Below, one piece after another: positions 1 to 64,000 of a stretch of DNA of 64,000 nt. The stretch comes from Streptomyces sp. NBC_00341 (lineage in GTDB: Bacteria > Actinomycetota > Actinomycetes > Streptomycetales > Streptomycetaceae): NCBI RefSeq assembly GCF_041435055.1, contig NZ_CP108002.1:8494001-8558000 (forward strand). The letters run 5' to 3'. The notes beneath the pieces were generated by a model that was not told the DNA's origin, made no database searches, and saw only the letters and a program-made list of their open reading frames with translations. Position numbers and translations under genes: made by a program. Each line of letters begins with the position of its first letter. The stretch's first letter is position 1.

Positions 1-1
1 G

Positions 2-2983
2 CTGTTCGGCGAGGGCCCGGCCCACTTCGACCTCCAGCCGTCCGCGCTCGGGGACCAGATGGTCTTCGCGAGCCGCCGCGACGAGAAGGCACCGCAGGTC
101 TACCTGCGGACCGCCGACGGGTCGGTGCGCAAACTGACCAGCGGCCGGTACGCCGGGCACCCCCAGCTGACCCCGGACGGCAGCTCCGTCGTGTTCGACT
201 CCGCGGAGCCAGGGGGCGCGGACGGCGGCAAGCAGCGCGACCTGTGGATGGTGCGCACCGACGGCACCGGCCTCACCCGGCTCACCGACACCCCCTGGGA
301 CGAGGAGTGCCCGACGGTCTCCCCGGACGGGCAGCGCCTGGCGTACTCCGGCGGCAACCAGCCTGCGGCCGGCATGCAGATCTACGTACGGCCCCTGGCG
401 GGCGGCGACACCGCGGCTTCCCCGGGCGGCGACACCCTGCTCACAGACCCGGCCAACGGCGCGGCCACCGAGCCGGCCTGGAACCCGGTCGACGATCCCG
501 CGCACCGCGACCAGATCGCGTACACCGCCGCAGGACCGCCGGGACCCCGGCTGCGGGTGACGGACGGGCGTACCGACGGGCCGCTGCTGGGGGGCGTACA
601 GGCAGAGTGGCGTACCCACGGGGCAGCGTGGCTGCCCGACGGGGACGGCGTGCTGTTCCTGAGCCCGGACCGCACCTGCGACTGCGAGGGCGACTGGGAC
701 CACGTGTTCCGGGTGCCCGCGCACTCCGACGGCACACCGGACCTGGAGCTCAGCGAGGACCGGGAGGTCGAATCGCCCACCTGGACCGGCACGGTCCAGG
801 ACGGCGGTGTGGTGGTCGAGCGGATCTCCGCCGCCGGTCCGCACGAGGTGACGCTCCAGGACGCCCGGTCGGACGGTTCCGACCCCCGCGACCTGGGCCT
901 GACGATCCTCAACGAGGACCCGGCCGCGGACACCGACACCGACCCCACGCACGACCCGCTCTTCCGGCCGGCCACGGGGGACCCGTGGACCGAGCGGCAG
1001 AACTACACGCCCGACGGCCGCAGGATCGTGGTGACCCGTTTCGAGGGCGAGGACGACAACCGCGTCGAGCGGATCTTGATGGTGGACGCCGACGGCTCCA
1101 ACAAGGCGTACATGAAACTCGACGGACGCGGACCGAAGGACTGGGACACCGACCCGACGTTCTCCCCGGACGGCAAGTACCTCGCCTTCACCCGGACTTC
1201 GCCCGGAGGAGTCGGCGACGCGGCGGGCCCCAGCAGCATCCTGATCGCGGACGTCGCGACCGGCGAGATCCGCGACCGGATCACCGCGCCGGCCGGGCAG
1301 CCCCAGGGCGGCGACGCCCAGCCCACCTGGTCTTCCGACGGCACCACCCTGGCCTTCACCCGCAACCAGGTGATCGACGGGGGCGGCGGCAACAAGCACA
1401 TCTGGACCGTGCCGGTGAACAATCTGGCCGCGCAGCGCGACCTGAGCGCCACGGCCTGCCCGGGGAGCTGCGAAGTCATCGACGACAGCCCGGCGTTCTC
1501 CCCGGACGGGCTCAGCATCGCCTTCAACCGGAAGAACGGCGGCGGCCTGACCGACCAGCGCAACGGCATCCTGCTGACCTCGCTGGCCGACGGCGGCTGC
1601 CAGGTACTGCTGCCCGAGGCCGCCCACAACCTCCCCGACGGCTGCCGCCAGGAGCTGCCGGACACCTCGCTCACCGGCCCCTTCCAGCCGCGCGACGCCG
1701 CCTGGACGGCCGACGGCACGGGCCTGGTCATCAGCTCCCGCGAGGCGCTCCCGGCCAACAGCCCGGAGAAGCTCTACCACCTGGACATCGCGACCTGCGC
1801 CCTCAGCCCGCTCACCACAGGTCTCCCCGGACGCCAGAAGGAACCCAGCGTCCAGCAGTCCGTGGACCTCGCGGTGCACGCGCCCGGCAACGTCCCGGCG
1901 GTGGCCGTCGGCCGCTCCACGACGATCCCCGTCGATGTGGTGAACAACGGCCCCGCCGCCTCCCCTGGCACCCGGCTGACCATCGCCCCGCCGCCCGGTG
2001 CCCGGGTCACCGGACTGACCTGGCCCGGCGGCACCTGCGACGCGGCCTCCCTCCAGTGCGACGTCGGAGTGGTGCGGCCCGGCACCACGGTCCCGGTGAG
2101 CGTCACCCTCGTCGGGGTCACCCCCGGCGACGCGCCGTTCGACTGGTCGGTCACCGGCGCCGTACAGGACCCACTGCCCAGCGACAACGCCGTCCGGACC
2201 GTGGTGCCGGTGCGCGAGGACACCCCGCCCCCGACGACGACACCGCAACCCCCGACACCCACCCGCGCGCCTCCCACCACCGAGCCGCCCCCCGCCACCA
2301 CACCGCCCACCGTGCCCCCGGCGCCGCCCGAGCCCGCCGCAGGACCCGCGGTGCGCGTCACGGCGCAGCCCAACCCCGGCTATGTCGGCGGACGCGTCGT
2401 CGTGACGTACACCGTGCGCAACGGCCGTGAGGCGCTGGCGACCGGGCTGCGGCTGAAGGTCGGCCTGCCCCGGGGCCTCCCGAACAGCGGACCGCCGGCG
2501 GGCTGCGACCGCTCGTGGGTGTGCGCGCTGCCGGACCTGACCCCCGGCGCCAGCACCGTCGTCCGCGTCGTCCTCAGCCCGGACAAGGCCCTGACCAGCA
2601 GCGTCACCGGCCTGCTCACCACCACCGGCACCGACGCCGACAAGAGCGACAACACCGCCAGGCAGCCACTTCGCATCCTCCAGCCCCGCATCGTCGCGGT
2701 CCCGCCGATCGGCAAGCCCGGCTTCGTCACCTCGGTGCGCGGCAAGGACTTCCCGCCGGGAGCACCGGTGCGGTTCACCTGGAAGCCGGGGATCACCGCG
2801 GCGGCGGCGCCGACCGTCCCGCAGCCCGACGGCACGTTCATCGGCCAGCTGCTCATCCTCGCCAAGGACGAGACCGGACCACGCGTCATCACGGCCAGGG
2901 GCCCCGGGTTCTCGGCGGTGAAGACCGACTTCCTGGTCGTCATCGGCAACTGGCAGCCGCCCGGCGAGATGACCCGCCGGTGA
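2..2983 (+). CDS. PD40 beta-propeller / DUF11 protein, 5' end outside window
   Basis: The reading frame is open from base 2, so the true start and any signal peptide lie upstream; 993 residues are visible. The first ~600 residues carry repeated TolB/PD40-type blades seen as SPDG/TPDG followed by a hydrophobic strand (for example SPDGQRLAY, TPDGRRIVV, SPDGKYLAF, SPDGLSIAF). A DUF11-like Ig domain follows at about 620-725, then a Pro/Thr linker (about 740-775), a second DUF11-like domain (about 780-885) and a C-terminal IPT-like beta domain. Such domains usually bind ligands or form stalks; no catalytic motif is seen. Its stop overlaps the GTG of the next CIS gene, so it is translationally coupled to the injection-system operon. 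Its role there is unknown: cargo, accessory or structural are all possible. Confidence 0.85.
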   Translation: MFGEGPAHFDLQPSALGDQMVFASRRDEKAPQVYLRTADGSVRKLTSGRYAGHPQLTPDGSSVVFDSAEPGGADGGKQRDLWMVRTDGTGLTRLTDTPWDEECPTVSPDGQRLAYSGGNQPAAGMQIYVRPLAGGDTAASPGGDTLLTDPANGAATEPAWNPVDDPAHRDQIAYTAAGPPGPRLRVTDGRTDGPLLGGVQAEWRTHGAAWLPDGDGVLFLSPDRTCDCEGDWDHVFRVPAHSDGTPDLELSEDREVESPTWTGTVQDGGVVVERISAAGPHEVTLQDARSDGSDPRDLGLTILNEDPAADTDTDPTHDPLFRPATGDPWTERQNYTPDGRRIVVTRFEGEDDNRVERILMVDADGSNKAYMKLDGRGPKDWDTDPTFSPDGKYLAFTRTSPGGVGDAAGPSSILIADVATGEIRDRITAPAGQPQGGDAQPTWSSDGTTLAFTRNQVIDGGGGNKHIWTVPVNNLAAQRDLSATACPGSCEVIDDSPAFSPDGLSIAFNRKNGGGLTDQRNGILLTSLADGGCQVLLPEAAHNLPDGCRQELPDTSLTGPFQPRDAAWTADGTGLVISSREALPANSPEKLYHLDIATCALSPLTTGLPGRQKEPSVQQSVDLAVHAPGNVPAVAVGRSTTIPVDVVNNGPAASPGTRLTIAPPPGARVTGLTWPGGTCDAASLQCDVGVVRPGTTVPVSVTLVGVTPGDAPFDWSVTGAVQDPLPSDNAVRTVVPVREDTPPPTTTPQPPTPTRAPPTTEPPPATTPPTVPPAPPEPAAGPAVRVTAQPNPGYVGGRVVVTYTVRNGREALATGLRLKVGLPRGLPNSGPPAGCDRSWVCALPDLTPGASTVVRVVLSPDKALTSSVTGLLTTTGTDADKSDNTARQPLRILQPRIVAVPPIGKPGFVTSVRGKDFPPGAPVRFTWKPGITAAAAPTVPQPDGTFIGQLLILAKDETGPRVITARGPGFSAVKTDFLVVIGNWQPPGEMTRR

Positions 2984-3684
2984 TCCACGAGGTCGACGAG
3001 GCGATGCGCCGCCTGCTCGGTGAGTCCGGACTGGAGGCATCGGGCGTCGAAGTGGCCTTCGACGCCCCCACCAAGGACTGGGCGGCACGCCGCAACGCCC
3101 CCACGGTCTGCGTCTTCCTGTACGACATCCGGGAGGACGCCACCCGGCGCGGCAGCGGCGCCGGGGAGGTGTACGACGCGGACGGGCACCTGGTCGCGCG
3201 CCGCACCCCGCCGCGCTGGTTCGAGCTGACCTACCTGGTCACCGCGTGGGCGAGCCGCCCGCAGGACGAGCACCGGCTGCTCTCGCAGGTGCTCGCCTGC
3301 CTGGTGGCCACCGACACGCTGCCCGCCCGGCTGCTCACCGGCACACTCGCCGAACTCGGCCTGACCGTCAGCCTGGACACCGCCGGGGGCAGGCTCGACG
3401 CACCGGCCGCGTCGGACGTGTGGTCGGCGCTCGGCGGCGAGCTGAAGGCATCGCTTGGGGTACTGGTGCGGGCGCCGCTCGCCGGAGTGAGCACGGTCGT
3501 CGCGCCGCCGGTCACCGAAGGGCTCGTCGTGCGCTCCGCCACCCGGAGCGAGGACGGCGACGCGGTGCCGGGTCGGCGGCTGCGCTATACGGGGACGAGC
3601 GAGGCCGGGCCGGACGGCTTCGCCGGACCGCGCGAGCGGCGGCCCGCCCCCGCACGCCGCCGCCGGGGGGACCGCCAGCCGTGA
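2980..3684 (+). CDS. DUF4255 (Pvc16 N-terminal-type) CIS tail-terminator/cap protein
   Basis: The 234-aa product starts at a GTG overlapping the previous stop (GTGA). Its N-terminus MIHEVDEAMRRLL and the following segments FLYDIRED and WFELTYLVTAW are typical of DUF4255 proteins. In Afp/PVC-type injection systems this family (Afp16/Pvc16) caps the distal end of the tube and sheath and sets their termination. It sits directly before the AAA+ ATPase, as these two genes often pair in such loci. The C-terminal third is Arg/Pro-rich. The gene ends in a second 4-nt overlap with the ATPase. The cap role is inferred from family and context. Confidence 0.88.
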   Translation: MIHEVDEAMRRLLGESGLEASGVEVAFDAPTKDWAARRNAPTVCVFLYDIREDATRRGSGAGEVYDADGHLVARRTPPRWFELTYLVTAWASRPQDEHRLLSQVLACLVATDTLPARLLTGTLAELGLTVSLDTAGGRLDAPAASDVWSALGGELKASLGVLVRAPLAGVSTVVAPPVTEGLVVRSATRSEDGDAVPGRRLRYTGTSEAGPDGFAGPRERRPAPARRRRGDRQP

Positions 3685-5855
3685 CACACACCGCCGAACC
3701 CGCTGTCCTCACCGAGCCCGAGCCCGAGCCCGGTTCCGAGCCCGCGAACCGGCACGACGCCCGGCCGGATGTCCGGCGCGAGCGCCGCCCCGCCGCCCCG
3801 CCGGATGCCGAGGAGCCCCAACTCTGGTCCCGGCTCCGCCTGGTCGAGGAGCGGGTGCGGCGCGCCGTGGAGGACCGTCGCGCCGCCGACCCCGATCCCG
3901 ACGACCCGTACCGGGGCCAGTACTTCACCCCCGAGGCGATCACCCGCATCCTGGACGAGCCCGGCGGCCTCGGCGTACCCGCCCAGGAGGCATGGCAGCC
4001 GGCTCCCGGGTCGGTGCTCGAAGGCCTCGCCGTACGGTTCGGACTGTCCCCGCTGGACCTGGACCTGCTCCTGATCGCGGTGGCGCCGGACCTGGACGCC
4101 CGGTTCGAACGGTTCTACGGCTACCTCAACGACGACCTGACGCGCCGGCGACCCACGGTCGGGCTCGCCCTGGAGCTGTGCGGGCTGGCCGGCGCCGCGC
4201 CCGCCCGGTTCCGGCTCGCCCCCGGGGCACCGCTCGTCGAGGCCGGTCTGGTCCTGGTCACCGAGCCGGAACGGCCGCCGCTCTCCCGCGTCCTGGCCGT
4301 CCCCGACCGGGTCTCCGGGCACCTCCTGGGCAACGCCCACCCCGACGCCCGGCTGGCCGGGGTGCTCGGCGACACCGCTGAGGACCCGACCGCGGAGGCG
4401 GCGGAGATCCAGCGGGCCGCGGCCGCCGCCGGCAGCGGCACCGGCCTGGTCCACCTGCGCAGCCGGGGCGGCGACGCCGAGGGCCTGGCCACCGCCGCGC
4501 TGCGCGCGGCCGGGCTGCGCCCGCTCGTCCTGGACGCGGTGGCGCTCGCCCGGCGCTCCGGCGATGTTCCGGAACTCGCCAGGGTGACCGCCCGCGAAGC
4601 CCGGCTGACCGGCTCCGGGGTCGTCCTCGGCCCCGTGGAGGCGCTGCCCGCGGAACCCGTCGAACGGGCCCGGACACTGGCGGCGTTGTGCGCGGCGCTG
4701 CGGGGAATCCCGCTGTTCACGCACGGCACCACCGGCTGGGACCCGGCGTGGGCGGGCGACGCCCCCGTCGTCCTGACCGTGCCGGCGCCGTCTCCCGAGC
4801 GGCAGGCGGCGCGCTGGCGGCACGCCCTCGACCGGGCCGCCGGCGAAGGCTCCGTGACCGGCGACGCCGAGGCGCTCGCCAGGGCGGTCGCCGCGCACCG
4901 CCTGGACTCCGGGCAGTTGCGCCGCGCCGCGGACGCGGCGGTACGCACAGCCGCCCTGGCCGGCGGACCGGTCCGCCCCGAGGACCTGCAGAGCGCCGTA
5001 CGCGCCCAGAACGGCGCGGGGCTCGACCGGCTCGCCCGTCGGGTGGAGCCGGGCGTCGGCTGGGACGACCTGGTCCTCCCGCCGCTCACCCACCGGCGGC
5101 TGCGCGAACTCGCGCTGCGCGCCCGCCACCGGGAGCAGGTGCTGGGGCAGTGGGGGATGCGGCCCGGCGGCGGCAGGGGGCGTGGCGTGATCGCGCTGTT
5201 CGCGGGGGAGTCGGGCACCGGCAAGACCATGTCCGCCGAGGTCGTCGCGGCCGACCTGGGGATGGACCTGTACGTGGTGGACCTGTCCACGGTCGTCGAC
5301 AAGTACGTCGGGGAGACCGAGAAGAACCTGGAGCGGATCTTCACCGAGGCCTCCGCGGTCAACGCGGTCCTGCTCTTCGACGAGGCCGACGCCATCTTCG
5401 GCAAGCGCTCCGAGGTGAAGGACGCCCACGACCGGCACGCCAACATCGAGTCGGCGTACCTGCTCCAGCGCATGGAGTCGTTCGACGGGATCGCCGTGCT
5501 GACCACCAATCTGCGGGCCAACCTGGACGAGGCGTTCACCCGCCGCCTGGACGTGGTCGCGGACTTCCCGGTGCCCGACTCCGGCCAGCGCCTCGCCCTC
5601 TGGGACCGGTGCCTGGGCGACCGGCTGCCCCGGGCCGACGACCTGGACCTCGGCTTCTGCGCGGACCGCTTCGAACTGGCCGGAGGCTCGATCCGGGCCT
5701 GCGCGGTGACCGCGGCGTACCTGGCGGCGGAGTCCGGCAGCCCGCTCACCATGCGCCAGGTGGTGACCGCGGTCGTGCAGGAGTACCGCAAGCTCGGACG
5801 GCTGGTCCTGGAGGGCGAGTTCGGCCCGTACATGACCGAGGCCGCCGGCGCCTGA
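3681..5855 (+). CDS. AAA+ ATPase of contractile injection system (Afp15/Pvc15-like)
   Basis: The 724-aa product starts at a GTG overlapping the DUF4255 stop. Residues 1-45 are Pro/Glu-rich and disordered. A helical N-domain follows, and the C-terminal AAA+ module carries Walker A GESGTGKT at about 509-516, Walker B LLFDEAD around 565-571, a sensor-1 TTNLR and the Arg-finger region EAFTRRLD. This is the ATPase found in nearly all eCIS loci. In characterised systems it is needed for particle assembly or stability but is not part of the mature particle. The order DUF4255-ATPase-sheath matches actinobacterial CIS clusters. Confidence 0.93.
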
Positions 5856-6040
5856 GGCGCGTACGGCCGTGAACCGGGCCGTCACCACCTGCCACCTGGC
5901 CCGGACGGTCAGCGCGGAGCGTCCCGGAAAGGCAGCGGCCTTGCCCCCGGCCAGGTCCGCGAGTCCCTGTCGCTGTGGCGGGCCGGCAGCGAAGACTCGG
6001 CCTGGACACAGGTGACCCGTAAGGACGCGAAGGAGCGAGT

Positions 6041-7594
<1,554 letters not shown>

Positions 7595-7628
7595 CCCGCG
7601 GGTCAGCAAAGAAAGGTGACAGACAGTC

Positions 7629-8069
7629 ATGGCAGAGGGCGATGCTCTTTCCACCCACGTCTTCGGCGTGCAGCTCGGCGGCTACCTGGTCGAGTCGATT
7701 CAGGAGATCAGCGGGCTGACCGTCGAGGAGGAGGTCGTCGAGGTCCGTCAGGTCAGCGCGGAGGGCAAGCAGATCATCCGCAAGCAGCCCGGCGCCCGGC
7801 AGGCCGGCGAGGTCACGATCACCCGTGGACTCGACCAGAGCAGCGAGTTCACCTCGTGGATCAAGGAGACCCTGAACAAGGGTGCCGTGGACACCGCGCG
7901 GCAGAACCTCACCATCGAGATCAAGGACTCCGAGGGCAGCACGGTCCGGCGCATCCAGCTGATGCAGGGCTGGGCCTCGAAGTGGGAGGGCCCGTCGCTC
8001 AAGGCGGGCGAGTCCGCCGCGGCCACCGAGTCCGTCACGATCGTCTTCGAGGAGATCGTCGTCGAATGA
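7629..8069 (+). CDS. Inner tail tube protein 1 (gp19-like)
   Basis: The 146-aa product matches the T4 gp19/Hcp-like tube family in length and pattern: beta strands around FGVQLGGYLVESIQEISGL, the EVTITRGLDQSSEF turn and a C-terminal ATESVTIVFEEIVVE. It lies 34 nt after the sheath gene with a GAAAGGTGA ribosome-binding site. Being the first tube gene after the sheath, it probably builds the main tube (Afp1-like). The second tube-like gene at 11834 would then be the baseplate-proximal tube-initiator. Its stop overlaps the next start (ATGA). Confidence 0.95.
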   Translation: MAEGDALSTHVFGVQLGGYLVESIQEISGLTVEEEVVEVRQVSAEGKQIIRKQPGARQAGEVTITRGLDQSSEFTSWIKETLNKGAVDTARQNLTIEIKDSEGSTVRRIQLMQGWASKWEGPSLKAGESAAATESVTIVFEEIVVE

Positions 8070-8560
8070 GGCGTCGTACGGTGACCGCGGGCAACCTGGA
8101 GGAAATCCTCCAGGCGACGGAGCCCGCCCCGGTACCGGAGCAGGCGGCGGCCGCCCCCGCCCCCGCTCCGGCGCCCCGGGAGGACCACAGACTGCGCACC
8201 GAGTTCGAGTTCGAGCTCCCGCGCGGGTACGTGGACGAGGCTGGCACGGTGCACCGGCACGGCTCGATGCGCCTGGCGACCGCCCGTGACGAGCTGCGGC
8301 CCCAGATCGACCTGCGGGTCAAGGAGAACCCGGCGTACCTGAGCGTGGTGCTGCTCAGCCAGGTGATCACCCGGCTCGGCGCGATCACCGATGTGCACGC
8401 CGGGGTGGTGGAGCGGATGTACGCCACCGACGTGGCGTTCCTCCAGGACTTCTACCGCCGCGTCAACAGCGAGGGCCACACGCGGGCGGCGGTGACCTGC
8501 CCGCACTGCGAGGGCGGCTTCGAGGTCGACCTCTCGGGTGGGCGCCTGGGGGAATCGTGA
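8066..8560 (+). CDS. T4 gp26-like baseplate hub assembly chaperone
   Basis: The 164-aa product has an Ala/Pro-rich N-terminal tail (about 1-45), a beta region with LRTEFEFELPRGYVD, then a helical segment with TARDELRPQIDLRVKEN, LLSQVITRLG and a C-terminal CPHCEGGFEVDL. The paired Cys and this helical pattern resemble the T4_baseplate (gp26 chaperone) family annotated after the tube gene in many eCIS clusters. It overlaps the tube stop by 4 nt and the next GTG by 4 nt. Function by family is help in assembling the baseplate hub. The assignment rests on pattern rather than a computed alignment. Confidence 0.75.
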   Translation: MRRRTVTAGNLEEILQATEPAPVPEQAAAAPAPAPAPREDHRLRTEFEFELPRGYVDEAGTVHRHGSMRLATARDELRPQIDLRVKENPAYLSVVLLSQVITRLGAITDVHAGVVERMYATDVAFLQDFYRRVNSEGHTRAAVTCPHCEGGFEVDLSGGRLGES

Positions 8561-8715
8561 CGTACGCCCTTCCCCGGCTCCGGGAGGAGATCGCGTACAT
8601 CGCCTACCACTTCCACTGGCAACGCGAGGAGATCCTCGACCTGACGCACGGCGAGCGCCAGGAGTGGGTATCCGAGATAGCCCGTATCAACACCCGTGTG
8701 AACGAAGGCGGTTGA
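8557..8715 (+). CDS. Small CIS-associated protein (DUF6760-type), 52 aa
   Basis: This very short gene starts at a GTG overlapping the previous stop (GTGA) and ends 4 nt before the next ATG. The product reads TYALPRLREEIAYIAYHFHW in its first half, then QREEILDLTHGERQEWVSEIARIN: an amphipathic helix followed by a conserved-looking acidic C-terminus. Small proteins with an EIAYIAYHFHW motif and an H-G-ER-WV-EI tail occur at this exact place in Streptomyces eCIS loci and are annotated DUF6760. Function is unknown; position suggests a baseplate or chaperone partner. It is easily missed because of its size. Confidence 0.85.
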   Translation: MTYALPRLREEIAYIAYHFHWQREEILDLTHGERQEWVSEIARINTRVNEGG

Positions 8716-8719
8716 GCGC

Positions 8720-11700
8720 ATGGCATGGCGGGACAGGCTGCGCCGCCGGACTGCCGGACCCGACACCGCGGACCGCCCCCGGGCTTCGGAGCGCACCGGC
8801 CCGTCCGGCCCCTCCGGCGACGACCGGGACCGGGGCGCCTCCGGTGGTCCGGCTCCTTCCGGCGGTCCGGCTCCCTCCGTGCCCGGCGACTGGGACGGCG
8901 GCTGGCGCCGCACCCCGCCGCCGCAGCTGACCGTGGCCCGCGCTCCGCTCGGTGTCAGCGACGGCCTCGCCTTCCGCGACGGCCTCGCGGCCTGGCAGAA
9001 CCCGTCGTTCGACGCCGGGCTCGGCCACGCCCTGCTGCCCACCGCCCCGACCGGCCTGGTGCGCGGCGTCACGCCACCCGCAGCCCCGCAGCCGACCCGT
9101 ACCGGCCGGGGGCCGCTGCTGCTGCGAGCCCTGCGCACGCAGGAGCCGAACAGCGCGGAGAGCGCCACGCCCCAGGCCGTCGCATCGAACCCGGGGAGCG
9201 CGGACGGCGGTACGCGGACGCCGACCGCCCGGACCCCACAGATCTCGCGCCGGACGCGTCCGGGCGCGGCATCGAGCACCGGAACCGGAACGGCGGGTAC
9301 GGGCTCCGGCCCGGCGCCTGCTGCGGCCCGTCCGGGCGGCGACAGTGCGGCGAGGGGGCGTCGTCCGGGCGGGACGCCCCGCGCCGGCCGTGGCATCACG
9401 TCTGCGGATTCCCCCGCCACGCTCCTTCCGCCGGACCCGCCTGTCCAGCGGGCAGCGGACCCGGCGACCGGCCCGGTCGTGACCCCCACAGACACCGGCA
9501 CCGGCCGGGTGGCGTCCGCTTCGCACATCCCGCTGGTACGACGCGTGTCCGTGGTCCCGGGCACAGCCGCCGCCCCGGCCCGGCCCGCTACCGGTGGACA
9601 CGCCTCGCGGACGCCGGGCGGCGCGTCCGAGCCGCACCAGGTGCGCGGGTCCCGCCCGACCGCCGGTTCCGCCGGCCGTACGTCGTCCGGCCCGGCCGTC
9701 CAGCGCTCCACGACCGGGACGCCGGGGTCCCGGCCCGAGCGGGAAGGCGGCGCGTCGACGGCATCCCGCGCCCCGGAGGCGTCCCGCGCCCCGAGGGTCG
9801 AGGGGGTCGCGGGGTTCCGCGAGGCCGTCCGTGTCCGCGCCGTCGGGCCGGTGCCGACCGTCGCCCGGCGTCCGGCCGGACCCGTGCGCCGGCTTCCGGC
9901 CCTGCGCCCCGCCACCGTTCGGGCAGCCGACGGCCGGGCCGCCCCGGACGCACCCGGACCCGACTCCGCGGCGCCCGCGCAGGCAGGGGCGGGGATGCGC
10001 TCGGCGCCGCTGGTACAGCGATCCGCCGACCGCGCGCCGCTCGGCGCACCGATGAGTGAACTGCCGTCCACGGCAACGCCGTTGGCGGCAGATGCCAAGG
10101 CTGTTCCGCCGGCCGCACGTACCGCGTCCGCGCCCGGTCCGGCGCTGCCCGTGGTCCAGCACCACTCGGAGCCCACGGCCGGTGCCCCGGCCCCCGGCAC
10201 TCCGAGCGCCCCCACGAAGCGGGCGCAGGCCCCGGACCGGGCCCCGGAGCGGACGACTTCGGACCGGAGGACTTCGGGCCGGACGACTTCGGGCGGGACG
10301 ACTCCGGACCGTACGGCTTCGGACCGTCGCACCGGGGCCCGTGCGCGCGGCGGCCTGGGCGCGCCGTTGTCCGAGCTGCCGCCCACCGCAGGCCTGCCGG
10401 GCGCAACCGGGTCCGGTGCCCGTCCTCCCCGTACAGCTCCCGGGCCCGACATCCAGCGTGCTCCGGCCGGCCAGGACCGTAGGTCCGGCGCAACTCCGGC
10501 GCATCCCACGGCGGACGGGAACCGGGGACGCGCGAAGGACGCGCCGCTGCTCGGTGCCTCCGCCGGGGACACGGGACGCCCTGATACGCCCTCGGGCGGT
10601 TCCGGGCCCGGCACTTCGGGTTCCGGCAGCCTCGGCTCCGGCCGGCAGCGGCCCGGGGACAGCAGCCCCGCCGCTCCGGCCCCGGTCGTCGTCGCCCGTG
10701 CCCCCGCGCCAGGCAACGCGAGCATCGCAGGCACCACAACTGCCGCAGGCGGCGCGAGTACTACAAGCAGCGCAAGCACGTCAGGTACTACAAGCACGTC
10801 AGGTACCGCGAGCACCACAGGAACCCCGAGAACCACGAGCACCCCGACCATGGGCGCCGTCGGCCCGCACCCCATCACGGTGGCCCGCGCCGGAGCGCAC
10901 GCCGCCTCTGCGCCGCCGCGCACCCTCTCGCTGCTCGCCGCGCGCCCGCTCGGCCTGAGCACCCATGCCCCGGAAGGCGTGGCGGCCCCCGTGGCCGCCC
11001 GCCCCGGAGGCCGTCCTGTGGTGGCGGCGCGCTGGCCCGGCGCACCGGCCCCCCAACGGAGTGGCTCCGCGCCGCCGTCGCAGGGTCCGTCCGCGACGGC
11101 CCCTGGCACGCCGCAGGTCCAGCGCGCTGCCACCGGACGCTCCTCCGGGGCCCGGACAGGGTCGGCGGGGCGCGGCGCACGGAGCAACGGTGCTCCGGAG
11201 TCCGTCCAGCGCGTCCCGGTCGTCCGGCCCGCGCCACTCACCCGGGGAGCGACCGGGGAAGCGGCACCGGCAGGCCCGGTACCGGCAAGGACGGTACAGA
11301 CAAGCGCCGCACAGGCAAGCGCCGCACCGGGAGGGCGGCCCGTACCCGTACGGCCCCTCCCGGTGACCGCCCCGCAGGCGCCGGCGCTCGCGGGCCGCCC
11401 CCCGGGCACACCGGCACCGGCACGGACGCCGGCAGGCACCGTCCCCGTGGTCCGGCCGAGGTCCACCCGGCCGACAGGCCCGGCGCCCCAGGTCCAGCGC
11501 GACGTGACCGGCGCGGGCGACGGCTCCGTACCCAACGGCTCCGTATCGAACAGCTCCGTATCGAACGGCTCCGCGTCCAAGGACCCCTTACCCGCCGCCG
11601 CACCGGCCAAGGCTCAGTCGCAGCGGTCGGGCACGACATCATCCGCCACCGGCAACGGCGCGGCCGGGCACGCCGGATCACCGCAGGCCTCCGGGGCCGA

Positions 11701-11809
11701 CATGGACGAGCTGGCGCGCCGCCTGCTCGACCCCGTGGCCCGGCTGCTGCGCACCGAACTGCGGCGTGGCCGGGACCGCACGGGCCGTCCCTACGACGGA
11801 CGCCGCTGA
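8720..11809 (+). CDS. Large low-complexity Pro/Ala/Thr/Ser-rich CIS protein; candidate tape-measure or linker
   Basis: The 1029-aa product is almost wholly low complexity and rich in Pro, Ala, Thr, Ser, Gly and Arg. Islands recur at intervals: VQRS, IQRAP, VQRAA, VQRVP, VQRDV, and the related VARAPLGV and LVRRVSVV. Short conserved-looking ends flank it: near residues 70-105 LGVSDGLAFRDGLAAWQNPS, and at the C-terminus DELARRLLDPVARLLRTELR. It has no transmembrane segment and no catalytic motif. It occupies the gap between the two tube genes, where no classical tape-measure gene is otherwise present. A length-setting, scaffold or anchoring role is plausible but inferred. Several short in-frame repeats are visible (near 10260, 10740 and 11525), so its length probably varies between strains. 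Confidence 0.8.
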   Translation: MAWRDRLRRRTAGPDTADRPRASERTGPSGPSGDDRDRGASGGPAPSGGPAPSVPGDWDGGWRRTPPPQLTVARAPLGVSDGLAFRDGLAAWQNPSFDAGLGHALLPTAPTGLVRGVTPPAAPQPTRTGRGPLLLRALRTQEPNSAESATPQAVASNPGSADGGTRTPTARTPQISRRTRPGAASSTGTGTAGTGSGPAPAAARPGGDSAARGRRPGGTPRAGRGITSADSPATLLPPDPPVQRAADPATGPVVTPTDTGTGRVASASHIPLVRRVSVVPGTAAAPARPATGGHASRTPGGASEPHQVRGSRPTAGSAGRTSSGPAVQRSTTGTPGSRPEREGGASTASRAPEASRAPRVEGVAGFREAVRVRAVGPVPTVARRPAGPVRRLPALRPATVRAADGRAAPDAPGPDSAAPAQAGAGMRSAPLVQRSADRAPLGAPMSELPSTATPLAADAKAVPPAARTASAPGPALPVVQHHSEPTAGAPAPGTPSAPTKRAQAPDRAPERTTSDRRTSGRTTSGGTTPDRTASDRRTGARARGGLGAPLSELPPTAGLPGATGSGARPPRTAPGPDIQRAPAGQDRRSGATPAHPTADGNRGRAKDAPLLGASAGDTGRPDTPSGGSGPGTSGSGSLGSGRQRPGDSSPAAPAPVVVARAPAPGNASIAGTTTAAGGASTTSSASTSGTTSTSGTASTTGTPRTTSTPTMGAVGPHPITVARAGAHAASAPPRTLSLLAARPLGLSTHAPEGVAAPVAARPGGRPVVAARWPGAPAPQRSGSAPPSQGPSATAPGTPQVQRAATGRSSGARTGSAGRGARSNGAPESVQRVPVVRPAPLTRGATGEAAPAGPVPARTVQTSAAQASAAPGGRPVPVRPLPVTAPQAPALAGRPPGTPAPARTPAGTVPVVRPRSTRPTGPAPQVQRDVTGAGDGSVPNGSVSNSSVSNGSASKDPLPAAAPAKAQSQRSGTTSSATGNGAAGHAGSPQASGADMDELARRLLDPVARLLRTELRRGRDRTGRPYDGRR

Positions 11810-11833
11810 GAGCACGGAACGGATGACGGAGCA

Positions 11834-12259
11834 ATGACAGACAGTATCTTCGCGACCAGCGTGTTCTTCCGGCTTGCGATCGCCGGGAACGACCTCGGGG
11901 CCTTCCACACCTGCTCCGGCATGGGTGCGGAGGTGGAGATGGAGACCTATGCCGAAGGCGGCAATAACGGCTTCACCTGGCAACTGCCCGGACGCGTGAG
12001 CTGGTCGAACATCACGCTCACCAGGCCGGTCACCACCGACACGGCGAAGATCGGCCGATGGCTCGACGAGACGCTGCGGCGGGTGGAGCCCAAGGACGGC
12101 GAGATCGTGGCGCTGAAACCGGACCTGACCAGGATCATCAGCTGGCAGGTCTTCGGGATCGTCCCGGTCCGCTGGCAGGGACCGTCCTTCGACCCCGCAC
12201 GGTCGGAGGCAGCGGTGGAGACCCTGGAGATCGCCCACCAGGGGCTGCGCCCTTCCTGA
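11834..12259 (+). CDS. Inner tail tube protein 2 (gp19-like, Afp5-like)
   Basis: The 141-aa product is a second gp19-type tube protein: FRLAIAGNDLGAFHTCSGMG, then EMETYAEGGNNGFTWQLPG and the ITLTRPVTTDTAKI strand, ending in AVETLEIAHQGL. A GGAG ribosome-binding site precedes the ATG. It differs clearly from the first tube protein and lies next to the LysM and spike genes. This fits the baseplate-end tube-initiator (Afp5/Pvc5 or gp54-like position) rather than the bulk tube. The following 94 nt are C-rich with short direct repeats and no gene. Confidence 0.92.
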   Translation: MTDSIFATSVFFRLAIAGNDLGAFHTCSGMGAEVEMETYAEGGNNGFTWQLPGRVSWSNITLTRPVTTDTAKIGRWLDETLRRVEPKDGEIVALKPDLTRIISWQVFGIVPVRWQGPSFDPARSEAAVETLEIAHQGLRPS

Positions 12260-12353
12260 CCCCGACCGGCCTCCGGACTCAACCCCCGGACTCAACCCCC
12301 GGCCCCCGCCCCCGTATCCGCCCTCGTATCCGCACCGGAAAGGAACTCCAGGC

Positions 12354-13076
12354 ATGTCGCCAGCGGTGCGCTCAAGCCGGGCCAGAGCCCAGCTGACCCT
12401 GAAGGAGCCCCCGGCCTCGGTCGGCGCGAAACCCGGTGGGACGGTCGCGCAGCTCGACCTCCAGTTCAACCCCTCCACCCTGGAGCTGCGCAAGACCACC
12501 GAGTGGCGGCGCTCCCCGTCCCGGATGGCAGGACAGTCGGCGCTGCCCGAGTTCGTCGGGAGCGGACCCCGCACGCTGAGCCTCGAAGTGTTCCTGGACG
12601 CCACCGCCACCCACGACAACTCCGTGGAGCAGGCGGTGGAGAAGCTGATGAAGGCGTGCGTGCCGACACCGGCGAGCCTGGGCCGCAAGAAACCGGCCAG
12701 CCCGTGGGTCCGGTTCGAATGGGGCACCGCGCGGACGACCGCGTTCGACGGGGTGCTGTCCAGCCTGTCGGTGAGTTACACCCTGTTCGATGTGGACGGC
12801 AAGCCGCTGCGGGCCACCTGCGCGCTGTCCATCGAGGAGGCGAGCGTCGACACGGCGGGCCAGAACCCGACGTCCGGTGCGCGCACCGCCCGCAGTACGC
12901 ACACGGTCGTGGCGGGGGACAGCCTCGCCATGCTGGCCTGGCGGGAGTACGGCGACCCGACGGCCTGGCGGGTCATCGCGGAGGCGAACGGAATAGACGA
13001 CCCCATGGAGCTCCCGCCCGGCACCGAACTGGTGGTTCCGGCGCTGCTGGACACGGACAGTGAGGAGGACCGGTGA
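12354..13076 (+). CDS. LysM-domain baseplate adaptor (Afp7/Pvc7, gp53-like)
   Basis: The 240-aa product has an N-terminal beta region (LDLQFNPSTLELRKTTEWRR) and a C-terminal LysM domain at about 182-232 (HTVVAGDSLAMLAWREYGDP through LPPGTELVVP). In contractile systems this protein links the tube-initiator to the hub. Its LysM domain mediates protein contacts in the baseplate rather than peptidoglycan binding. The ATG has a GAAAGGAACT Shine-Dalgarno region, and the stop overlaps the GTG of the spike gene by 4 nt. Position and size match CIS homologues. Confidence 0.93.
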   Translation: MSPAVRSSRARAQLTLKEPPASVGAKPGGTVAQLDLQFNPSTLELRKTTEWRRSPSRMAGQSALPEFVGSGPRTLSLEVFLDATATHDNSVEQAVEKLMKACVPTPASLGRKKPASPWVRFEWGTARTTAFDGVLSSLSVSYTLFDVDGKPLRATCALSIEEASVDTAGQNPTSGARTARSTHTVVAGDSLAMLAWREYGDPTAWRVIAEANGIDDPMELPPGTELVVPALLDTDSEEDR

Positions 13077-14887
13077 GCACGACCGAGGCACAGGGCAGCC
13101 GCTCGTTCGCGGCGGACCCCGTCGTGGAGACGCCCGCAGAGCTCCCCAAGGTCTGGGCCGCCCAGTTGGTGAGCTGCGTGGTGGACGAGAGTGTGGGCCT
13201 GCCCGACGCGGCGGTGCTCACCTTCCGGGACCCCGATCACGAGTTCCTCCAGGCGACCGGCATCACCATCGGCACCCCGCTGCGGGTCTCGGTGGTGACC
13301 GCCTCGGGGCAGGCGCGGGAGCGGCTGTTCAACGGTGAGGTGACGGCCCTGGAGCTGGACGCGGACCGTACGGGCTCGTTCACGGTGGTGCGCGGGTACT
13401 CCAAGGCTCACCGGCTGCAGCGGGGCCGCAAGGTGGTGGCGTACCGGAACATGACGGCGGCCGCGATCGTCCGCAAGGTGGCCGCCGGGGCCGGGTTGGC
13501 CTGCGGAACCGTGCAGGCCGCACCGGTCACGTACCAGCAGCTCTCGCAGGCGAACGTGTCCGACTGGGACTTCCTGCAGTACCTGGCGGGTGAGAGCGGT
13601 GCGCAGGTGCGCGTCGACGAAAAGGGCCTGCTCCAGTTCACCAGGCCGCAGAAGGCGTCCGGCGCGCCCGCGCCGTCGACCTCGGCGACCAAGAACCCGA
13701 TGGTGCTCGAGTACGGCCGGAACCTCCTCGCGCTGCGGGCCTCGCTGTCGGCGGCGGACAGCGCGGCCTCGGTCGAGGTGCGCGGCTGGGACGTCAGGAC
13801 GAAGCGGCCCCTGGTGGCGCGGAACCCGTCGGTGATCAGTGACACAGCGGTGCCGGGCCTGAGTCCGTCGGCGAGCGCCAGGTTCGGCAAGGCGAAGCTG
13901 ACCGTCACGGACACCCCGTACCGCACCCAGGCGGAGACGACGGCGGTGGCGGATGCGACGGCCGCCCAGGTCAGCGCCGGATTCGGGGAGCTGGAGGCGG
14001 TGGCCGAGGGCAATCCCCGGCTGCGGGCCGGCAAGCCCGTGGCCCTCGGCAACGTCGGGCAGGCGTTCTCCGGCCGGTACACGGCGACGGCCGTACAGCA
14101 CGTCCTGGAGCCGCACGAGGGCTACCGCACCACCGTCTGGGTCGGCGCGGGCCCGGACCGCTCCCTGACGGGCCTGGTGACCGGCGGGCCGGACCGTGGC
14201 CCCCGGATGCCGGGGCTGGCGATCGGCGTGGTGACGGACGTACGCGAGCCGGACGGTGCGGAGCGCGGCGCGGTCCGGCTGAAGTTCCCCTGGCTGGACG
14301 AGAGTTACGTTACCGACTGGGTGCGCACCGTGCAGTGGGGCGGCGTCGGCGGGGGAGGGGTGTTGAGCGCGGAGGTCAACGACGAGGTCCTGGTCGGGTT
14401 CGAACAGGGCCTGCTGGACAGCCCGTACGTCATCGGGGGGCTGTACAACGGCGTGGACCTGCCGTCGCCCCATGACGTCCCGCTGATCGACCGGACCAGT
14501 GGCAAGGTCAACCGCCGCTCGGTGGTGTCGCGTTCGGGACACCGGGTGGAACTGCTGGACGCGCGGGCACCCGGCCCGTCCGGGCTGCGGCTGATGACCG
14601 CCGACGAGCGCCTCGAAGTACGCCTCGACGACCGCCGGGACCGGATCGAGCTGACCGTCTACGCGGGGCGTGGCCGCCCCCTCGCCTCCGTGGTGCTCGA
14701 CAAGGACGGCATCACACTGGACGCGAAGCTGGGCAAGGTGAACGTGCGAGGCAGACAGGTGGACATCGACGGCACCGACGGTGTGCGGATCGGGGGCCGT
14801 TCCGTGCAGGTCAACGGCACGACGGATGTCACGGTCGACGGCGGTCTGCTGGGCGTCCTCAAGGCCCGGCTCATCCGGATCAACTGA
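13073..14887 (+). CDS. VgrG-like hub/spike protein (gp27-gp5 fusion, Afp8-like)
   Basis: The 604-aa product starts at an overlapping GTG. The first ~370 residues form the phage late-control-D/gp27 hub (for example VVRGYSKAHRLQRGRKV, ANVSDWDFLQYLAGES). Residues about 379-460 are the gp5 OB-fold (AIGVVTDVREPDG, RVRLKFPWLDE-type strand, VNDEVLVGFEQG, SPYVIGGLYNG). The C-terminus carries a short repeated beta-helix needle (VNVRGRQVDIDGTDGVRIGG). There is no gp5 lysozyme insertion and no toxin extension. It forms the tip of the tube on which the PAAR protein sits. Confidence 0.95.
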   Translation: MSTTEAQGSRSFAADPVVETPAELPKVWAAQLVSCVVDESVGLPDAAVLTFRDPDHEFLQATGITIGTPLRVSVVTASGQARERLFNGEVTALELDADRTGSFTVVRGYSKAHRLQRGRKVVAYRNMTAAAIVRKVAAGAGLACGTVQAAPVTYQQLSQANVSDWDFLQYLAGESGAQVRVDEKGLLQFTRPQKASGAPAPSTSATKNPMVLEYGRNLLALRASLSAADSAASVEVRGWDVRTKRPLVARNPSVISDTAVPGLSPSASARFGKAKLTVTDTPYRTQAETTAVADATAAQVSAGFGELEAVAEGNPRLRAGKPVALGNVGQAFSGRYTATAVQHVLEPHEGYRTTVWVGAGPDRSLTGLVTGGPDRGPRMPGLAIGVVTDVREPDGAERGAVRLKFPWLDESYVTDWVRTVQWGGVGGGGVLSAEVNDEVLVGFEQGLLDSPYVIGGLYNGVDLPSPHDVPLIDRTSGKVNRRSVVSRSGHRVELLDARAPGPSGLRLMTADERLEVRLDDRRDRIELTVYAGRGRPLASVVLDKDGITLDAKLGKVNVRGRQVDIDGTDGVRIGGRSVQVNGTTDVTVDGGLLGVLKARLIRIN

Positions 14888-14997
14888 GAGCCCACCACAT
14901 GTGGCGCCCCGCCGCAGCCCTCGCAGTTCCCCCCACACCCACCCGACCGAATCCGCGACCGGCCTCCGGGCCCAGGACCTTCCGCAAGGAGTGCCGT

Positions 14998-15315
14998 ATG
15001 CCAGCCGCAGCCCGTACCGGCGACCCCACCAGCCACGGTGGTGTGATCGCCACTGCGCCGCCCGGCGCCGCCGCCGCGGTGATGCGGGTGCTGATCGGCG
15101 GCCGTCCCGCCGCCGTCGTCGGCAGCCTCCACACCTGCCCGATCCCCCCGCACGCCCTGCTGGGGCCGGCCAACGTGATACTGCCCGACCCGGCCGCGCT
15201 CGCCTCGGGCACGGTACTGATCGGCGGGCTGCCGGCCGCGCGGGCGGGCGACCGCACGGCGTGCTCCGGGAACATCCTGACCGGCGCCCAGAACGTCCGC
15301 ATCGGGGGCATGTGA
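14998..15315 (+). CDS. PAAR-domain spike-tip protein
   Basis: The 105-aa product starts at 14998 behind an AAGGAG site rather than at the upstream in-frame ATG at 14899, whose extra residues are Pro-rich and non-PAAR. It shows the PAAR pattern: ARTGDPTSHGGVI, LIGGRPAAVVGSLHTCP and the matching second half LIGGLPAARAGDRTAC. His and Cys residues are placed to bind the tip metal. It sharpens the VgrG-like spike. It has no C-terminal effector domain, so any toxic cargo must be loaded elsewhere. The gene follows the spike gene and overlaps the gp25 gene by 1 nt. Confidence 0.95.
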   Translation: MPAAARTGDPTSHGGVIATAPPGAAAAVMRVLIGGRPAAVVGSLHTCPIPPHALLGPANVILPDPAALASGTVLIGGLPAARAGDRTACSGNILTGAQNVRIGGM

Positions 15316-15737
15316 TGAGCGAGCGGTTCATCGGGCGCGGCTGGGCGTTCCCGCTGCGCGTCGGGCCGACCGGCGGGATCGCCATGGTCGAACGCGACCG
15401 GGAGATCGAGGAGGCGATCCGGCTCGTGCTCGGGACCGCGCCCGGCGAGCGCCCCATGCGTCCCGAGTTCGGCTGTGGCATCCACGACTACGTCTTCGCC
15501 CCGGGCAACGGCGCCACCGCCGGCCGCATCGCGCAGCAGACCCGCGAGGCGCTCGAACGATGGGAGCCGCGCATCGCGGTGGACGACGTGGTGGTCGCCT
15601 TCGACGCGGTCGAGGACGGCACCCTCTACATCGACGTGCGCTACACCGTGCGTTCCACCAACGACCGGCGCAACCTGGTCTTTCCCTTCTACACGATCCC
15701 CTCCGAGGAGGAGACCGAGGATTCGGTCGCGGACTGA
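15315..15737 (+). CDS. gp25-like baseplate wedge protein
   Basis: The 140-aa product matches the GPW/gp25 family: GRGWAFPLRVGPTGGIAMV, DREIEEAIRLVLGTAPGER, then the signature RPEFGCGIHDYVF and a beta-rich C-terminus ending in LVFPFYTIP. It nucleates sheath assembly at the baseplate in all contractile systems. The ATG overlaps the PAAR stop (TGATG) and its own stop overlaps the next ATG (TGATGG), so the three genes are tightly coupled. Confidence 0.96.
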   Translation: MSERFIGRGWAFPLRVGPTGGIAMVERDREIEEAIRLVLGTAPGERPMRPEFGCGIHDYVFAPGNGATAGRIAQQTREALERWEPRIAVDDVVVAFDAVEDGTLYIDVRYTVRSTNDRRNLVFPFYTIPSEEETEDSVAD

Positions 15738-17695
15738 TGGCTCTGGACTTCCCCAACCTGGACGACCGGCGGTTCCAGCAACTCGTCGACGAGGCGAAGC
15801 GGTACGTGCAGCAGCGCGCCCCGGAGTGGACCGACCACAACGTCTCCGACCCGGGCGTCACCCTGATCGAGACGTTCGCCTATCTCGTGGACCAGCTGCT
15901 GTACCGGCTGAACCGTGTCCCGGACAAGAACTACACCGCGTTCCTCGACCTGTTGGGCATCTGCCTGTTCCCGCCGGCCGCCGCCGGAGCCGACGTCGAC
16001 TTCTGGCTCTCGGCGCCGCAGCCGGAGACGGTGACGCTGCCCGCCGGCACCGAGGTGACCACCGTGCGCGGCGAGACCGAGGAAGCCGTGGTGTTCACCA
16101 CCGCGGACGAACTCCACATCGTCCCGAGCGAGTTGATGAAGCTCGTCACCTCGCCCCGGACCGGTGAGCAGAGCGATAGGACCAGGACGCTCGCCGAAGG
16201 GCTCGACGTGCCCTGCTTCCAGGCGACACCGGAGCCGGGCGACGCGCTGCTGTTCGGCCTGCCGGTGCCGGTCCCGCGCTGTGTGGTCGCGGTGCGCGTG
16301 GACAGCAGGGTGGAGGGCATCGGCGTGGACCCGCGCCAGCCCCCGCTGGTGTGGGAGGCGTGGGACGGCGGTGGCTGGCGCGCGTGCGAGACCGGCACGG
16401 ACACCACCGGCGGACTGAACCGTCCCGGCGAGGTCATCGTCCACGTACCGGCCGGGCACACCGCGTCGGTGATCGGCGGGACCAGGGCCGGCTGGCTGCG
16501 CTGCCGCGTCACCGAGCCGGAACCGGGCCAGCCGTTCTACTCGGAGTCACCGACCGTGCGCGAGGCGGCGGTGTTCACCGTGGGCGGCACCATGTACGCC
16601 GAGCACGCGGAGACGGTGACCGACGTACCGCTCGGCACCTCGGAGGGGGTGGCGGGGCAGACGTTCCGGCTCGGCCGCCCGCCGGTCCTCCTCGACGGCG
16701 ACCCCCCGGTGGTGGAGGTGTCCTCCGCCGAGGGGTGGCGCCGCTGGGAGGTGGTCGAGCACTTCGGCCGCTCCGGCCCCGCCGACCAGCACGTCCGGGT
16801 GGACGCCACCACCGGCGAGTTCACCTTCCCCCCGGTGCTGCGCGAGCCGGACGGCACGCTGCGCCACTGCGGCGCCGTACCGCCCAAGGGCGCCCAGCTG
16901 CGGGTGGCCCGCTACCGCACCGGGGGCGGCCCGGCGGGCAACGTCGCACGCGGCGTGATCTCGGTGCTGCGCAGTTCCGTGCCGTACGTGGCGCGGGTCA
17001 CCAACCGGGAGGCGGCGCGCGGCGGGGTCGCCGGTGAGACCGTCGCCAACGCGAAGCTCCGGGCACCGGACGCGCTGCGGATGCAGGAACGCGCGGTGAC
17101 CGCGCAGGACTACGAGATCATCAGCCGCCGGGCGGCGCCGTCGGTACGCCGGGTGCGCTGCATGCCCGCCGGGGACGGTGCGGGCGCGGTCAAGGTCCTG
17201 GTCGTACCGGACGCGGTGGCCGACGAGGGCGACCGGCTCAGGTTCGAGCAGCTGATCCCGTCGGACCAGGTGCTCCGGGCGATCACCGCGAGTCTCGACG
17301 AGCGACGGCTGATCGGCACCCGCCTCGTGGTGGAGCCGCCGGTCTACCAGGGCGTCACCGTCGTGGCCAGGCTCGCGGCGGCGCCGGGCGACACCGACCG
17401 GGTGCGCGAAGCGGCGCTCGACGCGCTGTTCCGGCTCCTCAACCCGCTGCACGGCGGCCCGGACGGCACGGGGTGGCCGTTCGGCCGTCCGGTGCAGTAC
17501 GGCGAGGTGTTCGGCGTGCTGCAACGCGCCACCGGCAACGCGCTGGTGGAGGAGATCCGGCTGTTCGCCGCCGACCCGACGACGGGACGCCGGGGCGCGC
17601 CCGCAGACCGCATCGACGTGGCGGCCGGCGCACTGGTCTTCTCGTACCAGCACCAGGTGGTCGTCACCGCCATCGAACCGGAGGTACGGGGATGA
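15737..17695 (+). CDS. Baseplate J-like wedge protein (Afp11/gp6-like)
   Basis: The 652-aa product begins LDFPNLDDRRFQQLVDEAKR and has the conserved WTDHNVSDPGVTLIETFAYL motif. A long beta-rich insertion follows (about 90-420). The baseplate-J core spans about 430-600: RAPDALRMQERAVTAQDYE, then SVRRVRCMPAGDGAGAVKV. It forms the baseplate wedge ring with tail protein I and gp25. Length fits CIS J proteins. The stop overlaps the next ATG by 4 nt. Confidence 0.95.
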   Translation: MALDFPNLDDRRFQQLVDEAKRYVQQRAPEWTDHNVSDPGVTLIETFAYLVDQLLYRLNRVPDKNYTAFLDLLGICLFPPAAAGADVDFWLSAPQPETVTLPAGTEVTTVRGETEEAVVFTTADELHIVPSELMKLVTSPRTGEQSDRTRTLAEGLDVPCFQATPEPGDALLFGLPVPVPRCVVAVRVDSRVEGIGVDPRQPPLVWEAWDGGGWRACETGTDTTGGLNRPGEVIVHVPAGHTASVIGGTRAGWLRCRVTEPEPGQPFYSESPTVREAAVFTVGGTMYAEHAETVTDVPLGTSEGVAGQTFRLGRPPVLLDGDPPVVEVSSAEGWRRWEVVEHFGRSGPADQHVRVDATTGEFTFPPVLREPDGTLRHCGAVPPKGAQLRVARYRTGGGPAGNVARGVISVLRSSVPYVARVTNREAARGGVAGETVANAKLRAPDALRMQERAVTAQDYEIISRRAAPSVRRVRCMPAGDGAGAVKVLVVPDAVADEGDRLRFEQLIPSDQVLRAITASLDERRLIGTRLVVEPPVYQGVTVVARLAAAPGDTDRVREAALDALFRLLNPLHGGPDGTGWPFGRPVQYGEVFGVLQRATGNALVEEIRLFAADPTTGRRGAPADRIDVAAGALVFSYQHQVVVTAIEPEVRG

Positions 17696-18255
17696 GCCGC
17701 GCGGCCGTACCCGGTCTGCCCAGCAGGCATCCGATCGGCGGACAACTCCCCGCGCTGTACGCCGACGACGACTTCGCGCAGCGCTTCACCGAGGGGCTCG
17801 ACACCGTGCTCGCCCCGGTGTTCGCGACCCTCGACAACCTGCCCTCCTACTTCGACCCCCGGGTGGCCCCGGCGGACTTCGTGGCCTGGCTGGCATCGTG
17901 GGTGGGCGCGGTCGACGATCCGCGCTGGCCGGTGGAACTGCGCCGTGAGGCGGTGGTCCGGGCGGTGGAGCTGCACCGCTGGCGCGGTACCCGGCGCGGA
18001 CTGGTGGAGGGGCTGCGGCTCGGGCTCGGCGTGGACGCCGCGATCACCGGGGACGGCGGTGCGGCGTGGTCGCGCACCGCCGGTGCCGAACTGCCGCCGG
18101 AGCCCTCCGCCGAGATCCTGGTCCGGGTGTGGCCGGGCCGCGATCCGGTGGTGGACGTGGGCCGGGTCAACGAGATCGTCCGGGCCATGTGCCCGGTGCA
18201 CACCGTCTGCCGGGTGGAGGTCCTGCCCGGCCCGCCCGCCGATGAAGGAAGGTGA
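17692..18255 (+). CDS. Tail protein I-like baseplate wedge protein (gp7/Afp12-like)
   Basis: The 187-aa product matches phage tail protein I: LPALYADDDFAQRFTEGLD, FDPRVAPADFVAWLASWVG, WRGTRRGLVEGLRLGLG and a C-terminal VRVWPGRDP...RVNEIVRAMCPVHT. It partners the J protein to form the baseplate wedge. It is shorter than many CIS wedge proteins and carries no fibre-binding extension, consistent with the absence of a tail-fibre gene in this locus. The start is fixed by the 4-nt overlap with the J gene. Confidence 0.93.
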   Translation: MSRAAVPGLPSRHPIGGQLPALYADDDFAQRFTEGLDTVLAPVFATLDNLPSYFDPRVAPADFVAWLASWVGAVDDPRWPVELRREAVVRAVELHRWRGTRRGLVEGLRLGLGVDAAITGDGGAAWSRTAGAELPPEPSAEILVRVWPGRDPVVDVGRVNEIVRAMCPVHTVCRVEVLPGPPADEGR

Positions 18256-18259
18256 CGCC

Positions 18260-19354
18260 ATGCGCGCGTGTCCCACCTGCGGGGCGTCCAACGGTTCAGC
18301 GGACGCCTTCTGCGGCAACTGCGGCGCGTACCTGGGCTGGTCGGACACCGAACCGGCCCCGAGCACGCCGCCCGCGAACACCCAGGCTCCACCGGAGCGG
18401 CTGACGGCTCCGGCCCCGGCGGAACCCACCCCGGCGCAGGCCGCCGCCGCACCGGCCACCACCCCCTCGCCCCCGGCCCCCTCGCCCCCGACCCCGCCAC
18501 CCGCCACACCACCCGCACCCGCGCCCGTGGCGAGTCCCGCCCCGGCCTCGCCCGCCCCCGAGGCGTCGGCGCAGGACCCCGTGCTGCCCGTACTCCCGGC
18601 GAAGCCGGTGGCCCCACGCCCCGTCGTACGGCCCGTGGCGGCGCCGGAAGAGGCGGCGGGGGCGCCCTGCCCGGCCTGCGGGACGCCCAACCTGCCGGGT
18701 CGCCGGTTCTGCCGACGCTGCGCCGCTCCGCTGCATCCCGAGGAGAAGCCCGCGCCGCTGCCGTGGTGGCGGACCGTGTGGCCGTTCCGCCGCCGGGCGC
18801 GGGCCAGTTCGGGGAAGGTGGTACGGGGACTGGTGATCCTGGCCGTGCTGCTGGCCCTGTGCGCGGGCGGCCTCCTGCTGTTGCCGGCCGGTCGCGCCCT
18901 GTTCGAGGACACCAAGGACAAGATGGGTAAGCCCAAGGCGGTGACCCCGGTCGGGATCGCGGCCAGTGCGGAGATCCCCCGGCACCCGGCGAAGAACACC
19001 ACGGACGGGCTGAACAACCGCTACTGGGGCGCACCCGGGCCGGAGGCCTCGGTCACGTACACGTTCAGCAAGCCGTTCCGGCTGGTCGACCTGCTCATCA
19101 CCAACGGGGCGTCCAAGTCTCCGGAGGAGTACGCCCGGCAGGGGCGCGCACTCCGGGTGGACCTGGAGGTGACGACGCAGGACGGCGACAAGCACACGAA
19201 GCAGGTCACCCTCAGCGACAAGGCGGGGTCCCAGACGGTGTCCACCGGGATCAGTGACGTGAAGACGGTGCGCCTGGTCCTCAGCTCGCCGGCCGGCCTG
19301 ACCAAGGGCCGTCACCTGGCCCTGGCGGAGGTGGAGTTCTTCCAGCGGAGCTGA
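18260..19354 (+). CDS. cisA: Zinc-ribbon membrane protein with C-terminal discoidin-like domain; CisA-type CIS membrane adaptor
   Basis: The 364-aa product starts at 18260 behind GAAGGAAGGTG. It has an N-terminal zinc ribbon (CPTCG near residue 4, CGNCG near 19), a Pro/Ala-rich disordered linker (about 30-130) and a second zinc ribbon (CPACG at 137, CRRC at 151-154). A basic stretch is followed by one transmembrane segment at about 190-211. The extracytoplasmic F5/8C (discoidin)-like beta domain contains HPAKNTTDGLNNRYWG and ends ALAEVEFFQRS. In S. coelicolor a membrane protein of the CIS cluster, CisA, is required for CIS contraction at the membrane and has a cytoplasmic N-terminus. Topology and position here fit that protein, but homology was not computed. 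Confidence 0.82.
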   Translation: MRACPTCGASNGSADAFCGNCGAYLGWSDTEPAPSTPPANTQAPPERLTAPAPAEPTPAQAAAAPATTPSPPAPSPPTPPPATPPAPAPVASPAPASPAPEASAQDPVLPVLPAKPVAPRPVVRPVAAPEEAAGAPCPACGTPNLPGRRFCRRCAAPLHPEEKPAPLPWWRTVWPFRRRARASSGKVVRGLVILAVLLALCAGGLLLLPAGRALFEDTKDKMGKPKAVTPVGIAASAEIPRHPAKNTTDGLNNRYWGAPGPEASVTYTFSKPFRLVDLLITNGASKSPEEYARQGRALRVDLEVTTQDGDKHTKQVTLSDKAGSQTVSTGISDVKTVRLVLSSPAGLTKGRHLALAEVEFFQRS

Positions 19355-19376
19355 ACCGGCGGCGGTTCAGCTCCGC
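19345..19376 (+). terminator. Hairpin ending the CIS operon
   Basis: A perfect 13-bp inverted repeat spans 19345-19357 and 19364-19376 with a 6-nt loop (GGCGGC). Its left arm contains the stop codon of the zinc-ribbon gene. No U-tract follows, which is normal for high-GC actinobacterial terminators. It lies between convergent genes and may serve both. Confidence 0.75.
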
Positions 19377-19411
19377 CCCGTACGGACCGGCACCGGGTCA
19401 ACGGCGCCCGG

Positions 19412-20101
19412 TCAGCCGACGCCGAGTTGTTCCGCGAGGTCCGCCAGGCCCTCGGCATACAGATCGAACCGGTCCGAGACCGCGGGCGGATCACCGACGG
19501 GACGGGCGACATAGGCGGTGCGCAGGCCCAGCGCCTGCGCACCGCGCAGGTCCCACGCGTGGGCGGCGACCATCAGCAGCCGCTCCGGCGCCCGTCCGGA
19601 GACGGTGACGGCCAGCCGGTAGACCTCGGGGTCCGGCTTGTAGGTACGGGCCTCCTCGGCGGACAGGGCCTGGTGCCAGCGCAGTCCCGCGTGGGCGTTG
19701 AGCCCGAGCAGGGCCGTCCGGCTCGCGTTGGAGAGCCCGATCAGCGGGTACCGCTGAGCGAGCCGGGCAAGGGCGGCCACGGAATCCGGCCAGGGCGACA
19801 GCCTGCTGCCCGACAGCGCCAGCGCCTCCACAGCGGCCGGATCCTCAGAACCGGCCGCGTCGGCGACGAGCCGGGCCGCCTCCAGGTCCAGGGCGTCACT
19901 GGGCAGATAGGGCCGGCTGCCGTCGAGGACGCGGCGCTGCTCGCGGTCGATGTGCCGCTGCCACAGCGACAGCAGGCGCTCGGTCCCGGCATCGTCCAGC
20001 GACGGGTCGAGCCGGCGAATTCCCGCGCGGATTCCGGCGGGTTCGTCGACGAGCGTGCCGAGCACGTCGAAGACGATGGCGTCGATCTCTGGCTCTGACA
20101 T
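19412..20101 (-). CDS. HAD superfamily hydrolase, L-2-haloacid dehalogenase type
   Basis: The 229-aa product starts MSEPEIDAIVFDVLGTLVDE, where the first Asp of the FDVLGTLVD motif is the HAD nucleophile. Later HAD motifs are IGLSNASRTALLGL (Ser/Asn-type motif II, typical of haloacid dehalogenases), an AEEARTYKPDPEVY lysine motif III and VAAHAWDLRGAQALGLRT (motif IV). These four segments fit type II 2-haloacid dehalogenases, which hydrolyse L-2-haloacids, but many relatives act on unknown phosphoesters. The start at 20101 was chosen over the longer upstream frame because the extra residues do not resemble the family. It is convergent with the CIS operon and divergent from the SRPBCC gene. Confidence 0.85.
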   Translation of the reverse strand: MSEPEIDAIVFDVLGTLVDEPAGIRAGIRRLDPSLDDAGTERLLSLWQRHIDREQRRVLDGSRPYLPSDALDLEAARLVADAAGSEDPAAVEALALSGSRLSPWPDSVAALARLAQRYPLIGLSNASRTALLGLNAHAGLRWHQALSAEEARTYKPDPEVYRLAVTVSGRAPERLLMVAAHAWDLRGAQALGLRTAYVARPVGDPPAVSDRFDLYAEGLADLAEQLGVG

Positions 20102-20328
20102 GAGGTGAGGTCTCCCGGACGAAGCAGGGCCGTGCGAACGGCTGTTGGACTCTTGGATTCCTGGACTGTCGGTCGAACACGGTGGGAAGGTGCCTGATTC
20201 CCGGCGGTCCCGGCGCGGTCCGGGTGTGCCGGGGCCGGACGCGGGTACCCGGGACGATGTCCGGACGCGAGTCCGCACACGTACGGATCCGGCGACCTGC
20301 CGGTCTGCCGAATTGTTAAGGAGACCTC

Positions 20329-20760
20329 ATGTCCTCCTCGATCGTCGAGACCGTCGATATCAAGGCCTCGGTGGCCATCAGCTGGGCGCTGTGGCGCGAT
20401 GTGGAGCGCTGGCCCAGGTTCCTCAGCCATGTCCAGCGCGTCGATCCGCTGGACGAGAGCCGCTTCGCCTGGCAGCTCGCACTGCCGGGGGCCGACAAGG
20501 TCTTCGTCGCCGAACTCACCGAAGTCGTCCCCGAGGACCGGATCGCCTGGAAGACGACGGAGGGCGTCCACCACGCCGGCGTCGTCACCTTCCACCGGCT
20601 GGACGACGCGTCGAGCCGGGTGACTCTGCAGATCGAATACGAGCCCCAGGGCTTCGTGGAGCACCTGGGAGCGTTCACCAACCTCGACTCGGTCCTGGCC
20701 AACTACGACCTGGGCGAGTTCCAGAAACTGGCCGAGCGGACCGCGGCGGGCGGCTTCTGA
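20329..20760 (+). CDS. SRPBCC (cyclase/dehydrase-like) protein
   Basis: The 143-aa product has a START-like fold pattern: IVETVDIKASVAISWALW, then WPRFLSHVQRVDPL and VTFHRLDDASSRVTLQIEY, with a helical C-terminus. The ATG has a strong AAGGAG site. Members of this group (COG5637-type) are small ligand-binding proteins often found singly in Streptomyces. Those in polyketide clusters act as aromatases, but there are no polyketide genes here. Its substrate cannot be inferred. Confidence 0.85.
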   Translation: MSSSIVETVDIKASVAISWALWRDVERWPRFLSHVQRVDPLDESRFAWQLALPGADKVFVAELTEVVPEDRIAWKTTEGVHHAGVVTFHRLDDASSRVTLQIEYEPQGFVEHLGAFTNLDSVLANYDLGEFQKLAERTAAGGF

Positions 20761-20870
20761 GTATTCGGGCCGGGCTCGCCGCACACGTCCGCGAGGCAGC
20801 GCGGACCGGCACTCCACCCGGCCGGGTCCAGGGGCGGGTACGGGCCGTGACCGGCCTGTACGCTGCCGAC

Positions 20871-21695
20871 ATGCAGCCGTCCGACGCCTCCTCCCCGTCC
20901 GGTTCCGAGCGGCCCGGCCCGGTCGCGGACCCCGCCAGGCGCGGACTCCTGACGGAGCGCATCGCCCGTCAGCTGGAACACGACATCAGGTCCGGAGAGA
21001 TCGCCGTCGGGACGAAACTCCCCTCGGAGCGCGAGCTTGCCGCCCAGTTCGGCTCCAGCCGGAACGTGGTGCGCGAGGTGCTGCGGCGGCTGGAGGCCCA
21101 GCACCTGATCGAAGTGGCCCCGGGGCGGGGTTCCTTCGTCCGGGAGCAGTCCTCCGGGCAGGCCAGGGGGTACGACGCGCTGTACCGGGCGGGCCGCCCC
21201 ACCGTCCGGCAGCTCATCGAGGCGCGGATCCCGCTGGAGGTGGAGATGGTCCGGCTGGCGGCCCGCCGGGCAACGGAAGAGGACCTCGCGGCCATGCGGT
21301 CCGCACGGGACGCCCTGGAAGCGGCGGCCGATGTCGTCGTCAAGGCCCAGGCAGACATGGACTTCCACGACGCCATCGCGGTGGCGAGCAAGAACCCGGT
21401 CCTGCGGATCATGCTGTCCTCGATCAGCGGGATGATGTTCGAGATGATGCTCCGCTCGAACTCCGACCCGTCGATCGGTGAACCCGGGGTGCCGCACCAC
21501 CCGGAGATCCTCGAAGCGGTCGAGGCACGGGACGTGGACCTCGCCTGCGCACGGATGCGGGAGCACCTGCTGCTCGGGCTGCGCACCTACGGGGCGGACC
21601 TCGACCTTCGGGTCGACACCATGGCACGCAACCACATCGAGACGCTGCTGGGGCAGGCCGAAGGCCGCCGGGACGGCAGCAGAACCGGCACATAG
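20871..21695 (+). CDS. GntR-family (FadR/FCD subfamily) transcriptional regulator
   Basis: The 274-aa product has an N-terminal winged helix (ARQLEHDIRSGEIAVGTKLP, SERELAAQFGSSRNVVREVL, LEAQHLIEVAPGRGSFV) and a C-terminal FCD effector domain of helices with the metal-binding pattern (DMDFHDAIAVASKNPV, HHPEILEAVEARD, MREHLLLG). It lies 139 nt before the mannonate-dehydratase gene, whose promoter carries a perfect FadR-type palindrome. It is therefore the likely sugar-acid-responsive repressor of that gene. An upstream in-frame GTG at 20847 is an alternative start. Confidence 0.92.
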   Translation: MQPSDASSPSGSERPGPVADPARRGLLTERIARQLEHDIRSGEIAVGTKLPSERELAAQFGSSRNVVREVLRRLEAQHLIEVAPGRGSFVREQSSGQARGYDALYRAGRPTVRQLIEARIPLEVEMVRLAARRATEEDLAAMRSARDALEAAADVVVKAQADMDFHDAIAVASKNPVLRIMLSSISGMMFEMMLRSNSDPSIGEPGVPHHPEILEAVEARDVDLACARMREHLLLGLRTYGADLDLRVDTMARNHIETLLGQAEGRRDGSRTGT

Positions 21696-21763
21696 CCTCC
21701 CTCGCGGGTTTTCCGCCAGGGGCTGGCCGATACACCCTTCCCGCTGTTACGGTCCCGTCTGAA

Positions 21764-21784
21764 CCAACTGGTCCTACCAGTTGG
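21764..21784. promoter_or_regulatory. Operator for the adjacent GntR/FadR-type regulator
   Basis: A perfect 9-bp inverted repeat (CCAACTGGT, 3-nt spacer CCT, ACCAGTTGG) lies 50 nt before the ManD start. Its core TGGT-N3-ACCA is the FadR-subfamily GntR operator type. It is probably bound by the product of the gene just upstream. Confidence 0.75.
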
Positions 21785-21796
21785 ACCACCAGGTCC
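21783..21796. promoter_or_regulatory. Second, weaker palindrome abutting the GntR operator
   Basis: GGACC-ACCA-GGTCC forms a perfect 5-bp inverted repeat immediately after, and sharing two bases with, the 21764-21784 operator. It may be a second regulator site allowing cooperative binding, or chance in GC-rich DNA. Confidence 0.4.
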
Positions 21797-21834
21797 GAGG
21801 CGGTGGACCCGGCATCCGGAAAGGGAACACACGC

Positions 21835-23049
21835 ATGAAGATCGTCGACGCCAAGGTCGTCGTCACCAGCCCCGGCCGCAACTTCGTCACCCTGAAGCTG
21901 ACGACCGACGAAGGACTCACCGGCCTCGGGGACGCCACCTTGAACGGCAGGGAACTCGCCGTCGTCAGCTACCTCACCGACCACGTCGCCCCGCTGCTCA
22001 CCGGCCTCGACCCGCACCGGATCGAGGACACCTGGCAGTCGCTGTACCGGGGCGCCTACTGGCGTCGGGGACCGGTCACGATGGCCGCCATCGCCGCCGT
22101 CGACGTGGCGCTGTGGGACATCAAGGCCAAGGCCGCGGGACTCCCGCTCTACCAGCTGCTGGGCGGCGCGAGCCGCGAACGCGTCCGCACCTACGGCCAC
22201 GCCAACGGCCGGGACATCCCCGAACTCCTCGACTCCGTACGGGCCAGGCTCGCCGAGGGCTACCCCGCCATCCGCATCCAGTCCGGCATCCCCGGCCTCA
22301 AGGCCGTCTACGGGGTGTCCGACACCGACGAGAAGGGTTCGCAGGTCCTCCACCAGCAGGCGCGCCCCCTGGTGGAGGACTGGGACACCGAGGCGTACCT
22401 GCGCCACATGCCCGCCGTCTTCGACGCGGTACGCGCCGAGTTCGGCCCCGGACTGCCGCTCCTGCACGACGCCCACCACCGACTCACCCCGATCCAGGCC
22501 GCCCGGCTCGGCAAGGACCTGGAGCCCTACCGGCCGTTCTGGCTGGAGGACTGCACACCGGCCGAGAACCAGGAGGCGCTGCGCCTGGTGCGCCGCAGCA
22601 CCACCACGCCCCTGGCCATCGGTGAGGTCTTCAACACGGTGCACGACTACCAGGCGCTGATCACCGAGCAGCTGATCGACTACGTACGGTCCGCGGTCAC
22701 CCACTTCGGCGGCGTCACACCGCTGCGCAAGCTCTTCGACTTCGCCGCCCAGTACCAGATCAAGAGCGCCGTGCACGGACCGGAGGACATCTCCCCGGTC
22801 GGCATGGCCGCCGCCGTCCACCTGGACCTGGCCGTCCACAACTTCGGCATCCAGGAGTACTCCGGCCACACCCCCCTCACCCACGAGGTGTTCCGCCACG
22901 CCTACACCTTCACGGACGGGTACCTGCACCCGGGCGAGACTCCCGGCATCGGGGTCGAGCTGGACGAGGAGCTGGCGGCCGCCCACCCGTACGCCCAGGC
23001 GTATCTGCCGGTCAACCGCCTCCACGACGGGACCGTCCACGACTGGTGA
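21835..23049 (+). CDS. D-mannonate dehydratase-type enolase-superfamily enzyme
   Basis: The 404-aa product is a full-length enolase-superfamily dehydratase of the ManD (RspA) subgroup. The three metal ligands are visible with the 26-residue spacings of this subgroup: Asp212 (LLHDAHH), Glu238 (WLEDCTP) and Glu264 (IGEVFN). The capping domain ([20 protein letters not shown]) and the C-terminal [16 protein letters not shown] are also typical. Members dehydrate D-mannonate and/or D-gluconate to 2-keto-3-deoxy sugar acids, although many are weak and may have other roles. It is probably controlled by the upstream GntR regulator. No uronate isomerase or KDG kinase gene is nearby. Confidence 0.92.
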
Positions 23050-23109
23050 TCCTCGTGGCATCGGGTGATGTGGTCCCGCCGCGCGTCCCGGACCTGCACA
23101 ATTCGGGGT

Positions 23110-25146
23110 GTGATCGAAAAAGACCCGTACCTGTGGCTGGAAGACATCGAGAGTGGGGCCGCGCTCGCGTGGGTGGCCGAACGGAACGCCGAGACGGCGG
23201 CCGCACTGGCCACCGACGAGGGATTCACCACCCTGAAGGAGGGGCTGCGGGAGGTACTCGACGCCTCCGACCGCATCCCGTACACCGTCCGTCGCGGAGC
23301 GTTCCTCTACAACTTCTGGCGGGACGCCGCGCATCTGCGCGGACTGTGGCGGCGCACGACGCCGGAGCAGTACCGCAAGGACGCCCCCGAGTGGGAGGTC
23401 GTCCTCGACATCGACGCGCTCGCCGCGGCGGAGGACGAGAAGTGGGTGTGGGCCGGCGCACGGGTCCGGCATCCCGAGTACGACCGGGCCCTGGTGTGCC
23501 TGTCGCGCGACGGCGGTGACGCCGTCGTGGTCCGGGAGTTCGACCTCACCACCCGGACCTTCGTCGAGAACGGCTTCCAGGTGGCGGAGGCGAAGACGCG
23601 GATCGGGTGGATCGACGCCGACACCGTCTTCATCGGCACCGACTTCGGGCCGGGCTCCATGACCGACTCCGGCTATCCGCGGACGGTACGCAGATGGCGG
23701 CGCGGCACACCGGCCGAGGACGCCACCCCGGTGTTCGAGGGCCGGACGCAGGACGTGTCGGCCGGAGGCTGGCACGACAGCACCCCCGGCTTCGAACGGG
23801 ACTTCGTCTTCCGGTCGCTGGACTTCCACCACAGCGAGACGCACCTCCTGACCGCCGACGGCTCACTCGTCAGGATCGAGGTGCCGGACGACGCCGACGC
23901 CTACGCCCATCGCGAGTATCTGGTCGTGAGCCTCAAATCCGCCTGGCTCGGACACCCGGCGGGGTCCCTGCTGGCATTCGGCTTCGACGCGTTCCTGGCG
24001 GGCGACCGGACCGCAGAGGTGCTGTTCACCCCGGACGAGCGGACGGCCCTGGCCGGGCACTCCTGGACCAGGCACCACCTGATCCTGGAGACGATGCGCG
24101 ACGTCAGCACCCGCATCGAGGTGCTCACCCCGGCGCCCGGCGGCTGGGCCCGCAGCCCGCTCGCCGACGTTCCCCCGCTGTCCGCCGTCAGCGTCGTCGA
24201 CACGGACCCGGACGTCTCCGACGAGTACTTCCTCGACGTGTCGGGATTCCTGCAGCCGTCCACCCTGTACTACGGAGAGATCGGCGCCGGTTCGCAGATC
24301 CTCAAGCAGGCCCCGGCCCGCTTCGGCACGGCGGGGCTGGCGGCGGAGCAGTACTTCGGGGTCTCCGAGGACGGCACGCGGGTGCCGTACTTCGTGATCG
24401 GCCCCGACCGCTCGGCCCCCGGCGCTGGCCCGGGGCCCGCCCTGCTCTACGGATACGGAGGCTTCGAGGTCTCCCTGACCCCGTTCTACGGCGCCACAAC
24501 GGGCCGCGCGTGGCTGGAACGGGGCGGCACCTACGTGATCGCGAACATCCGGGGCGGCGGCGAGTACGGACCCGACTGGCACCGGGCCGCACTCGGCGCG
24601 AACCGTTCACGGGCCTTCGAGGACTTCGAGGCCGTCGCCGCGGACCTGGTGGCGCGGGGCATCACCACCCCGGCCATGCTGGGCGCGGCGGGGGGCAGCA
24701 ACGGCGGACTGCTCATGGGCGCGATGCTCACCCGCTCCCCGCAGCTGTTCGGCGCGATCGTCGCCCAGGTACCGCTGCTGGACATGCTCCGCTTCCACGA
24801 GCTGCTCGCCGGCGCGTCATGGATCGCCGAGTACGGCGATCCGGACGACGAGGCCGACCGCCCCCACCTGCGCGCGCTCTCCCCGTACCACCGGCTGAGT
24901 GCGGACCGGGCCTACCCGCCGGTGCTCCTGACGACCTCGACCCGCGACGACCGCGTCCACCCCGGCCACGCCCGCAAGGCGGCGGCACGGCTGCGCGAAC
25001 TGGGCCACCACGTACTGCTCCACGAGAACACCGGCGGCGGACACGCGGGCGCAGGCGACAACGAGCAGGCCGCCCACAACAGCGCCCTGATGCACACCTT
25101 CCTGTGGCAGCACCTCACTCCACAGGAGCGGCCGGCGGCCGGCTGA
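23110..25146 (+). CDS. Prolyl oligopeptidase-family (S9A) serine peptidase
   Basis: The 678-aa product starts with the POP motif EKDPYLWLEDIESGAALAWV. An N-terminal beta-propeller is followed by an alpha/beta-hydrolase domain with GYGGFEVSL, GGEYGPDWH, the nucleophile motif GGSNGGLL (Ser530), the Asp-bearing TRDDRVHPGHARK and His645 in GGGHAGAG. It lacks a signal peptide, so it is cytoplasmic and cleaves short proline-containing peptides. GTG 23110 was chosen because the motif begins there; an in-frame ATG at 23068 would add a poorly coding stretch. It lies 60 nt after the ManD gene and may be co-transcribed. Confidence 0.9.
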   Translation: MIEKDPYLWLEDIESGAALAWVAERNAETAAALATDEGFTTLKEGLREVLDASDRIPYTVRRGAFLYNFWRDAAHLRGLWRRTTPEQYRKDAPEWEVVLDIDALAAAEDEKWVWAGARVRHPEYDRALVCLSRDGGDAVVVREFDLTTRTFVENGFQVAEAKTRIGWIDADTVFIGTDFGPGSMTDSGYPRTVRRWRRGTPAEDATPVFEGRTQDVSAGGWHDSTPGFERDFVFRSLDFHHSETHLLTADGSLVRIEVPDDADAYAHREYLVVSLKSAWLGHPAGSLLAFGFDAFLAGDRTAEVLFTPDERTALAGHSWTRHHLILETMRDVSTRIEVLTPAPGGWARSPLADVPPLSAVSVVDTDPDVSDEYFLDVSGFLQPSTLYYGEIGAGSQILKQAPARFGTAGLAAEQYFGVSEDGTRVPYFVIGPDRSAPGAGPGPALLYGYGGFEVSLTPFYGATTGRAWLERGGTYVIANIRGGGEYGPDWHRAALGANRSRAFEDFEAVAADLVARGITTPAMLGAAGGSNGGLLMGAMLTRSPQLFGAIVAQVPLLDMLRFHELLAGASWIAEYGDPDDEADRPHLRALSPYHRLSADRAYPPVLLTTSTRDDRVHPGHARKAAARLRELGHHVLLHENTGGGHAGAGDNEQAAHNSALMHTFLWQHLTPQERPAAG

Positions 25147-25161
25147 CCGTACGGGCGTCGC

Positions 25162-25407
25162 TCAGTTCGGTGTCGGGACCTCGATGTCGTAGACGAGCGC
25201 ATACGTGATGTCCCGGGCCCCGCGCAGGTCGTACCCGGTCGCATCCAGGATCACCTTGAGCGCCCGCATCCTGTCGCCACCCAGCATGAACATGCGCGCG
25301 TCCACCTGCGCCTGGGCCGGAACCGGCAGGGCGCGGGCTCGCCGTGGATCCACGCTCCGCGGGATCCTCGGCAGCCCGCCCTCTGTTGTCTTCTTGCCCC
25401 CGAACAC
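25162..25407 (-). CDS. Small protein with ribosomal L7/L12 C-terminal-like motif
   Basis: The 81-aa frame starts at a GTG preceded by a G-rich Shine-Dalgarno-like stretch; a longer frame to 25470 is possible. The N-terminal half is basic and Pro-rich. The C-terminal part, RMRALKVILDATGYDLRGAR, resembles the IKxVREaTGLGLKEAK helix pair of the ribosomal protein L7/L12 C-terminal domain, which also occurs in small actinobacterial proteins of unknown function. It is convergent with the S9 peptidase gene. That it is a gene at all is moderately supported by codon use. Confidence 0.45.
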   Translation of the reverse strand: MFGGKKTTEGGLPRIPRSVDPRRARALPVPAQAQVDARMFMLGGDRMRALKVILDATGYDLRGARDITYALVYDIEVPTPN

Positions 25408-25497
25408 CTTCGGACCCCACCCCTCACCCGTACGAACAGTTGGTGGAGGACATCCTATGCTGACGGGCACTCAGCCGGCCCGGCTGCCCGGTACAGG

Positions 25498-26181
25498 TCA
25501 AGCGAGGCCGCTGCCGGGAGCGGCGCGGGCCAGGCCCGTCCGGTAGGCGATGACGACGAGCTGCGCGCGGTCGCGGGCCTCCAGCTTCGTCATGGCGCGC
25601 TGCACGTGGGCGCGGACGGTGAAGGGGCTGAGGAACATCCGCTGCGCGATCTCCTGGTTGGACAGACCGGTCGCGACCAGGGCCACCATCTCGCGTTCGC
25701 GGGGGGTGAGCAGGGCGAGCTGTTCCGGGTGGCGGGGCTCGGGTTCGTCCGGTGTCGCAAGGAAGCGCGCGACCAGGGAACGGGTCGCGGCGGGGGACAG
25801 GAGCGTGTCGCCCGCGGCGATCGTCCGGACTGCGTCCAGCAGGTCCTCCGCCCCGATGCCCTTGCCGATGAAGCCGCCGGCCCCCGCGCGCAGCGCCTGA
25901 GCGACGTACTCGTCGGTTTCGTACGTGGTGAGGACCAGGATGCGGCTGAGACGCAGCTCCGGGTCCGCGCAGATCTCGGAGGTGGCGGTCAGACCGTCCG
26001 TCCCGGGCATCCGGATGTCCATGACCACCACGTCCGGGCGCAGCTCCCGGGTGAGCCCCACCGCCTCCCTGCCGTCGGCGGCCTCGCCGACCACGGTGAT
26101 GTCGTCGGCGCTGTCGAGCAGCAGCCGGAAGGCTTCGCGCAGCAGGGCCTGATCGTCGGCGAGCACCACTCGGAGTTTCAC
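25498..26181 (-). CDS. NarL/LuxR-family response regulator
   Basis: The 227-aa product has a receiver domain with acidic pocket DD at 9-10, phospho-acceptor Asp55 (VVVMDIRMPGTDGL), a Thr in VLTTYETDEYV and Lys in GAGGFIGKG. A LuxR-type HTH follows (LTPREREMVALVATGLSNQE, AHVQRAMTKLEARDRAQLV). Its ATG overlaps the stop of the upstream histidine kinase by 4 nt. The pair follows the MMPL exporter gene, so the system probably senses envelope or drug stress and controls that exporter or itself. Confidence 0.95.
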   Translation of the reverse strand: MKLRVVLADDQALLREAFRLLLDSADDITVVGEAADGREAVGLTRELRPDVVVMDIRMPGTDGLTATSEICADPELRLSRILVLTTYETDEYVAQALRAGAGGFIGKGIGAEDLLDAVRTIAAGDTLLSPAATRSLVARFLATPDEPEPRHPEQLALLTPREREMVALVATGLSNQEIAQRMFLSPFTVRAHVQRAMTKLEARDRAQLVVIAYRTGLARAAPGSGLA

Positions 26182-27467
26182 GGTGTGTCCCCGGCCTTTC
26201 CGTCGTCCGTCGATTCGCCGGCCGCCGCCCCGTCGGCCGGCCGGGTCCTGTCCTTGGCGGGCGGGACGGGGAGCTGGGCGCGGACGAGGAAGCCGCCTTC
26301 CGGGCGCCCGCCCGTGGAGAGGTGTCCCCCGACCGCCGTGGCACGTTCACGCATCCCGATCAGACCGTAGCCGGGCGGCGGGCGGTCCGGCGGATCCAGC
26401 GGGCCGGTCGGCCTCGATGCGCTGCGTGGACCGCCTCCGTCGTCGGCGACGGTGAGGGTGACACGTTCGCGACTCCAGTCGAGGCGCACCCGGGCGCTGC
26501 CGCTCCCGGCGTGCTTGGTCACGTTGGTCAGGGCCTCCTGGACGATGCGGAAGGCGGTGAGGTCCACCCCGGGAGGCAGCGGCCTGGCCGTGCCCTCCTG
26601 GTGCACCGACACCTCCAGGCCCGCGCGGCGGAAGGACTCCAGGAGGACGGGCAGCCCGGACAGTCCCGGCGCCGGTTCCGCGGGCACCGCCGCGTCCCCG
26701 GACTGGCGCAGCAGACCGACCGTGGCCCGTAGCTCGTCGAGCGCGTGGCCGGTGGTCTCGACGAGTTGCCCCAGGCTCTTGCGGGTCTGCTCCGGGCGGC
26801 TGTCGAAGAGGTGGGCGGCGACCGTGGCCTGTGCGTTGGCCAGGGTGATCTGGTGGGCCACGAGGTCGTGCAGTTCCCGGGCGATGCGTACCCGCTCCTC
26901 CGCCACCCTGCGGCGCGCCTCGCTGTCCCGGCTCTTCTCGGCCCGCAGGGCCCGCTCCTCCACCGCCGCCAGATAGGCCCGTCGGTTCCGCACCGAGTGA
27001 CCGAGCACGCCGGCCACCAGTACGGCCGCCGCCACCGACGTCATCCTGCTCGCGTCCTGCCACGAGAGGCCCCCGGACAAAGGGGTGGAGGCGGCCAGCA
27101 GCACCAGCGAGGCGAGTGCCACCGCGCCCACCGCGCGCCGTTCGGTGCGCGCGGTGAGCGAGTAGGAGTAGGCGGTGATCACTGCGGGGGCCACGATCGG
27201 CGGGCTCAGCAGGAGGCCCAGGAGCGGAACCAGTACGCCGCTCGCGGTCGTGGCCGCCAGCGCCGCCAGGGGCGCCCGGTGACGCGCTGCCAGCGCGGCA
27301 CAGGAGACCACGGCGATGACATAGGCGTTGGCGGGCGGCGCCGAGAACGTGTCGTCGACCTGCGCCACGCCACCGAGCAGACAGAGCACGAACGCCGTCG
27401 CCGTGACCGCACCCTCCCGCCACCACGCGCTTCGCGGTCGCGGACCCGCGCCACCCGTGCCCGTCAT
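26178..27467 (-). CDS. Sensor histidine kinase (HisKA_3 / NarL-partner type)
   Basis: The 429-aa product has about five to six N-terminal transmembrane segments with little periplasmic loop, pointing to sensing within the membrane. A HisKA_3 dimerisation domain has phospho-acceptor His200 in RIARELHDLVAHQ. The HATPase domain has an N-box EALTNVTKHA and G-box LTVADDGGG. The variant LVAHQITLANAQA differs from the usual VVAHHVSVM. It starts 7 nt after the MMPL gene stop and overlaps the response-regulator start. Confidence 0.94.
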   Translation of the reverse strand: MTGTGGAGPRPRSAWWREGAVTATAFVLCLLGGVAQVDDTFSAPPANAYVIAVVSCAALAARHRAPLAALAATTASGVLVPLLGLLLSPPIVAPAVITAYSYSLTARTERRAVGAVALASLVLLAASTPLSGGLSWQDASRMTSVAAAVLVAGVLGHSVRNRRAYLAAVEERALRAEKSRDSEARRRVAEERVRIARELHDLVAHQITLANAQATVAAHLFDSRPEQTRKSLGQLVETTGHALDELRATVGLLRQSGDAAVPAEPAPGLSGLPVLLESFRRAGLEVSVHQEGTARPLPPGVDLTAFRIVQEALTNVTKHAGSGSARVRLDWSRERVTLTVADDGGGPRSASRPTGPLDPPDRPPPGYGLIGMRERATAVGGHLSTGGRPEGGFLVRAQLPVPPAKDRTRPADGAAAGESTDDGKAGDTP

Positions 27468-27474
27468 GGCCGGC

Positions 27475-29718
27475 TCAGCCCCGGCCGGCGGGAAGCCGCC
27501 GCCCGGCCGGCGCGTCCGGCCCGCTCGCAGGGGCCGGTGCGTGACTGTTCAGTGCCTCACCCTCGACATCCACGTTCGGCAGCACACGGTTCAGAATACG
27601 GGGCAGCCACCAGGCCCGGTCCCCGAGCAGCGCCAGTACGGCGGGCACGATCGCCATCCGCACCACGAAGGCGTCGAAGAGGACGGCGGCGGCCAGGCCG
27701 ACGCCCATCGTCTGGATGGTCGGGCTGCTCATCCCGATGAACCCGGCGAACACGCTGATCATGATGACCGCCGCCGCGGCCACCACCCGACCGCTGTGCC
27801 GGAAGCCGTTGACGATCGCCTCGCCGGGGGAAGCGCCGTGGACATGGGCCTCCCGCATCCGGCTGAGGAGGAAGACCTCGTAGTCCATGGCGAGGCCGAA
27901 CACGATCCCGATGATGAGGATCGGCATCAGCGACATGACGGGGCCGGTCTGCTCGATACCGATCAGGTCCGCGGCCCATCCCCACTGGAAGACGGCGACG
28001 AGGACGCCGAAGGCCGCACCCACCGAGAGCAGGAATCCGAGCGCTGCCTTGACCGGGACCAGTACGGAGCGGAAGACCACCAGCAACAGGAGTACCGCCA
28101 GGCCGATCACCACCGCCAGATAGGGGAGGAGGGCGTCGGCCATGGCCTCGGAGATGTCGATGTTCAGCGCGGTGGTGCCCGTCACCAGGACGCGGGCGTC
28201 CGTACCGGCCCCGACGCCGGAGACCGCGTCCCGGATCTCGTGCACCAGGTCCTTGGTCGCGTCGCTGTTCGGCGCTGTCCGGGGTACGGCGGTGAGGACG
28301 GCCGTGTCCGCGTTCTTGCTGAGGACCGGATCACCGACCGACGCGACCCCGTCCACGGCTCGCAGGGTCTTGGCCACCCGGTCCGTGGTGGCCCGGGTGA
28401 CCTGGGAGTCCTGGGTGTCCACGACCACGGTCAGCGGGCCGTTGAAGCCGGGGCCGAAGCCCTCCGACAGCAGGTCGTAGGCGCGGCGCTCGGTGGTCCG
28501 CACCGACTTGGACTCGTCCCCCGGCAGCCCGAGCTCAAGGCTCAGCACCGGCAGGGCGACCGCGCCCAGACCGAGTCCGGCGACCACCAGCACGGCCACC
28601 GGCCGGCGCAGCACGAACCGCGCCCAGCGGGTGCCGAGACCGGCCCGGCCGGCGGCGACGGGCACCGGACGGCGCCCGCTTCCCGGCCGGAGGGCCCTGC
28701 GGGCGGCGCGGGGCAGTACCCGATGGCCGAAGAAGCCGAACAGCGCGGGAACCAGGGTCAGGGCGACGAGCACGGCAAGGCCCACGGCGCCCGCACCGCC
28801 CATCCCCATCCTGGTGAGTTCGGGGATCCCGACGACCCCCAGCGCGGCCAGGGCGATGAAGACGGTCGCGCCCGCAAAGACGACGGCGGATCCGGCCGTG
28901 CCCACCGCCCGGCCCGCGGCCTCCTCCGGCTCGGCTCCCCGGGCGCGCTCCTCGCGGAAGCGGGAGGTGATGAAGAGCGCGTAGTCGATGCCGACGGCCA
29001 GCCCCAGCATCAGCGCGAGGATGGCGACGGTGGAGCTCAGGCCGAGCGGTACGGCCAGCGCGGAGACCAGGCCGAAGGAGATGGCCACGCCGATGAAGGC
29101 GGTCAGCAGCGACAGTCCGGCCGCGGCCGGCGATCCGAGGGCGAGGACCAATACCACCGCCGCCACCGCGACGCCGATGATCTCCGTCGTACCGCCGGGT
29201 TCCTCCTCGGAATCCAGGGCCGAGCCGCCGGTCTCCACGGTCAGCCCCGCCTCCCGTGCCCGCTCTGCGGCGTCCTGGAGGGCGTTCCTGGCGGACTCGG
29301 TCAGATCGACGGCGGCCGCGGTGTAACTGACGGTGGAGTAGGCGATGGTGCCGTTCTCGCTGACGGCGCCGCTCCGGTAGGGGTCGGTGGCCGACGAGAC
29401 CTGACCGCCCCCGCCCAGCGAGTCGAGCGCCTCCTCGACGGCCGCCTTGTTCTCCCCGGCCGTCACCCGCTGTCCGTCCGGGGCCCGGAAGACCAGCCGG
29501 GCCTCCGCGCCCTGGGAATTGCTCCCGGGGAAGCGCTCGTTCAGTAGGTCGAACGCCTTCTGAGATTCGGTCCCGGGCATGGAGAGGTCCTCCTCCTGCC
29601 CCGCCGGCGCCACGGCGGCGGCGATCCCGGCCAGTACCAGGGTGCTCAGCCACAGACCGGTCACCAGCCGGCGCCGTCGGAAGGCCCACCGTCCGATCCG
29701 GTAGAGAATTATCGCCAC
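27475..29718 (-). CDS. MMPL-family (RND) membrane transporter
   Basis: The 747-aa product has one N-terminal transmembrane helix (LVTGLWLSTLVLAGIAAAV), a large extracytoplasmic loop, six helices (with LGLAVGIDYALFITSRFREE), then the same layout repeated with FGLAMDYEVFLLSRMREA. The paired GIDYALF and AMDYEVF motifs carry the proton-relay Asp-Tyr typical of MMPL exporters of lipids or drugs. The GTG at 29718 was chosen for its GGAG site; an upstream start would add unrelated residues. It heads an operon with the two-component system. Confidence 0.94.
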   Translation of the reverse strand: MAIILYRIGRWAFRRRRLVTGLWLSTLVLAGIAAAVAPAGQEEDLSMPGTESQKAFDLLNERFPGSNSQGAEARLVFRAPDGQRVTAGENKAAVEEALDSLGGGGQVSSATDPYRSGAVSENGTIAYSTVSYTAAAVDLTESARNALQDAAERAREAGLTVETGGSALDSEEEPGGTTEIIGVAVAAVVLVLALGSPAAAGLSLLTAFIGVAISFGLVSALAVPLGLSSTVAILALMLGLAVGIDYALFITSRFREERARGAEPEEAAGRAVGTAGSAVVFAGATVFIALAALGVVGIPELTRMGMGGAGAVGLAVLVALTLVPALFGFFGHRVLPRAARRALRPGSGRRPVPVAAGRAGLGTRWARFVLRRPVAVLVVAGLGLGAVALPVLSLELGLPGDESKSVRTTERRAYDLLSEGFGPGFNGPLTVVVDTQDSQVTRATTDRVAKTLRAVDGVASVGDPVLSKNADTAVLTAVPRTAPNSDATKDLVHEIRDAVSGVGAGTDARVLVTGTTALNIDISEAMADALLPYLAVVIGLAVLLLLVVFRSVLVPVKAALGFLLSVGAAFGVLVAVFQWGWAADLIGIEQTGPVMSLMPILIIGIVFGLAMDYEVFLLSRMREAHVHGASPGEAIVNGFRHSGRVVAAAAVIMISVFAGFIGMSSPTIQTMGVGLAAAVLFDAFVVRMAIVPAVLALLGDRAWWLPRILNRVLPNVDVEGEALNSHAPAPASGPDAPAGRRLPAGRG

Positions 29719-30141
29719 TTTTCGATCACTCCAGACACCGAGAGGCAAGGGGAACGCGCATGTTGAGCGCGCCTTCCACACTTCCCTCCGGCGCCCCGCC
29801 GGTCATCGTCCCGAGACGCTGTCCTCTTCTGGTGCAACCGGACCAGCCACTCACGCGTCCTAGTACGTGCGCACCACAGGCCCACCCGGTTCGACGGGGC
29901 TTTGTATGGAGTGGCGGACAGGCTTACCGGCGCTCCTGGCTCCGGCCGGTTCACGTTCTGCGGGAGGGCCCAAGGGCGCGCTCGACCGCAGCCCCCGGTG
30001 ACGGGCCCCCGTCTCGACTTGGGGCTCGTGTGACTCGGTAAGCTATGCTCCGGCAATCGTCTCACCTGGCGCTGGCAGGCTCTGTGGCCGTCGCACATGC
30101 CTCGTAGAAGGCGTAACGGTTCACAAATTGGAAGGACGACG
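29719..30141. other. Divergent intergenic region (423 bp) between MMPL and teichoic-acid-type genes
   Basis: No supported gene lies here. GC falls relative to the neighbours towards the right end, including the AT-rich stretch just before the GGAAGGACGACG ribosome-binding site of the gene at 30142. A possible -10 (TATGCT near 30044) is present, but no convincing -35. Promoters in both directions must lie in this interval. Confidence 0.5.
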
Positions 30142-31848
30142 ATGGCGCGTTGCTCAATAGCGACGATTTCCTGGGAGCGTGTGCACCTCAGTCTCGTTGT
30201 GGAGGTCACCGACTTTACTGGAGATGCTAGTGCTCTCAGCTTCCTGATTGTTGACAACGGGCGCGAATTCCCGGTTAACTCTCGGCAAATCGGCGCCGAA
30301 CAGCACCGCTTGGATATCAACGTCACCAACTTCGAGAACCGGCGCCAAGTGCCCAACGGCACGTGGCGGATCGTTCCGGTGCTCGGTGACGAGCGCCTGC
30401 CGGGGGCCACGTTCGACCTCAAGGCGACGGAACAGCTCGACGTCAGTTCCCGTGTCTTCCTCTACGACCGCAATCGCTCGGTGTACGTGATCTCGTTCGG
30501 TCTTTCCGACGATGACGAGAGCCCCGAGTTCCTCATGCGGACGTACCAGTTGTTCCGCGGTGCGGGTGGCGGCAAGAAGAGCAAGACGAAGAAGCCCATG
30601 GGCAAGCGAATAGCACTGAAGGTGCTGCCGCGGGCCCGGCGACGCAAGCTCGCCAACCGTTTCTACTGGGCCGCTCGCCGTCTGAATCCGCCGCGTGGGA
30701 ACAAGATTCTCTTCGCCTCCGAAATGCGCACCGGCCTCGGCGGCAACCTGGCACGTGTCCACGACCGGATGATCGAGCGGGACCTCGACAAGAAGTACAA
30801 GTTCAGCCACTCGTTCCGAATACCGTCGACGGCGAACAAGTGGAGCACGCTCCGCCTGATCTATCGGCTCGCCACGTCGGACACCGTGCTGATGGACGAC
30901 TACTTCGGGCTTCTCGGAAACCTGACCATTTCGCCGGAAACCAAGATAATCCAGCTCTGGCACGCGGGCAGCGGTTTCAAGGCGGTCGGCTACAGCCGGT
31001 TCGGGAAGTACGGTTCGCCGAAGCTGTCCAACGCCCACCGCAAGTACACCTACGTCATCACCGGGTCCAAGCACCTGGTGCCGGTGTACGCCGAGGCGTT
31101 CGGCGTCGAGGAGTCGGCGGTCGTGCCGACCGGTCTTCCCCGCATCGACACGTTCCTCAACGAGGAGCACTCCCAGAAGGTCACGGACGACTTCTTCGCC
31201 GCCTACCCGCAGTTCCGGGGCAAGAAGATCGTGCTGTTCGCGCCGACCTTCCGCGGGAAGAGCATCAGCGACGCGCACTACGACTACGACCGCATCGACT
31301 TCGAGAAGCTCCACGAGGTCTGCGGCGACAAGTACGTCGTGCTCTTCCGGATGCACCACTTCATCTCGGAGGCCCCGCCGATCCCCGAGGAGTACTCGGA
31401 CCGGCTGGTCGACTTCGCGTCGTTCCCCGACACCAACGACCTGCTGCACGTGACCGACGTGCTGGTCACCGACTACTCGTCGGTCATCTACGAGTACACG
31501 CTGCTCGACAAGCCGATCCTGTTCTACGCGTACGACAAGGACACGTACTCGGTGATCCGCGGGTTCCACCGCGACTACGACAGCGTCGCCCCCGGCACGA
31601 TCTGCGTGACCTTCGACGACCTGCTCAAGGCCTTGCAGGACGAGGACTTCGACCTCTCGAAGGTCGAGGAGTTCCGGCGGGAGAACTTCGACTACGTCGA
31701 CACCAACTCGGCGGACCGCGTGATCGACTGGCTTGTGGTCGGAGATCACGGAGGCCGCGAAACGGGCGGTCAGCACCAGTGGCTGGACACCGTCCCGGAC
31801 AACACCGCGGTGGGCGACCAGCCGCTCAGCGACCAGTCGGAGGAATGA
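30142..31848 (+). CDS. CDP-glycerol:poly(glycerophosphate) glycerophosphotransferase-like polymerase
   Basis: The 568-aa product has an N-terminal beta domain (about 1-140), a basic linker (GGGKKSKTKKPMGKR) and a TagF/TarF-type transferase domain. Seen there are IIQLWHAGSGFKAVGYSRFG, VVPTGLPRIDTFL, VLFAPTFRGKS, LFRMHHF, the VTDVLVTDYSSVIYEY motif and LLDKPILFYAYDKD. The family polymerises polyol-phosphate units from CDP-glycerol or CDP-ribitol at the inner membrane face. The cytidylyltransferase gene right after supplies such a CDP-polyol. The first ~150 codons are noticeably less GC-rich than the neighbours. Start 30142 has GGAAGGACG, unlike the longer frame from 30097. Confidence 0.9.
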   Translation: MARCSIATISWERVHLSLVVEVTDFTGDASALSFLIVDNGREFPVNSRQIGAEQHRLDINVTNFENRRQVPNGTWRIVPVLGDERLPGATFDLKATEQLDVSSRVFLYDRNRSVYVISFGLSDDDESPEFLMRTYQLFRGAGGGKKSKTKKPMGKRIALKVLPRARRRKLANRFYWAARRLNPPRGNKILFASEMRTGLGGNLARVHDRMIERDLDKKYKFSHSFRIPSTANKWSTLRLIYRLATSDTVLMDDYFGLLGNLTISPETKIIQLWHAGSGFKAVGYSRFGKYGSPKLSNAHRKYTYVITGSKHLVPVYAEAFGVEESAVVPTGLPRIDTFLNEEHSQKVTDDFFAAYPQFRGKKIVLFAPTFRGKSISDAHYDYDRIDFEKLHEVCGDKYVVLFRMHHFISEAPPIPEEYSDRLVDFASFPDTNDLLHVTDVLVTDYSSVIYEYTLLDKPILFYAYDKDTYSVIRGFHRDYDSVAPGTICVTFDDLLKALQDEDFDLSKVEEFRRENFDYVDTNSADRVIDWLVVGDHGGRETGGQHQWLDTVPDNTAVGDQPLSDQSEE

Positions 31849-31851
31849 CCT

Positions 31852-32568
31852 GTGAACGTTGCCCTGCTTTTCGCCGGCGGCATCGGGTCGAGGATGAACA
31901 GCCGTGCTCTCCCGAAGCAGTTCCTGGAGATCCACGGCAAGCCGATCATCATCCACACCCTTGAGCACTTCGAGGCGCACCCGGAGATAGACGCCATAGC
32001 CATCGCGATACTCCCCGAGTACCGCGAACTGATGGAGAAGCTCCTCAAGCGGTACGAGATCCAGAAGGTCAAGTGGGTCATCGACGGTGGCCGGACCGGT
32101 CAGGAGTCGCGGCACAACGCGCTCAGGACCGTCGCCGCGGAGTGCCCCGACGACACCGTCGTGCTGGTGCACGACGGCGTGCGGCCGCTGATCGACGCCA
32201 AGTTGATCTCCGCCAACATCGAGACGGTCCGCGAGCACGGCTCGGCCATCACCTGCACCAAGTTCAACGAGACCGTGGTGTCGAGTGAGTACGAGCACAT
32301 CGACGACGTGATCCCGCGCGACCACATCTACGCCGCACAGGCCCCGCAGAGCTTCCGGCTCGGCGAGATCCTCTCGCTGTACGACCGGGCGGTCGAGGAG
32401 GGCGAGCACGACACCATCGACTCCTGCTCCCTCATGCACCGCTACGGGCGCAAGATCTACCGGGTCGTCGGCCCCCGCTCGAACATCAAGATCACGACGT
32501 CCGAGGACTTCTACCTGTGCCGGACGTTCTTCGAGATCCTCGAAAACCAGCAGATCGTAGGTACGTGA
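31852..32568 (+). CDS. IspD/TarI-family cytidylyltransferase (probable ribitol-5-phosphate type)
   Basis: The 238-aa product opens with the nucleotidyltransferase loop LLFAGGIGSRMNSRALPKQF and carries DGGRTGQESRHNAL, VLVHDGVRPLID and AAQAPQSFRLGEIL, all IspD/TarI hallmarks. Being beside a CDP-polyol polymerase it more likely makes CDP-ribitol or a related CDP-sugar for a wall polymer than the isoprenoid intermediate CDP-ME. The GTG has a GGAGGA site and lies 3 nt after the previous stop. Its own stop overlaps the next start. Confidence 0.9.
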   Translation: MNVALLFAGGIGSRMNSRALPKQFLEIHGKPIIIHTLEHFEAHPEIDAIAIAILPEYRELMEKLLKRYEIQKVKWVIDGGRTGQESRHNALRTVAAECPDDTVVLVHDGVRPLIDAKLISANIETVREHGSAITCTKFNETVVSSEYEHIDDVIPRDHIYAAQAPQSFRLGEILSLYDRAVEEGEHDTIDSCSLMHRYGRKIYRVVGPRSNIKITTSEDFYLCRTFFEILENQQIVGT

Positions 32569-33638
32569 TTCCATTGACCACTGTTTCCAGTCCGGTCGTG
32601 GCGCACGACCTCGACGAGATCCTTGACCGCGACCTGCCGTGGAGCGAGCTGTCCGGCCGCACCGTGCTGGTCACCGGCGCGAGCGGCATGCTGCCGTCGT
32701 ACGTCGTCTACACGCTGCTCGCACTGAACGACCGGCACGGCGCGGGCATCACCGTGCACGGCCTGGTGCGCAACGAGGAGAAGGCCAGGCGGCTGCTCGC
32801 GGACGTGCTGGACCGCCCGGACTTCAACCTGGTCGTCCAGGACGTGTCCGTCCCGCTCGAACTGCCCGGCCCGGTCGACTACGTGATCCACGGTGCGAGC
32901 GCGGCACGCCCCGCCCTGCACGGCAGCCAGCCGGTCATGACGATCAAGGCGAATCTGCTCGGCACCTTCAACCTGCTCGACCTCTGTGTCGAGAAGGCCA
33001 GCCGCGGATTCGTCCTGATGTCCTCCGCGGAGGTCTACGGGGCTCAGGCCCCGGAGACCGAGCTGATCGACGAGCAGAGCTACGGCGGCTTCGACATCCT
33101 CAACCCGAGGGCCTGCTACGCCGAGGGCAAGCGCGCCGCCGAAACGATCTGCGCGACCTACCAGGCGCAGTACGGCATCGACAGCCGCGCTGTCCGGTTC
33201 GGTCACGTCTACGGTCCGGGGATGGCGCTCGACGACGGGCGCGTGCAGGCCGACTTCGCCGCGAACGTGGTGGCCGGCAAGGACATCGTGCTCAACAGCG
33301 ACGGTTCCGGCGTACGGACCTACACCTACGTGGCCGACGCCATCGCGGGTCTGTTCTACGCCCTGCTCCGTGGCGACGAGGTGGCCTACAACGTCGCGGA
33401 CCCGGCCGGGCTGGTCTCGATCCGACGGCTGGCCGAGCTGTTCACCGAGGTGCGCCCGGAGCGCGGGCAGCAGCTCCGGTTCACCAACGAGTCCGACGCG
33501 CGCGCCTACAGCCTGACCAAGAAGCAGGGCCTGGACAGTGCGCGGCTCTCCGCACTCGGCTGGAGCCCGGTGGTCGATCTGCCGACCGGGCTGAACCGCA
33601 TGGTGACGCATCTGGAGTCGAGCGTCTCGGCCCAGTAG
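32565..33638 (+). CDS. NAD-dependent epimerase/dehydratase (extended SDR)
   Basis: The 357-aa product has a Rossmann motif VLVTGASGMLPSYVVYTLL, YVIHGASAARP, active-site SSAEVYGAQ with a later YAEGKRAAE (Tyr-X3-Lys), and RFGHVYGPGM. These features fit sugar-nucleotide epimerases, dehydratases or UDP-glucuronate decarboxylases. It ends the three-gene wall-polymer operon and may make or modify the CDP- or NDP-sugar used by it. The GTG at 32565 overlaps the previous stop; a TTG at 32574 is a possible alternative. A very strong hairpin follows. Confidence 0.88.
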   Translation: MIPLTTVSSPVVAHDLDEILDRDLPWSELSGRTVLVTGASGMLPSYVVYTLLALNDRHGAGITVHGLVRNEEKARRLLADVLDRPDFNLVVQDVSVPLELPGPVDYVIHGASAARPALHGSQPVMTIKANLLGTFNLLDLCVEKASRGFVLMSSAEVYGAQAPETELIDEQSYGGFDILNPRACYAEGKRAAETICATYQAQYGIDSRAVRFGHVYGPGMALDDGRVQADFAANVVAGKDIVLNSDGSGVRTYTYVADAIAGLFYALLRGDEVAYNVADPAGLVSIRRLAELFTEVRPERGQQLRFTNESDARAYSLTKKQGLDSARLSALGWSPVVDLPTGLNRMVTHLESSVSAQ

Positions 33639-33659
33639 CGGAATCGGACCCCGCTCGCA

Positions 33660-33711
33660 CGCGAAACGGCCTCGGGCCCGGACGGAAGTCCGGGCCCGAG
33701 GCCGTTTCGCG
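33660..33711. terminator. Strong bidirectional terminator between convergent genes
   Basis: A perfect 24-bp stem (33660-33683 with 33688-33711) is closed by a GGAA tetraloop. It lies 22 nt after the epimerase stop and 32 nt beyond the stop of the convergent acyltransferase gene, so it can end both transcripts. Confidence 0.93.
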
Positions 33712-33742
33712 CGCTGTCACCCGAGCGCCGCAGGCGGGCGCC

Positions 33743-34552
33743 TCAGGCGGAGCGGAACTTCTTGGCGAGCCGTCGCACCGGAGCCGGAAGGATCCGGGCC
33801 GCTCCCCGCCGCTGCGCCTTGGGCTGCTGGCGGATCACCGGCTTCGCCGGGACGTCGTCCTCGACCGTGGGATTCCAGTACTGCTCGGACTTCTCGCCCT
33901 TGCGCGGGTACTGCTCGTTCGGGCGGCGCGAAACGACCTCGGGACGCTCCCAGGCGATGTCCCGCCGTACCACCCGCGCCGGTGCTCCCACCGCGATGCA
34001 GTTGTTGGGTATGGACGAGGTGACGATCGAACGGAAGCCGATCACCGAGCCGTTGCCGATGGTGACGCCGCCCATCACGACCGCGTGCTTCGCGATCCAG
34101 ACGTGCTCGCCCACCACGATCGACTGCGACGGGTTCGCCCGCTTCTCGGTGTGCACGTCGAAGATCGGGTGGGTGTCGTCGCCGCGTACCTCGATGTTCT
34201 TGGCGAACATCACATCGGCCCCGATCGTCACGGAGACGCCCTCGACGGCGGAGAGGAAGGTGCGGCCGGCACAGCCCACGTTCTCGCCGATCCGGATCCG
34301 GGACTCGTGCCCGCAGCGCAGCTCGAAGCGGAGACCGGCGCGCTTCTTCGTGGTCTGCTCGATGTCGATCTGGCCGTTGTCCCCGGTGAAGGTGACGAGC
34401 AGGTCCTTGACGTCAGCCTTGGGGCTGATGACGAGCCTGTTGTTCGATCCCTTGAACCGGATGTCGATCTTGGCGTCACGGATCTCGCCGTCATAGACGA
34501 TCTCGTTTCCCTGATCGTCCTTGTAGCGCTCAAGCTTGTGTACTTGCAGCAT
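33743..34552 (-). CDS. Left-handed beta-helix (hexapeptide) O-acyltransferase
   Basis: The 269-aa product has an N-terminal beta domain with charged repeats (DAKIDIRFKGSNNRL, DNGQIDIEQ). A hexapeptide-repeat acyltransferase core follows: IRIGENVGCAGRTFLSAVEG, IGADVMFAKNIEVRGDD, SIVVGEHVWIAKHAVVMGG, TIGNGSVIGFRSIVT, IAVGAPARVVRRDI. The catalytic His is probably in the THPIFD segment. A basic tail of about 60 residues ends the protein. Such enzymes O-acetylate polysaccharides or wall polymers, fitting the convergent teichoic-acid-type operon. It has no membrane segment. Confidence 0.88.
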   Translation of the reverse strand: MLQVHKLERYKDDQGNEIVYDGEIRDAKIDIRFKGSNNRLVISPKADVKDLLVTFTGDNGQIDIEQTTKKRAGLRFELRCGHESRIRIGENVGCAGRTFLSAVEGVSVTIGADVMFAKNIEVRGDDTHPIFDVHTEKRANPSQSIVVGEHVWIAKHAVVMGGVTIGNGSVIGFRSIVTSSIPNNCIAVGAPARVVRRDIAWERPEVVSRRPNEQYPRKGEKSEQYWNPTVEDDVPAKPVIRQQPKAQRRGAARILPAPVRRLAKKFRSA

Positions 34553-34723
34553 CGTGATCTGAGGGGTGTCCTTGCCCGGGTCAGGGTCGGACCTGCCCCT
34601 CGTACCTCCGTTCCGGCCTGCGATTCGGCCTAAGCTATCAGGTGACTGTATTACTGGCTCTTGGCCGGACCTTGGCGTGATCGAACCGATAGCGGCCGTG
34701 CTGCCGGCCGCCGTACCCAGGGC

Positions 34724-35866
34724 TCAGGCCAGGCCGCCGCGGAGTGCGTTGACGCGCTTCACGCCCGCGTCGAAGGCGGCCCCGTCGAGGGTGCCCGCCG
34801 TCAGCGCCTCGCTCAGGGCGGTCACCGCGGCGTCCCCCTGGGCGGCGTCCCGGGCCGAGCACAGGATCAGGTCCATACCGGCCGCGGCGGCCAGCACGCT
34901 GCGCTTCGCGGTGGAGCCGTAGGCCTTGAGGGCCCCGGCCTCCAGCGCGTCGGTGACGGTCACGCCCCGGAAGCCGAGCCGGTTCCGCAACTCGCCGATC
35001 ACGGTGGGGGACAGGCCTGCGGGCCGGTCCGCGTCCAGTGCCGGGTAGACGGCCCAGGACAGCATGACGAGCTTGGTCCCGGCGGAGACCGCCGCCCGGT
35101 AGGGCGCCTCGTCGACGCCCCGGAGGGTGGCCGCCGACGTGGTGAGGGTGACGGGGCCCAGGTCGGTGTTCTGGTTCGCGGAGGCGGGGCCGAGCCCGGG
35201 GAAATGCTTGGCGGTGGCCGCCACCCCCGCGGCCTGCTGTGCGGTGATGAAGGCCGAGCCGCAGGACGCCACCGCATCCGGGTCCTCGCTGTAGGACCGC
35301 TCGTACTGGTCGGTGAAGTCGCCCGGCGTGCGGTACACGTCGAGCACGGGCGCCAGGTTGACGTTCATTCCGACGCCCGCCAGGTTCATGCCCGCCCCGC
35401 TCCCGGTGAACTCCGCCTGCCCCTGCGGATCCGTCGAGGCACCGACGTCCTTCGCGGACCACACCGGCTCACCGGGCAGGCGGCGCACCAGGCCGCCCTC
35501 CTGGTCGGTCATCAGGAGCAGCGGGGCACTCACCGGGGCGTCGGCGTGCGCCGCGTTCATCTCCTGGATGACACCCTCGATCTGGCTCAGGCTCTTGATG
35601 TTCTCGGTGAAGAAGATGACCCCGGCCGTACGCCCCTCGCTGATCGCGTCCATCAGCCGGGCCGGAGGCGTGAGCCCGGGGTAGGAGTGGATGACGCACT
35701 GCCCGGCGCGCTGCGCCGGGGTCAGTGCGGCGAAGGGGGAGCGTGCACCCTCCGGCACGCGTACGGCCGCTTCCGTACGGCCCGCCAGCCCCAGCCCGCC
35801 GGCCACGGCCGCCGTTCCGGCGAGCAGAGCGCCGCGCCTGCTGAGGGGGCGTGGTGTCGAGCTCAT
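34724..35866 (-). CDS. Exported glycoside hydrolase family 3 protein (beta-N-acetylglucosaminidase type)
   Basis: The 380-aa product has a twin-arginine signal (SRRGALLAGTAAVAGG). A GH3 (alpha/beta)8 domain shows LLLMTDQEGGLVRRLPG, LAPVLDVYRTPGDFTD, the NagZ-like AATAKHFPGLGPASANQNTD loop and GVTVTDALEAGAL with the nucleophile Asp. The His in KHFPG and the single-domain length are typical of bacterial NagZ/GlcNAcase types, which act on peptidoglycan or chitin fragments. The start has GAAGGAGAG. It lies downstream of a GH25 lysozyme on the same strand, whose promoter has a DasR-type site. That fits release and processing of GlcNAc-containing wall fragments. Confidence 0.9.
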   Translation of the reverse strand: MSSTPRPLSRRGALLAGTAAVAGGLGLAGRTEAAVRVPEGARSPFAALTPAQRAGQCVIHSYPGLTPPARLMDAISEGRTAGVIFFTENIKSLSQIEGVIQEMNAAHADAPVSAPLLLMTDQEGGLVRRLPGEPVWSAKDVGASTDPQGQAEFTGSGAGMNLAGVGMNVNLAPVLDVYRTPGDFTDQYERSYSEDPDAVASCGSAFITAQQAAGVAATAKHFPGLGPASANQNTDLGPVTLTTSAATLRGVDEAPYRAAVSAGTKLVMLSWAVYPALDADRPAGLSPTVIGELRNRLGFRGVTVTDALEAGALKAYGSTAKRSVLAAAAGMDLILCSARDAAQGDAAVTALSEALTAGTLDGAAFDAGVKRVNALRGGLA

Positions 35867-35972
35867 GAATCTCTCCTTCGCGAAATGTCGTTGCGCCCGG
35901 TGCCGGTCGCGCCGTGGCCGGCCCCGGGGTGCGGTCACCGTTCCTGCGGTCACCGCACCCCGGGGCCCGCTG

Positions 35973-36857
35973 TCACGGCGTGTTGTTGGCCAGGGCCAGC
36001 AGGCGGGAGCGGTCACCGCTGAAGCGGTCGCGGTCGACGTTGCCGGAGATCCCGCTCACCGAGCCGGTCGACGAGTACTGCCAGACGGTCCAGAAGGGGA
36101 AGCCCGTCGGGATGCTCGGGCTGCCCGCGGACGTCCAGTGGGCCACCCACAGCGGACTCCTGGCGGACATGCCGCTCCAGCCGCCGGTGCACGAGTTCCA
36201 CCAGCTCGGGCTGGTGTAGATGACGACGTCGCGGCCGGTGCGGGCCTTGTACGTGTTGTAGAAGTCGAGGATCCAGGACTGCATCGCGGCGGGCGTCTTG
36301 CCGTAGCAGGTGCCCTCGATGTCCAGTACGCCGGGGAGCGTCAGGTTGTCGCGGGACCAGGCGCCACCGTTGTCGGCGAAGAAGTTCGCCTGCGCCGCGC
36401 CACCGGACACGTCGGGCCGCCCGTAGTGGTACGCGCCCCGGATCACCCCGGCGTTGTAGGCGCCCAGGTAGTTGGTGCTGAACGTCGGGTCCTTGTACGT
36501 GGTGCCCTCGGTCGCCTTCATCCAGGCGAACTCGATGCCCGCGCCCCGGACCGAGGTCCAGTTGATGCTGCCCTGGTAACTGGAGACGTCCATCCCCACA
36601 GGGTTCGCCAGGAGGTTCGCGTCAGGTGTCGCTTCGAGGCCCAGCTGCCGGGTGTCCGGCTTGAAGTCCTTGCTGTCCTGGACGTAGCCCACGCCCATGT
36701 AGCCCTTGCCCAGTGGCACGGTGCTGTCGGAGGGCAGCGGCGCCGAGGCGGCGGTGCCCGACATCAGGCTGAGCGTCAGCGCGGCGCTCACGCCGAGGAC
36801 ACCGGCCACGGAGAGTCTGCGCTGCGCGGATGTGAGGGAGAGACGGCGGGGAAGCAT
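35973..36857 (-). CDS. Secreted GH25 lysozyme (muramidase)
   Basis: The 294-aa product has a signal peptide (VAGVLGVSAALTLSLMSG to about residue 38), a short linker and a GH25 domain: NPVGMDVSSYQGSINWTSV, IEFAWMKATEG, GAYHYGRPD, PGVLDIEGTC with the catalytic Asp-Ile-Glu, DVVIYTSPSWW and a final VDRDRFSGD. It cleaves the MurNAc-GlcNAc bond of peptidoglycan. The start has a GGAGGAATCC site. A DasR-like element lies 119 nt upstream. Confidence 0.94.
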   Translation of the reverse strand: MLPRRLSLTSAQRRLSVAGVLGVSAALTLSLMSGTAASAPLPSDSTVPLGKGYMGVGYVQDSKDFKPDTRQLGLEATPDANLLANPVGMDVSSYQGSINWTSVRGAGIEFAWMKATEGTTYKDPTFSTNYLGAYNAGVIRGAYHYGRPDVSGGAAQANFFADNGGAWSRDNLTLPGVLDIEGTCYGKTPAAMQSWILDFYNTYKARTGRDVVIYTSPSWWNSCTGGWSGMSARSPLWVAHWTSAGSPSIPTGFPFWTVWQYSSTGSVSGISGNVDRDRFSGDRSRLLALANNTP

Positions 36858-37160
36858 GGATTCCTCCTGCTTGGTGGGGGGAGAGAGGCAGAGGATCTAC
36901 GCGCGTCCACATGACGCGAACACGACACAGTGAGCCACAGGGGGATGCGGCTGGTAAATAGTTTTCCGATTCATTAGTGGTATAGACCTCTTCGCGCTCC
37001 GGTGAGCTGCGGAAACGGAACGGCTCCGGCGGAACTTTCTCCAAGTGGTGCCGGGTGCGGGCTCTTTGGCATCTCGGGGTGCATCCGGCACAACCATCCT
37101 TGTCGTTCGAGGGTCACATCAAGTGGGAGTAATCCGCTCTCGGAACCACAAGGGGGATAT
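36858..37160. other. Divergent promoter region between lysozyme and SapA genes (303 bp)
   Basis: No gene is seen. The centre (about 36950-36990) is AT-rich against the background and holds the DasR-type site. The right end leads into a GGGGGATAT Shine-Dalgarno region for SapA. Promoters for both genes must lie here. Confidence 0.6.
36976..36991. promoter_or_regulatory. Probable DasR-responsive element (dre)
   Basis: AGTGGTATAGACCTCT matches the DasR consensus AGTGGTCTAGACCACT at 14 of 16 positions. DasR is the GlcNAc-responsive GntR repressor of streptomycetes. The site lies in the divergent region between the GH25 lysozyme and SapA genes, which fits control of a wall-degrading enzyme by GlcNAc metabolism. 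The consensus is known from S. coelicolor; binding here is inferred. Confidence 0.65.
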
Positions 37161-37610
37161 ATGCGAAGCGTACGTAATGTCGCGACTGTCGGAGCGTTGG
37201 CCACGCTGACGCTGGGCGCCACCGTCGTACTGAGCACGACCGCCTCGGCCGCGCCCAACGTCACACCGCAGGGGGTCTGCGGCAGCGCCTACAAGACCGT
37301 GAACTCGGCGCCCATCGGCTCGCAGGGCACCGTCTACCTGACGTACAACTCCGCGAACGGCAAGAACTGCGTCGCGACCATCCGCGCCAACCCGGGCACG
37401 GCCAAGGCCATGTCCGCGTCCATCTACGTCTCCGACACCGACGAGTGGGCCGGTGACGATGGCAACTACACCTCGTACGCCGGGCCCGCGTACGTCTACG
37501 GCAAGGGCCACTGTGTGAGTTGGAGCGGCAGCATCGGCAACGTGTACGTGTCGGTGGACAACTCCAACTGCGCGAAGCTCAAGGAGCACCGGGTCACCGA
37601 AGTCCGCTGA
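37161..37610 (+). CDS. sapA: Spore-associated protein A-like secreted protein
   Basis: The 149-aa product has a Sec signal (MRSVRNVATVGALATLTLG, cleavage near TASA-AP). A beta-rich mature part has four Cys (GVCGSAY, KNCVATI, GHCVSWS, NSNCAKL) that probably form two disulphides. The segment YKTVNSAPIGSQGTVYLTYN is characteristic of the spore-associated protein SapA of Streptomyces, found on spores but of unknown molecular function. The ATG has AAGGGGGATAT before it. It is divergent from the lysozyme gene. Confidence 0.82.
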   Translation: MRSVRNVATVGALATLTLGATVVLSTTASAAPNVTPQGVCGSAYKTVNSAPIGSQGTVYLTYNSANGKNCVATIRANPGTAKAMSASIYVSDTDEWAGDDGNYTSYAGPAYVYGKGHCVSWSGSIGNVYVSVDNSNCAKLKEHRVTEVR

Positions 37611-37627
37611 CCCGGCGCACCGCCGGG
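37611..37627. terminator. Short hairpin after sapA
   Basis: CCCGGCG-CAC-CGCCGGG directly follows the SapA stop and precedes the convergent DoxX stop. The stem has only 7 bp, so support is modest. Confidence 0.4.
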
Positions 37628-37632
37628 CGGTA

Positions 37633-38016
37633 TCAGTGAGGTGAAGCGCCCTCGGCACGGGCGACCTTGCGGGCCCACATGACCAGGGGAATCTGCAGGG
37701 GCAACCGGCCGAGGGCCGCGGCCCTCGGCACGGCGGGGGAGTGCCGCGCGTCGAGGGCCATCTGGACGTTGGCGGGAAAGACGGCGACGAAGAACCCGGC
37801 CGTCGCACGGGCCGCGATCGGGCGCGTCCTGGGGTGGACCAGTCCGGCGGCGAGCGCGAACTCGACCACCCCGCTCCCGTACGTCCACGCACGCGGCGAA
37901 CCGGGCAGGATCCTCGGAACGGTCCCGTCGAACACCTTCGGCACCGCCAGGTGGAGGGCTCCGGCTCCGGCCATCAGCCCGGCGAGGAGGAAGGGGGAAC
38001 GGCTCGTCCGGGACAT
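37633..38016 (-). CDS. DoxX-like small membrane protein
   Basis: The 127-aa product has four predicted membrane segments (SPFLLAGLMAGAGALHLAV, GVVEFALAAGLV, AARATAGFFVAVFPANVQMA, LPLQIPLVMWA). The motifs WTYGSGVVEFALAAGL and FPANVQMALDA are typical of DoxX/DUF4267-type proteins, which are of uncertain function. The start overlaps the sirtuin stop by 1 nt (TGATG), so the two are co-translated. Confidence 0.82.
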   Translation of the reverse strand: MSRTSRSPFLLAGLMAGAGALHLAVPKVFDGTVPRILPGSPRAWTYGSGVVEFALAAGLVHPRTRPIAARATAGFFVAVFPANVQMALDARHSPAVPRAAALGRLPLQIPLVMWARKVARAEGASPH

Positions 38017-38942
38017 CAGTCTCCTTCGACAGCGGGTTCGCGAGGTGCCGCCGCGGCGTCCTCGACGGGGACGCCCAGCCGGCCGGCCACCGCGGTGAGG
38101 GCCGTTCCCAGCGGGAGCGCGACGCGGGTGACGGCGTGCCGGTCGCCCCGGGTCGGGTCCCGGTTGACGATCAGCACCGGCACTCCGGCCTGGGCCGCCT
38201 GCCGGACGAACCGGAGCCCGGACATCACCGTCAGCGAAGAGCCCAGGACCAGCAGCGAGGACGCCGCTGCGACCAGTTCGCGGCAGTGTGCGACCCGGCG
38301 GGCCGGCACGGCCTCGCCGAAGAACACCACATCCGGTTTGAGGATGCCGCCGCAGACCGCGCAGGGCACCACGTGGAAGTCCCCGACCTGCTCGTCGGTG
38401 AGGTCGGCATCGCCGTCCGGGTTGATCGCGGCGGCCACCGGCCGGAAGCCCGGGTTGGCCTCCTCCAGCCGCCGCGCGAGGTCGCGGCGCGAGCCGATCG
38501 TGCCGCAGGAGAGGCAGACGACCCGGTCCAGGCTGCCGTGGAGTTCCACCGCGTCCTCGCTCCCGGCGGCCTGGTGCAGACCGTCGACGTTCTGGGTGAT
38601 CACCCCCGAGAGCAGGCCCTGCCGCCCGAACGCGGCCACTGCCCGGTGCCCGGCGTTGGGCCGGGCGCGGCCGAAGGTGCGCCAGCCGAGATGGCTGCGG
38701 GCCCAGTACCGGCGCCGGGCCTGGACGCTCGCCGTGAAGTCCTGGTAGGTCATCGGGGTGTGCCGGCTCAGGCTCCCGCCCTCGCCCCGGTAGTCGGGGA
38801 TGCCCGATTCGGTGGAGATTCCGGCCCCGCTGAGCACCAGCACACCGCCGGCGCCCAGCGCATCGGTGACCGGCTCCAGGTCGGTGGTGGCGGGCGGCAG
38901 GTCCTCTGTGGGGGCCCAGCTCAGAGTGGGGCGCATGCGCAT
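38016..38942 (-). CDS. Sirtuin NAD-dependent protein deacylase (Sir2 family)
   Basis: The 308-aa product has the sirtuin signature: VLVLSGAGISTESGIPDYRG, ITQNVDGLHQAAGS, catalytic His in VELHGSLDRVVC, and a four-Cys zinc site (CLSCG and CAVCGG). GILKPDVVFFGEAVP and LVLGSSLTVMSG follow. This fits a class II/U-type bacterial deacetylase using NAD+. It is translationally coupled to the DoxX-like gene. The MRMRPT start offers two ATGs 6 nt apart. Confidence 0.94.
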   Translation of the reverse strand: MRMRPTLSWAPTEDLPPATTDLEPVTDALGAGGVLVLSGAGISTESGIPDYRGEGGSLSRHTPMTYQDFTASVQARRRYWARSHLGWRTFGRARPNAGHRAVAAFGRQGLLSGVITQNVDGLHQAAGSEDAVELHGSLDRVVCLSCGTIGSRRDLARRLEEANPGFRPVAAAINPDGDADLTDEQVGDFHVVPCAVCGGILKPDVVFFGEAVPARRVAHCRELVAAASSLLVLGSSLTVMSGLRFVRQAAQAGVPVLIVNRDPTRGDRHAVTRVALPLGTALTAVAGRLGVPVEDAAAAPREPAVEGD

Positions 38943-39018
38943 GCCTCAAGAGTACGTAACCGGCCGCGTCCGCCCGCCCGCGCCGTCGACAGCCCCGGGC
39001 GACCCGGGGCGGACCGGG

Positions 39019-40062
39019 TCACCTCTGCCGAACCACGGGCACCGACGCGCAGCCGCGGAGCCGCGCGTCCCCGCGGGCCAGGCCCGGCGACGCCCCGGCC
39101 CCCACCACCCGGCCGTCGAGGACCGCGAGCCAGCCGCCTTCGGGCACGGTGGCCCCCAGCCCTTCCGGATCGGCGGGTTCGAGGGCCCTGAGCAATTCCG
39201 GGTCGGGGCCGGCCGGAGCAGCGGCGGCCGCCGCCACCGGGATTCCCGAGCTCCACTCGGCGACGGTCCGCTCCGCTCCCCGGGCCCGTACCCACAGCAC
39301 ATGCTGGAGCACGATCAGCGGGCCGAGCGCCGTGAGCAGCGGAAACGCCCCGGTCAGCGTCCCCAGGGCGAACAGCACACTGACCGCCGCCGACACCGCC
39401 AGGCCGATTCCGGCCGCGAGAAGACCGGCGGCCCGTCCGAAGGCCTTCAGCGCCACCAGCGGGAAGAGCACCAGGAGCAGCAGGTCGCCCAGCCCGAGCG
39501 CCACGGGCGGATCGCCCCGGGTGACGGCCAGCAACGGGGCGAACGGCAGCCCCATCACCTGGACGGCGAACCGGTCCATGACCGACGTGAGCCCCGTCGC
39601 CACCAGGTCGTAGCAGGCGAGCGCGCCCGCGAACCACGCGGCGTGGGCGGAGCGCATGCCGCTCTGCGCCCACATGTTGGCCACCCCCACGACGGCGACC
39701 GCGAGCAGCACATCGGTGAGTACCAGCACGGCGAGTGTCTTGTCCGCGAACGCGCATCCTGCGGTGGCCGCGACCGAGCCCAGCGCGGCGACCCAGGCCC
39801 GGCCCCCGCCGAACAGGGGCGCGAGGGTGAACTGGAGCGCCGCGCAGAGGACCAGACCGAACACGACGGCCACCGCGGCACGGGGCAGTTCCAGATAGAC
39901 CAGGGGAGCGGCCACGACCACGGCGGACACCACGGCGACGTCGGGCAGTTCGTACCGGCCGACCGGCGGGCGGGGCATCCGGACCCGGCCGAAGTAGGCG
40001 GCACCGGCCGCCGTGATCGCGGCGACGCAGACGTTGAGGCCCACCAGGGCGACGCCGCTCAT
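39019..40062 (-). CDS. Polytopic membrane protein with presenilin-like YD/GxGD motifs
   Basis: The 347-aa product has about eight to nine membrane segments in residues 1-270 and a soluble Ala/Pro-rich C-terminus. Two aspartates sit within predicted helices: Tyr151-Asp152 (ACYDLVATGL) and Asp193 in GLGD (VALGLGDLLLLVLFPL). The YD plus GxGD pair is the catalytic signature of presenilin/signal-peptide-peptidase intramembrane aspartyl proteases, and the 41-residue spacing is close to that of SPP. A canonical PAL motif is not evident; TALGPL occurs in a later helix. GxGD is also found in type IV prepilin peptidases. The ATG overlaps the ligase stop by 4 nt, and the gene ends the peptide-gene operon. 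Protease activity is inferred only. Confidence 0.75.
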   Translation of the reverse strand: MSGVALVGLNVCVAAITAAGAAYFGRVRMPRPPVGRYELPDVAVVSAVVVAAPLVYLELPRAAVAVVFGLVLCAALQFTLAPLFGGGRAWVAALGSVAATAGCAFADKTLAVLVLTDVLLAVAVVGVANMWAQSGMRSAHAAWFAGALACYDLVATGLTSVMDRFAVQVMGLPFAPLLAVTRGDPPVALGLGDLLLLVLFPLVALKAFGRAAGLLAAGIGLAVSAAVSVLFALGTLTGAFPLLTALGPLIVLQHVLWVRARGAERTVAEWSSGIPVAAAAAAPAGPDPELLRALEPADPEGLGATVPEGGWLAVLDGRVVGAGASPGLARGDARLRGCASVPVVRQR

Positions 40063-41525
40063 GCCGGACTCACGGCCCGCACCTCTGCCGGGCGCACCGA
40101 CTCGAAGGTACGCTCACGCAGATCGGCACGGACCGGGCCGGTCCGTGGCATCGCGGCCGGGTCGTCATGGAGCACGACGGCGTCCAGCGCGAGGCCCGCC
40201 GCGGTGGCCCGGTCCTCCAGCCTGCCGAGCAGACCGGCTGCGGGCAGTCGGCGGACCAGGACGTGGAGGCGCGGGCCCGGGTCCTCGTCGACCAGGGCGT
40301 AGCGCGCGGGCAGCGGGATGTCCGGCTCCGCCTCCAGCAGGTTCAGCACCGACCAGGTGGTGATCTCGCGGCTCAGCGGACCCGTCCAGCGGCCGAGCAC
40401 CGGCGAGGTGGCGGGCAGGTGGGCCAGCTCGCACTCGGTCGTGCTCCCGGGCAGCCGGACCAGGTCGCCCGTCGCGTACCGCAGGAGCAGGGTGCAGTCC
40501 CGGTAGGGCACGTACGGGGTCTGCACGATGATGCCGACGTCGCCCGGTGGCGTGGGCGCGTGGGTCACGGGGTCGAGTATCTCCAGATGCCCGAACTCGG
40601 TGGTGTGGTGCAGATGCCCCTTGGTACACGGCGTCCCGCCGGACGGCACGGTCTCGGTCATCATGTACGAGGTGGAGATCTTCGCGCCGAGCGCCGCCGA
40701 CGCGCGTTCCTTGAGCGGTTCGGAGAGCACCTCGCCGCCGACACCGATGGACTCCAGGCCGAAGTCGGAGGGCAGCCGGCCGCCCCGCTCCGCCTCCTCG
40801 ACGAGGGCGGAGAGGTAGGACGCGGAGACGGTCAGGTGAGTGATCTGCGGGGCCTTGCCGCGCAGCCCGAGCGGGGTGGCCAGCCGGTCCAGCGCCACGG
40901 CCGGGTCCACGGTGCCGATCTGGACGAAGGAGGCGCCGATCCGGGTCACCGACTCCTCCACGTTGAGCAGCGGCAGGGTCGCCCGGGAGCACCCCGCGTA
41001 CGCGACGGTGTGGCGTGGGCGCAGGCCGAGGCCGAGGACGGCCGAGACGGTGCTCATGGCCACCGCGATCTCGACCTCGGCCCGGGAGTACCAGACCGTG
41101 GTGGGGGTGCCGCTCGTGCCCGTGGTGAGCGCCATCAGCGCGGGAGCGGAGACGGCGGACACGAAGGCGGCCGGCAGTCCGCGCAGGGCCGCCTTCGGTG
41201 TGACCGGCACCTGGTCCCAGGTCTCCGGTGTGAGGGTGCCCGGGTCGAGCGCCAGGCTGTCGAACGTTCGGCGGTAGTACGCCGTGTGCCGGGCCGCGGC
41301 CCGCGCCGTGGCCCGCAGGCTGCGCTCGGTCACGGTCCGCCGTACAGCGGGGTCGACGGCCCCCGCCTGGCCGGGCAGCAGGGCCGAGTCCGCGCCCGGC
41401 TCCCCGAATTCCGCGAGGGTCGCGACCAGGTCCCGGGCGATGCGCTCCAGGTCCTGCGGGCGGATGCGGCGGTTGCGCAGGATCGCCGCGCCGTACCGGA
41501 GCTGGCTGAGCGCGGTCGCGAACAA
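40059..41525 (-). CDS. Adenylate-forming ligase, phenylacetate-CoA ligase (PaaK)/LuxE-like
   Basis: The 488-aa product starts at a TTG with a strong AGGAGG site 5 nt upstream. A TTGTSGTPTTVWYS phosphate-loop motif, GVGGEVLSEPLKERA, ISTSYMMTETVPSGG (adenylate-binding T-E motif) and LLRYATGDLVRL identify the PaaK/LuxE/F390-synthetase branch of the ANL superfamily. These enzymes adenylate a carboxyl group and pass it to CoA, a protein or a peptide. There is no carrier domain and no phenylacetate pathway nearby. Its place between a 22-codon peptide gene and a GxGD membrane protein suggests that it activates the peptide's C-terminus or an acyl/aryl group for attachment to it; this is inference. 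Confidence 0.85.
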   Translation of the reverse strand: MFATALSQLRYGAAILRNRRIRPQDLERIARDLVATLAEFGEPGADSALLPGQAGAVDPAVRRTVTERSLRATARAAARHTAYYRRTFDSLALDPGTLTPETWDQVPVTPKAALRGLPAAFVSAVSAPALMALTTGTSGTPTTVWYSRAEVEIAVAMSTVSAVLGLGLRPRHTVAYAGCSRATLPLLNVEESVTRIGASFVQIGTVDPAVALDRLATPLGLRGKAPQITHLTVSASYLSALVEEAERGGRLPSDFGLESIGVGGEVLSEPLKERASAALGAKISTSYMMTETVPSGGTPCTKGHLHHTTEFGHLEILDPVTHAPTPPGDVGIIVQTPYVPYRDCTLLLRYATGDLVRLPGSTTECELAHLPATSPVLGRWTGPLSREITTWSVLNLLEAEPDIPLPARYALVDEDPGPRLHVLVRRLPAAGLLGRLEDRATAAGLALDAVVLHDDPAAMPRTGPVRADLRERTFESVRPAEVRAVSPA

Positions 41526-41540
41526 GGGAGCCTCCTGACG

Positions 41541-41570
41541 CCTGGACCGGGACTGAGATCCCGGTCCAGG
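41541..41570 (-). terminator. Intra-operon hairpin (attenuator-like) between peptide and ligase genes
   Basis: A perfect 12-bp stem (41541-41552 with 41559-41570) with a 6-nt loop lies 14 nt after the peptide stop and 15 nt before the TTG of the ligase. Partial termination here would give more peptide transcript than enzyme transcript, a layout common after precursor-peptide genes. Confidence 0.75.
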
Positions 41571-41584
41571 CCGGGGCTGATCCG

Positions 41585-41653
41585 TCAGACCATGCTGGCG
41601 AACATCGCCGCCGTGAGCGTGCTGAACGCGTACTTGATGTAGTGCTTGACCAT
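41585..41653 (-). CDS. 22-residue hydrophobic peptide; candidate signal or RiPP precursor
   Basis: This tiny gene has ATG at 41653, TGA at 41585-41587 and a well-placed AGAAGGGAGATC ribosome-binding site. The product starts MVKHYIKYAF and ends TAAMFASMV: a cationic, aromatic N-terminal third followed by a hydrophobic, transmembrane-like stretch. It contains no Cys. It is followed by a hairpin and then by the adenylating ligase and GxGD membrane-protein genes, the order expected for a modified and processed peptide. It has no obvious leader peptide or double-Gly motif. The codon set is typical of the genome, and the start codon, ribosome-binding site and stop are all coherent, which supports translation. 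Confidence 0.72.
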   Translation of the reverse strand: MVKHYIKYAFSTLTAAMFASMV

Positions 41654-41745
41654 GGTGGATCTCCCTTCTCCGGGCCGCCCCTCAGGGCGGCTGGGCTCCA
41701 TGTGGCGCACTCCCGGCCGAGGACGGCCGGTCGATGAACGAGACA

Positions 41746-42474
41746 TTAGAGGAGCGGAGTTGATCCATCAACGGATCCTTCCGACTTGCCCGGAGCAGCA
41801 GGAGTTCCGCTCCGGGCATCGGGCCGCCGGCGAGCGAGGAGGAGGCCCCCGAGCTTGCTCTCGGCCGAGGTGAGGGTGCGCTGCACCTCGACGTCGAATC
41901 CGGCCTCTTCGAGCCGGGCGGCCAGCTGACCGGGCCGGCGCCGGTGCACGTACACCTTCATCGGGTGGCCGCCGTACCCCTGCGTCTTCAGCTTCCGCTC
42001 GTCCCCGACGTGGAAGCTGAGCAGCAGCGGGCCGCCGGGCCTCAGCACACGGCGGAAATGCGCCAGGACCGGATCGATCTCCTCGTCGGGGACGTGGATG
42101 AGCGAGTACCAGGCGATCAGCCCGGCCACAGAGCCGTCGGTGAGACCGAGCTCCGTCATCGACCCGGGTTCGAACCGCAGGCCGGGGTGGTCACGCCGGG
42201 CCACCTCGATCATCCCGGGGGACAGGTCGATCCCGAACGCGTCCAGGCCCAGCCCGTGCAGGTGGGCCGTGATCCTGCCCGGCCCGCACCCCATATCCGC
42301 GACCGGGCCTTCGCCGTTCTCGCGCACCCGGGCGGCGAACAGCGCCAGTACGGCGCGTTCTTCAGGCGTGTCGTCCAGGAGGTTCCGCACCTGGTCCGCG
42401 TAGCTGTCGGCCACGGTGTCGTAGGACTCCCGGGTGTCCGCCAGCCAGTTGTCAGTGTTCGGTTCGAGTTCCAC
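41746..42474 (-). CDS. Class I SAM-dependent methyltransferase
   Basis: The 242-aa product has motif I VADMGCGPGRITAHLHGLG, motif II acidic FGIDLSPGMIEVAR, GLIAWYSLIHVPDEE (motif IV) and LRPGGPLLLSFH (post-motif). This is the common Methyltransf_11/25 type; the substrate is not deducible. It is 92 nt upstream of the 22-codon peptide gene on the same strand. It may belong to that operon, although two small GC-rich hairpins lie in the gap. The gene ends with TAA. Confidence 0.88.
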   Translation of the reverse strand: MELEPNTDNWLADTRESYDTVADSYADQVRNLLDDTPEERAVLALFAARVRENGEGPVADMGCGPGRITAHLHGLGLDAFGIDLSPGMIEVARRDHPGLRFEPGSMTELGLTDGSVAGLIAWYSLIHVPDEEIDPVLAHFRRVLRPGGPLLLSFHVGDERKLKTQGYGGHPMKVYVHRRRPGQLAARLEEAGFDVEVQRTLTSAESKLGGLLLARRRPDARSGTPAAPGKSEGSVDGSTPLL

Positions 42475-42527
42475 GGGCGCAGGCTATCCGGGAGCATCCG
42501 GCAGGAGGGGCATGCGTCCCGATGGAG

Positions 42528-42575
42528 ACGGTCCGGTGGACTCCGCCCCGGCCGGGGCGGAGTCCACCGGACCGT
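42528..42575 (-). terminator. Strong terminator of the PAP2 gene
   Basis: A perfect 22-bp stem (42528-42549 with 42554-42575) with a GGCC loop lies just past the PAP2-gene stop and before the methyltransferase start. It isolates the methyltransferase/peptide operon from the upstream gene. Confidence 0.9.
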
Positions 42576-42584
42576 TCACAGGTC

Positions 42585-43925
42585 TCAGACCGGTTCCGGC
42601 AGTGGCTCGGGTTGCCGCGCCGGGGCGGTCTTCGGTTCCCACTGTTCGGTGGTCCGCACGTAGCCGTGGATCACCGAGGCCATCGCGAGGACCAGAAGCG
42701 GGCCGAACACCCAGGGATGGTGGGCCATCGGCAACGACAGATAACGGTACGACAGCAGGAGCGCGGCGAAGACGGCGACGCCGTAGGCGACCAGCTTGAC
42801 TCCCGACCGGTCCCAGCCGCGGTCGAACGTGCGCAGACCCGCCTCGATCGTGAGCGTGAACACCACGCCCGCGATGATGTCCGCGCCGTAGTGATAACCG
42901 AAGCCCAGCGTCGCGCAGAGGGTGGCGATCAGCCAGAACGTGCCCGCGTACCGGAGGGTCCGGGGGCCCTTGCGGGAATGGATGAAGATGCAGGTGGCCC
43001 ATGCCGTGTGCAGGCTGGGCATGCAGTTGCGCGGAGTGATCTCGTCGAACGACATGTGGTGCGGAGCGGTGATCTGCGGCATCGTGTTCGGCCACATGTT
43101 GGCCACCGCCCAGTGCCCGCCGTCGGCACCGTAGGCGAAGACCGGCCCGACCACCGGGAAGAGCACGTAAATGCCGGGCCCGAGGAGACCTATGAGCAGG
43201 AAGGTGCGCACCAGATGGTGGCCGGGGAAGCGGCGGTCGGTCGCCACATTGCGCAGCTGGTACAGCGCGACGACGACCGCGGCGACCGCGAGCTGCGTGT
43301 AGACGGAGTCGAGGAACGCGTCCCCGACCGGGCCGGTGGCCTGGATCATCCGGCCCACCAGCCATGAGGGGTTGCCCAGTGCGTGATCGGCGGTCGCGAC
43401 GTACTGGTCGAGCACGGCCGGGCGCGTCTTCGAAGTGATGAGCAGCCAGGTGTCACCGGTCTTGCGGCCCGTCACCAGCAGCAGACCGAGGCCGACGCCC
43501 TTCAGCAGCAGGATGCGTTCCTGGCCCGTACGGCGTGTGACGGCGATGACCCCGCAGCCCACGATCACCCACAACGCCCCGTTGCCGAAGGGGTGGCCGT
43601 GGGTCACCCTGGCGTCGGCCGCCCAGCGCACCAGCAGAATGACGAGATCGATTCCTATCGCGGTACCCATCGCGATGAACCGTTGCCGCCAGGTGAGCAC
43701 CACCATCATCAACGCCATGCTGGCGTAGAGCAGGAAGCCCGACTGAGGGGCGACTATGACCTCTTGGGCCTGGGTGGTTATCGGCCCCGGCAGTCCGTAA
43801 TGACGTGCGGCGATCTCCAGCGCGACCAGGAACCCGAGGGTCGCCACGGCCGCCGTGCCCCACAGTATCGCTCTTGGCCGACGCCACGGGGCGGTCGTGG
43901 TTCTGCTCGTTATTCGCGAAAACAC
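42585..43925 (-). CDS. PAP2-superfamily membrane protein (inositolphosphotransferase Aur1/Ipt1-like)
   Basis: The product (446 aa from GTG 43925) has ten or more membrane segments and PAP2 motifs: MPSLHTAWATCIF, then FGYHYGADIIAGVVF (His-X3-Asp). The lead-in NMWPNTMPQITAPHH is typical of the Aur1-like family that transfers polar head groups to lipids or dephosphorylates them. The frame stays open to 44195, but that part is AT-richer and unlike the family. A TATAGTAT box lies 8-15 nt upstream of the GTG, suggesting a nearly leaderless transcript. The start is uncertain. Confidence 0.82.
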   Translation of the reverse strand: MFSRITSRTTTAPWRRPRAILWGTAAVATLGFLVALEIAARHYGLPGPITTQAQEVIVAPQSGFLLYASMALMMVVLTWRQRFIAMGTAIGIDLVILLVRWAADARVTHGHPFGNGALWVIVGCGVIAVTRRTGQERILLLKGVGLGLLLVTGRKTGDTWLLITSKTRPAVLDQYVATADHALGNPSWLVGRMIQATGPVGDAFLDSVYTQLAVAAVVVALYQLRNVATDRRFPGHHLVRTFLLIGLLGPGIYVLFPVVGPVFAYGADGGHWAVANMWPNTMPQITAPHHMSFDEITPRNCMPSLHTAWATCIFIHSRKGPRTLRYAGTFWLIATLCATLGFGYHYGADIIAGVVFTLTIEAGLRTFDRGWDRSGVKLVAYGVAVFAALLLSYRYLSLPMAHHPWVFGPLLVLAMASVIHGYVRTTEQWEPKTAPARQPEPLPEPV

Positions 43926-44165
43926 CCGCGATACTATAGGTATCAATTGTTTGGCCGATTTGTTAGATGTTGGCTGAGTAAGACACTCTTCACACCGGAA
44001 AGCCCGATTTTTCGGTGATTGGCGAGCGATGGGGACGCTCGTCGTGAGTTCGAACATGCTAACGGAGGCGTGCGGGTGCGTTCGCTGGTCACGGGTGGTA
44101 CGAAAGTCGGCTCGATCCAGCCCCTGGCCGGTTCTCCGTCGGCGGGGAAAGGGCGGCGCGAAGAG

Positions 44166-44197
44166 CTGTGCCCTCACCGCGGGCGGCGAGGGCACAG
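44166..44197 (-). terminator. Hairpin after the DUF4232 gene
   Basis: A 10-bp perfect stem (44166-44175 with 44188-44197) with a 12-nt loop follows the DUF4232 gene stop on the minus strand. Confidence 0.65.
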
Positions 44198-44220
44198 GCT
44201 CGGAGTTCCACGGAAGGAAC

Positions 44221-44730
44221 TCAGGCGCCGCTGCGCACCGGACCGACGAGAGTGCCGGCCGCCACCCTGAGCTTCCCGTCGGCCACGGACGTGCCGGGGA
44301 TCTCCCCGTCGGGAGCCCGGAGCGTGAAGGACGCCTCGTCCGCGGGGACGCCGCAGTCGTTGTTGGGAACCTGGATGTCGAAGTGCACCGGGTGCCCCGG
44401 ACCGAAGGTCACCGCGGTCCGCCGGCTGCCGTAGCGGCCGGCGGTGATCCCGCTCTCCGAGCCGTGGTTGGAGAACCGCACATCGGTGGGCGAACCCGCG
44501 AGCCGGCACGGGTCGTAGCCGCGCGGCGCGGTGAGCGTCACGCGGTAGTGGCGGTGCCCCGCGCTGCTGGACGCGTTGGAGATCTTCGCCAGGTGGTTGG
44601 CCGGACGGCATGCGGAGGGTGCGGTGCCCACGGCCGCCACGGACGCGGCCTGTGCCGTGGTCCCGCCCGTGGCACCCAACAGTGCGGTGGCGGCGATGGC
44701 GACGGCGATCTTCCGGGTGGTACGCATCAT
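44221..44730 (-). CDS. Secreted DUF4232-type protein
   Basis: The 169-aa product has a Sec signal (RTTRKIAVAIAATALLGA, cleavage near AQA-AS) and a beta domain: HYRVTLTAPRGYDPCRLAGSP, VTFGPGHPVHFDIQVPNNDC, with Cys43, Cys in DPCRL and Cys in NNDCG. The pattern fits DUF4232, a common actinobacterial exported domain of unknown role. The start at 44730 was chosen for its CAGGGAG site over an ATG two codons upstream. Confidence 0.8.
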   Translation of the reverse strand: MMRTTRKIAVAIAATALLGATGGTTAQAASVAAVGTAPSACRPANHLAKISNASSSAGHRHYRVTLTAPRGYDPCRLAGSPTDVRFSNHGSESGITAGRYGSRRTAVTFGPGHPVHFDIQVPNNDCGVPADEASFTLRAPDGEIPGTSVADGKLRVAAGTLVGPVRSGA

Positions 44731-45146
44731 GAACACTCCCTGCTGTGCTTGGCGGGCCCTGCGGGTGATCTCCCGTCAGGAGCGCGGTCACGGAGGGCTC
44801 CTGCCTCCGTTCTCACCCTCACGGGGGTAATCCCTGGGCTATCACGGCGGCGCCGCCGATCTGTGTAACCCGCACGGGTCGCCGTCCTGCGTCCACGCAC
44901 GCGGCGCAACAGCGACTCCCACAGGGTCTTCTCCGCGCCCGGCATCGAGGCTAGTGTCGTGCCCTGCGAGATCGGCTTCCCGCTCTCACCACTCGATATT
45001 CCTGCCGGCGCTGGAGCCGACGCCGACGCGGACCGTGATTCCGTCCCGTCCGCGTCACCATGGACGACTCCTGGCGGCCCGGGGACGGCTCCCTCGGCGG
45101 GGCGCCGTTGCCCCGGACCGTCCCACCGTGCAGCGGAAGGTTCGCC
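44731..45146. other. Divergent intergenic region (416 bp)
   Basis: I see no gene here. It has a 6-bp hairpin near 44791-44809 upstream of the DUF4232 gene. The frame of the transporter stays open back to 45060 but without a good ribosome-binding site. Confidence 0.5.
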
Positions 45147-46553
45147 GTGACACCGCGGCACTGGTTCCGTCGTCGCACCACACGTCTCCGCACCACACGA
45201 TTCCGCACTACATGTCTCCGTCGCACCACACGTTTTCGTCGTCCCGGACGGGCGGTTCACCATCCGGGGGCGGCCGGGCCGGGGACCGCCTCCTACCGCT
45301 CGGCCCTGCGGACCCCCGGCGCCGCGGCCTTCTTCCTGGCCGCGGCGCCCGCCCGGGTCGGGGTGGCGATGGCCGGGCTCGGCATCGTCTGGCTGGTCCA
45401 CGCCGAGACCGGGTCCTTCGCGGCGGCCGGCCTGGTCACCGGCTCGTTCGCGGTGGCGGAGACCCTGGTGGGTCCGCAGACGGCCCGTCTCATGGACCGG
45501 TTCGGACAGCCGCGCGTCCTCGTTCCCCTCCTGTGCGCCCACGCCGGGGCGATCACCGGCCTCGTCGCGCTGGTCCTCACGGGCGCGCCGGTGCCGCTGC
45601 TGATGGCTGCCGGTCTGGCCGCCGGGGCGACGGTCCCGCAGATCGGTGCGCTCTCCGCGGCCCGCTGGTCGGCCCTGCTGCACGGCAGAGCCGAACTCGC
45701 CCCGGCCTTCGCACTCGAAACGATGAGCAACGATGCCGCCTTCCTCCTCGGGCCCGCCCTCGCGGTGCTGACGGCGACCCGGCTGCACCCGGCCGCGGGT
45801 ACGGCGCTGGCGGGGGTGCTCGTCGTCGGGGCCGGACTCGTCTTCGCGGCACTGCGCCGTACCGCCCCGGCCCCCGCCGCACGGGCGGTCCGGGGCGGTA
45901 GCGTCGACCGGGGACCGGGCCGCCGGCTGTGGACCCGGAACTTCGGCACGCTGCTGGCGGTCAACGTGGCCCTCGGCGTCTTCTTCGGCTCGATGCAGGT
46001 CTCGGTGAGCGCCTTCGCCGAGGTCCACCACGCCGCCTCGGCGGCCGGGTTGCTGTACGGGCTGATGAGCGCGGCGAGCCTGCTGGCCGGTCTGGTCTAC
46101 GGGCGCTACCACCGGCGCACCCCGCCCGGCCACCGGCTGCCCCCGATCCTGACCTTCCTGGCCTGCGCGTCGCTGCTGCCGATGCTGGCCGATTCCCCCT
46201 GGCAGCTCGGCCTTGCCCTCCTGCTGCCCGGCGCCGGCGTCGCCCCGTGCGTCATCGTCGCCTCGACGCTCGTCGAGTCCGTCATGGACAGGTCGGTCCT
46301 CACCCAGGCCTTCACCTGGACGAACTCCGCGTGCGCGGCCGGCATCGCCGTCTCCGCCGCGGTGGTCGGCCGGCTCGTCGACGGTACGGGAGCACGAACC
46401 GGCTTCGCCGTCCCGCTGCTCGCGCTGACCGCAACGGCGGCCCTGACCTGGTCCAGCCGCATCGCGCTCACCTCGGCCACGGCGTCCACCTCGGCCACGA
46501 CGACTTCCGGCCGATTGCCGGAACAGGCCGATTCGGCCGGTGCCGCGCCCTGA
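45147..46553 (+). CDS. MFS transporter
   Basis: The 468-aa product from GTG 45147 (GGAAGG site 6 nt upstream) has a basic, repetitive N-terminal tail of about 50 residues followed by twelve predicted membrane segments. The first is GAAAFFLAAAPARVGVAMAG. RLMDRFGQPRVLVPL in loop 2-3 is the MFS motif A equivalent, and YGRYHRRTPPGH lies in loop 8-9. It resembles actinobacterial YcaD-like or drug exporters without a known substrate. An ATG at 45060 is an alternative start but adds low-quality sequence. Confidence 0.85.
   Translation: MTPRHWFRRRTTRLRTTRFRTTCLRRTTRFRRPGRAVHHPGAAGPGTASYRSALRTPGAAAFFLAAAPARVGVAMAGLGIVWLVHAETGSFAAAGLVTGSFAVAETLVGPQTARLMDRFGQPRVLVPLLCAHAGAITGLVALVLTGAPVPLLMAAGLAAGATVPQIGALSAARWSALLHGRAELAPAFALETMSNDAAFLLGPALAVLTATRLHPAAGTALAGVLVVGAGLVFAALRRTAPAPAARAVRGGSVDRGPGRRLWTRNFGTLLAVNVALGVFFGSMQVSVSAFAEVHHAASAAGLLYGLMSAASLLAGLVYGRYHRRTPPGHRLPPILTFLACASLLPMLADSPWQLGLALLLPGAGVAPCVIVASTLVESVMDRSVLTQAFTWTNSACAAGIAVSAAVVGRLVDGTGARTGFAVPLLALTATAALTWSSRIALTSATASTSATTTSGRLPEQADSAGAAP
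45173..45240 (+). repeat. Degenerate ~15-bp tandem repeats in the MFS gene 5' end
   Basis: About four imperfect copies of a 15-18 bp unit (CGCACCACACGTCTC and variants) encode RTTRL, RTTRF, RTTCL and RRTTRF. They lie in the N-terminal cytoplasmic tail before the first membrane helix. They look like slippage-generated expansion. Confidence 0.75.
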
Positions 46554-46698
46554 CGGGTTGTGGCGGGCGCCCGGTCCGTCCGCTGTTCGACCCCGGCGGG
46601 TGCGAACACGACACCCGGTCTCCTGAGCGTTGACATGTCTCCTGCCGAACCCTCAGGCTCGGCTGGTGACAACGTTGTCCGGAGAGAAGAGGCGAGTC

Positions 46699-49659
46699 GT
46701 GCGGGTGTTCAGCAGACGTGGGCAGGACGCGGGCGCCGGTGTGGTCGTAGCCGTGCTCGTGGCGGCGTCGCTCGTGGCGGGGACGGGCCCGGCCGCCCCT
46801 GCCACCTCCGCCACTTCGGCCGGACGGACGGGCGCGGCCCCGGAGGTGGGCGGTTACTGGGCCACCTCCTACGAGCCCGGTACGCCCCGGCCCGCAGGCT
46901 TCCCGGCCCGTGGCCAGGCGCGGAATCTGCGCGGGGAGACCACAGAGGTCACCACCACCGTGCGCGACGTACGGTCCGGCCACCCCAATGACACGAGCGC
47001 GCAGGAAGGCGTCACCAGCCTCGCGGATCAGGACTCCGGCACCAAGTGGTACGCCCGCGACAGCGGACGGCCCACCGGGGAGGAGCCCGTGTACGCGATC
47101 TACACCCTGCGTACCCCGGCGGCTGTCACCGGCTACTCGCTCACCTCCGCGAACGACGCACCACCCCGCGACCCGGCCGCGTGGACCGTGCTCGGCAGCG
47201 ACAGCGACTCCGCCGCGCCGGACGCGGACGACTCCTCGTGGCACGTCCTGGACCAGCGGAAGGAGCAGCGCTTCGGCGCCCGTGGCCAGACCGATTTCTA
47301 TCCGGTCACCGCCACGCACGCCTACCGCCACTACCAGCTCCGCATCACAGACAACTGCGCCGACCGGTGCCAGGGTTCGACCGCCGACCGCTCGAAGCTC
47401 CAGCTCGCCGACTGGACCCTGCGCAGTTCTGCCGGATCCACGCCCTCCGGGCTCGGGGCCCGGGTCGAGAACGCCGACTCCGTCGGAGCGGCGGACGGCT
47501 CGGCCGCGCTGCGGTACGCGGGCCGGGTCCTCGCCACCGGACCGGCCTCCTCCACGGTGGTCCTGCGCTCCGGTCTCGACGTCCCCCTGGTGCGCGGGTC
47601 GAAGCTCAGCTACGCGATCCGCCCGGACGACGCCGCCTCCGTCCACGTCGCGCTCGACGTCCTCTACACCGACCCGGACGGCCGCCACCCCCGAACCCGC
47701 GAGGTGCGGACGGCGAACAGGAAACCGACCCCGGGGGAGTGGAACACCGTCTCGGCCGACCTCGGCGCGCTCGCCGGGAAGCACGTCAGCGAGATCCTGC
47801 TGCGCTACGACGACGCGCATGCCAAGTCCGGCTCCGGGCCCAGCGGCTGGATCGACGACGTCAGCATCGGCAGGGCCGTCGTCGACGCCTCGACCAGCTG
47901 GAGCTACCTCGACACCCCCGGCGTCGACCCGGCGCGCGGCAACGCGGACCGCACGGCGTGGACCCGGACCGGCTTCGACGCGGGGGACGTTCCCTGGAAG
48001 ACGGCCACCGGTCCCTTCGGCGCGAAGAACGACGGCACCGACCTCGGGGACGGCTTCCCCGTCCGCACGAAGCTGAGGCTCCGCAAGGACGCGGGCAACG
48101 GCACGGGGGACAGTACCGAGGCGTACTTCTTCCGTACCTCCTTCTCGATGGACCGCGCCTCCCTGGACGCGATCAGCGGGCTCGTCGGCACGGTCGTCTA
48201 CGACGACACCGTCACCGTCTATCTCAATGGCAGGCGCATCGCCGGCCACGGCGACGGAAAGATCACGAAGAACCTCCAGTACGAGACCCCGGACGGGACT
48301 TCGGGCGAGGGCGACCCGGCTACCGCCCGGTTCGGCGTACCGGTCTCCGCCCTGCGCGCGGGGACCAACACCCTGGCCGTCGAGGTCCATCAGTGCAACA
48401 TCTCCAGCTCGGACATCTACTTCGGGCCCGGCCCGCTCGCGCAGACCACCGGCTCCCTGCCCTTCACCGACGAGCAGCTGGGCACCTCGTACGCCTCCGA
48501 CACCCAGCCCGCCGCGCCCGGTGGCGGTGACTACTTCACCTGGCTGCTGCGCTCGTTCGACGCCGCCAGGAACGAGCCGTCGCTCATGGGGGCCAACGAG
48601 GTCCTGCCGAAGGGAACGACGTACGAGGAACTGACCGCGATCGACGACCGGACGGTCGTCGACATCAACAACGCCCCCTCCGGGCCCGCCGACCCCCAGG
48701 TCCACAAGGCACTCGTGGACGGCGCGAACAGTCCCTACCGGACTATGGCGGACGGACTGGGCACGGCCCTCGGCGGGCTGTACGGGCAGGCGCTGAAGAA
48801 CGGCGAACTCCCCAAGACCGAGGCGCTGCTGTCAGGCCGGGTCGAACACACCGCGGACTCGTCGGCCGACTGGTACCAGACAGCCAAGAACAACTACCAG
48901 TACAAGCGCCCCTTCGTCCGGATGGGGTTCACCGAAGAGCAGGGGCTCATCAAGCCGTGGGACAGCCCCGGCGGCTACGCCGGTCTCGCGGGGGACGGCT
49001 CCTTCCCGAGCGGGCACACCAGCCACGGCTACGCGCAGGGCATCGTCCTCGCCACCCTGCTGCCCGAACTGGCACCGCAGATCCTGGCGCGCGCCTCCGA
49101 GTACGGCAACAACCGCATCCTGCTGTCCTTCCACTACCCGACCGACATCATGGGCGGCCGGATCGTCGGCGAGAAGACCGCCCAGCTGCGCTGGTCCGAC
49201 CCGGAGTTCCGCACGCTCCTGGAGCAGGCGAGGACGGAGCTGCGAGCCGTCCTCGTACAGAAGTGCCGTGAGACCGGAGCGGGCGGCTCGCTGACACGGT
49301 GCTCCGGCCGGGGGACGCCGTACCTCCCCACGGCCGAGGCACTCAAGGTGTACGAGCAGCGGATGACCTACGGTTTCCCGCACATCGGCGCCGAGGGCCG
49401 GCCGCCCGCCGTTCCGGAGGGGGCGGAGGATCTGCTGCGTACGTCGCACCCGAAGCTCACCGGCGCCCAGCGGCGTACCGTGCTCGCCGCCACCCAGATC
49501 CCCTCCGGCTCTGCCCTGGACGAACAGGGCGGCGGGGGCAGCTGGCAGCGGATCGATCTCGCGGGTGCGATGACCGCGAAGGTCACCGCACACCACGACG
49601 GGACGCTGACCGTCGACGGGGTGCGGGTGAACGCGGGCGGAACCCGGACCGGAGAGTAG
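46699..49659 (+). CDS. Large secreted PAP2-type acid phosphatase with N-terminal discoidin/CBM-like domains
   Basis: The 986-aa product starts at a GTG with a GAGAAGAGG site. It has a signal peptide (VVVAVLVAASLVAGTGPAA), a discoidin-like domain at about 55-235 (WYARDSG, VYAIYTLRTPAAVTGYSL), beta-sandwich modules to about 600 (WIDDVSIGRAVVDAS, TVYLNGRRIAGHGDG), and a C-terminal class A acid-phosphatase/PAP2 domain. The active-site pieces are KNNYQYKRPF, DGSFPSGHTSHGYAQG and the SEYGNNRI...SFHYPTDIMGG segment with catalytic His and Asp. It is probably an extracellular phosphomonoesterase anchored to glycans by its beta domains. Its length is several times that of the single-domain enzyme. Confidence 0.88.
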   Translation: MRVFSRRGQDAGAGVVVAVLVAASLVAGTGPAAPATSATSAGRTGAAPEVGGYWATSYEPGTPRPAGFPARGQARNLRGETTEVTTTVRDVRSGHPNDTSAQEGVTSLADQDSGTKWYARDSGRPTGEEPVYAIYTLRTPAAVTGYSLTSANDAPPRDPAAWTVLGSDSDSAAPDADDSSWHVLDQRKEQRFGARGQTDFYPVTATHAYRHYQLRITDNCADRCQGSTADRSKLQLADWTLRSSAGSTPSGLGARVENADSVGAADGSAALRYAGRVLATGPASSTVVLRSGLDVPLVRGSKLSYAIRPDDAASVHVALDVLYTDPDGRHPRTREVRTANRKPTPGEWNTVSADLGALAGKHVSEILLRYDDAHAKSGSGPSGWIDDVSIGRAVVDASTSWSYLDTPGVDPARGNADRTAWTRTGFDAGDVPWKTATGPFGAKNDGTDLGDGFPVRTKLRLRKDAGNGTGDSTEAYFFRTSFSMDRASLDAISGLVGTVVYDDTVTVYLNGRRIAGHGDGKITKNLQYETPDGTSGEGDPATARFGVPVSALRAGTNTLAVEVHQCNISSSDIYFGPGPLAQTTGSLPFTDEQLGTSYASDTQPAAPGGGDYFTWLLRSFDAARNEPSLMGANEVLPKGTTYEELTAIDDRTVVDINNAPSGPADPQVHKALVDGANSPYRTMADGLGTALGGLYGQALKNGELPKTEALLSGRVEHTADSSADWYQTAKNNYQYKRPFVRMGFTEEQGLIKPWDSPGGYAGLAGDGSFPSGHTSHGYAQGIVLATLLPELAPQILARASEYGNNRILLSFHYPTDIMGGRIVGEKTAQLRWSDPEFRTLLEQARTELRAVLVQKCRETGAGGSLTRCSGRGTPYLPTAEALKVYEQRMTYGFPHIGAEGRPPAVPEGAEDLLRTSHPKLTGAQRRTVLAATQIPSGSALDEQGGGGSWQRIDLAGAMTAKVTAHHDGTLTVDGVRVNAGGTRTGE

Positions 49660-49674
49660 CGACCCCGTCCCGCG

Positions 49675-50451
49675 CTACGCCTCGTGCCGCCGACGGGCGA
49701 GGTGGAGGACAGTGGCGGTGGAGATCTCGACCGTCTCGGGCAGAACCCGCAGGATCCGGCCGAAAACCTCGGCCTGCTGCGGCTGCGGCAGGATGATGTA
49801 GGCCGAGACGGTCGAGAGATAGCCGATGAAGTCGCCCGCACTCATCGTCAGGCGACTCTCGATCACGGACTGCTGGACTCCGTCGAACCACTCGGACCGT
49901 TGGAGTTCCGTGCCCGGCCACTGCATGTCGTGCTCCGGAGGTGTCCCGTCCGGGGACGGGACACCGTCGTCCTCCAGGAACGGTGCCCGTGCCGCGCGAA
50001 CGGCCTCCTCCACAGCCGGGTCGGTCAGTCCCACCGGCCTGCCGAACGAGGCGAACACGCCGCCCGGCTCCAGCAGCCCGGCCATGCGGGACCACCGGCC
50101 CGCCGGCTCCGTCCAGTGCAGCGCCGATGCCGCGTAGACCAGCCCGTATCGTTCGCCCGGCCGCAGCTCCTCGAAGGCGGCGCGTGCCGTCCTGACGCCC
50201 GGCGGCACGTGCTTGCGCAGCTCGGCGAGCATGGCCGCGTCAGGATCGGTCGCCGTGACCGGCACCCCCCGCCGAGCCAGCAGGCGGGTGGCCTTGCCGG
50301 TCCCGGCGCCGATCTCCAGGGCGTTGGAGACCGGCTGAGCGGCGTACGCCATCACCACGTCGAACAGTTCGGCGGGGTACCCCGGCCGGAAGCGTTCGTA
50401 CGCTTCCGCCATCGTTCCGAAGCTCAGTGCACGACCGGACATGCCGAGCAT
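49675..50451 (-). CDS. Class I SAM-dependent methyltransferase
   Basis: The 258-aa product has NALEIGAGTGKATRLLARRG (motif I), VTATDPDAAMLAEL, YAASALHWTEP and LLEPGGVFASFG. This is the common Streptomyces Methyltransf_11/12 type with a C-terminal all-helical lid. No substrate can be inferred. The start lies 19 nt after the MDR exporter stop, so it is probably the last gene of the TetR-exporter-methyltransferase operon. A second ATG (MSGRAL) lies 9 nt downstream. Confidence 0.87.
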   Translation of the reverse strand: MLGMSGRALSFGTMAEAYERFRPGYPAELFDVVMAYAAQPVSNALEIGAGTGKATRLLARRGVPVTATDPDAAMLAELRKHVPPGVRTARAAFEELRPGERYGLVYAASALHWTEPAGRWSRMAGLLEPGGVFASFGRPVGLTDPAVEEAVRAARAPFLEDDGVPSPDGTPPEHDMQWPGTELQRSEWFDGVQQSVIESRLTMSAGDFIGYLSTVSAYIILPQPQQAEVFGRILRVLPETVEISTATVLHLARRRHEA

Positions 50452-50470
50452 CCTTGCACGGGGTGCCTCG

Positions 50471-52123
50471 TCAGTGCCTGGTCGTTTCTGGCGACCCGGC
50501 CTCCCCCTGCCGGGGAGCGGGAGGCCCGGGGAGCAGCGGCTGCTCTGCCGCGTCCTCGGGGCCGGGGGCCGCCTCCGCGGCCAGCCGCTCCATGCCGCTG
50601 GTGGTCTTGAGGGGCTTCTCCCTGATGAAGAGCACCGCCAGCAGGCCGAGGAAGGCGAAGGGCGTGGCGATGAGGAAGAGGTCGCCGGTGGCGACTCCGT
50701 AGGCGTGCTCGACGATGTTCTTCATCGGTTCGGGCAGCGTGGTCATGTCGGGTACGGCGCTGCCGTGGCCACCGGCAGGCGCCGGGAGGCCGTTCTCCGA
50801 GAGGCCCTTGGTCATCTCGCTCGCGACCCGGTTGGCGAGCACCGCGCCGAGCACGCTGGTCCCGACGGTGCCGCCGAGGCTGCGGAAGAAGGACAGTACG
50901 GAGGTGGCCGCGCCCAGTTCGTGCGCGGGTACGTCGTTCTGGGCGGCGAGCACCAGGTTCTGCATCAGCATGCCGACGCCGATGCCCATGAACGCCATGT
51001 AGAGGCTGAGGAGTCCGAAGTGGGTGTCGGCGTCGATCGTCGACAGCATGCCGAGCCCGGCCGTCATGATCACGGCGCCCGAGACGAGGTACCGCTTCCA
51101 CTTGCCGGTCGCGGAGATGATCTGCCCGGCGACGGTCGAGGACACCAGCAGACCACCGATCAGCGGAAGGCTCATGAAGCCCGCGACGGTCGGTGACTTG
51201 CCCAGGGAGATCTGGAAGTACTGCGACAGGAACACCGTTCCGGCGAACATCGCGATGCCGACGAAGAAGCTGCCCAGGGTGGTCAGCGTGACCGTGCGGT
51301 TGCGGAAGATGGCCAGCGGGATGATCGGCTCGGCCGCCCGCGACTCAACGAAGACCGCGGCGGTCAGCAGCACCACGCCGGTGATCACCAGGGCGGCGGT
51401 CTGCCAGGAGGCCCAGTCGAAGTTGTTGCCGGCGAGCGAGGTCCAGATCAGCAGCGCGCAGACGCCCGCGACGATCAGGAAGGCGCCCAGCCAGTCGATC
51501 CTGACCTGACGGCGTACGGTCGGCAGCTTCAGGGTGCGCTGGAGCAGCAGGATTCCGGCCAGCGCGAACGGCACGCCTACGAAGAAGCACCAACGCCAGC
51601 CGAGCCACGAGGTGTCCACGAGGACACCGCCGATCAGCGGACCGGCGACCGTGCCGACGGCGAAGACGGCGCCGAAGATGCCCGCGTACTTGCCGAGCCT
51701 GCGCGGCGGGATGATGGCCGCCATCACGATCTGGGCGAGCGCGGTGAGGCCACCGGCGCCGATGCCCTGGATGACACGGCTGACGATCAGCGTGTTGACG
51801 TCCTGCGAGAACCCGGCCACCAGCGAACCGACCACGAACAGGCCGAGCGAGAGCTGGAGCAGCAGCTTCTGGTTGAACAGGTCCGCGAGCTTGCCCCAGA
51901 GCGGCACGGTCGCCGTCATCGCGAGGAGTTCGGACGTCACGACCCAGGTGTACGCGGACTGGCTGGCGCCGAGGTCCGCGATGATGCGCGGCAGCGCGTT
52001 GGCGACGACGGTACCGGCGAGGATGGCGACGAACATGCCTGCCATCAGGCCGGACATCGCCTGGAGTATCTGCCGGTTGGACATGGAGGAAGGCGCCTGT
52101 TCCGGCGCCTCGATTGCGGTCAC
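50471..52123 (-). CDS. DHA2-type (EmrB/QacA) 14-TM MFS drug exporter
   Basis: The 550-aa product has the 14-helix layout with VVANALPRIIADLGASQSAYTW (motif D1 region), WGKLADLFNQKLLLQLSLG (motif A) and VSRVIQGIGAGGLTALAQIV with the antiporter motif C further on (FGAVFAVGTVAGPLIGG). The Ala/Pro-rich C-terminal tail is cytoplasmic. It lies 78 nt downstream of a TetR gene on the same strand, so export is probably inducible by its substrates. Confidence 0.95.
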   Translation of the reverse strand: MTAIEAPEQAPSSMSNRQILQAMSGLMAGMFVAILAGTVVANALPRIIADLGASQSAYTWVVTSELLAMTATVPLWGKLADLFNQKLLLQLSLGLFVVGSLVAGFSQDVNTLIVSRVIQGIGAGGLTALAQIVMAAIIPPRRLGKYAGIFGAVFAVGTVAGPLIGGVLVDTSWLGWRWCFFVGVPFALAGILLLQRTLKLPTVRRQVRIDWLGAFLIVAGVCALLIWTSLAGNNFDWASWQTAALVITGVVLLTAAVFVESRAAEPIIPLAIFRNRTVTLTTLGSFFVGIAMFAGTVFLSQYFQISLGKSPTVAGFMSLPLIGGLLVSSTVAGQIISATGKWKRYLVSGAVIMTAGLGMLSTIDADTHFGLLSLYMAFMGIGVGMLMQNLVLAAQNDVPAHELGAATSVLSFFRSLGGTVGTSVLGAVLANRVASEMTKGLSENGLPAPAGGHGSAVPDMTTLPEPMKNIVEHAYGVATGDLFLIATPFAFLGLLAVLFIREKPLKTTSGMERLAAEAAPGPEDAAEQPLLPGPPAPRQGEAGSPETTRH

Positions 52124-52201
52124 GGTGTCCTTCTTCGGTGCTGGAGCAGAACAGAGGTCGGCGGTGAGGAGGGGGCGGCCGTGCCGGTGGGGCGGCGGGG
52201 G

Positions 52202-52918
52202 CTACCCGGGGGGCCGCGGCAGTCCGCGGGCGAGCTGGACGAACACCTCCTGGAAGGTGTCCGCGAGTTCCACTTCTCCGGGGTGGTCGCACCAGTGCTC
52301 GATGGCGACCCGTACCGCGGTCTGCGCGATCGCGGCGAGCAGTTGGGGGAAGAGGCTGTCGCCTGCCGTACGGGGCCCGGCCGGAGTACCCCCCGGATCC
52401 CGGGCCGCGTCGGTGGTCCCGGCCCCGGTGCCGAGCCAGTCGGCGATGGCGGCGGCCAGGGCCCGTTGGTCCGCCACCTGGGCCTGGAGGCCGCGCTGGA
52501 TGAGGTGGGGGGAGCGCTGGAAGACCTTGGCCTGGAGGGCCCAGAACTCCTTGCGCTGCTCGAAGCCGCCGAGCTCGTCGGTGAGCGCGTCGCGGACCAC
52601 GTCGAGCGGCGGACGATCGGCAGGGGCGAGACGCACCGATTCCCTGATCCGCTCGCCCACCGCCTCGTCGATCAGCACGAACGCGTCGTCGTGGCTGGGG
52701 AAGTAGTTGAAGAACGTCCGGGGTGAGACCCCGGCGGCCTCACTGATCGCCTCGACCGTGACGTTCTCCACGCCGTGCTCGGCGGCCAGGCGTACGGCTG
52801 CTTCCGCGAGGGCGTTGCGGGTCGCCCGCTTCTTGCGCTCCCGAAGCCCGGGTGAGGACGGCTTCTTGGGCTCTGGTGGCCCGGATGCGGAGGGCTTCTT
52901 GGTCGGCACATCTTGCAT
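52202..52918 (-). CDS. TetR-family regulator of the drug exporter
   Basis: The product (238 aa from ATG 52918; a TTG at 52927 would add three residues) has a Lys/Pro-rich tail, then a TetR HTH (KKRATRNALAEAAVRLAAEH, VTVEAISEAAGVSPRTFFNYFPSHDDAF) and an alpha-helical ligand domain with GFEQRKEFWALQAKVFQRSP. It is the first gene before the MDR exporter. A perfect 6-bp inverted repeat lies 12 nt upstream of its start. Confidence 0.93.
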   Translation of the reverse strand: MQDVPTKKPSASGPPEPKKPSSPGLRERKKRATRNALAEAAVRLAAEHGVENVTVEAISEAAGVSPRTFFNYFPSHDDAFVLIDEAVGERIRESVRLAPADRPPLDVVRDALTDELGGFEQRKEFWALQAKVFQRSPHLIQRGLQAQVADQRALAAAIADWLGTGAGTTDAARDPGGTPAGPRTAGDSLFPQLLAAIAQTAVRVAIEHWCDHPGEVELADTFQEVFVQLARGLPRPPG

Positions 52919-52930
52919 AGTAGGCAAAAA

Positions 52931-52943
52931 TGCAGGACCTGCA
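52931..52943. promoter_or_regulatory. Candidate TetR operator
   Basis: TGCAGG-A-CCTGCA is a perfect 6-bp inverted repeat within the AT-rich 28-nt gap between the TmrB-like and TetR genes. Its place just upstream of the TetR start suggests autoregulation of the TetR/exporter operon. Confidence 0.55.
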
Positions 52944-52946
52944 AAA

Positions 52947-53507
52947 TTATTCGCTGCTGTTGGCTGACGGACCGCCCGGCAGCCCTCGGCCGTTGACGGC
53001 CTCCGCGATCTGCTGGGCGGCCTGAGCGGGCGTGAGCCGGGTGGTGTCGATGACCTCCGCCTCGCGGTGGAGCCATGTGCGGGCCGCCTCCGCGTAGGGC
53101 TCGAGGTATGTGAGGCGGAAGGTGGAGGGGCCGAGATGGGCGTCGCCGTCGATGCGCCCGCGGAGGGTGTCCTGATCGGCGTGGAGGACGAAGTGTTTCA
53201 CCGGAATGGAATGCTGGGCGAGGCCCGCGCTGATCTCGCGCCAGTACGGCTCGACCAGGACGGTCATGGGGATCACCAGGGTGCCGCCGGTGTACGCGAG
53301 TACATGGCGGGCGGTCTCGACCACGAGCGGCCGCCACGGCGGCCAGTCCTGGAAGTTGCCCGTCCAGGGCAGCCCCGGTGTGATGTCCATCAGCATCCCG
53401 CCGACCTGCTCGGCGTCGAACACCCGGGAGTCCGGGATCAGCCGCTGCACGAGTGCGCTGGTCGTCGTCTTGCCCGCGCCGTGGGTGCCGTTGAGCCATA
53501 CGATCAT
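52947..53507 (-). CDS. TmrB-like P-loop NTPase (tunicamycin-resistance type)
   Basis: The 186-aa product opens MIVWLNGTHGAGKTTTSALV with a Walker A GTHGAGKT. It continues RVFDAEQVGGMLMDITPG and ends with a LID-like TLRGRIDGD region. The start IVWLNG, the short kinase fold and the later PWRPLVVETARHVL segment resemble TmrB, an ATP-binding protein that gives tunicamycin resistance in Bacillus. Other related small kinases phosphorylate nucleosides or antibiotics. It lies 28 nt upstream of the TetR/exporter operon on the same strand, which suggests a shared resistance function. The gene ends with TAA. Confidence 0.78.
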   Translation of the reverse strand: MIVWLNGTHGAGKTTTSALVQRLIPDSRVFDAEQVGGMLMDITPGLPWTGNFQDWPPWRPLVVETARHVLAYTGGTLVIPMTVLVEPYWREISAGLAQHSIPVKHFVLHADQDTLRGRIDGDAHLGPSTFRLTYLEPYAEAARTWLHREAEVIDTTRLTPAQAAQQIAEAVNGRGLPGGPSANSSE

Positions 53508-53524
53508 GGGATCCGATAGTAAGG

Positions 53525-53563
53525 GCTGTACGGGCCGCGACGGTCATGGCCGGCCCGTACAGC
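53525..53563 (-). terminator. Terminator of the GH99-like gene
   Basis: A 13-bp perfect stem (53525-53537 with 53551-53563) with a 13-nt loop is followed by a second small palindrome (GGGATCC-ACC-GGATCCC, 53569-53585). Both lie between the GH stop and the TmrB-like start. Confidence 0.75.
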
Positions 53564-53597
53564 GTCGGGGGATCCACCGGATCCCGCCCCCGGCGGC

Positions 53598-55574
53598 TCA
53601 GGCCGCGTAGACCTTGAGGCCGGAGATCTGGGCGGCCGGCCAGCCGGTGTTGGCCGTGACGGTCAGCCGTACGTACCGGACGGGTGAGCTCGTCGGCAGG
53701 GTGAGGGTGGCGGTGTTGCCGCTCGCCGGGTCGAACCGGTGGTCCGCCGCGGCGAGCAGCTGACCGGAGGCGCCGCTGTCGATGCCGCCCTGGACCGAGA
53801 CCGTCTGGGTACGGGCGCCCCAGGCGCTGGACGGGGGCAGGGTGAGCACGATCCGCCGGACGGTGGTCGCGGCGCCGAGATCGACCTGGATCCACTGCGG
53901 GAAGGAGTTGTTCGCGGACTCCCAGTAGCTGTTCGGGTCATCGTCCACCGCGTTGCCGGAGCCGTAGCCCTGGGTGTGACCGCTCTCCGCGGTCGGCCGG
54001 CGCAGGGCCAGGTCCGTGGTGCCGCCGGCCGTTCCGGTCGTGGCGGTGACCTGGTTCGACGGGAGCGAGACGCCGCCGGCCGCGTCGAGCGCGACCACGT
54101 GGAAGACGTAGTCCGTGGACGGGGCGAGACCGGTGACGGTGAACGACGTGCCGGTGACGGTGCCCACCTGGGTGCCCGACTGGCCGTCCATCCGCAGCAC
54201 GCGGTAGCCGGTGACACCGACGTTGTCGGTCGCCGCATCCCAGGCCAGCGTCACCGAACTGCCGGTGCGGCCGGTGACCCGCAGCCTCGCCGGGGCGGTG
54301 GGGGCGGTGGTGTCGGATCCGCCCGCGGTCGTCGGCGGGGTGGGGCGGACCGGGGTGAGGCCGATCTCGCCCTTCAGCATCCGGCCGCCGTCGCCGGTCA
54401 GTCTCAGGTAGTAGTCGGACGAGCAGGCGGTGCCGTCCTCGTCCAGTGCCAGGAGTCCGGACCCGGTCGGAACCCAGGCCTGGGTCTCGGCGGTCTTGGC
54501 GATCTGATTGCCCTCGTTGTACTCGTCGAACATCGAGATGTAGATGCCCTGCACCCCGGCCCGGCACATGTTGTAGAACTGCCGCCACATGAAGTCGCCG
54601 TGCGCGCGCTGGCGGCCGGACACGTCGCCGGGCAGCACGCACGGCTGGTAGTCGATGCCGTGCGCCGAGCAGTCCGCCTCGTCGCCGACCGTGTAGGTGG
54701 CGTAGGCGTTGTCGGAGTCGCCGGCGTTGCCGATCGCGCCGACCATCCACGGGGAGATCATGTGGAAGGCGTGGTAGACGTCCGTGTACCCGGTGCGCGT
54801 TCCCGCGCCACCCGTACGCCACTCGCGCGGCACCCCGCCGATGACGTAACAGCCCTGTTCCTTGAACCAGTTGATGACGTCCAGGCAGGCATCGGTGGAG
54901 AACGGGTGGTTGTCGTCGTTGAAGCCGAAGCCCCAGATGCACACCACCGGTTGCCCGTTCTGGGTGGCGTACTGGGGTGACGCCGTGTGGGCCTTCATCT
55001 TGTCGGTCCAGTCGGCCTTGATCTCCGACCGCATGCCGGTCCAGCCGGTGACGTCGTACATCACGTAGAACTTCACGTCGTGCGACTCGGCGGCGGACCG
55101 CACCTTGACGGCCATCGCGTCGCGGGTCGGGCCCTCGCCGCCGGTCGGGTTGAAGCGTTGCAGAGCCGCCGTGTCGATGCCGTACTGCCGCATCCACAGG
55201 AAGTGGGTGTCCACGGTCTGCTGGTCGTAGGAGGAGAACAGCGCCGCGGGCTGCCCGTTGCCGAGGTTGCCGTAGGCCGTGGGGTAGCTGTGCGCGTACT
55301 CCCGCATGTCGGGCCAGCACTTGGTGCCGGTGTTCGACGGGGACGGCGGCCGGCTCCAGTCCTGGGTCCAGTGCCACCAGCCGTTGATCGGGGCGCCGTC
55401 GCCGGTACACGCGAACCAGCCCTGATAGCCGACGGTGACCTTCCCCACCACATCGCCGGGCGGACTGCCGGCGGCCACCGCGGCCCCGGCCAGGGCGGTC
55501 TGCGTGCCCCCTGCCGCGCCCACGGCCGTGACCGCGATCACCGCTTGCATGAATGTCCGGCGTGTGACGCCCAT
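53598..55574 (-). CDS. Tat-exported GH99/GH71-like glycoside hydrolase with FN3 and discoidin-type domain
   Basis: The 658-aa product has a twin-arginine signal (VTRRTFMQAVIAVTAVG). The catalytic domain at about 40-410 has VTVGYQGWFACTGDG, WHWTQDWSRPPSP, FSSYDQQTVDTHFLWMRQYG, VKFYVMYDVTGW, VVCIWGFGFNDD and ISMFDEYNEGNQI. These match the GH99-like/GH71 alpha-mannanase or glucanase set. A fibronectin type III domain follows (about 428-515, APARLRVTGRTGSSVTLAW), then a C-terminal F5/8C domain (about 520-655, WESANNSFPQWIQVDLG). It probably acts on fungal or yeast-type mannan or similar glycans outside the cell. Confidence 0.88.
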   Translation of the reverse strand: MGVTRRTFMQAVIAVTAVGAAGGTQTALAGAAVAAGSPPGDVVGKVTVGYQGWFACTGDGAPINGWWHWTQDWSRPPSPSNTGTKCWPDMREYAHSYPTAYGNLGNGQPAALFSSYDQQTVDTHFLWMRQYGIDTAALQRFNPTGGEGPTRDAMAVKVRSAAESHDVKFYVMYDVTGWTGMRSEIKADWTDKMKAHTASPQYATQNGQPVVCIWGFGFNDDNHPFSTDACLDVINWFKEQGCYVIGGVPREWRTGGAGTRTGYTDVYHAFHMISPWMVGAIGNAGDSDNAYATYTVGDEADCSAHGIDYQPCVLPGDVSGRQRAHGDFMWRQFYNMCRAGVQGIYISMFDEYNEGNQIAKTAETQAWVPTGSGLLALDEDGTACSSDYYLRLTGDGGRMLKGEIGLTPVRPTPPTTAGGSDTTAPTAPARLRVTGRTGSSVTLAWDAATDNVGVTGYRVLRMDGQSGTQVGTVTGTSFTVTGLAPSTDYVFHVVALDAAGGVSLPSNQVTATTGTAGGTTDLALRRPTAESGHTQGYGSGNAVDDDPNSYWESANNSFPQWIQVDLGAATTVRRIVLTLPPSSAWGARTQTVSVQGGIDSGASGQLLAAADHRFDPASGNTATLTLPTSSPVRYVRLTVTANTGWPAAQISGLKVYAA

Positions 55575-55775
55575 CTGGAAACTCCTCGACTAGGTCAACT
55601 CCAGCGTTCCCAGGGCTAGTTGGGAAGCCAGTGGGTCAGGATTCCGCTGCGGGGATCGTAACGACACGGTTACGTATCAGCAATAGTGCGTGTGCATGGC
55701 GAAAATATCGACGGAGATGACGCAAAAAATGTTCCGTCCTGGACGACGGGCGGATGTCTGCGCGATCATGAACGG

Positions 55776-56477
55776 ATGGACGCTCATTTCACCGGCATCG
55801 CAGAAGTGCTCGAAGTGCCGTCCGTGGCCGTGGTGGTGGACCATATGCGCGCCTACACGGTGGCTGCCTGGGCCTTCGCGCGCGGGGCGGAGAAGATCGT
55901 CCTGGCCGATTCGCCGGCCGAGGCGCTGGCGCTCAAGGCCCGCCACCCGGACTGGGTGACGCTCAAGGACGGTCCACCCGCGCCCGGATTCGACATGGTC
56001 AACTCGCCGGGCCTGTTGAGCTCCGCCGACCTCGGTGGACTGACCATCGTGCAGAAGACCACCGCGGGCACGGTCGGCGCCCTCGCGGTCAAGGACGCGT
56101 CACTGGTGCTGTGCGCCGGCTTCGTGGTGGCGGAGGCGACGGCCCGGTTCCTGCGGGCACGCGAGTGCGCCGGTGTCACCTTCGTGGTCACCGGTGAGGA
56201 CGGGCGCGCCGAGGAAGACCTGGCGTGTGCTCAGTACATCGCCGGGAGGGCCACCGGGGCGGTGACGGAGCCCGCCGAGTTCCTCCGCCGCGCCGCTGGG
56301 TCACGCGCCGCCGCCGAACTGGGATCGGGGGTGCGTGAAGGGGCGCATCCCGATGACGTCGCGCTCTGTCTGGAGCTCGACCGGTTCCCCTTCGCCATGG
56401 TGGCGACATGGGAGGACTCGCTCATGGTCCTCCGCCCGTGCGCCGTACCTTCACCGGCCGACGGGGCTCCGGTCTGA
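55776..56477 (+). CDS. ComB-like (2-phosphosulfolactate phosphatase family) protein
   Basis: The 233-aa product has [20 protein letters not shown] (Asp-metal region), [45 protein letters not shown] and [15 protein letters not shown]. These correspond to the ComB family, Mg-dependent phosphatases first known from coenzyme M biosynthesis and widespread in actinobacteria with unclear substrates. The start at 55776 was chosen because the upstream extension has poor codon use. The AT-rich 200 nt upstream are divergent from the GH gene and should hold both promoters. Confidence 0.8.
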
Positions 56478-56559
56478 CGGCCGGCGGCGCCTGTACGCGT
56501 GCCCCTGGGTGCCGCTCCCGGCAAACAGCGCGGAAGACGTCGTCAGGACCTGGATCAGG

Positions 56560-57039
56560 TCAGCTGGGCCGGTCCCGCTGCGGCAGCTGACGGCCTGCCG
56601 CGTTTCGGGTGCGACGGGTCCGTCCGTGTGCTGCCAACAGTCCGAGGGACTCGGACGAGGTCGCGATCTGCGAGGTCGCGGCCATGCGCTGGAGCCAGTT
56701 GGTTGCTCCGGTGAGCTCCTCGGCGGTCCACGGTTCGCCCAGGGCGATGGCTCTGAGCAGGGCCCATTCGCGCAGACGGAGGGCCAGGAAGTCGCGATCC
56801 GCGATCACCTCGGTCATGGCGTGGGCCCAGGCCGTGAACCGGGGGCCGGTCAGTAAGTCGGCGGCCCTGCGGTCCAGATGGCGGCCCACCGCGCTGTCCG
56901 CCATCGTCGCGTCCTGGTCGCGCAGGACGGCGGCCACCAGGTCGGCCTCGGCCGCCTCGGTGACAGCCTCCAAGGTCTCCAAGTAGTGGGCGAAGCGCCG
57001 ATGCTCGGCGGGCTCGTCGTCGAGGTGGGGGCCGACCAT
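56560..57039 (-). CDS. Uncharacterised 159-aa helical protein
   Basis: The product from ATG 57039 is mostly helical: RRFAHYLETLEAVTEAAEAD, then HLDRRAADLLTGPRFTAWA and REWALLRAIALGEPWTAEEL, with a basic tail. HEAT-like or helical-bundle character is suggested, but no family is recognised. A longer frame to 57165 adds Pro/Ser-rich residues of doubtful coding quality. It is convergent with the ComB-like gene and lies next to a mobile-element remnant. Confidence 0.6.
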   Translation of the reverse strand: MVGPHLDDEPAEHRRFAHYLETLEAVTEAAEADLVAAVLRDQDATMADSAVGRHLDRRAADLLTGPRFTAWAHAMTEVIADRDFLALRLREWALLRAIALGEPWTAEELTGATNWLQRMAATSQIATSSESLGLLAAHGRTRRTRNAAGRQLPQRDRPS

Positions 57040-57177
57040 GCCGCGAACCCTAACCGGCACACCGCTCGTGGACAGCCTGACCGGCGGCAACCGCGACGAC
57101 GTTACTGGGGCTGTCGGACAGGGTGCCCGCAGACCTGAGGTCAGCCACGATCCGTCCGAGTCCAACCGAAAAGGCGT

Positions 57178-57579
57178 TTACCCCCGAGTCACCCATCCGT
57201 GCCTGGACCCAGTCCCCCGGCGGAGCCGGCCTGAGAAGTCCTCCACAGGCCCCTCCTGGAGCGGCACCCACGTCTCCATGGCCGTCACGATCTCTGCCAG
57301 CCGGGACTCCAAGGCCACCACACCGACCTCGCCGGCTCCGTATTCGTGCCACAGTCCGACGAGCTGATCCTCCCGCTCGCCGAGGTCGATCAACTTGTCG
57401 GCGAGTGCGAAGCCGTCCAGAGATGACTTCCCGACCTCAAAGCCCCAACGGCTCGCGGCCGCATCCGCGGTGATACCGCGGCCCGCCAGCTCGACGACCC
57501 CGATCGGCACCCCGGGGTCAGCGGCCACAGCCAGAAATACAGCCAGCGACACTGAGTTCCGCACGGCCTTTTCCGCCAC
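57178..57579 (-). CDS. Uncharacterised 133-aa protein beside transposase remnant
   Basis: The GTG at 57579 has an excellent AGGGAGGG site 8 nt upstream. The same frame runs open through the decayed transposase to 57981, so an automated caller could fuse the two. The product has VRNSVSLAVFLAVAADPG, VVELAGRGITADAAASRWGF, LADKLIDLGEREDQLVGLWH and an acidic-hydrophobic C-terminal half (VALESRLAEIVTAMETWVPL). No family is recognised. Its own ribosome-binding site argues that it is a separate gene and not the transposase C-terminus. Confidence 0.55.
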   Translation of the reverse strand: MAEKAVRNSVSLAVFLAVAADPGVPIGVVELAGRGITADAAASRWGFEVGKSSLDGFALADKLIDLGEREDQLVGLWHEYGAGEVGVVALESRLAEIVTAMETWVPLQEGPVEDFSGRLRRGTGSRHGWVTRG

Positions 57580-57589
57580 CCGCCAAACC

Positions 57590-57981
57590 CTCCCTACACG
57601 TGTCGCGCAGCGTTTCGCGCTCGTCGGCCTTGGCCCCGGTGAGCGCGAACAGGACCGGCAGTCCGCCGAGTGTGCACACCAGGTGCAGACGCAGCCCCCA
57701 GAAGTATCGCGAGTGTGACGCGCAGTAGCCGTACTGGGCCCAGCCTGCCAGGTCTGAGCGGTTGGCCGTCTCGCGGGGGCAACCGCAACCGACCGGCGTG
57801 GAGTCGACCAGGTGTATCCGAGCAGCGCTGACATGACCGCGAGCGTGATCAGCTCGGCGTCGGTGAGCTTGGGCGTGATTCCGACAGCAGGCCTCCACGG
57901 CGCGAGCCACGGCGAAGCCTTCAGCTCGTCGTCAATCCGGGCATGGAGTGCCGTTGCGAGGGTGTCCAGGTCGTTAGTCAC
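57590..57981 (-). mobile_element. Decayed IS transposase remnant (DDE type, IS4/IS982-like)
   Basis: The 5' part reads MTNDLDTLATALHARIDDEL, then PKLTDAELITLAVMSALLGY, as at the start of common Streptomyces transposases. At about 57810 the frame changes to one with HLVDSTPVGCGCPRETANRS, WAQYGYCASHSRYFWGLRLH and ALTGAKADERETLRDTC, the catalytic VDSTPV and WGLRLH region. The roughly 70-90 residues expected between these parts are missing. Internal deletion, frameshift and loss of the 3' end make it non-functional. I could not identify terminal inverted repeats. Confidence 0.8.
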
Positions 57982-58067
57982 ATATCGACGTTGGACCCCC
58001 TCGTCTCATGTCCGCAGGCGATATCTGGGACTCATTCAGGGATCCGGGGCGGTGCCCACTGCGGTGA

Positions 58068-59006
58068 CTACGCGTCACGGTCATTTCGCAGGGCCTGGAT
58101 GAGCCAGGGGTACACCGGGATCAGGTTCGGTACTACCTGCCAGCCGTTGACGACCCACACCAGCCGCCAGTATCGGTCCACCCGGGGATCGTGCGCCTTT
58201 TCGAACTGCTGGGCCATCCAGTCCCGGAATTCCGTGTCAGGGGTGCGCGCGAACACCTCGGCGAAGCGGTCCACGAGGTCGTCGATGACGGGTGCGCCCC
58301 TGTCGCTGCGCGGGTCGATGCCCGACTCCGTGGCCTCGGCCACCTTCTGACGGGTGAACTCCATCAGGTCCTCGCCGGCATCGCGTTCGATGTCGAGCGG
58401 GCGCCCGGCGGCCTGGCGTACGGCGGTTCGGCGCATCCGGGCACGGAAATCCTCGTCGCTGACCAGCTCGGCGAGTTCCACCCACGCGGCGACCTGCTCT
58501 CTGGTTGGATCATCGGGGAGGTCGGGAGTGGCAGCGTGAACCATGGCCATCGCGGTCGGGTCGGCATCCACTGTGCCGAAGGTGCCATCGATGAAATCGT
58601 CGATCAAACGGCGGCGTTCTTCGCCGGACAATTGCGTAAGCCTGTGCATGAGCTTGGTCTCCTCGGGACTGGACCCGCGTCTGGCCACGACTCGCAGAAC
58701 GCTCCGACGCAGTTGCAGCATCCGGATCTGGACGTCCATGGCGTCGGCGTGCGCCGCGGCGACTTCCGCCACCGAGAGCTCGCGGTCCAGTACCCGTTGA
58801 ATCGTGGCCAGGTCTATGCCCAGCTCGCGCAGTGTGCGGAGGAGTTCCAGACGAAGCAGTGCGTCGAGGTCGTAGAGCCGATAACCGGCGGGACTACGGG
58901 TGGTCGGCGCTACCACGCCCGAATCGGAGTAGAACCGGATGGTCCTCACAGACAAGCCGGTCCGCCGGGAAAGCTCCCCGATCGAGTAGAGGGTCGTAGC
59001 GTCCAT
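58068..59006 (-). CDS. MerR-family transcriptional regulator
   Basis: The 312-aa product has a MerR winged helix: YSIGELSRRTGLSVRTIRFY, SPAGYRLYDLDALLRLELL, followed by the dimerisation helix. A long C-terminal helical ligand domain (about 110-312) contains MAQQFEKAHDPRVDRYWRLV. The length is beyond that of metal-type MerR proteins and fits drug-sensing types. A perfect 19-bp palindrome sits 14 nt upstream of the start, suggesting autoregulation. No obvious target gene neighbours it. Confidence 0.92.
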   Translation of the reverse strand: MDATTLYSIGELSRRTGLSVRTIRFYSDSGVVAPTTRSPAGYRLYDLDALLRLELLRTLRELGIDLATIQRVLDRELSVAEVAAAHADAMDVQIRMLQLRRSVLRVVARRGSSPEETKLMHRLTQLSGEERRRLIDDFIDGTFGTVDADPTAMAMVHAATPDLPDDPTREQVAAWVELAELVSDEDFRARMRRTAVRQAAGRPLDIERDAGEDLMEFTRQKVAEATESGIDPRSDRGAPVIDDLVDRFAEVFARTPDTEFRDWMAQQFEKAHDPRVDRYWRLVWVVNGWQVVPNLIPVYPWLIQALRNDRDA

Positions 59007-59020
59007 GCCCCCACTCTGCT

Positions 59021-59039
59021 GTCTCCAGTCACTGGAGAC
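59021..59039. promoter_or_regulatory. MerR operator (19-bp palindrome)
   Basis: GTCTCCAGT-C-ACTGGAGAC is a perfect 9-bp inverted repeat with one central base, immediately upstream of the MerR start. Size and symmetry match MerR operators, which lie between the -35 and -10 elements. Confidence 0.85.
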
Positions 59040-59225
59040 TCAAGGCCGTTCCCCAGCGGTGCCGTGTCCCAGACGTCCACCGAGTGGCTGAAGCATGCGT
59101 CGCGTACTCTCCGCTGACCTCCGAAATGAAACGGGCACGCCTTGCACATGCTGGGCGGGCGATGGCAGCGAGAGGCGACACCACTCGCTGCCGGCCTACG
59201 GCAACGAGCCCTTGGACTCAATCAT

Positions 59226-59570
59226 CTAGTTGACAGCCGCGAGTCGGTTGAGAACCTCTTTGGCGGTGAAGCTCCAGCCGACCATACGCGGCCCGCTCCA
59301 GTTGATGCCGATCACCAGACCATCCCGGGCGGCATCGGGCAGTACGAGATCGCACCAGGTGTCCAAAGGCATGGACTCGGCGCGGAGGCCGCGCCCCCAG
59401 ACCTTCGCCGCCCTCCGGGCGCGGGGTGAGGTCGACCAGAAGGGGAGACTTCGCGTGCCGTCTGCGGAGAGGTGAGTCGGGCTTCCCTCGTCATTCCGGA
59501 CAAGCCAGACGGCCGTGCTTTCGCGGACATCCCGGAAGAATGCCGCCGCTTGCGAACCGCTCTGACTCAT
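59226..59570 (-). CDS. DUF2750-type small protein
   Basis: The 114-aa product has AAFFRDVRESTAVWLVRNDE, then RSLPFWSTSPRARRAAKVWG and PLDTWCDLVLPDAARDGLVI with a final GINWSGPRMVGWSF. This order (W-L, P-WS, late GINWSG) resembles DUF2750, a small domain often seen in immunity-like or SUKH-type settings; function is not known. No toxin gene is adjacent. The start at 59570 is preferred over a GTG six nt upstream. Confidence 0.72.
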   Translation of the reverse strand: MSQSGSQAAAFFRDVRESTAVWLVRNDEGSPTHLSADGTRSLPFWSTSPRARRAAKVWGRGLRAESMPLDTWCDLVLPDAARDGLVIGINWSGPRMVGWSFTAKEVLNRLAAVN

Positions 59571-59628
59571 GGCCACAGAGGCTACCGTTTCCCCAACACC
59601 CTCTCGTGGGATCAGGTCACGGACGGAT

Positions 59629-60954
59629 TCAGGCCGGTACGTCGACCGGTTCCACGCGCCGAACGCGCGTCGGCCCCCTTCCGTTGAACGCCAGGTTCAG
59701 CCCGAACGCCACCAGCGTCGCGCTCGTCACCGGCGAGCCCAGCACGATCCCCACCCCCTCCGGGAGCCTGCTGTACAGATCGGGAGCCACCTCCGGGGCC
59801 ATGCCCGCACCGATCGAGACGGCCACGATCAGCAGGTTGTGCGTGCCGTCGAAGTCCACCGTACGGAGCGTGCCGATGCCGACGGTGGCGACCGTCGCGA
59901 ACATCACCAGGCCCGCCGCACCGACCACCGGCTGCGGCAACCCGGCGACCAACGCGCCCAGTTTGGGAATCAGCCCGAGTACCAGCAGCATGCAGCCCGC
60001 CACGGTGGCGACGTGCCGGCTTCGTACCTTCGTCATCGTCACCAGTCCGACGTTCTGCGCGAACACGGTGTCCAGGAAAGCGTTCATGACGCCGCCCAGG
60101 ACACCGGAGAGGCCGTCCGCCGCCAGGCCACGAGCCATGTCCGCGGTTGTCAGCTTCCTGCCGGTCAGCTCCGCGACCGCGAGGAGATCCGCCGTGGACT
60201 CGGCGAAGAGCACGAGCATCACCACGCACATCGAGATCACCGCTACTGCGGGGAACTGCGGCGCTCCGAAGTGGAAGGGGGCACTGACGCCGATCCAGTC
60301 CGCCGTCCGCGCGGCCGTGACGTCCACCAAGCCGAGCGGCACCGCGACCGCCGTCCCCGCCACCACGCCGAGCAGGACGCCGGTCTGGGCGAGGAATCCA
60401 CGGCCGAAGCGGGCGACGAGGAGGATCACGATCACGACGAAGGCGGCGAGTGCGAGCCGCGAGGGCGCGGCATGGTCGGCGGCCTCCGGATCGCTGCCGA
60501 CGATCAGGTTCACCCCGACGCCGATCAGGGCGAGCCCGACCACCGTGATCACCACACCGCTCACCAGCGGTGGGAAGAAGCGCACCGCCTTCGCGAACGG
60601 GTAGGCCACCAGTAGGCCGAAGAGTCCCGCCGCCAGCATCGACCCGTACACCGCCTGCAGGCCGTACTCCCCGGCGATCAGAATCATCGGCGTCACCGCT
60701 GTGAACGCCGCGCCCGCCATCACCGGCATTCGCACCCCCAGGATCCGGCCGACCCCGGCTCCCTGGATGATCGTGACGATGCCCGCGACGAGCAGGTCGG
60801 CGTTGATGAGCACGGCGACCGCCGCGGCGTCGAGGCCGGCCGCCGCGCCGAACACCAGCGGCACCGTCACACACCCGGTGTACATCACGATCACATGCTG
60901 CAGGCCGAGCACCGCGAGCCGTCCGGGGCCGGTGCTCCTCGTGGACATCGTCAT
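59629..60954 (-). CDS. NCS2-family nucleobase:cation symporter (xanthine/uracil permease)
   Basis: The 441-aa product has about 12-14 membrane segments. Signature motifs are LGLQHVIVMYTGCVTVPLVF at the N-terminus, GSMLAAGLFGLLVAYPF, and the family motif QNVGLVTMTKVRSRHVATVA. It imports purines or uracil with H+ or Na+. The ATG at 60954 has a GGAGG site. It lies 13 nt after the 2OG-oxygenase stop, so the two genes form one operon. Confidence 0.93.
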   Translation of the reverse strand: MTMSTRSTGPGRLAVLGLQHVIVMYTGCVTVPLVFGAAAGLDAAAVAVLINADLLVAGIVTIIQGAGVGRILGVRMPVMAGAAFTAVTPMILIAGEYGLQAVYGSMLAAGLFGLLVAYPFAKAVRFFPPLVSGVVITVVGLALIGVGVNLIVGSDPEAADHAAPSRLALAAFVVIVILLVARFGRGFLAQTGVLLGVVAGTAVAVPLGLVDVTAARTADWIGVSAPFHFGAPQFPAVAVISMCVVMLVLFAESTADLLAVAELTGRKLTTADMARGLAADGLSGVLGGVMNAFLDTVFAQNVGLVTMTKVRSRHVATVAGCMLLVLGLIPKLGALVAGLPQPVVGAAGLVMFATVATVGIGTLRTVDFDGTHNLLIVAVSIGAGMAPEVAPDLYSRLPEGVGIVLGSPVTSATLVAFGLNLAFNGRGPTRVRRVEPVDVPA

Positions 60955-60967
60955 GTCACCCTCCCCT

Positions 60968-61999
60968 CTAGCGTGTGAAGTTGGCGGCGATGCGCTGCTG
61001 GATGTAGTCCGCGGCCGTGATCGCCGGGTAGCGGCCCGCGGGTCCCTCGATCACCACGTCACGGTCGGCCTGTGCGAAGAACGCGATGCTGTGGCGGGCC
61101 GAGCGGTCGTCGCCGGGGCCGGGCGACTTCACCCGGTGGAAGTTGGACGGCAGCCGGTCGTCGCTCCACCGCGTCAGCATGTCCCCGATATTGCAGGTGA
61201 TCACGGTGTCGGCCGGTTCGACCGGCGTCCACTCCTGTGCCTCGGCCTCCTTGCCGGGGCACACCTGCAGCCCGCCCTGCCCGTCGCGCTGGAACAGCAG
61301 CGTCAGACAGTCGAAGTCCGTGTGCGCACCCGCGCGCCAGACATCCGCCGGGCTCTCGACATCCGCGGGGACCGCGAAGTAGTGCAGCATGCGCAGCGTC
61401 GACTGGTACTGCTCACTGCCCGGGTCGTGGGCGCGCGTGAAGAACCCGTCGGGCAGCCCCAGCTTGTCGGCGAAGCAGGACAGTACGCGCATCGCCAGTT
61501 CCCTGCACCGCGCTTCGAAGCCGAGCGTGCGCTCCCGGAAGCCGGGCAGCTCGTCGTCCGGCCACAGCCCGTCCATGTGCGGCCGGGTCAGCTGGTACGA
61601 CTCCTTCTGGTCCGGTGTGCCGATCGACGGGCGGACCTGGGTCATCGACTCCCAGCCCGAGTTGAGCCCCTTCTTCAGGGCGTGCCGGGCCTTGGTCTCC
61701 TCCGGCAGTGCGAAGAACCGCTCGGCGTCGGCGAACGCCTCGTCCACCGTGCTCTGTCCGATGCCGTGCTGCACGAGCTGGAAGAAGCCGATATCAGTGG
61801 CGGCAGCCCACAGCTGTTCGGTGATCTCGGCCTTGCGGGCGTCGAAGTCGCTTATGTCGATCCTGCGGATCTCCCGGCCGGAGGTCTCCGTCCCGGCCCC
61901 GCCCATACGAGTCTCCTTGGCCAGCTCGGCCAGGCTGTACGTCGTCTCAGGAGTCTCAGCCGTCTCGGCAGTCTCAGCCGTGTTGGTCGTGTCAGTCAT
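60968..61999 (-). CDS. 2-oxoglutarate/Fe(II)-dependent dioxygenase (isopenicillin-N-synthase-like fold)
   Basis: The 343-aa product has a low-complexity N-terminal tail (repeated AET). A DIOX_N-like region follows (IRRIDISDFDARKAEITEQL, DIGFFQLVQHGI, ERFFALPEETKA). The Fe-binding HTDFD pair and NFHRVKSPG His lie in a jelly-roll core, with the RHSIAFFAQ Arg region binding 2-oxoglutarate. It shares an operon with a nucleobase permease and follows a truncated amidohydrolase on the same strand. A role in purine or related base catabolism is plausible (fungal XanA hydroxylates xanthine with a 2OG oxygenase), but this is inference from context. Confidence 0.9.
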   Translation of the reverse strand: MTDTTNTAETAETAETPETTYSLAELAKETRMGGAGTETSGREIRRIDISDFDARKAEITEQLWAAATDIGFFQLVQHGIGQSTVDEAFADAERFFALPEETKARHALKKGLNSGWESMTQVRPSIGTPDQKESYQLTRPHMDGLWPDDELPGFRERTLGFEARCRELAMRVLSCFADKLGLPDGFFTRAHDPGSEQYQSTLRMLHYFAVPADVESPADVWRAGAHTDFDCLTLLFQRDGQGGLQVCPGKEAEAQEWTPVEPADTVITCNIGDMLTRWSDDRLPSNFHRVKSPGPGDDRSARHSIAFFAQADRDVVIEGPAGRYPAITAADYIQQRIAANFTR

Positions 62000-62134
62000 C
62001 GCGGTTGTCGCTCCTCGAAGCGATCGTGGGCTTCCGGGATGCAGTCACCGCCCCTGCACTCCCCACCGCGGACACGCAGAGGCCCGCGGGCACGGTCGCG
62101 GCGGACCCCTTCGCGGGTCCGGCGCCGTGGGCTG

Positions 62135-62164
62135 GTGCGGGCCCCGTCGATCCGGGGCCCGCAC
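62135..62164 (-). terminator. Hairpin between the amidohydrolase remnant and the dioxygenase operon
   Basis: A 12-bp perfect stem (62135-62146 with 62153-62164) with a TCGATC loop lies downstream of the amidohydrolase remnant. Other short hairpins occur at 62103-62120. Confidence 0.7.
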
Positions 62165-62213
62165 GCGATGCGTTCAGCCTGCCCGGCGGGTGTTTCCGCC
62201 GGGGACCACGGTG

Positions 62214-62555
62214 TTACGCCGCCGTAAAGCTCAGCCCGGCCGCCAACTGGGCCGCTGAGAGCCGGACATGCTCCCCGTTCCGCACCAGGACCTCGCCGTC
62301 GACCATGACCGCTGCCACGGTCCGGCTGCCCGCACACGTGAGCAGCGTGGCCCCCGGATCACGTACCGGAAGGCAGGCGTAGTCCCTGTCGAAGCGGTGC
62401 AGGACGAGGTCGGCCTGCATGCCGGCGCGCACGCCGTCCGGGCGCTCCTCCAGGCGAGTACGCGGTTCGCCCCGTTCGGGGCCGGCGAGAACATCTCCTT
62501 GCAGGTACGCGCCGATGCGCAGGGCCTCCCTCATCCGCAGGACCGCGTCGTGCAC
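62214..62555 (-). pseudogene. C-terminal fragment of an amidohydrolase (deaminase-like)
   Basis: The 113 residues match only the end of metal-dependent amidohydrolases (cytosine/guanine-type deaminases). Seen are REALRIGAYLQGDVLA near the start, a GMQADLVLHRFD segment and VAAVMVDGEVLVRNGEHV at the end. The metal-binding HxH and catalytic Glu/His/Asp parts are absent, and no upstream frame supplies them before the NmrA gene. It is therefore a 5'-truncated remnant. The lost enzyme would have suited a nucleobase-catabolism operon with the permease and dioxygenase downstream. Confidence 0.8.
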
Positions 62556-62586
62556 CCCGGGCGACGGGTGCGGCGTGTTCCGTGAC

Positions 62587-63513
62587 CTACGCGGTGGGGC
62601 TCATGTATGTGCGGGCCCACGTCTCGAAGGTGGTGAGGGGGATGCCGAGGTCTCGCGCGTACTGGGGGCGGCCGGGCTGTTCGGCCACGTTGAGGTACTC
62701 GTGACTGGCGCCCGGCCCCGGCATTCCGGCCGCCTTCGCCTGCGTCTCGGTCATGTCGGGTGCGGGCAGGTGCGTGCCCAGTGCCCGGGAGAGGACCTCG
62801 GCGATCTGCGTCATCGACAGGTGGTCGCTCGCCAGCTCCAGTTCGACCCTGTTGAAGGTGGACGGGTCCGCGACGGCTGCGGCGGCTGCCGCTCCGATGT
62901 CGTCGACCGCGACCAGGGACAGGCGGGTCTCGGGGTGCAGAACGCTGACCAGGCCCCCTTCGATGCCACGGGGGAAGAGGAAGGCGCTTGAGGGGAGGAA
63001 GTTCTCCATGAAGAAGCCCGGCTTGAGGAGCGTCCAGTACGGAAAGCCTGCCGCCCGGACCAGCTCCTGGATCGCGGCCTTGGCCCCCAGAGTGCCTTCC
63101 ATCGAGGCCCAGCGGCCCTCGGCCCAGCCAGGGGTCTCGATGTGCTTTCCGGCCCCGGTCACGGAGGTGTGGACGAAGTGGGGCACGCCGGCCTCCCGGG
63201 CGGCCTCGATGAGGTTGCGCGCCTGAACCACTTCGCCGTCGAAGTCGAAGCCGTCCCCGGTGAAGGCGGGCATCTGTACGGAGAACACCGCACGGGCTCC
63301 CGCGGCGGCGCGAGCCAGGGACGCACGGTCGTCGAGGTCGCCGGTCACCAGTTCGGCGCCCAGCTCCTCGACTGCTCGGGCCCGTGCTGCCGCGGCATCG
63401 CGCACCAGGGCACGGACGGGCGTTCCTGCGGCGAGCAGGGCGCGTGCGGTCGCACCACCCTGCTTGCCGGTGGCGCCGGAGACGAGCACGGGCGCTGCGG
63501 ATGAGATCGACAT
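62587..63513 (-). CDS. NmrA-like NAD(P)-binding SDR protein
   Basis: The 308-aa product has a Rossmann motif (VLVSGATGKQGGATARALLA), TGDLDDRASLARAAAGARAV, HFVHTSVTGAGKH and YWTLLKPGFFMENFLPSS. These fit the NmrA/HSCARG type (redox-sensor or quinone-reductase-like proteins). The start at 63513 is fixed by the Rossmann motif; the upstream open extension is antisense to the TetR gene. It is divergent from a TetR regulator that shares the intergenic operator sites. Confidence 0.92.
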   Translation of the reverse strand: MSISSAAPVLVSGATGKQGGATARALLAAGTPVRALVRDAAAARARAVEELGAELVTGDLDDRASLARAAAGARAVFSVQMPAFTGDGFDFDGEVVQARNLIEAAREAGVPHFVHTSVTGAGKHIETPGWAEGRWASMEGTLGAKAAIQELVRAAGFPYWTLLKPGFFMENFLPSSAFLFPRGIEGGLVSVLHPETRLSLVAVDDIGAAAAAAVADPSTFNRVELELASDHLSMTQIAEVLSRALGTHLPAPDMTETQAKAAGMPGPGASHEYLNVAEQPGRPQYARDLGIPLTTFETWARTYMSPTA

Positions 63514-63531
63514 GTCACTCCCGGAACGATT

Positions 63532-63586
63532 AAACGGCGGGGGTCGCCGTTTCGTGTTGGCTACAATATGGCAGACCCCGCCGTTT
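63532..63586. promoter_or_regulatory. Repeated operator half-sites and promoter between NmrA and TetR genes
   Basis: A perfect inverted repeat AAACGGCG-N5-CGCCGTTT (63532-63539 and 63545-63552) is followed by a third copy CGCCGTTT at 63579-63586. A TACAAT -10-like box lies between (63562-63567). The sites straddle the divergent promoters, as expected for the TetR-type repressor encoded at the right. Confidence 0.8.
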
Positions 63587-63614
63587 AGCGGAAACGAGTC
63601 TGGAGATCGCAGCC

Positions 63615-64000
63615 ATGTCCGCACAACGCGCCGACGCCCGGCGCAACTACCTGCGCATCCTCGCGGTGGCGGAGGAAGAGGTCGCCGCACACGGTGCTGA
63701 CGCGTCCTTCGAGCAGATCGCGCGCACTGCGGGAGTCGGCTCGGCGACGGTGCGCCGGCACTTCCCCTCACGCCTGGCGCTGCTGGAAACGGTCTCCCGA
63801 GAGCGGGTCGAGGCCCTGCGCGCGCACGCCGGCGATCTGGCGGGCAGCCCTGGCGGCGACCGGTATGCCGTTCTGATGGAGTGGCTCGAAGAGGTCGTCG
63901 TCTACTGTGTGCGAGCCCGCGGACTGGCGGTCGCACTCTCCTACGACGGTTCCGTGCACGACAACAGCTGCTCGACGACACTCCAGGAAGCCGCTGGACC
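63615..64000 (+). CDS. TetR-family regulator, 3' end outside window
   Basis: The 128 visible residues begin MSAQRADARRNYLRILAVAE and contain a TetR HTH (ASFEQIARTAGVGSATVRRH, FPSRLALLETVSRERV) plus the first helices of the ligand domain. The ATG has a GGAG site. It is divergent from the NmrA-type gene and very probably represses it through the repeated CGCCGTTT sites between them. The gene runs off the right edge. Confidence 0.92.
   Translation, partial: MSAQRADARRNYLRILAVAEEEVAAHGADASFEQIARTAGVGSATVRRHFPSRLALLETVSRERVEALRAHAGDLAGSPGGDRYAVLMEWLEEVVVYCVRARGLAVALSYDGSVHDNSCSTTLQEAAG

Follow-up and report, generated by a model that had tools for sequence, protein, structure and literature searches.

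A 22-codon gene followed by a hairpin and two enzyme-like genes on the same strand raised the question of whether such a trio is more than a chance arrangement and, if so, what the unit would do with its small product. The locus lies in the window (the whole 64-kb stretch of DNA analysed, G000:C1:8494001-8558000, within a 9.06 Mb genome), where reading of the sequence gives, on the minus strand, the order micropeptide, hairpin, TTG-start ligase and GxGD membrane protein. The micropeptide gene (41585..41653, minus strand, encoding MVKHYIKYAFSTLTAAMFASMV) runs from an ATG at 41653-41651 to a TGA at 41587-41585 and is preceded by the ribosome-binding site GAAGGGAG (41661..41668, minus strand), with similarly placed purine-rich sites at homologous loci. 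The hairpin (41540..41571, minus strand) consists of 13 perfect pairs (arms 41571-41559 and 41552-41540) and a 6-nt loop; it lacks a T-run, and the ligase's ribosome-binding site, AGGAGG (41531..41536, minus strand), lies outside it. The 488-aa PaaK-like AMP-forming ligase (40059..41525, minus strand, TTG start at 41525) is followed by a 347-aa GxGD membrane protein of predicted presenilin/SPP fold (39019..40062, minus strand, ATG at 40062), the two genes overlapping by 4 nt. Every element that the initial annotation had listed here, i.e. the 22-codon gene with its ribosome-binding site, the hairpin, the AGGAGG/TTG ligase and the overlapping membrane protein, is present on this strand; its perfect hairpin is there too, with 13 pairs instead of the 12 bp reported. 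No tRNA genes were found across the 64-kb window, and a known RNA element was rejected because no Rfam family matched anywhere in it.

The reality of the micropeptide gene was assessed by comparison. A ligase-based scan of genome contigs yielded 26 homologous loci besides the window, 17 of them with ligase identities of 74-98% (Streptomyces, Actinacidiphila) and nine with 36-38% (Labedaea, Actinocrispum, Rugosimonospora, Nonomuraea and MAGs). The peptide gene was present at 26/26 of these loci, at most 260 nt from the ligase at 25 and at -463 at L049. Peptide homologues also occurred in 19 of the 20 genomes that carry the ligase family (the window's own genome counted) and in 3/3 plasmid copies of the cassette, the genome, contig-locus and plasmid sets being ones that may overlap one another; the peptide pattern was found at 0/25 control loci of other PaaK-like genes (L006-L030). 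The Streptomyces-type peptide (19 distinct alleles from 25 loci) gave a pN of 0.077 and a pS of 0.261, that is, a pN/pS of 0.30. We consider it virtually certain that the micropeptide is a real gene. The one genome of the 20 without the peptide, G676 (L075/L083), carries a decayed copy in which the peptide was not found, the ligase is truncated and the membrane-protein frame is interrupted.

The spacer between the peptide and ligase genes, analysed with 60 dinucleotide shuffles per locus, folded better than its shuffles at 26/26 loci (mean z -3.65, all < -1), the weakest being the 367-nt spacer of L049 (z -1.52). At the distant loci the spacer sequence differs and the stem-loop is retained; when the first 46 nt past the peptide stop were folded at 24 first-type loci, L065 lacked the shared stem. 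At L085 the hairpin-bearing spacer appears, by eye, to be in tandem duplicate. Taken together, the presence of the peptide at all 26 homologous loci, the synonymous-biased alleles and the better-than-shuffled folding of the spacers indicate that the trio is more than chance. Ligase homologues lacking the peptide or hairpin, which the initial annotation had named as the evidence that would speak against its proposal, were searched for, and peptide and structured spacer were present in 26/26; the conserved unit of micropeptide, ligase and GxGD membrane protein that it had suggested is thus borne out. Its description of the hairpin as an attenuator was not, since the hairpin has no T-run and leaves the ligase AGGAGG free. 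No terminator-like sites with a T-run were detected in 41400-41900, and the hairpin would be better explained as a stability or partial-termination element giving an excess of peptide.

Upstream of the peptide gene, a TTGA..-17-TA...T element was observed in 14 of the 23 distinct upstream regions compared, at -116 to -120 relative to the ATG. In the window it reads TTGATG-17-TAATGT (41743..41772, minus strand), with the palindrome GTTGATGGATCAAC over the first hexamer, and a full or partial GTTGAN4TCAAC palindrome overlaps the conserved promoter-like site. The element was not found in L041-L047, L063 and L065, and a stricter promoter scan made no call at 41743..41772. The element and its palindrome may represent an operator for an unlinked regulator, a reading that is suggestive only.

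The 32 distinct peptides gathered, of 22-31 aa, fall into a few types. The first (Streptomyces) type is MVKHYxKYAxSTLTAAMFxxM(V/A) with near variants; further types are MSAIVSTLKHTKYVMGSLAAVLFTNCPS and MSAIKTSAKQFKYVMGAMTAVFFATCSAS; another is MSxLISSVKHxRYVLGSLTAVLFSAASGAAL with shorter relatives; and two singletons come from a different family within the same order. They have in common the core [KR][Y/L]-x-x-[GS]-[STA]-[LMI]-[TSAG]-[AGS]-x-[LMIF]-F, whose final F is kept in 32/32. In the window peptide a net positive N terminus leads into a short hydrophobic stretch. None of the 32 peptides has a K or R beyond the basic motif, and none has an acidic residue ahead of it (two have one near the C terminus); every K/R is N-terminal to the hydrophobic tail, which spans 14-18 residues in the four peptides measured. 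Lys is invariant at no position among the 32, the first basic position accepting R (L084) and the second being K or R. As judged from sequence, this layout appears to resemble that of a free-standing signal peptide, which would leave the N terminus in the cytoplasm.

The predicted model of the third protein shows nine transmembrane helices in a presenilin fold, with YD (residues 151-152) and GLGD (residues 190-193) on the neighbouring helices 138-159 and 191-208. Residues Y151, D152, G190, G192 and D193 are invariant across 93 aligned sequences, and in the PAL region P241 is invariant just ahead of helix 242-261, the next residues being LL or AQ, not AL. The window protein matched nothing in Pfam at a threshold as loose as E 10 and nothing in NCBIfam at E 0.001, the L051 homologue scored E 0.033 against Presenilin, which falls short of the cut-off, and identity to presenilin/SPP proteins in aligned rows was 14-17%. 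A PF06550 search returned nothing in the window's own genome and was positive in two bacterial control genomes, on account of which the status of first bacterial presenilin relative is not claimed. The presenilin/SPP-like predicted fold upholds the earlier YD/GxGD call, and on this fold and the invariant motifs the protein is very likely an intramembrane protease. Of the 120 homologues listed, those that are named at all bear the label hypothetical or uncharacterized.

The assignment of the second protein as a PaaK-type adenylating enzyme also held, the PaaK fold and the ATP-binding motifs being present in the ligase family. The window ligase has no Pfam match, and the L048 ligase matches AMP-binding slightly under the cut-off. 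The family carries a conserved 50-residue N-terminal helical extension with the motif EFGxxGxD. In ANL enzymes the C-terminal A10 lysine (GKxxR) serves adenylation; this lysine is missing in 9/9 family rows compared, at an end that aligns poorly, and GKxxR is present in 3/4 PaaK-type comparison proteins, the fourth having a different lysine in this same poorly aligning end. Existing annotation gives little hint of a unit: on plasmid NZ_CP108387 the ligase is annotated as a 'phenylacetate--CoA ligase family protein' and the membrane protein as a 'hypothetical protein', and the gene table (PLSDB, whose tables are incomplete) has no gene at the peptide position.

The ligase family was found in 20 genomes in total, the window's own counted, i.e. 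in 5/61 genomes at E 1.1e-150 or better and in 18/295 genomes of the genus at E 1e-60, three of the latter being common to the 61-genome search. A phylum search and a class search recovered the window's own genome in each case (1/396 and 1/394, respectively), figures that are lower bounds, with 4-5 candidates scored per listed genome. The cassette was further detected on plasmids in 3/72,556 records. The 27 loci (26 and the window) formed 21 groups sharing at least two flanking genes, as judged with simple GC-based gene calls and with short contigs at L031, L034 and L055, and ligase identity between pairs of loci correlated with membrane-protein identity (r = 0.97 across 19 loci and 0.89 across 83 within-clade pairs). 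The possibility that a conventional CoA ligase gene happens to adjoin that of an unrelated membrane protein was rejected, since the pair and the peptide stay together in 21 contexts and diverge in step. This recurrence across contexts without fixed neighbours and the correlated divergence make the unit look self-contained, comprising the peptide, the ligase and the protease, plus a cupredoxin in one clade.

This secreted cupredoxin is the sole neighbour recurring in more than three of the 27 loci (eight in the flank clustering). A profile search located it at 9/9 distant loci (L048-L056), upstream of the peptide gene, and within the flanks of no other locus examined, so that it was rejected as a universal part. 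H, C, H and M occupy the type-1 copper positions in 7/7 aligned sequences, and two of the cupredoxins match PF00127 just below the cut-off (E 0.001 and 0.002). In these seven sequences the signal peptide is as conserved as the mature part (mean pairwise identity 0.52 versus 0.50), which is unusual for a signal peptide.

Other flanking genes were rejected as parts of the unit, the methyltransferase being at 3/27 loci (window, L031, L036) and PAP2 at 2/27 (window, L031), and Sir2 was rejected because it is outside the eight most recurrent neighbour clusters listed. In the window, the PAP2-type protein, with DUF5933 (42585-44195, minus strand), lies upstream of the methyltransferase and has its only counterpart among the 27 loci at L031. 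A Sir2-family NAD-dependent deacetylase (38016-38942, minus strand) is immediately downstream of the cassette; on plasmid L088 Sir2 also follows the cassette, with three short genes between, one of them RHS-related. In three Streptomyces genomes (L043-L045) no more than a few kb separate the cassette from translation-factor-like genes in a core region, which, judged from protein starts, are presumably those of EF-G and EF-Tu.

A conserved peptide gene is linked in this way to two enzyme genes, its role as a precursor being putative. The unit, carried by soil bacteria allied to Streptomyces, probably makes or processes the membrane-seeking peptide, and our main reading, with a probability of about 0.55, is that of an autonomous peptide-maturation cassette. 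The micropeptide, encoded first, would insert in the membrane like a signal peptide, and the hairpin behind its gene would probably keep the peptide message above the enzyme message. SPP cleaves spent signal peptides, and the presenilin/SPP-like protein would most likely cut the micropeptide, once inserted in the membrane, somewhere in its hydrophobic, G/S/T-rich part. The ligase would most likely adenylate a carboxylate, either that of a small acyl or aryl acid or one freed by the cleavage, and would then attach the activated acid to the peptide through an amide or ester bond. The peptide, modified and released, would serve as a signal or as some other factor outside the cell. We regard it as likely that the peptide is a substrate of the GxGD protein, and the odds slightly favour an action of the ligase on the peptide. 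Somewhat short of even odds is the broader proposal of a new bacterial ribosomal peptide class, in which a signal-peptide-like micropeptide would be the dedicated substrate of a presenilin/SPP-type protease, would be conjugated by a PaaK-derived amide-forming ligase and would be released as a signal or metal-related factor, the cupredoxin joining in one clade.

The main rival, an unlikely one in our judgement, takes the micropeptide as an unprocessed small regulatory or structural subunit of a ligase/GxGD-protein complex, much as CydX is the small subunit of cytochrome bd, with the pair acting on some other molecule. Conservation over most of the peptide length with no single variable core, together with the lack of an invariant Lys, would suit a subunit, and the secreted cupredoxin present at 9/9 loci of one clade could be the true client. 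However, the first position of the peptide gene and the hairpin behind it suggest an excess that suits a substrate rather than a stoichiometric subunit, and the signal-peptide-like layout fits the type of substrate cut by SPP.

Improbable, in turn, is a membrane-damaging micropeptide neutralised by the protease and/or the ligase, an arrangement of the kind seen in addiction or anti-phage systems. A small, basic and hydrophobic peptide in an autonomous cassette of patchy occurrence (18/295 genomes of the genus), found in many contexts and on plasmids, agrees with this idea, whereas PADLOC models matched 0/5 proteins at E 0.01, a result by which a described defence system was rejected, and the secreted, copper-type cupredoxin of one clade is not readily accommodated. 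Of similarly low probability is a GxGD protein that is a non-proteolytic transporter or scaffold of presenilin-like fold, exporting or binding the peptide; the protease assignment rests on a predicted fold and no exporter is consistently linked to the cassette, but both aspartates, along with the YD and GxGD motifs around them, show no variation across the 93 sequences, as would be expected of catalytic residues. Finally, a leader peptide that serves regulation by transcription attenuation and has no function of its own would account for a short ORF and a strong hairpin ahead of genes for enzymes, but it is nearly excluded and was rejected on the amino-acid conservation with synonymous change, the presence of peptide homologues beside ligases just 36-38% identical, the absence of any stretch of codons specifying a single amino acid, and a hairpin that has no T-run (a terminator without one would escape the scan) and leaves the ribosome-binding site free.

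In the open-licence PMC literature we found no description of the combination of peptide, ligase and GxGD protein, and searches of Pfam, NCBIfam and PADLOC neither placed the membrane protein in a family nor pointed to a defence system. As a system the cassette matches none of the known kinds tested; its parts have known folds. A 2010 article (PMC2947513) calls the physiological substrates of the archaeal presenilin homologue MCMJR1 unknown, and a passage of another (PMC8396450) mentions a bacterial presenilin homologue in the context of lipid binding. A predicted protease encoded beside a conserved, signal-peptide-shaped peptide brings the question of natural prokaryotic substrates within direct experimental reach, in bacteria and with only three small genes involved; the cassette would, if our reading is true, provide a natural bacterial substrate for the presenilin family, to which the Alzheimer's-linked membrane protease belongs, and an action of the ligase on the peptide would represent new ribosomal-peptide chemistry.

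Among known systems, the nearest kin of the ligase are the PaaK phenylacetate-CoA ligases and the aryl-acid AMP ligases NatL2, ClxA and AjiA1, from which it is set apart by the EFGxxGxD extension and, with respect to most PaaK-type comparison proteins, by the absence of the GKxxR lysine in a poorly aligned end. The small first gene, the hairpin and the enzymes that follow are also seen in RiPP operons, and the cassette is autonomous; in contrast to those operons, its peptide has no clear leader/core split and no RiPP enzyme or exporter was recognised. Enterococcal peptide pheromones are cut from lipoprotein signal peptides, Eep being a zinc site-2-type protease. They likewise pair a signal-peptide-like peptide with an intramembrane protease, but the pheromone peptide lies within a lipoprotein, whereas the cassette peptide has its own gene and an added ligase. 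With the presenilin/SPP proteins (archaeal PSH/MCMJR1, SPPL2a, PSEN1; MEROPS A22) the predicted cassette protein has the fold and the YD and GxGD motifs in common, and it differs from them in its approximate PAL, in giving no significant profile match, in being bacterial and in being encoded beside its candidate substrate.
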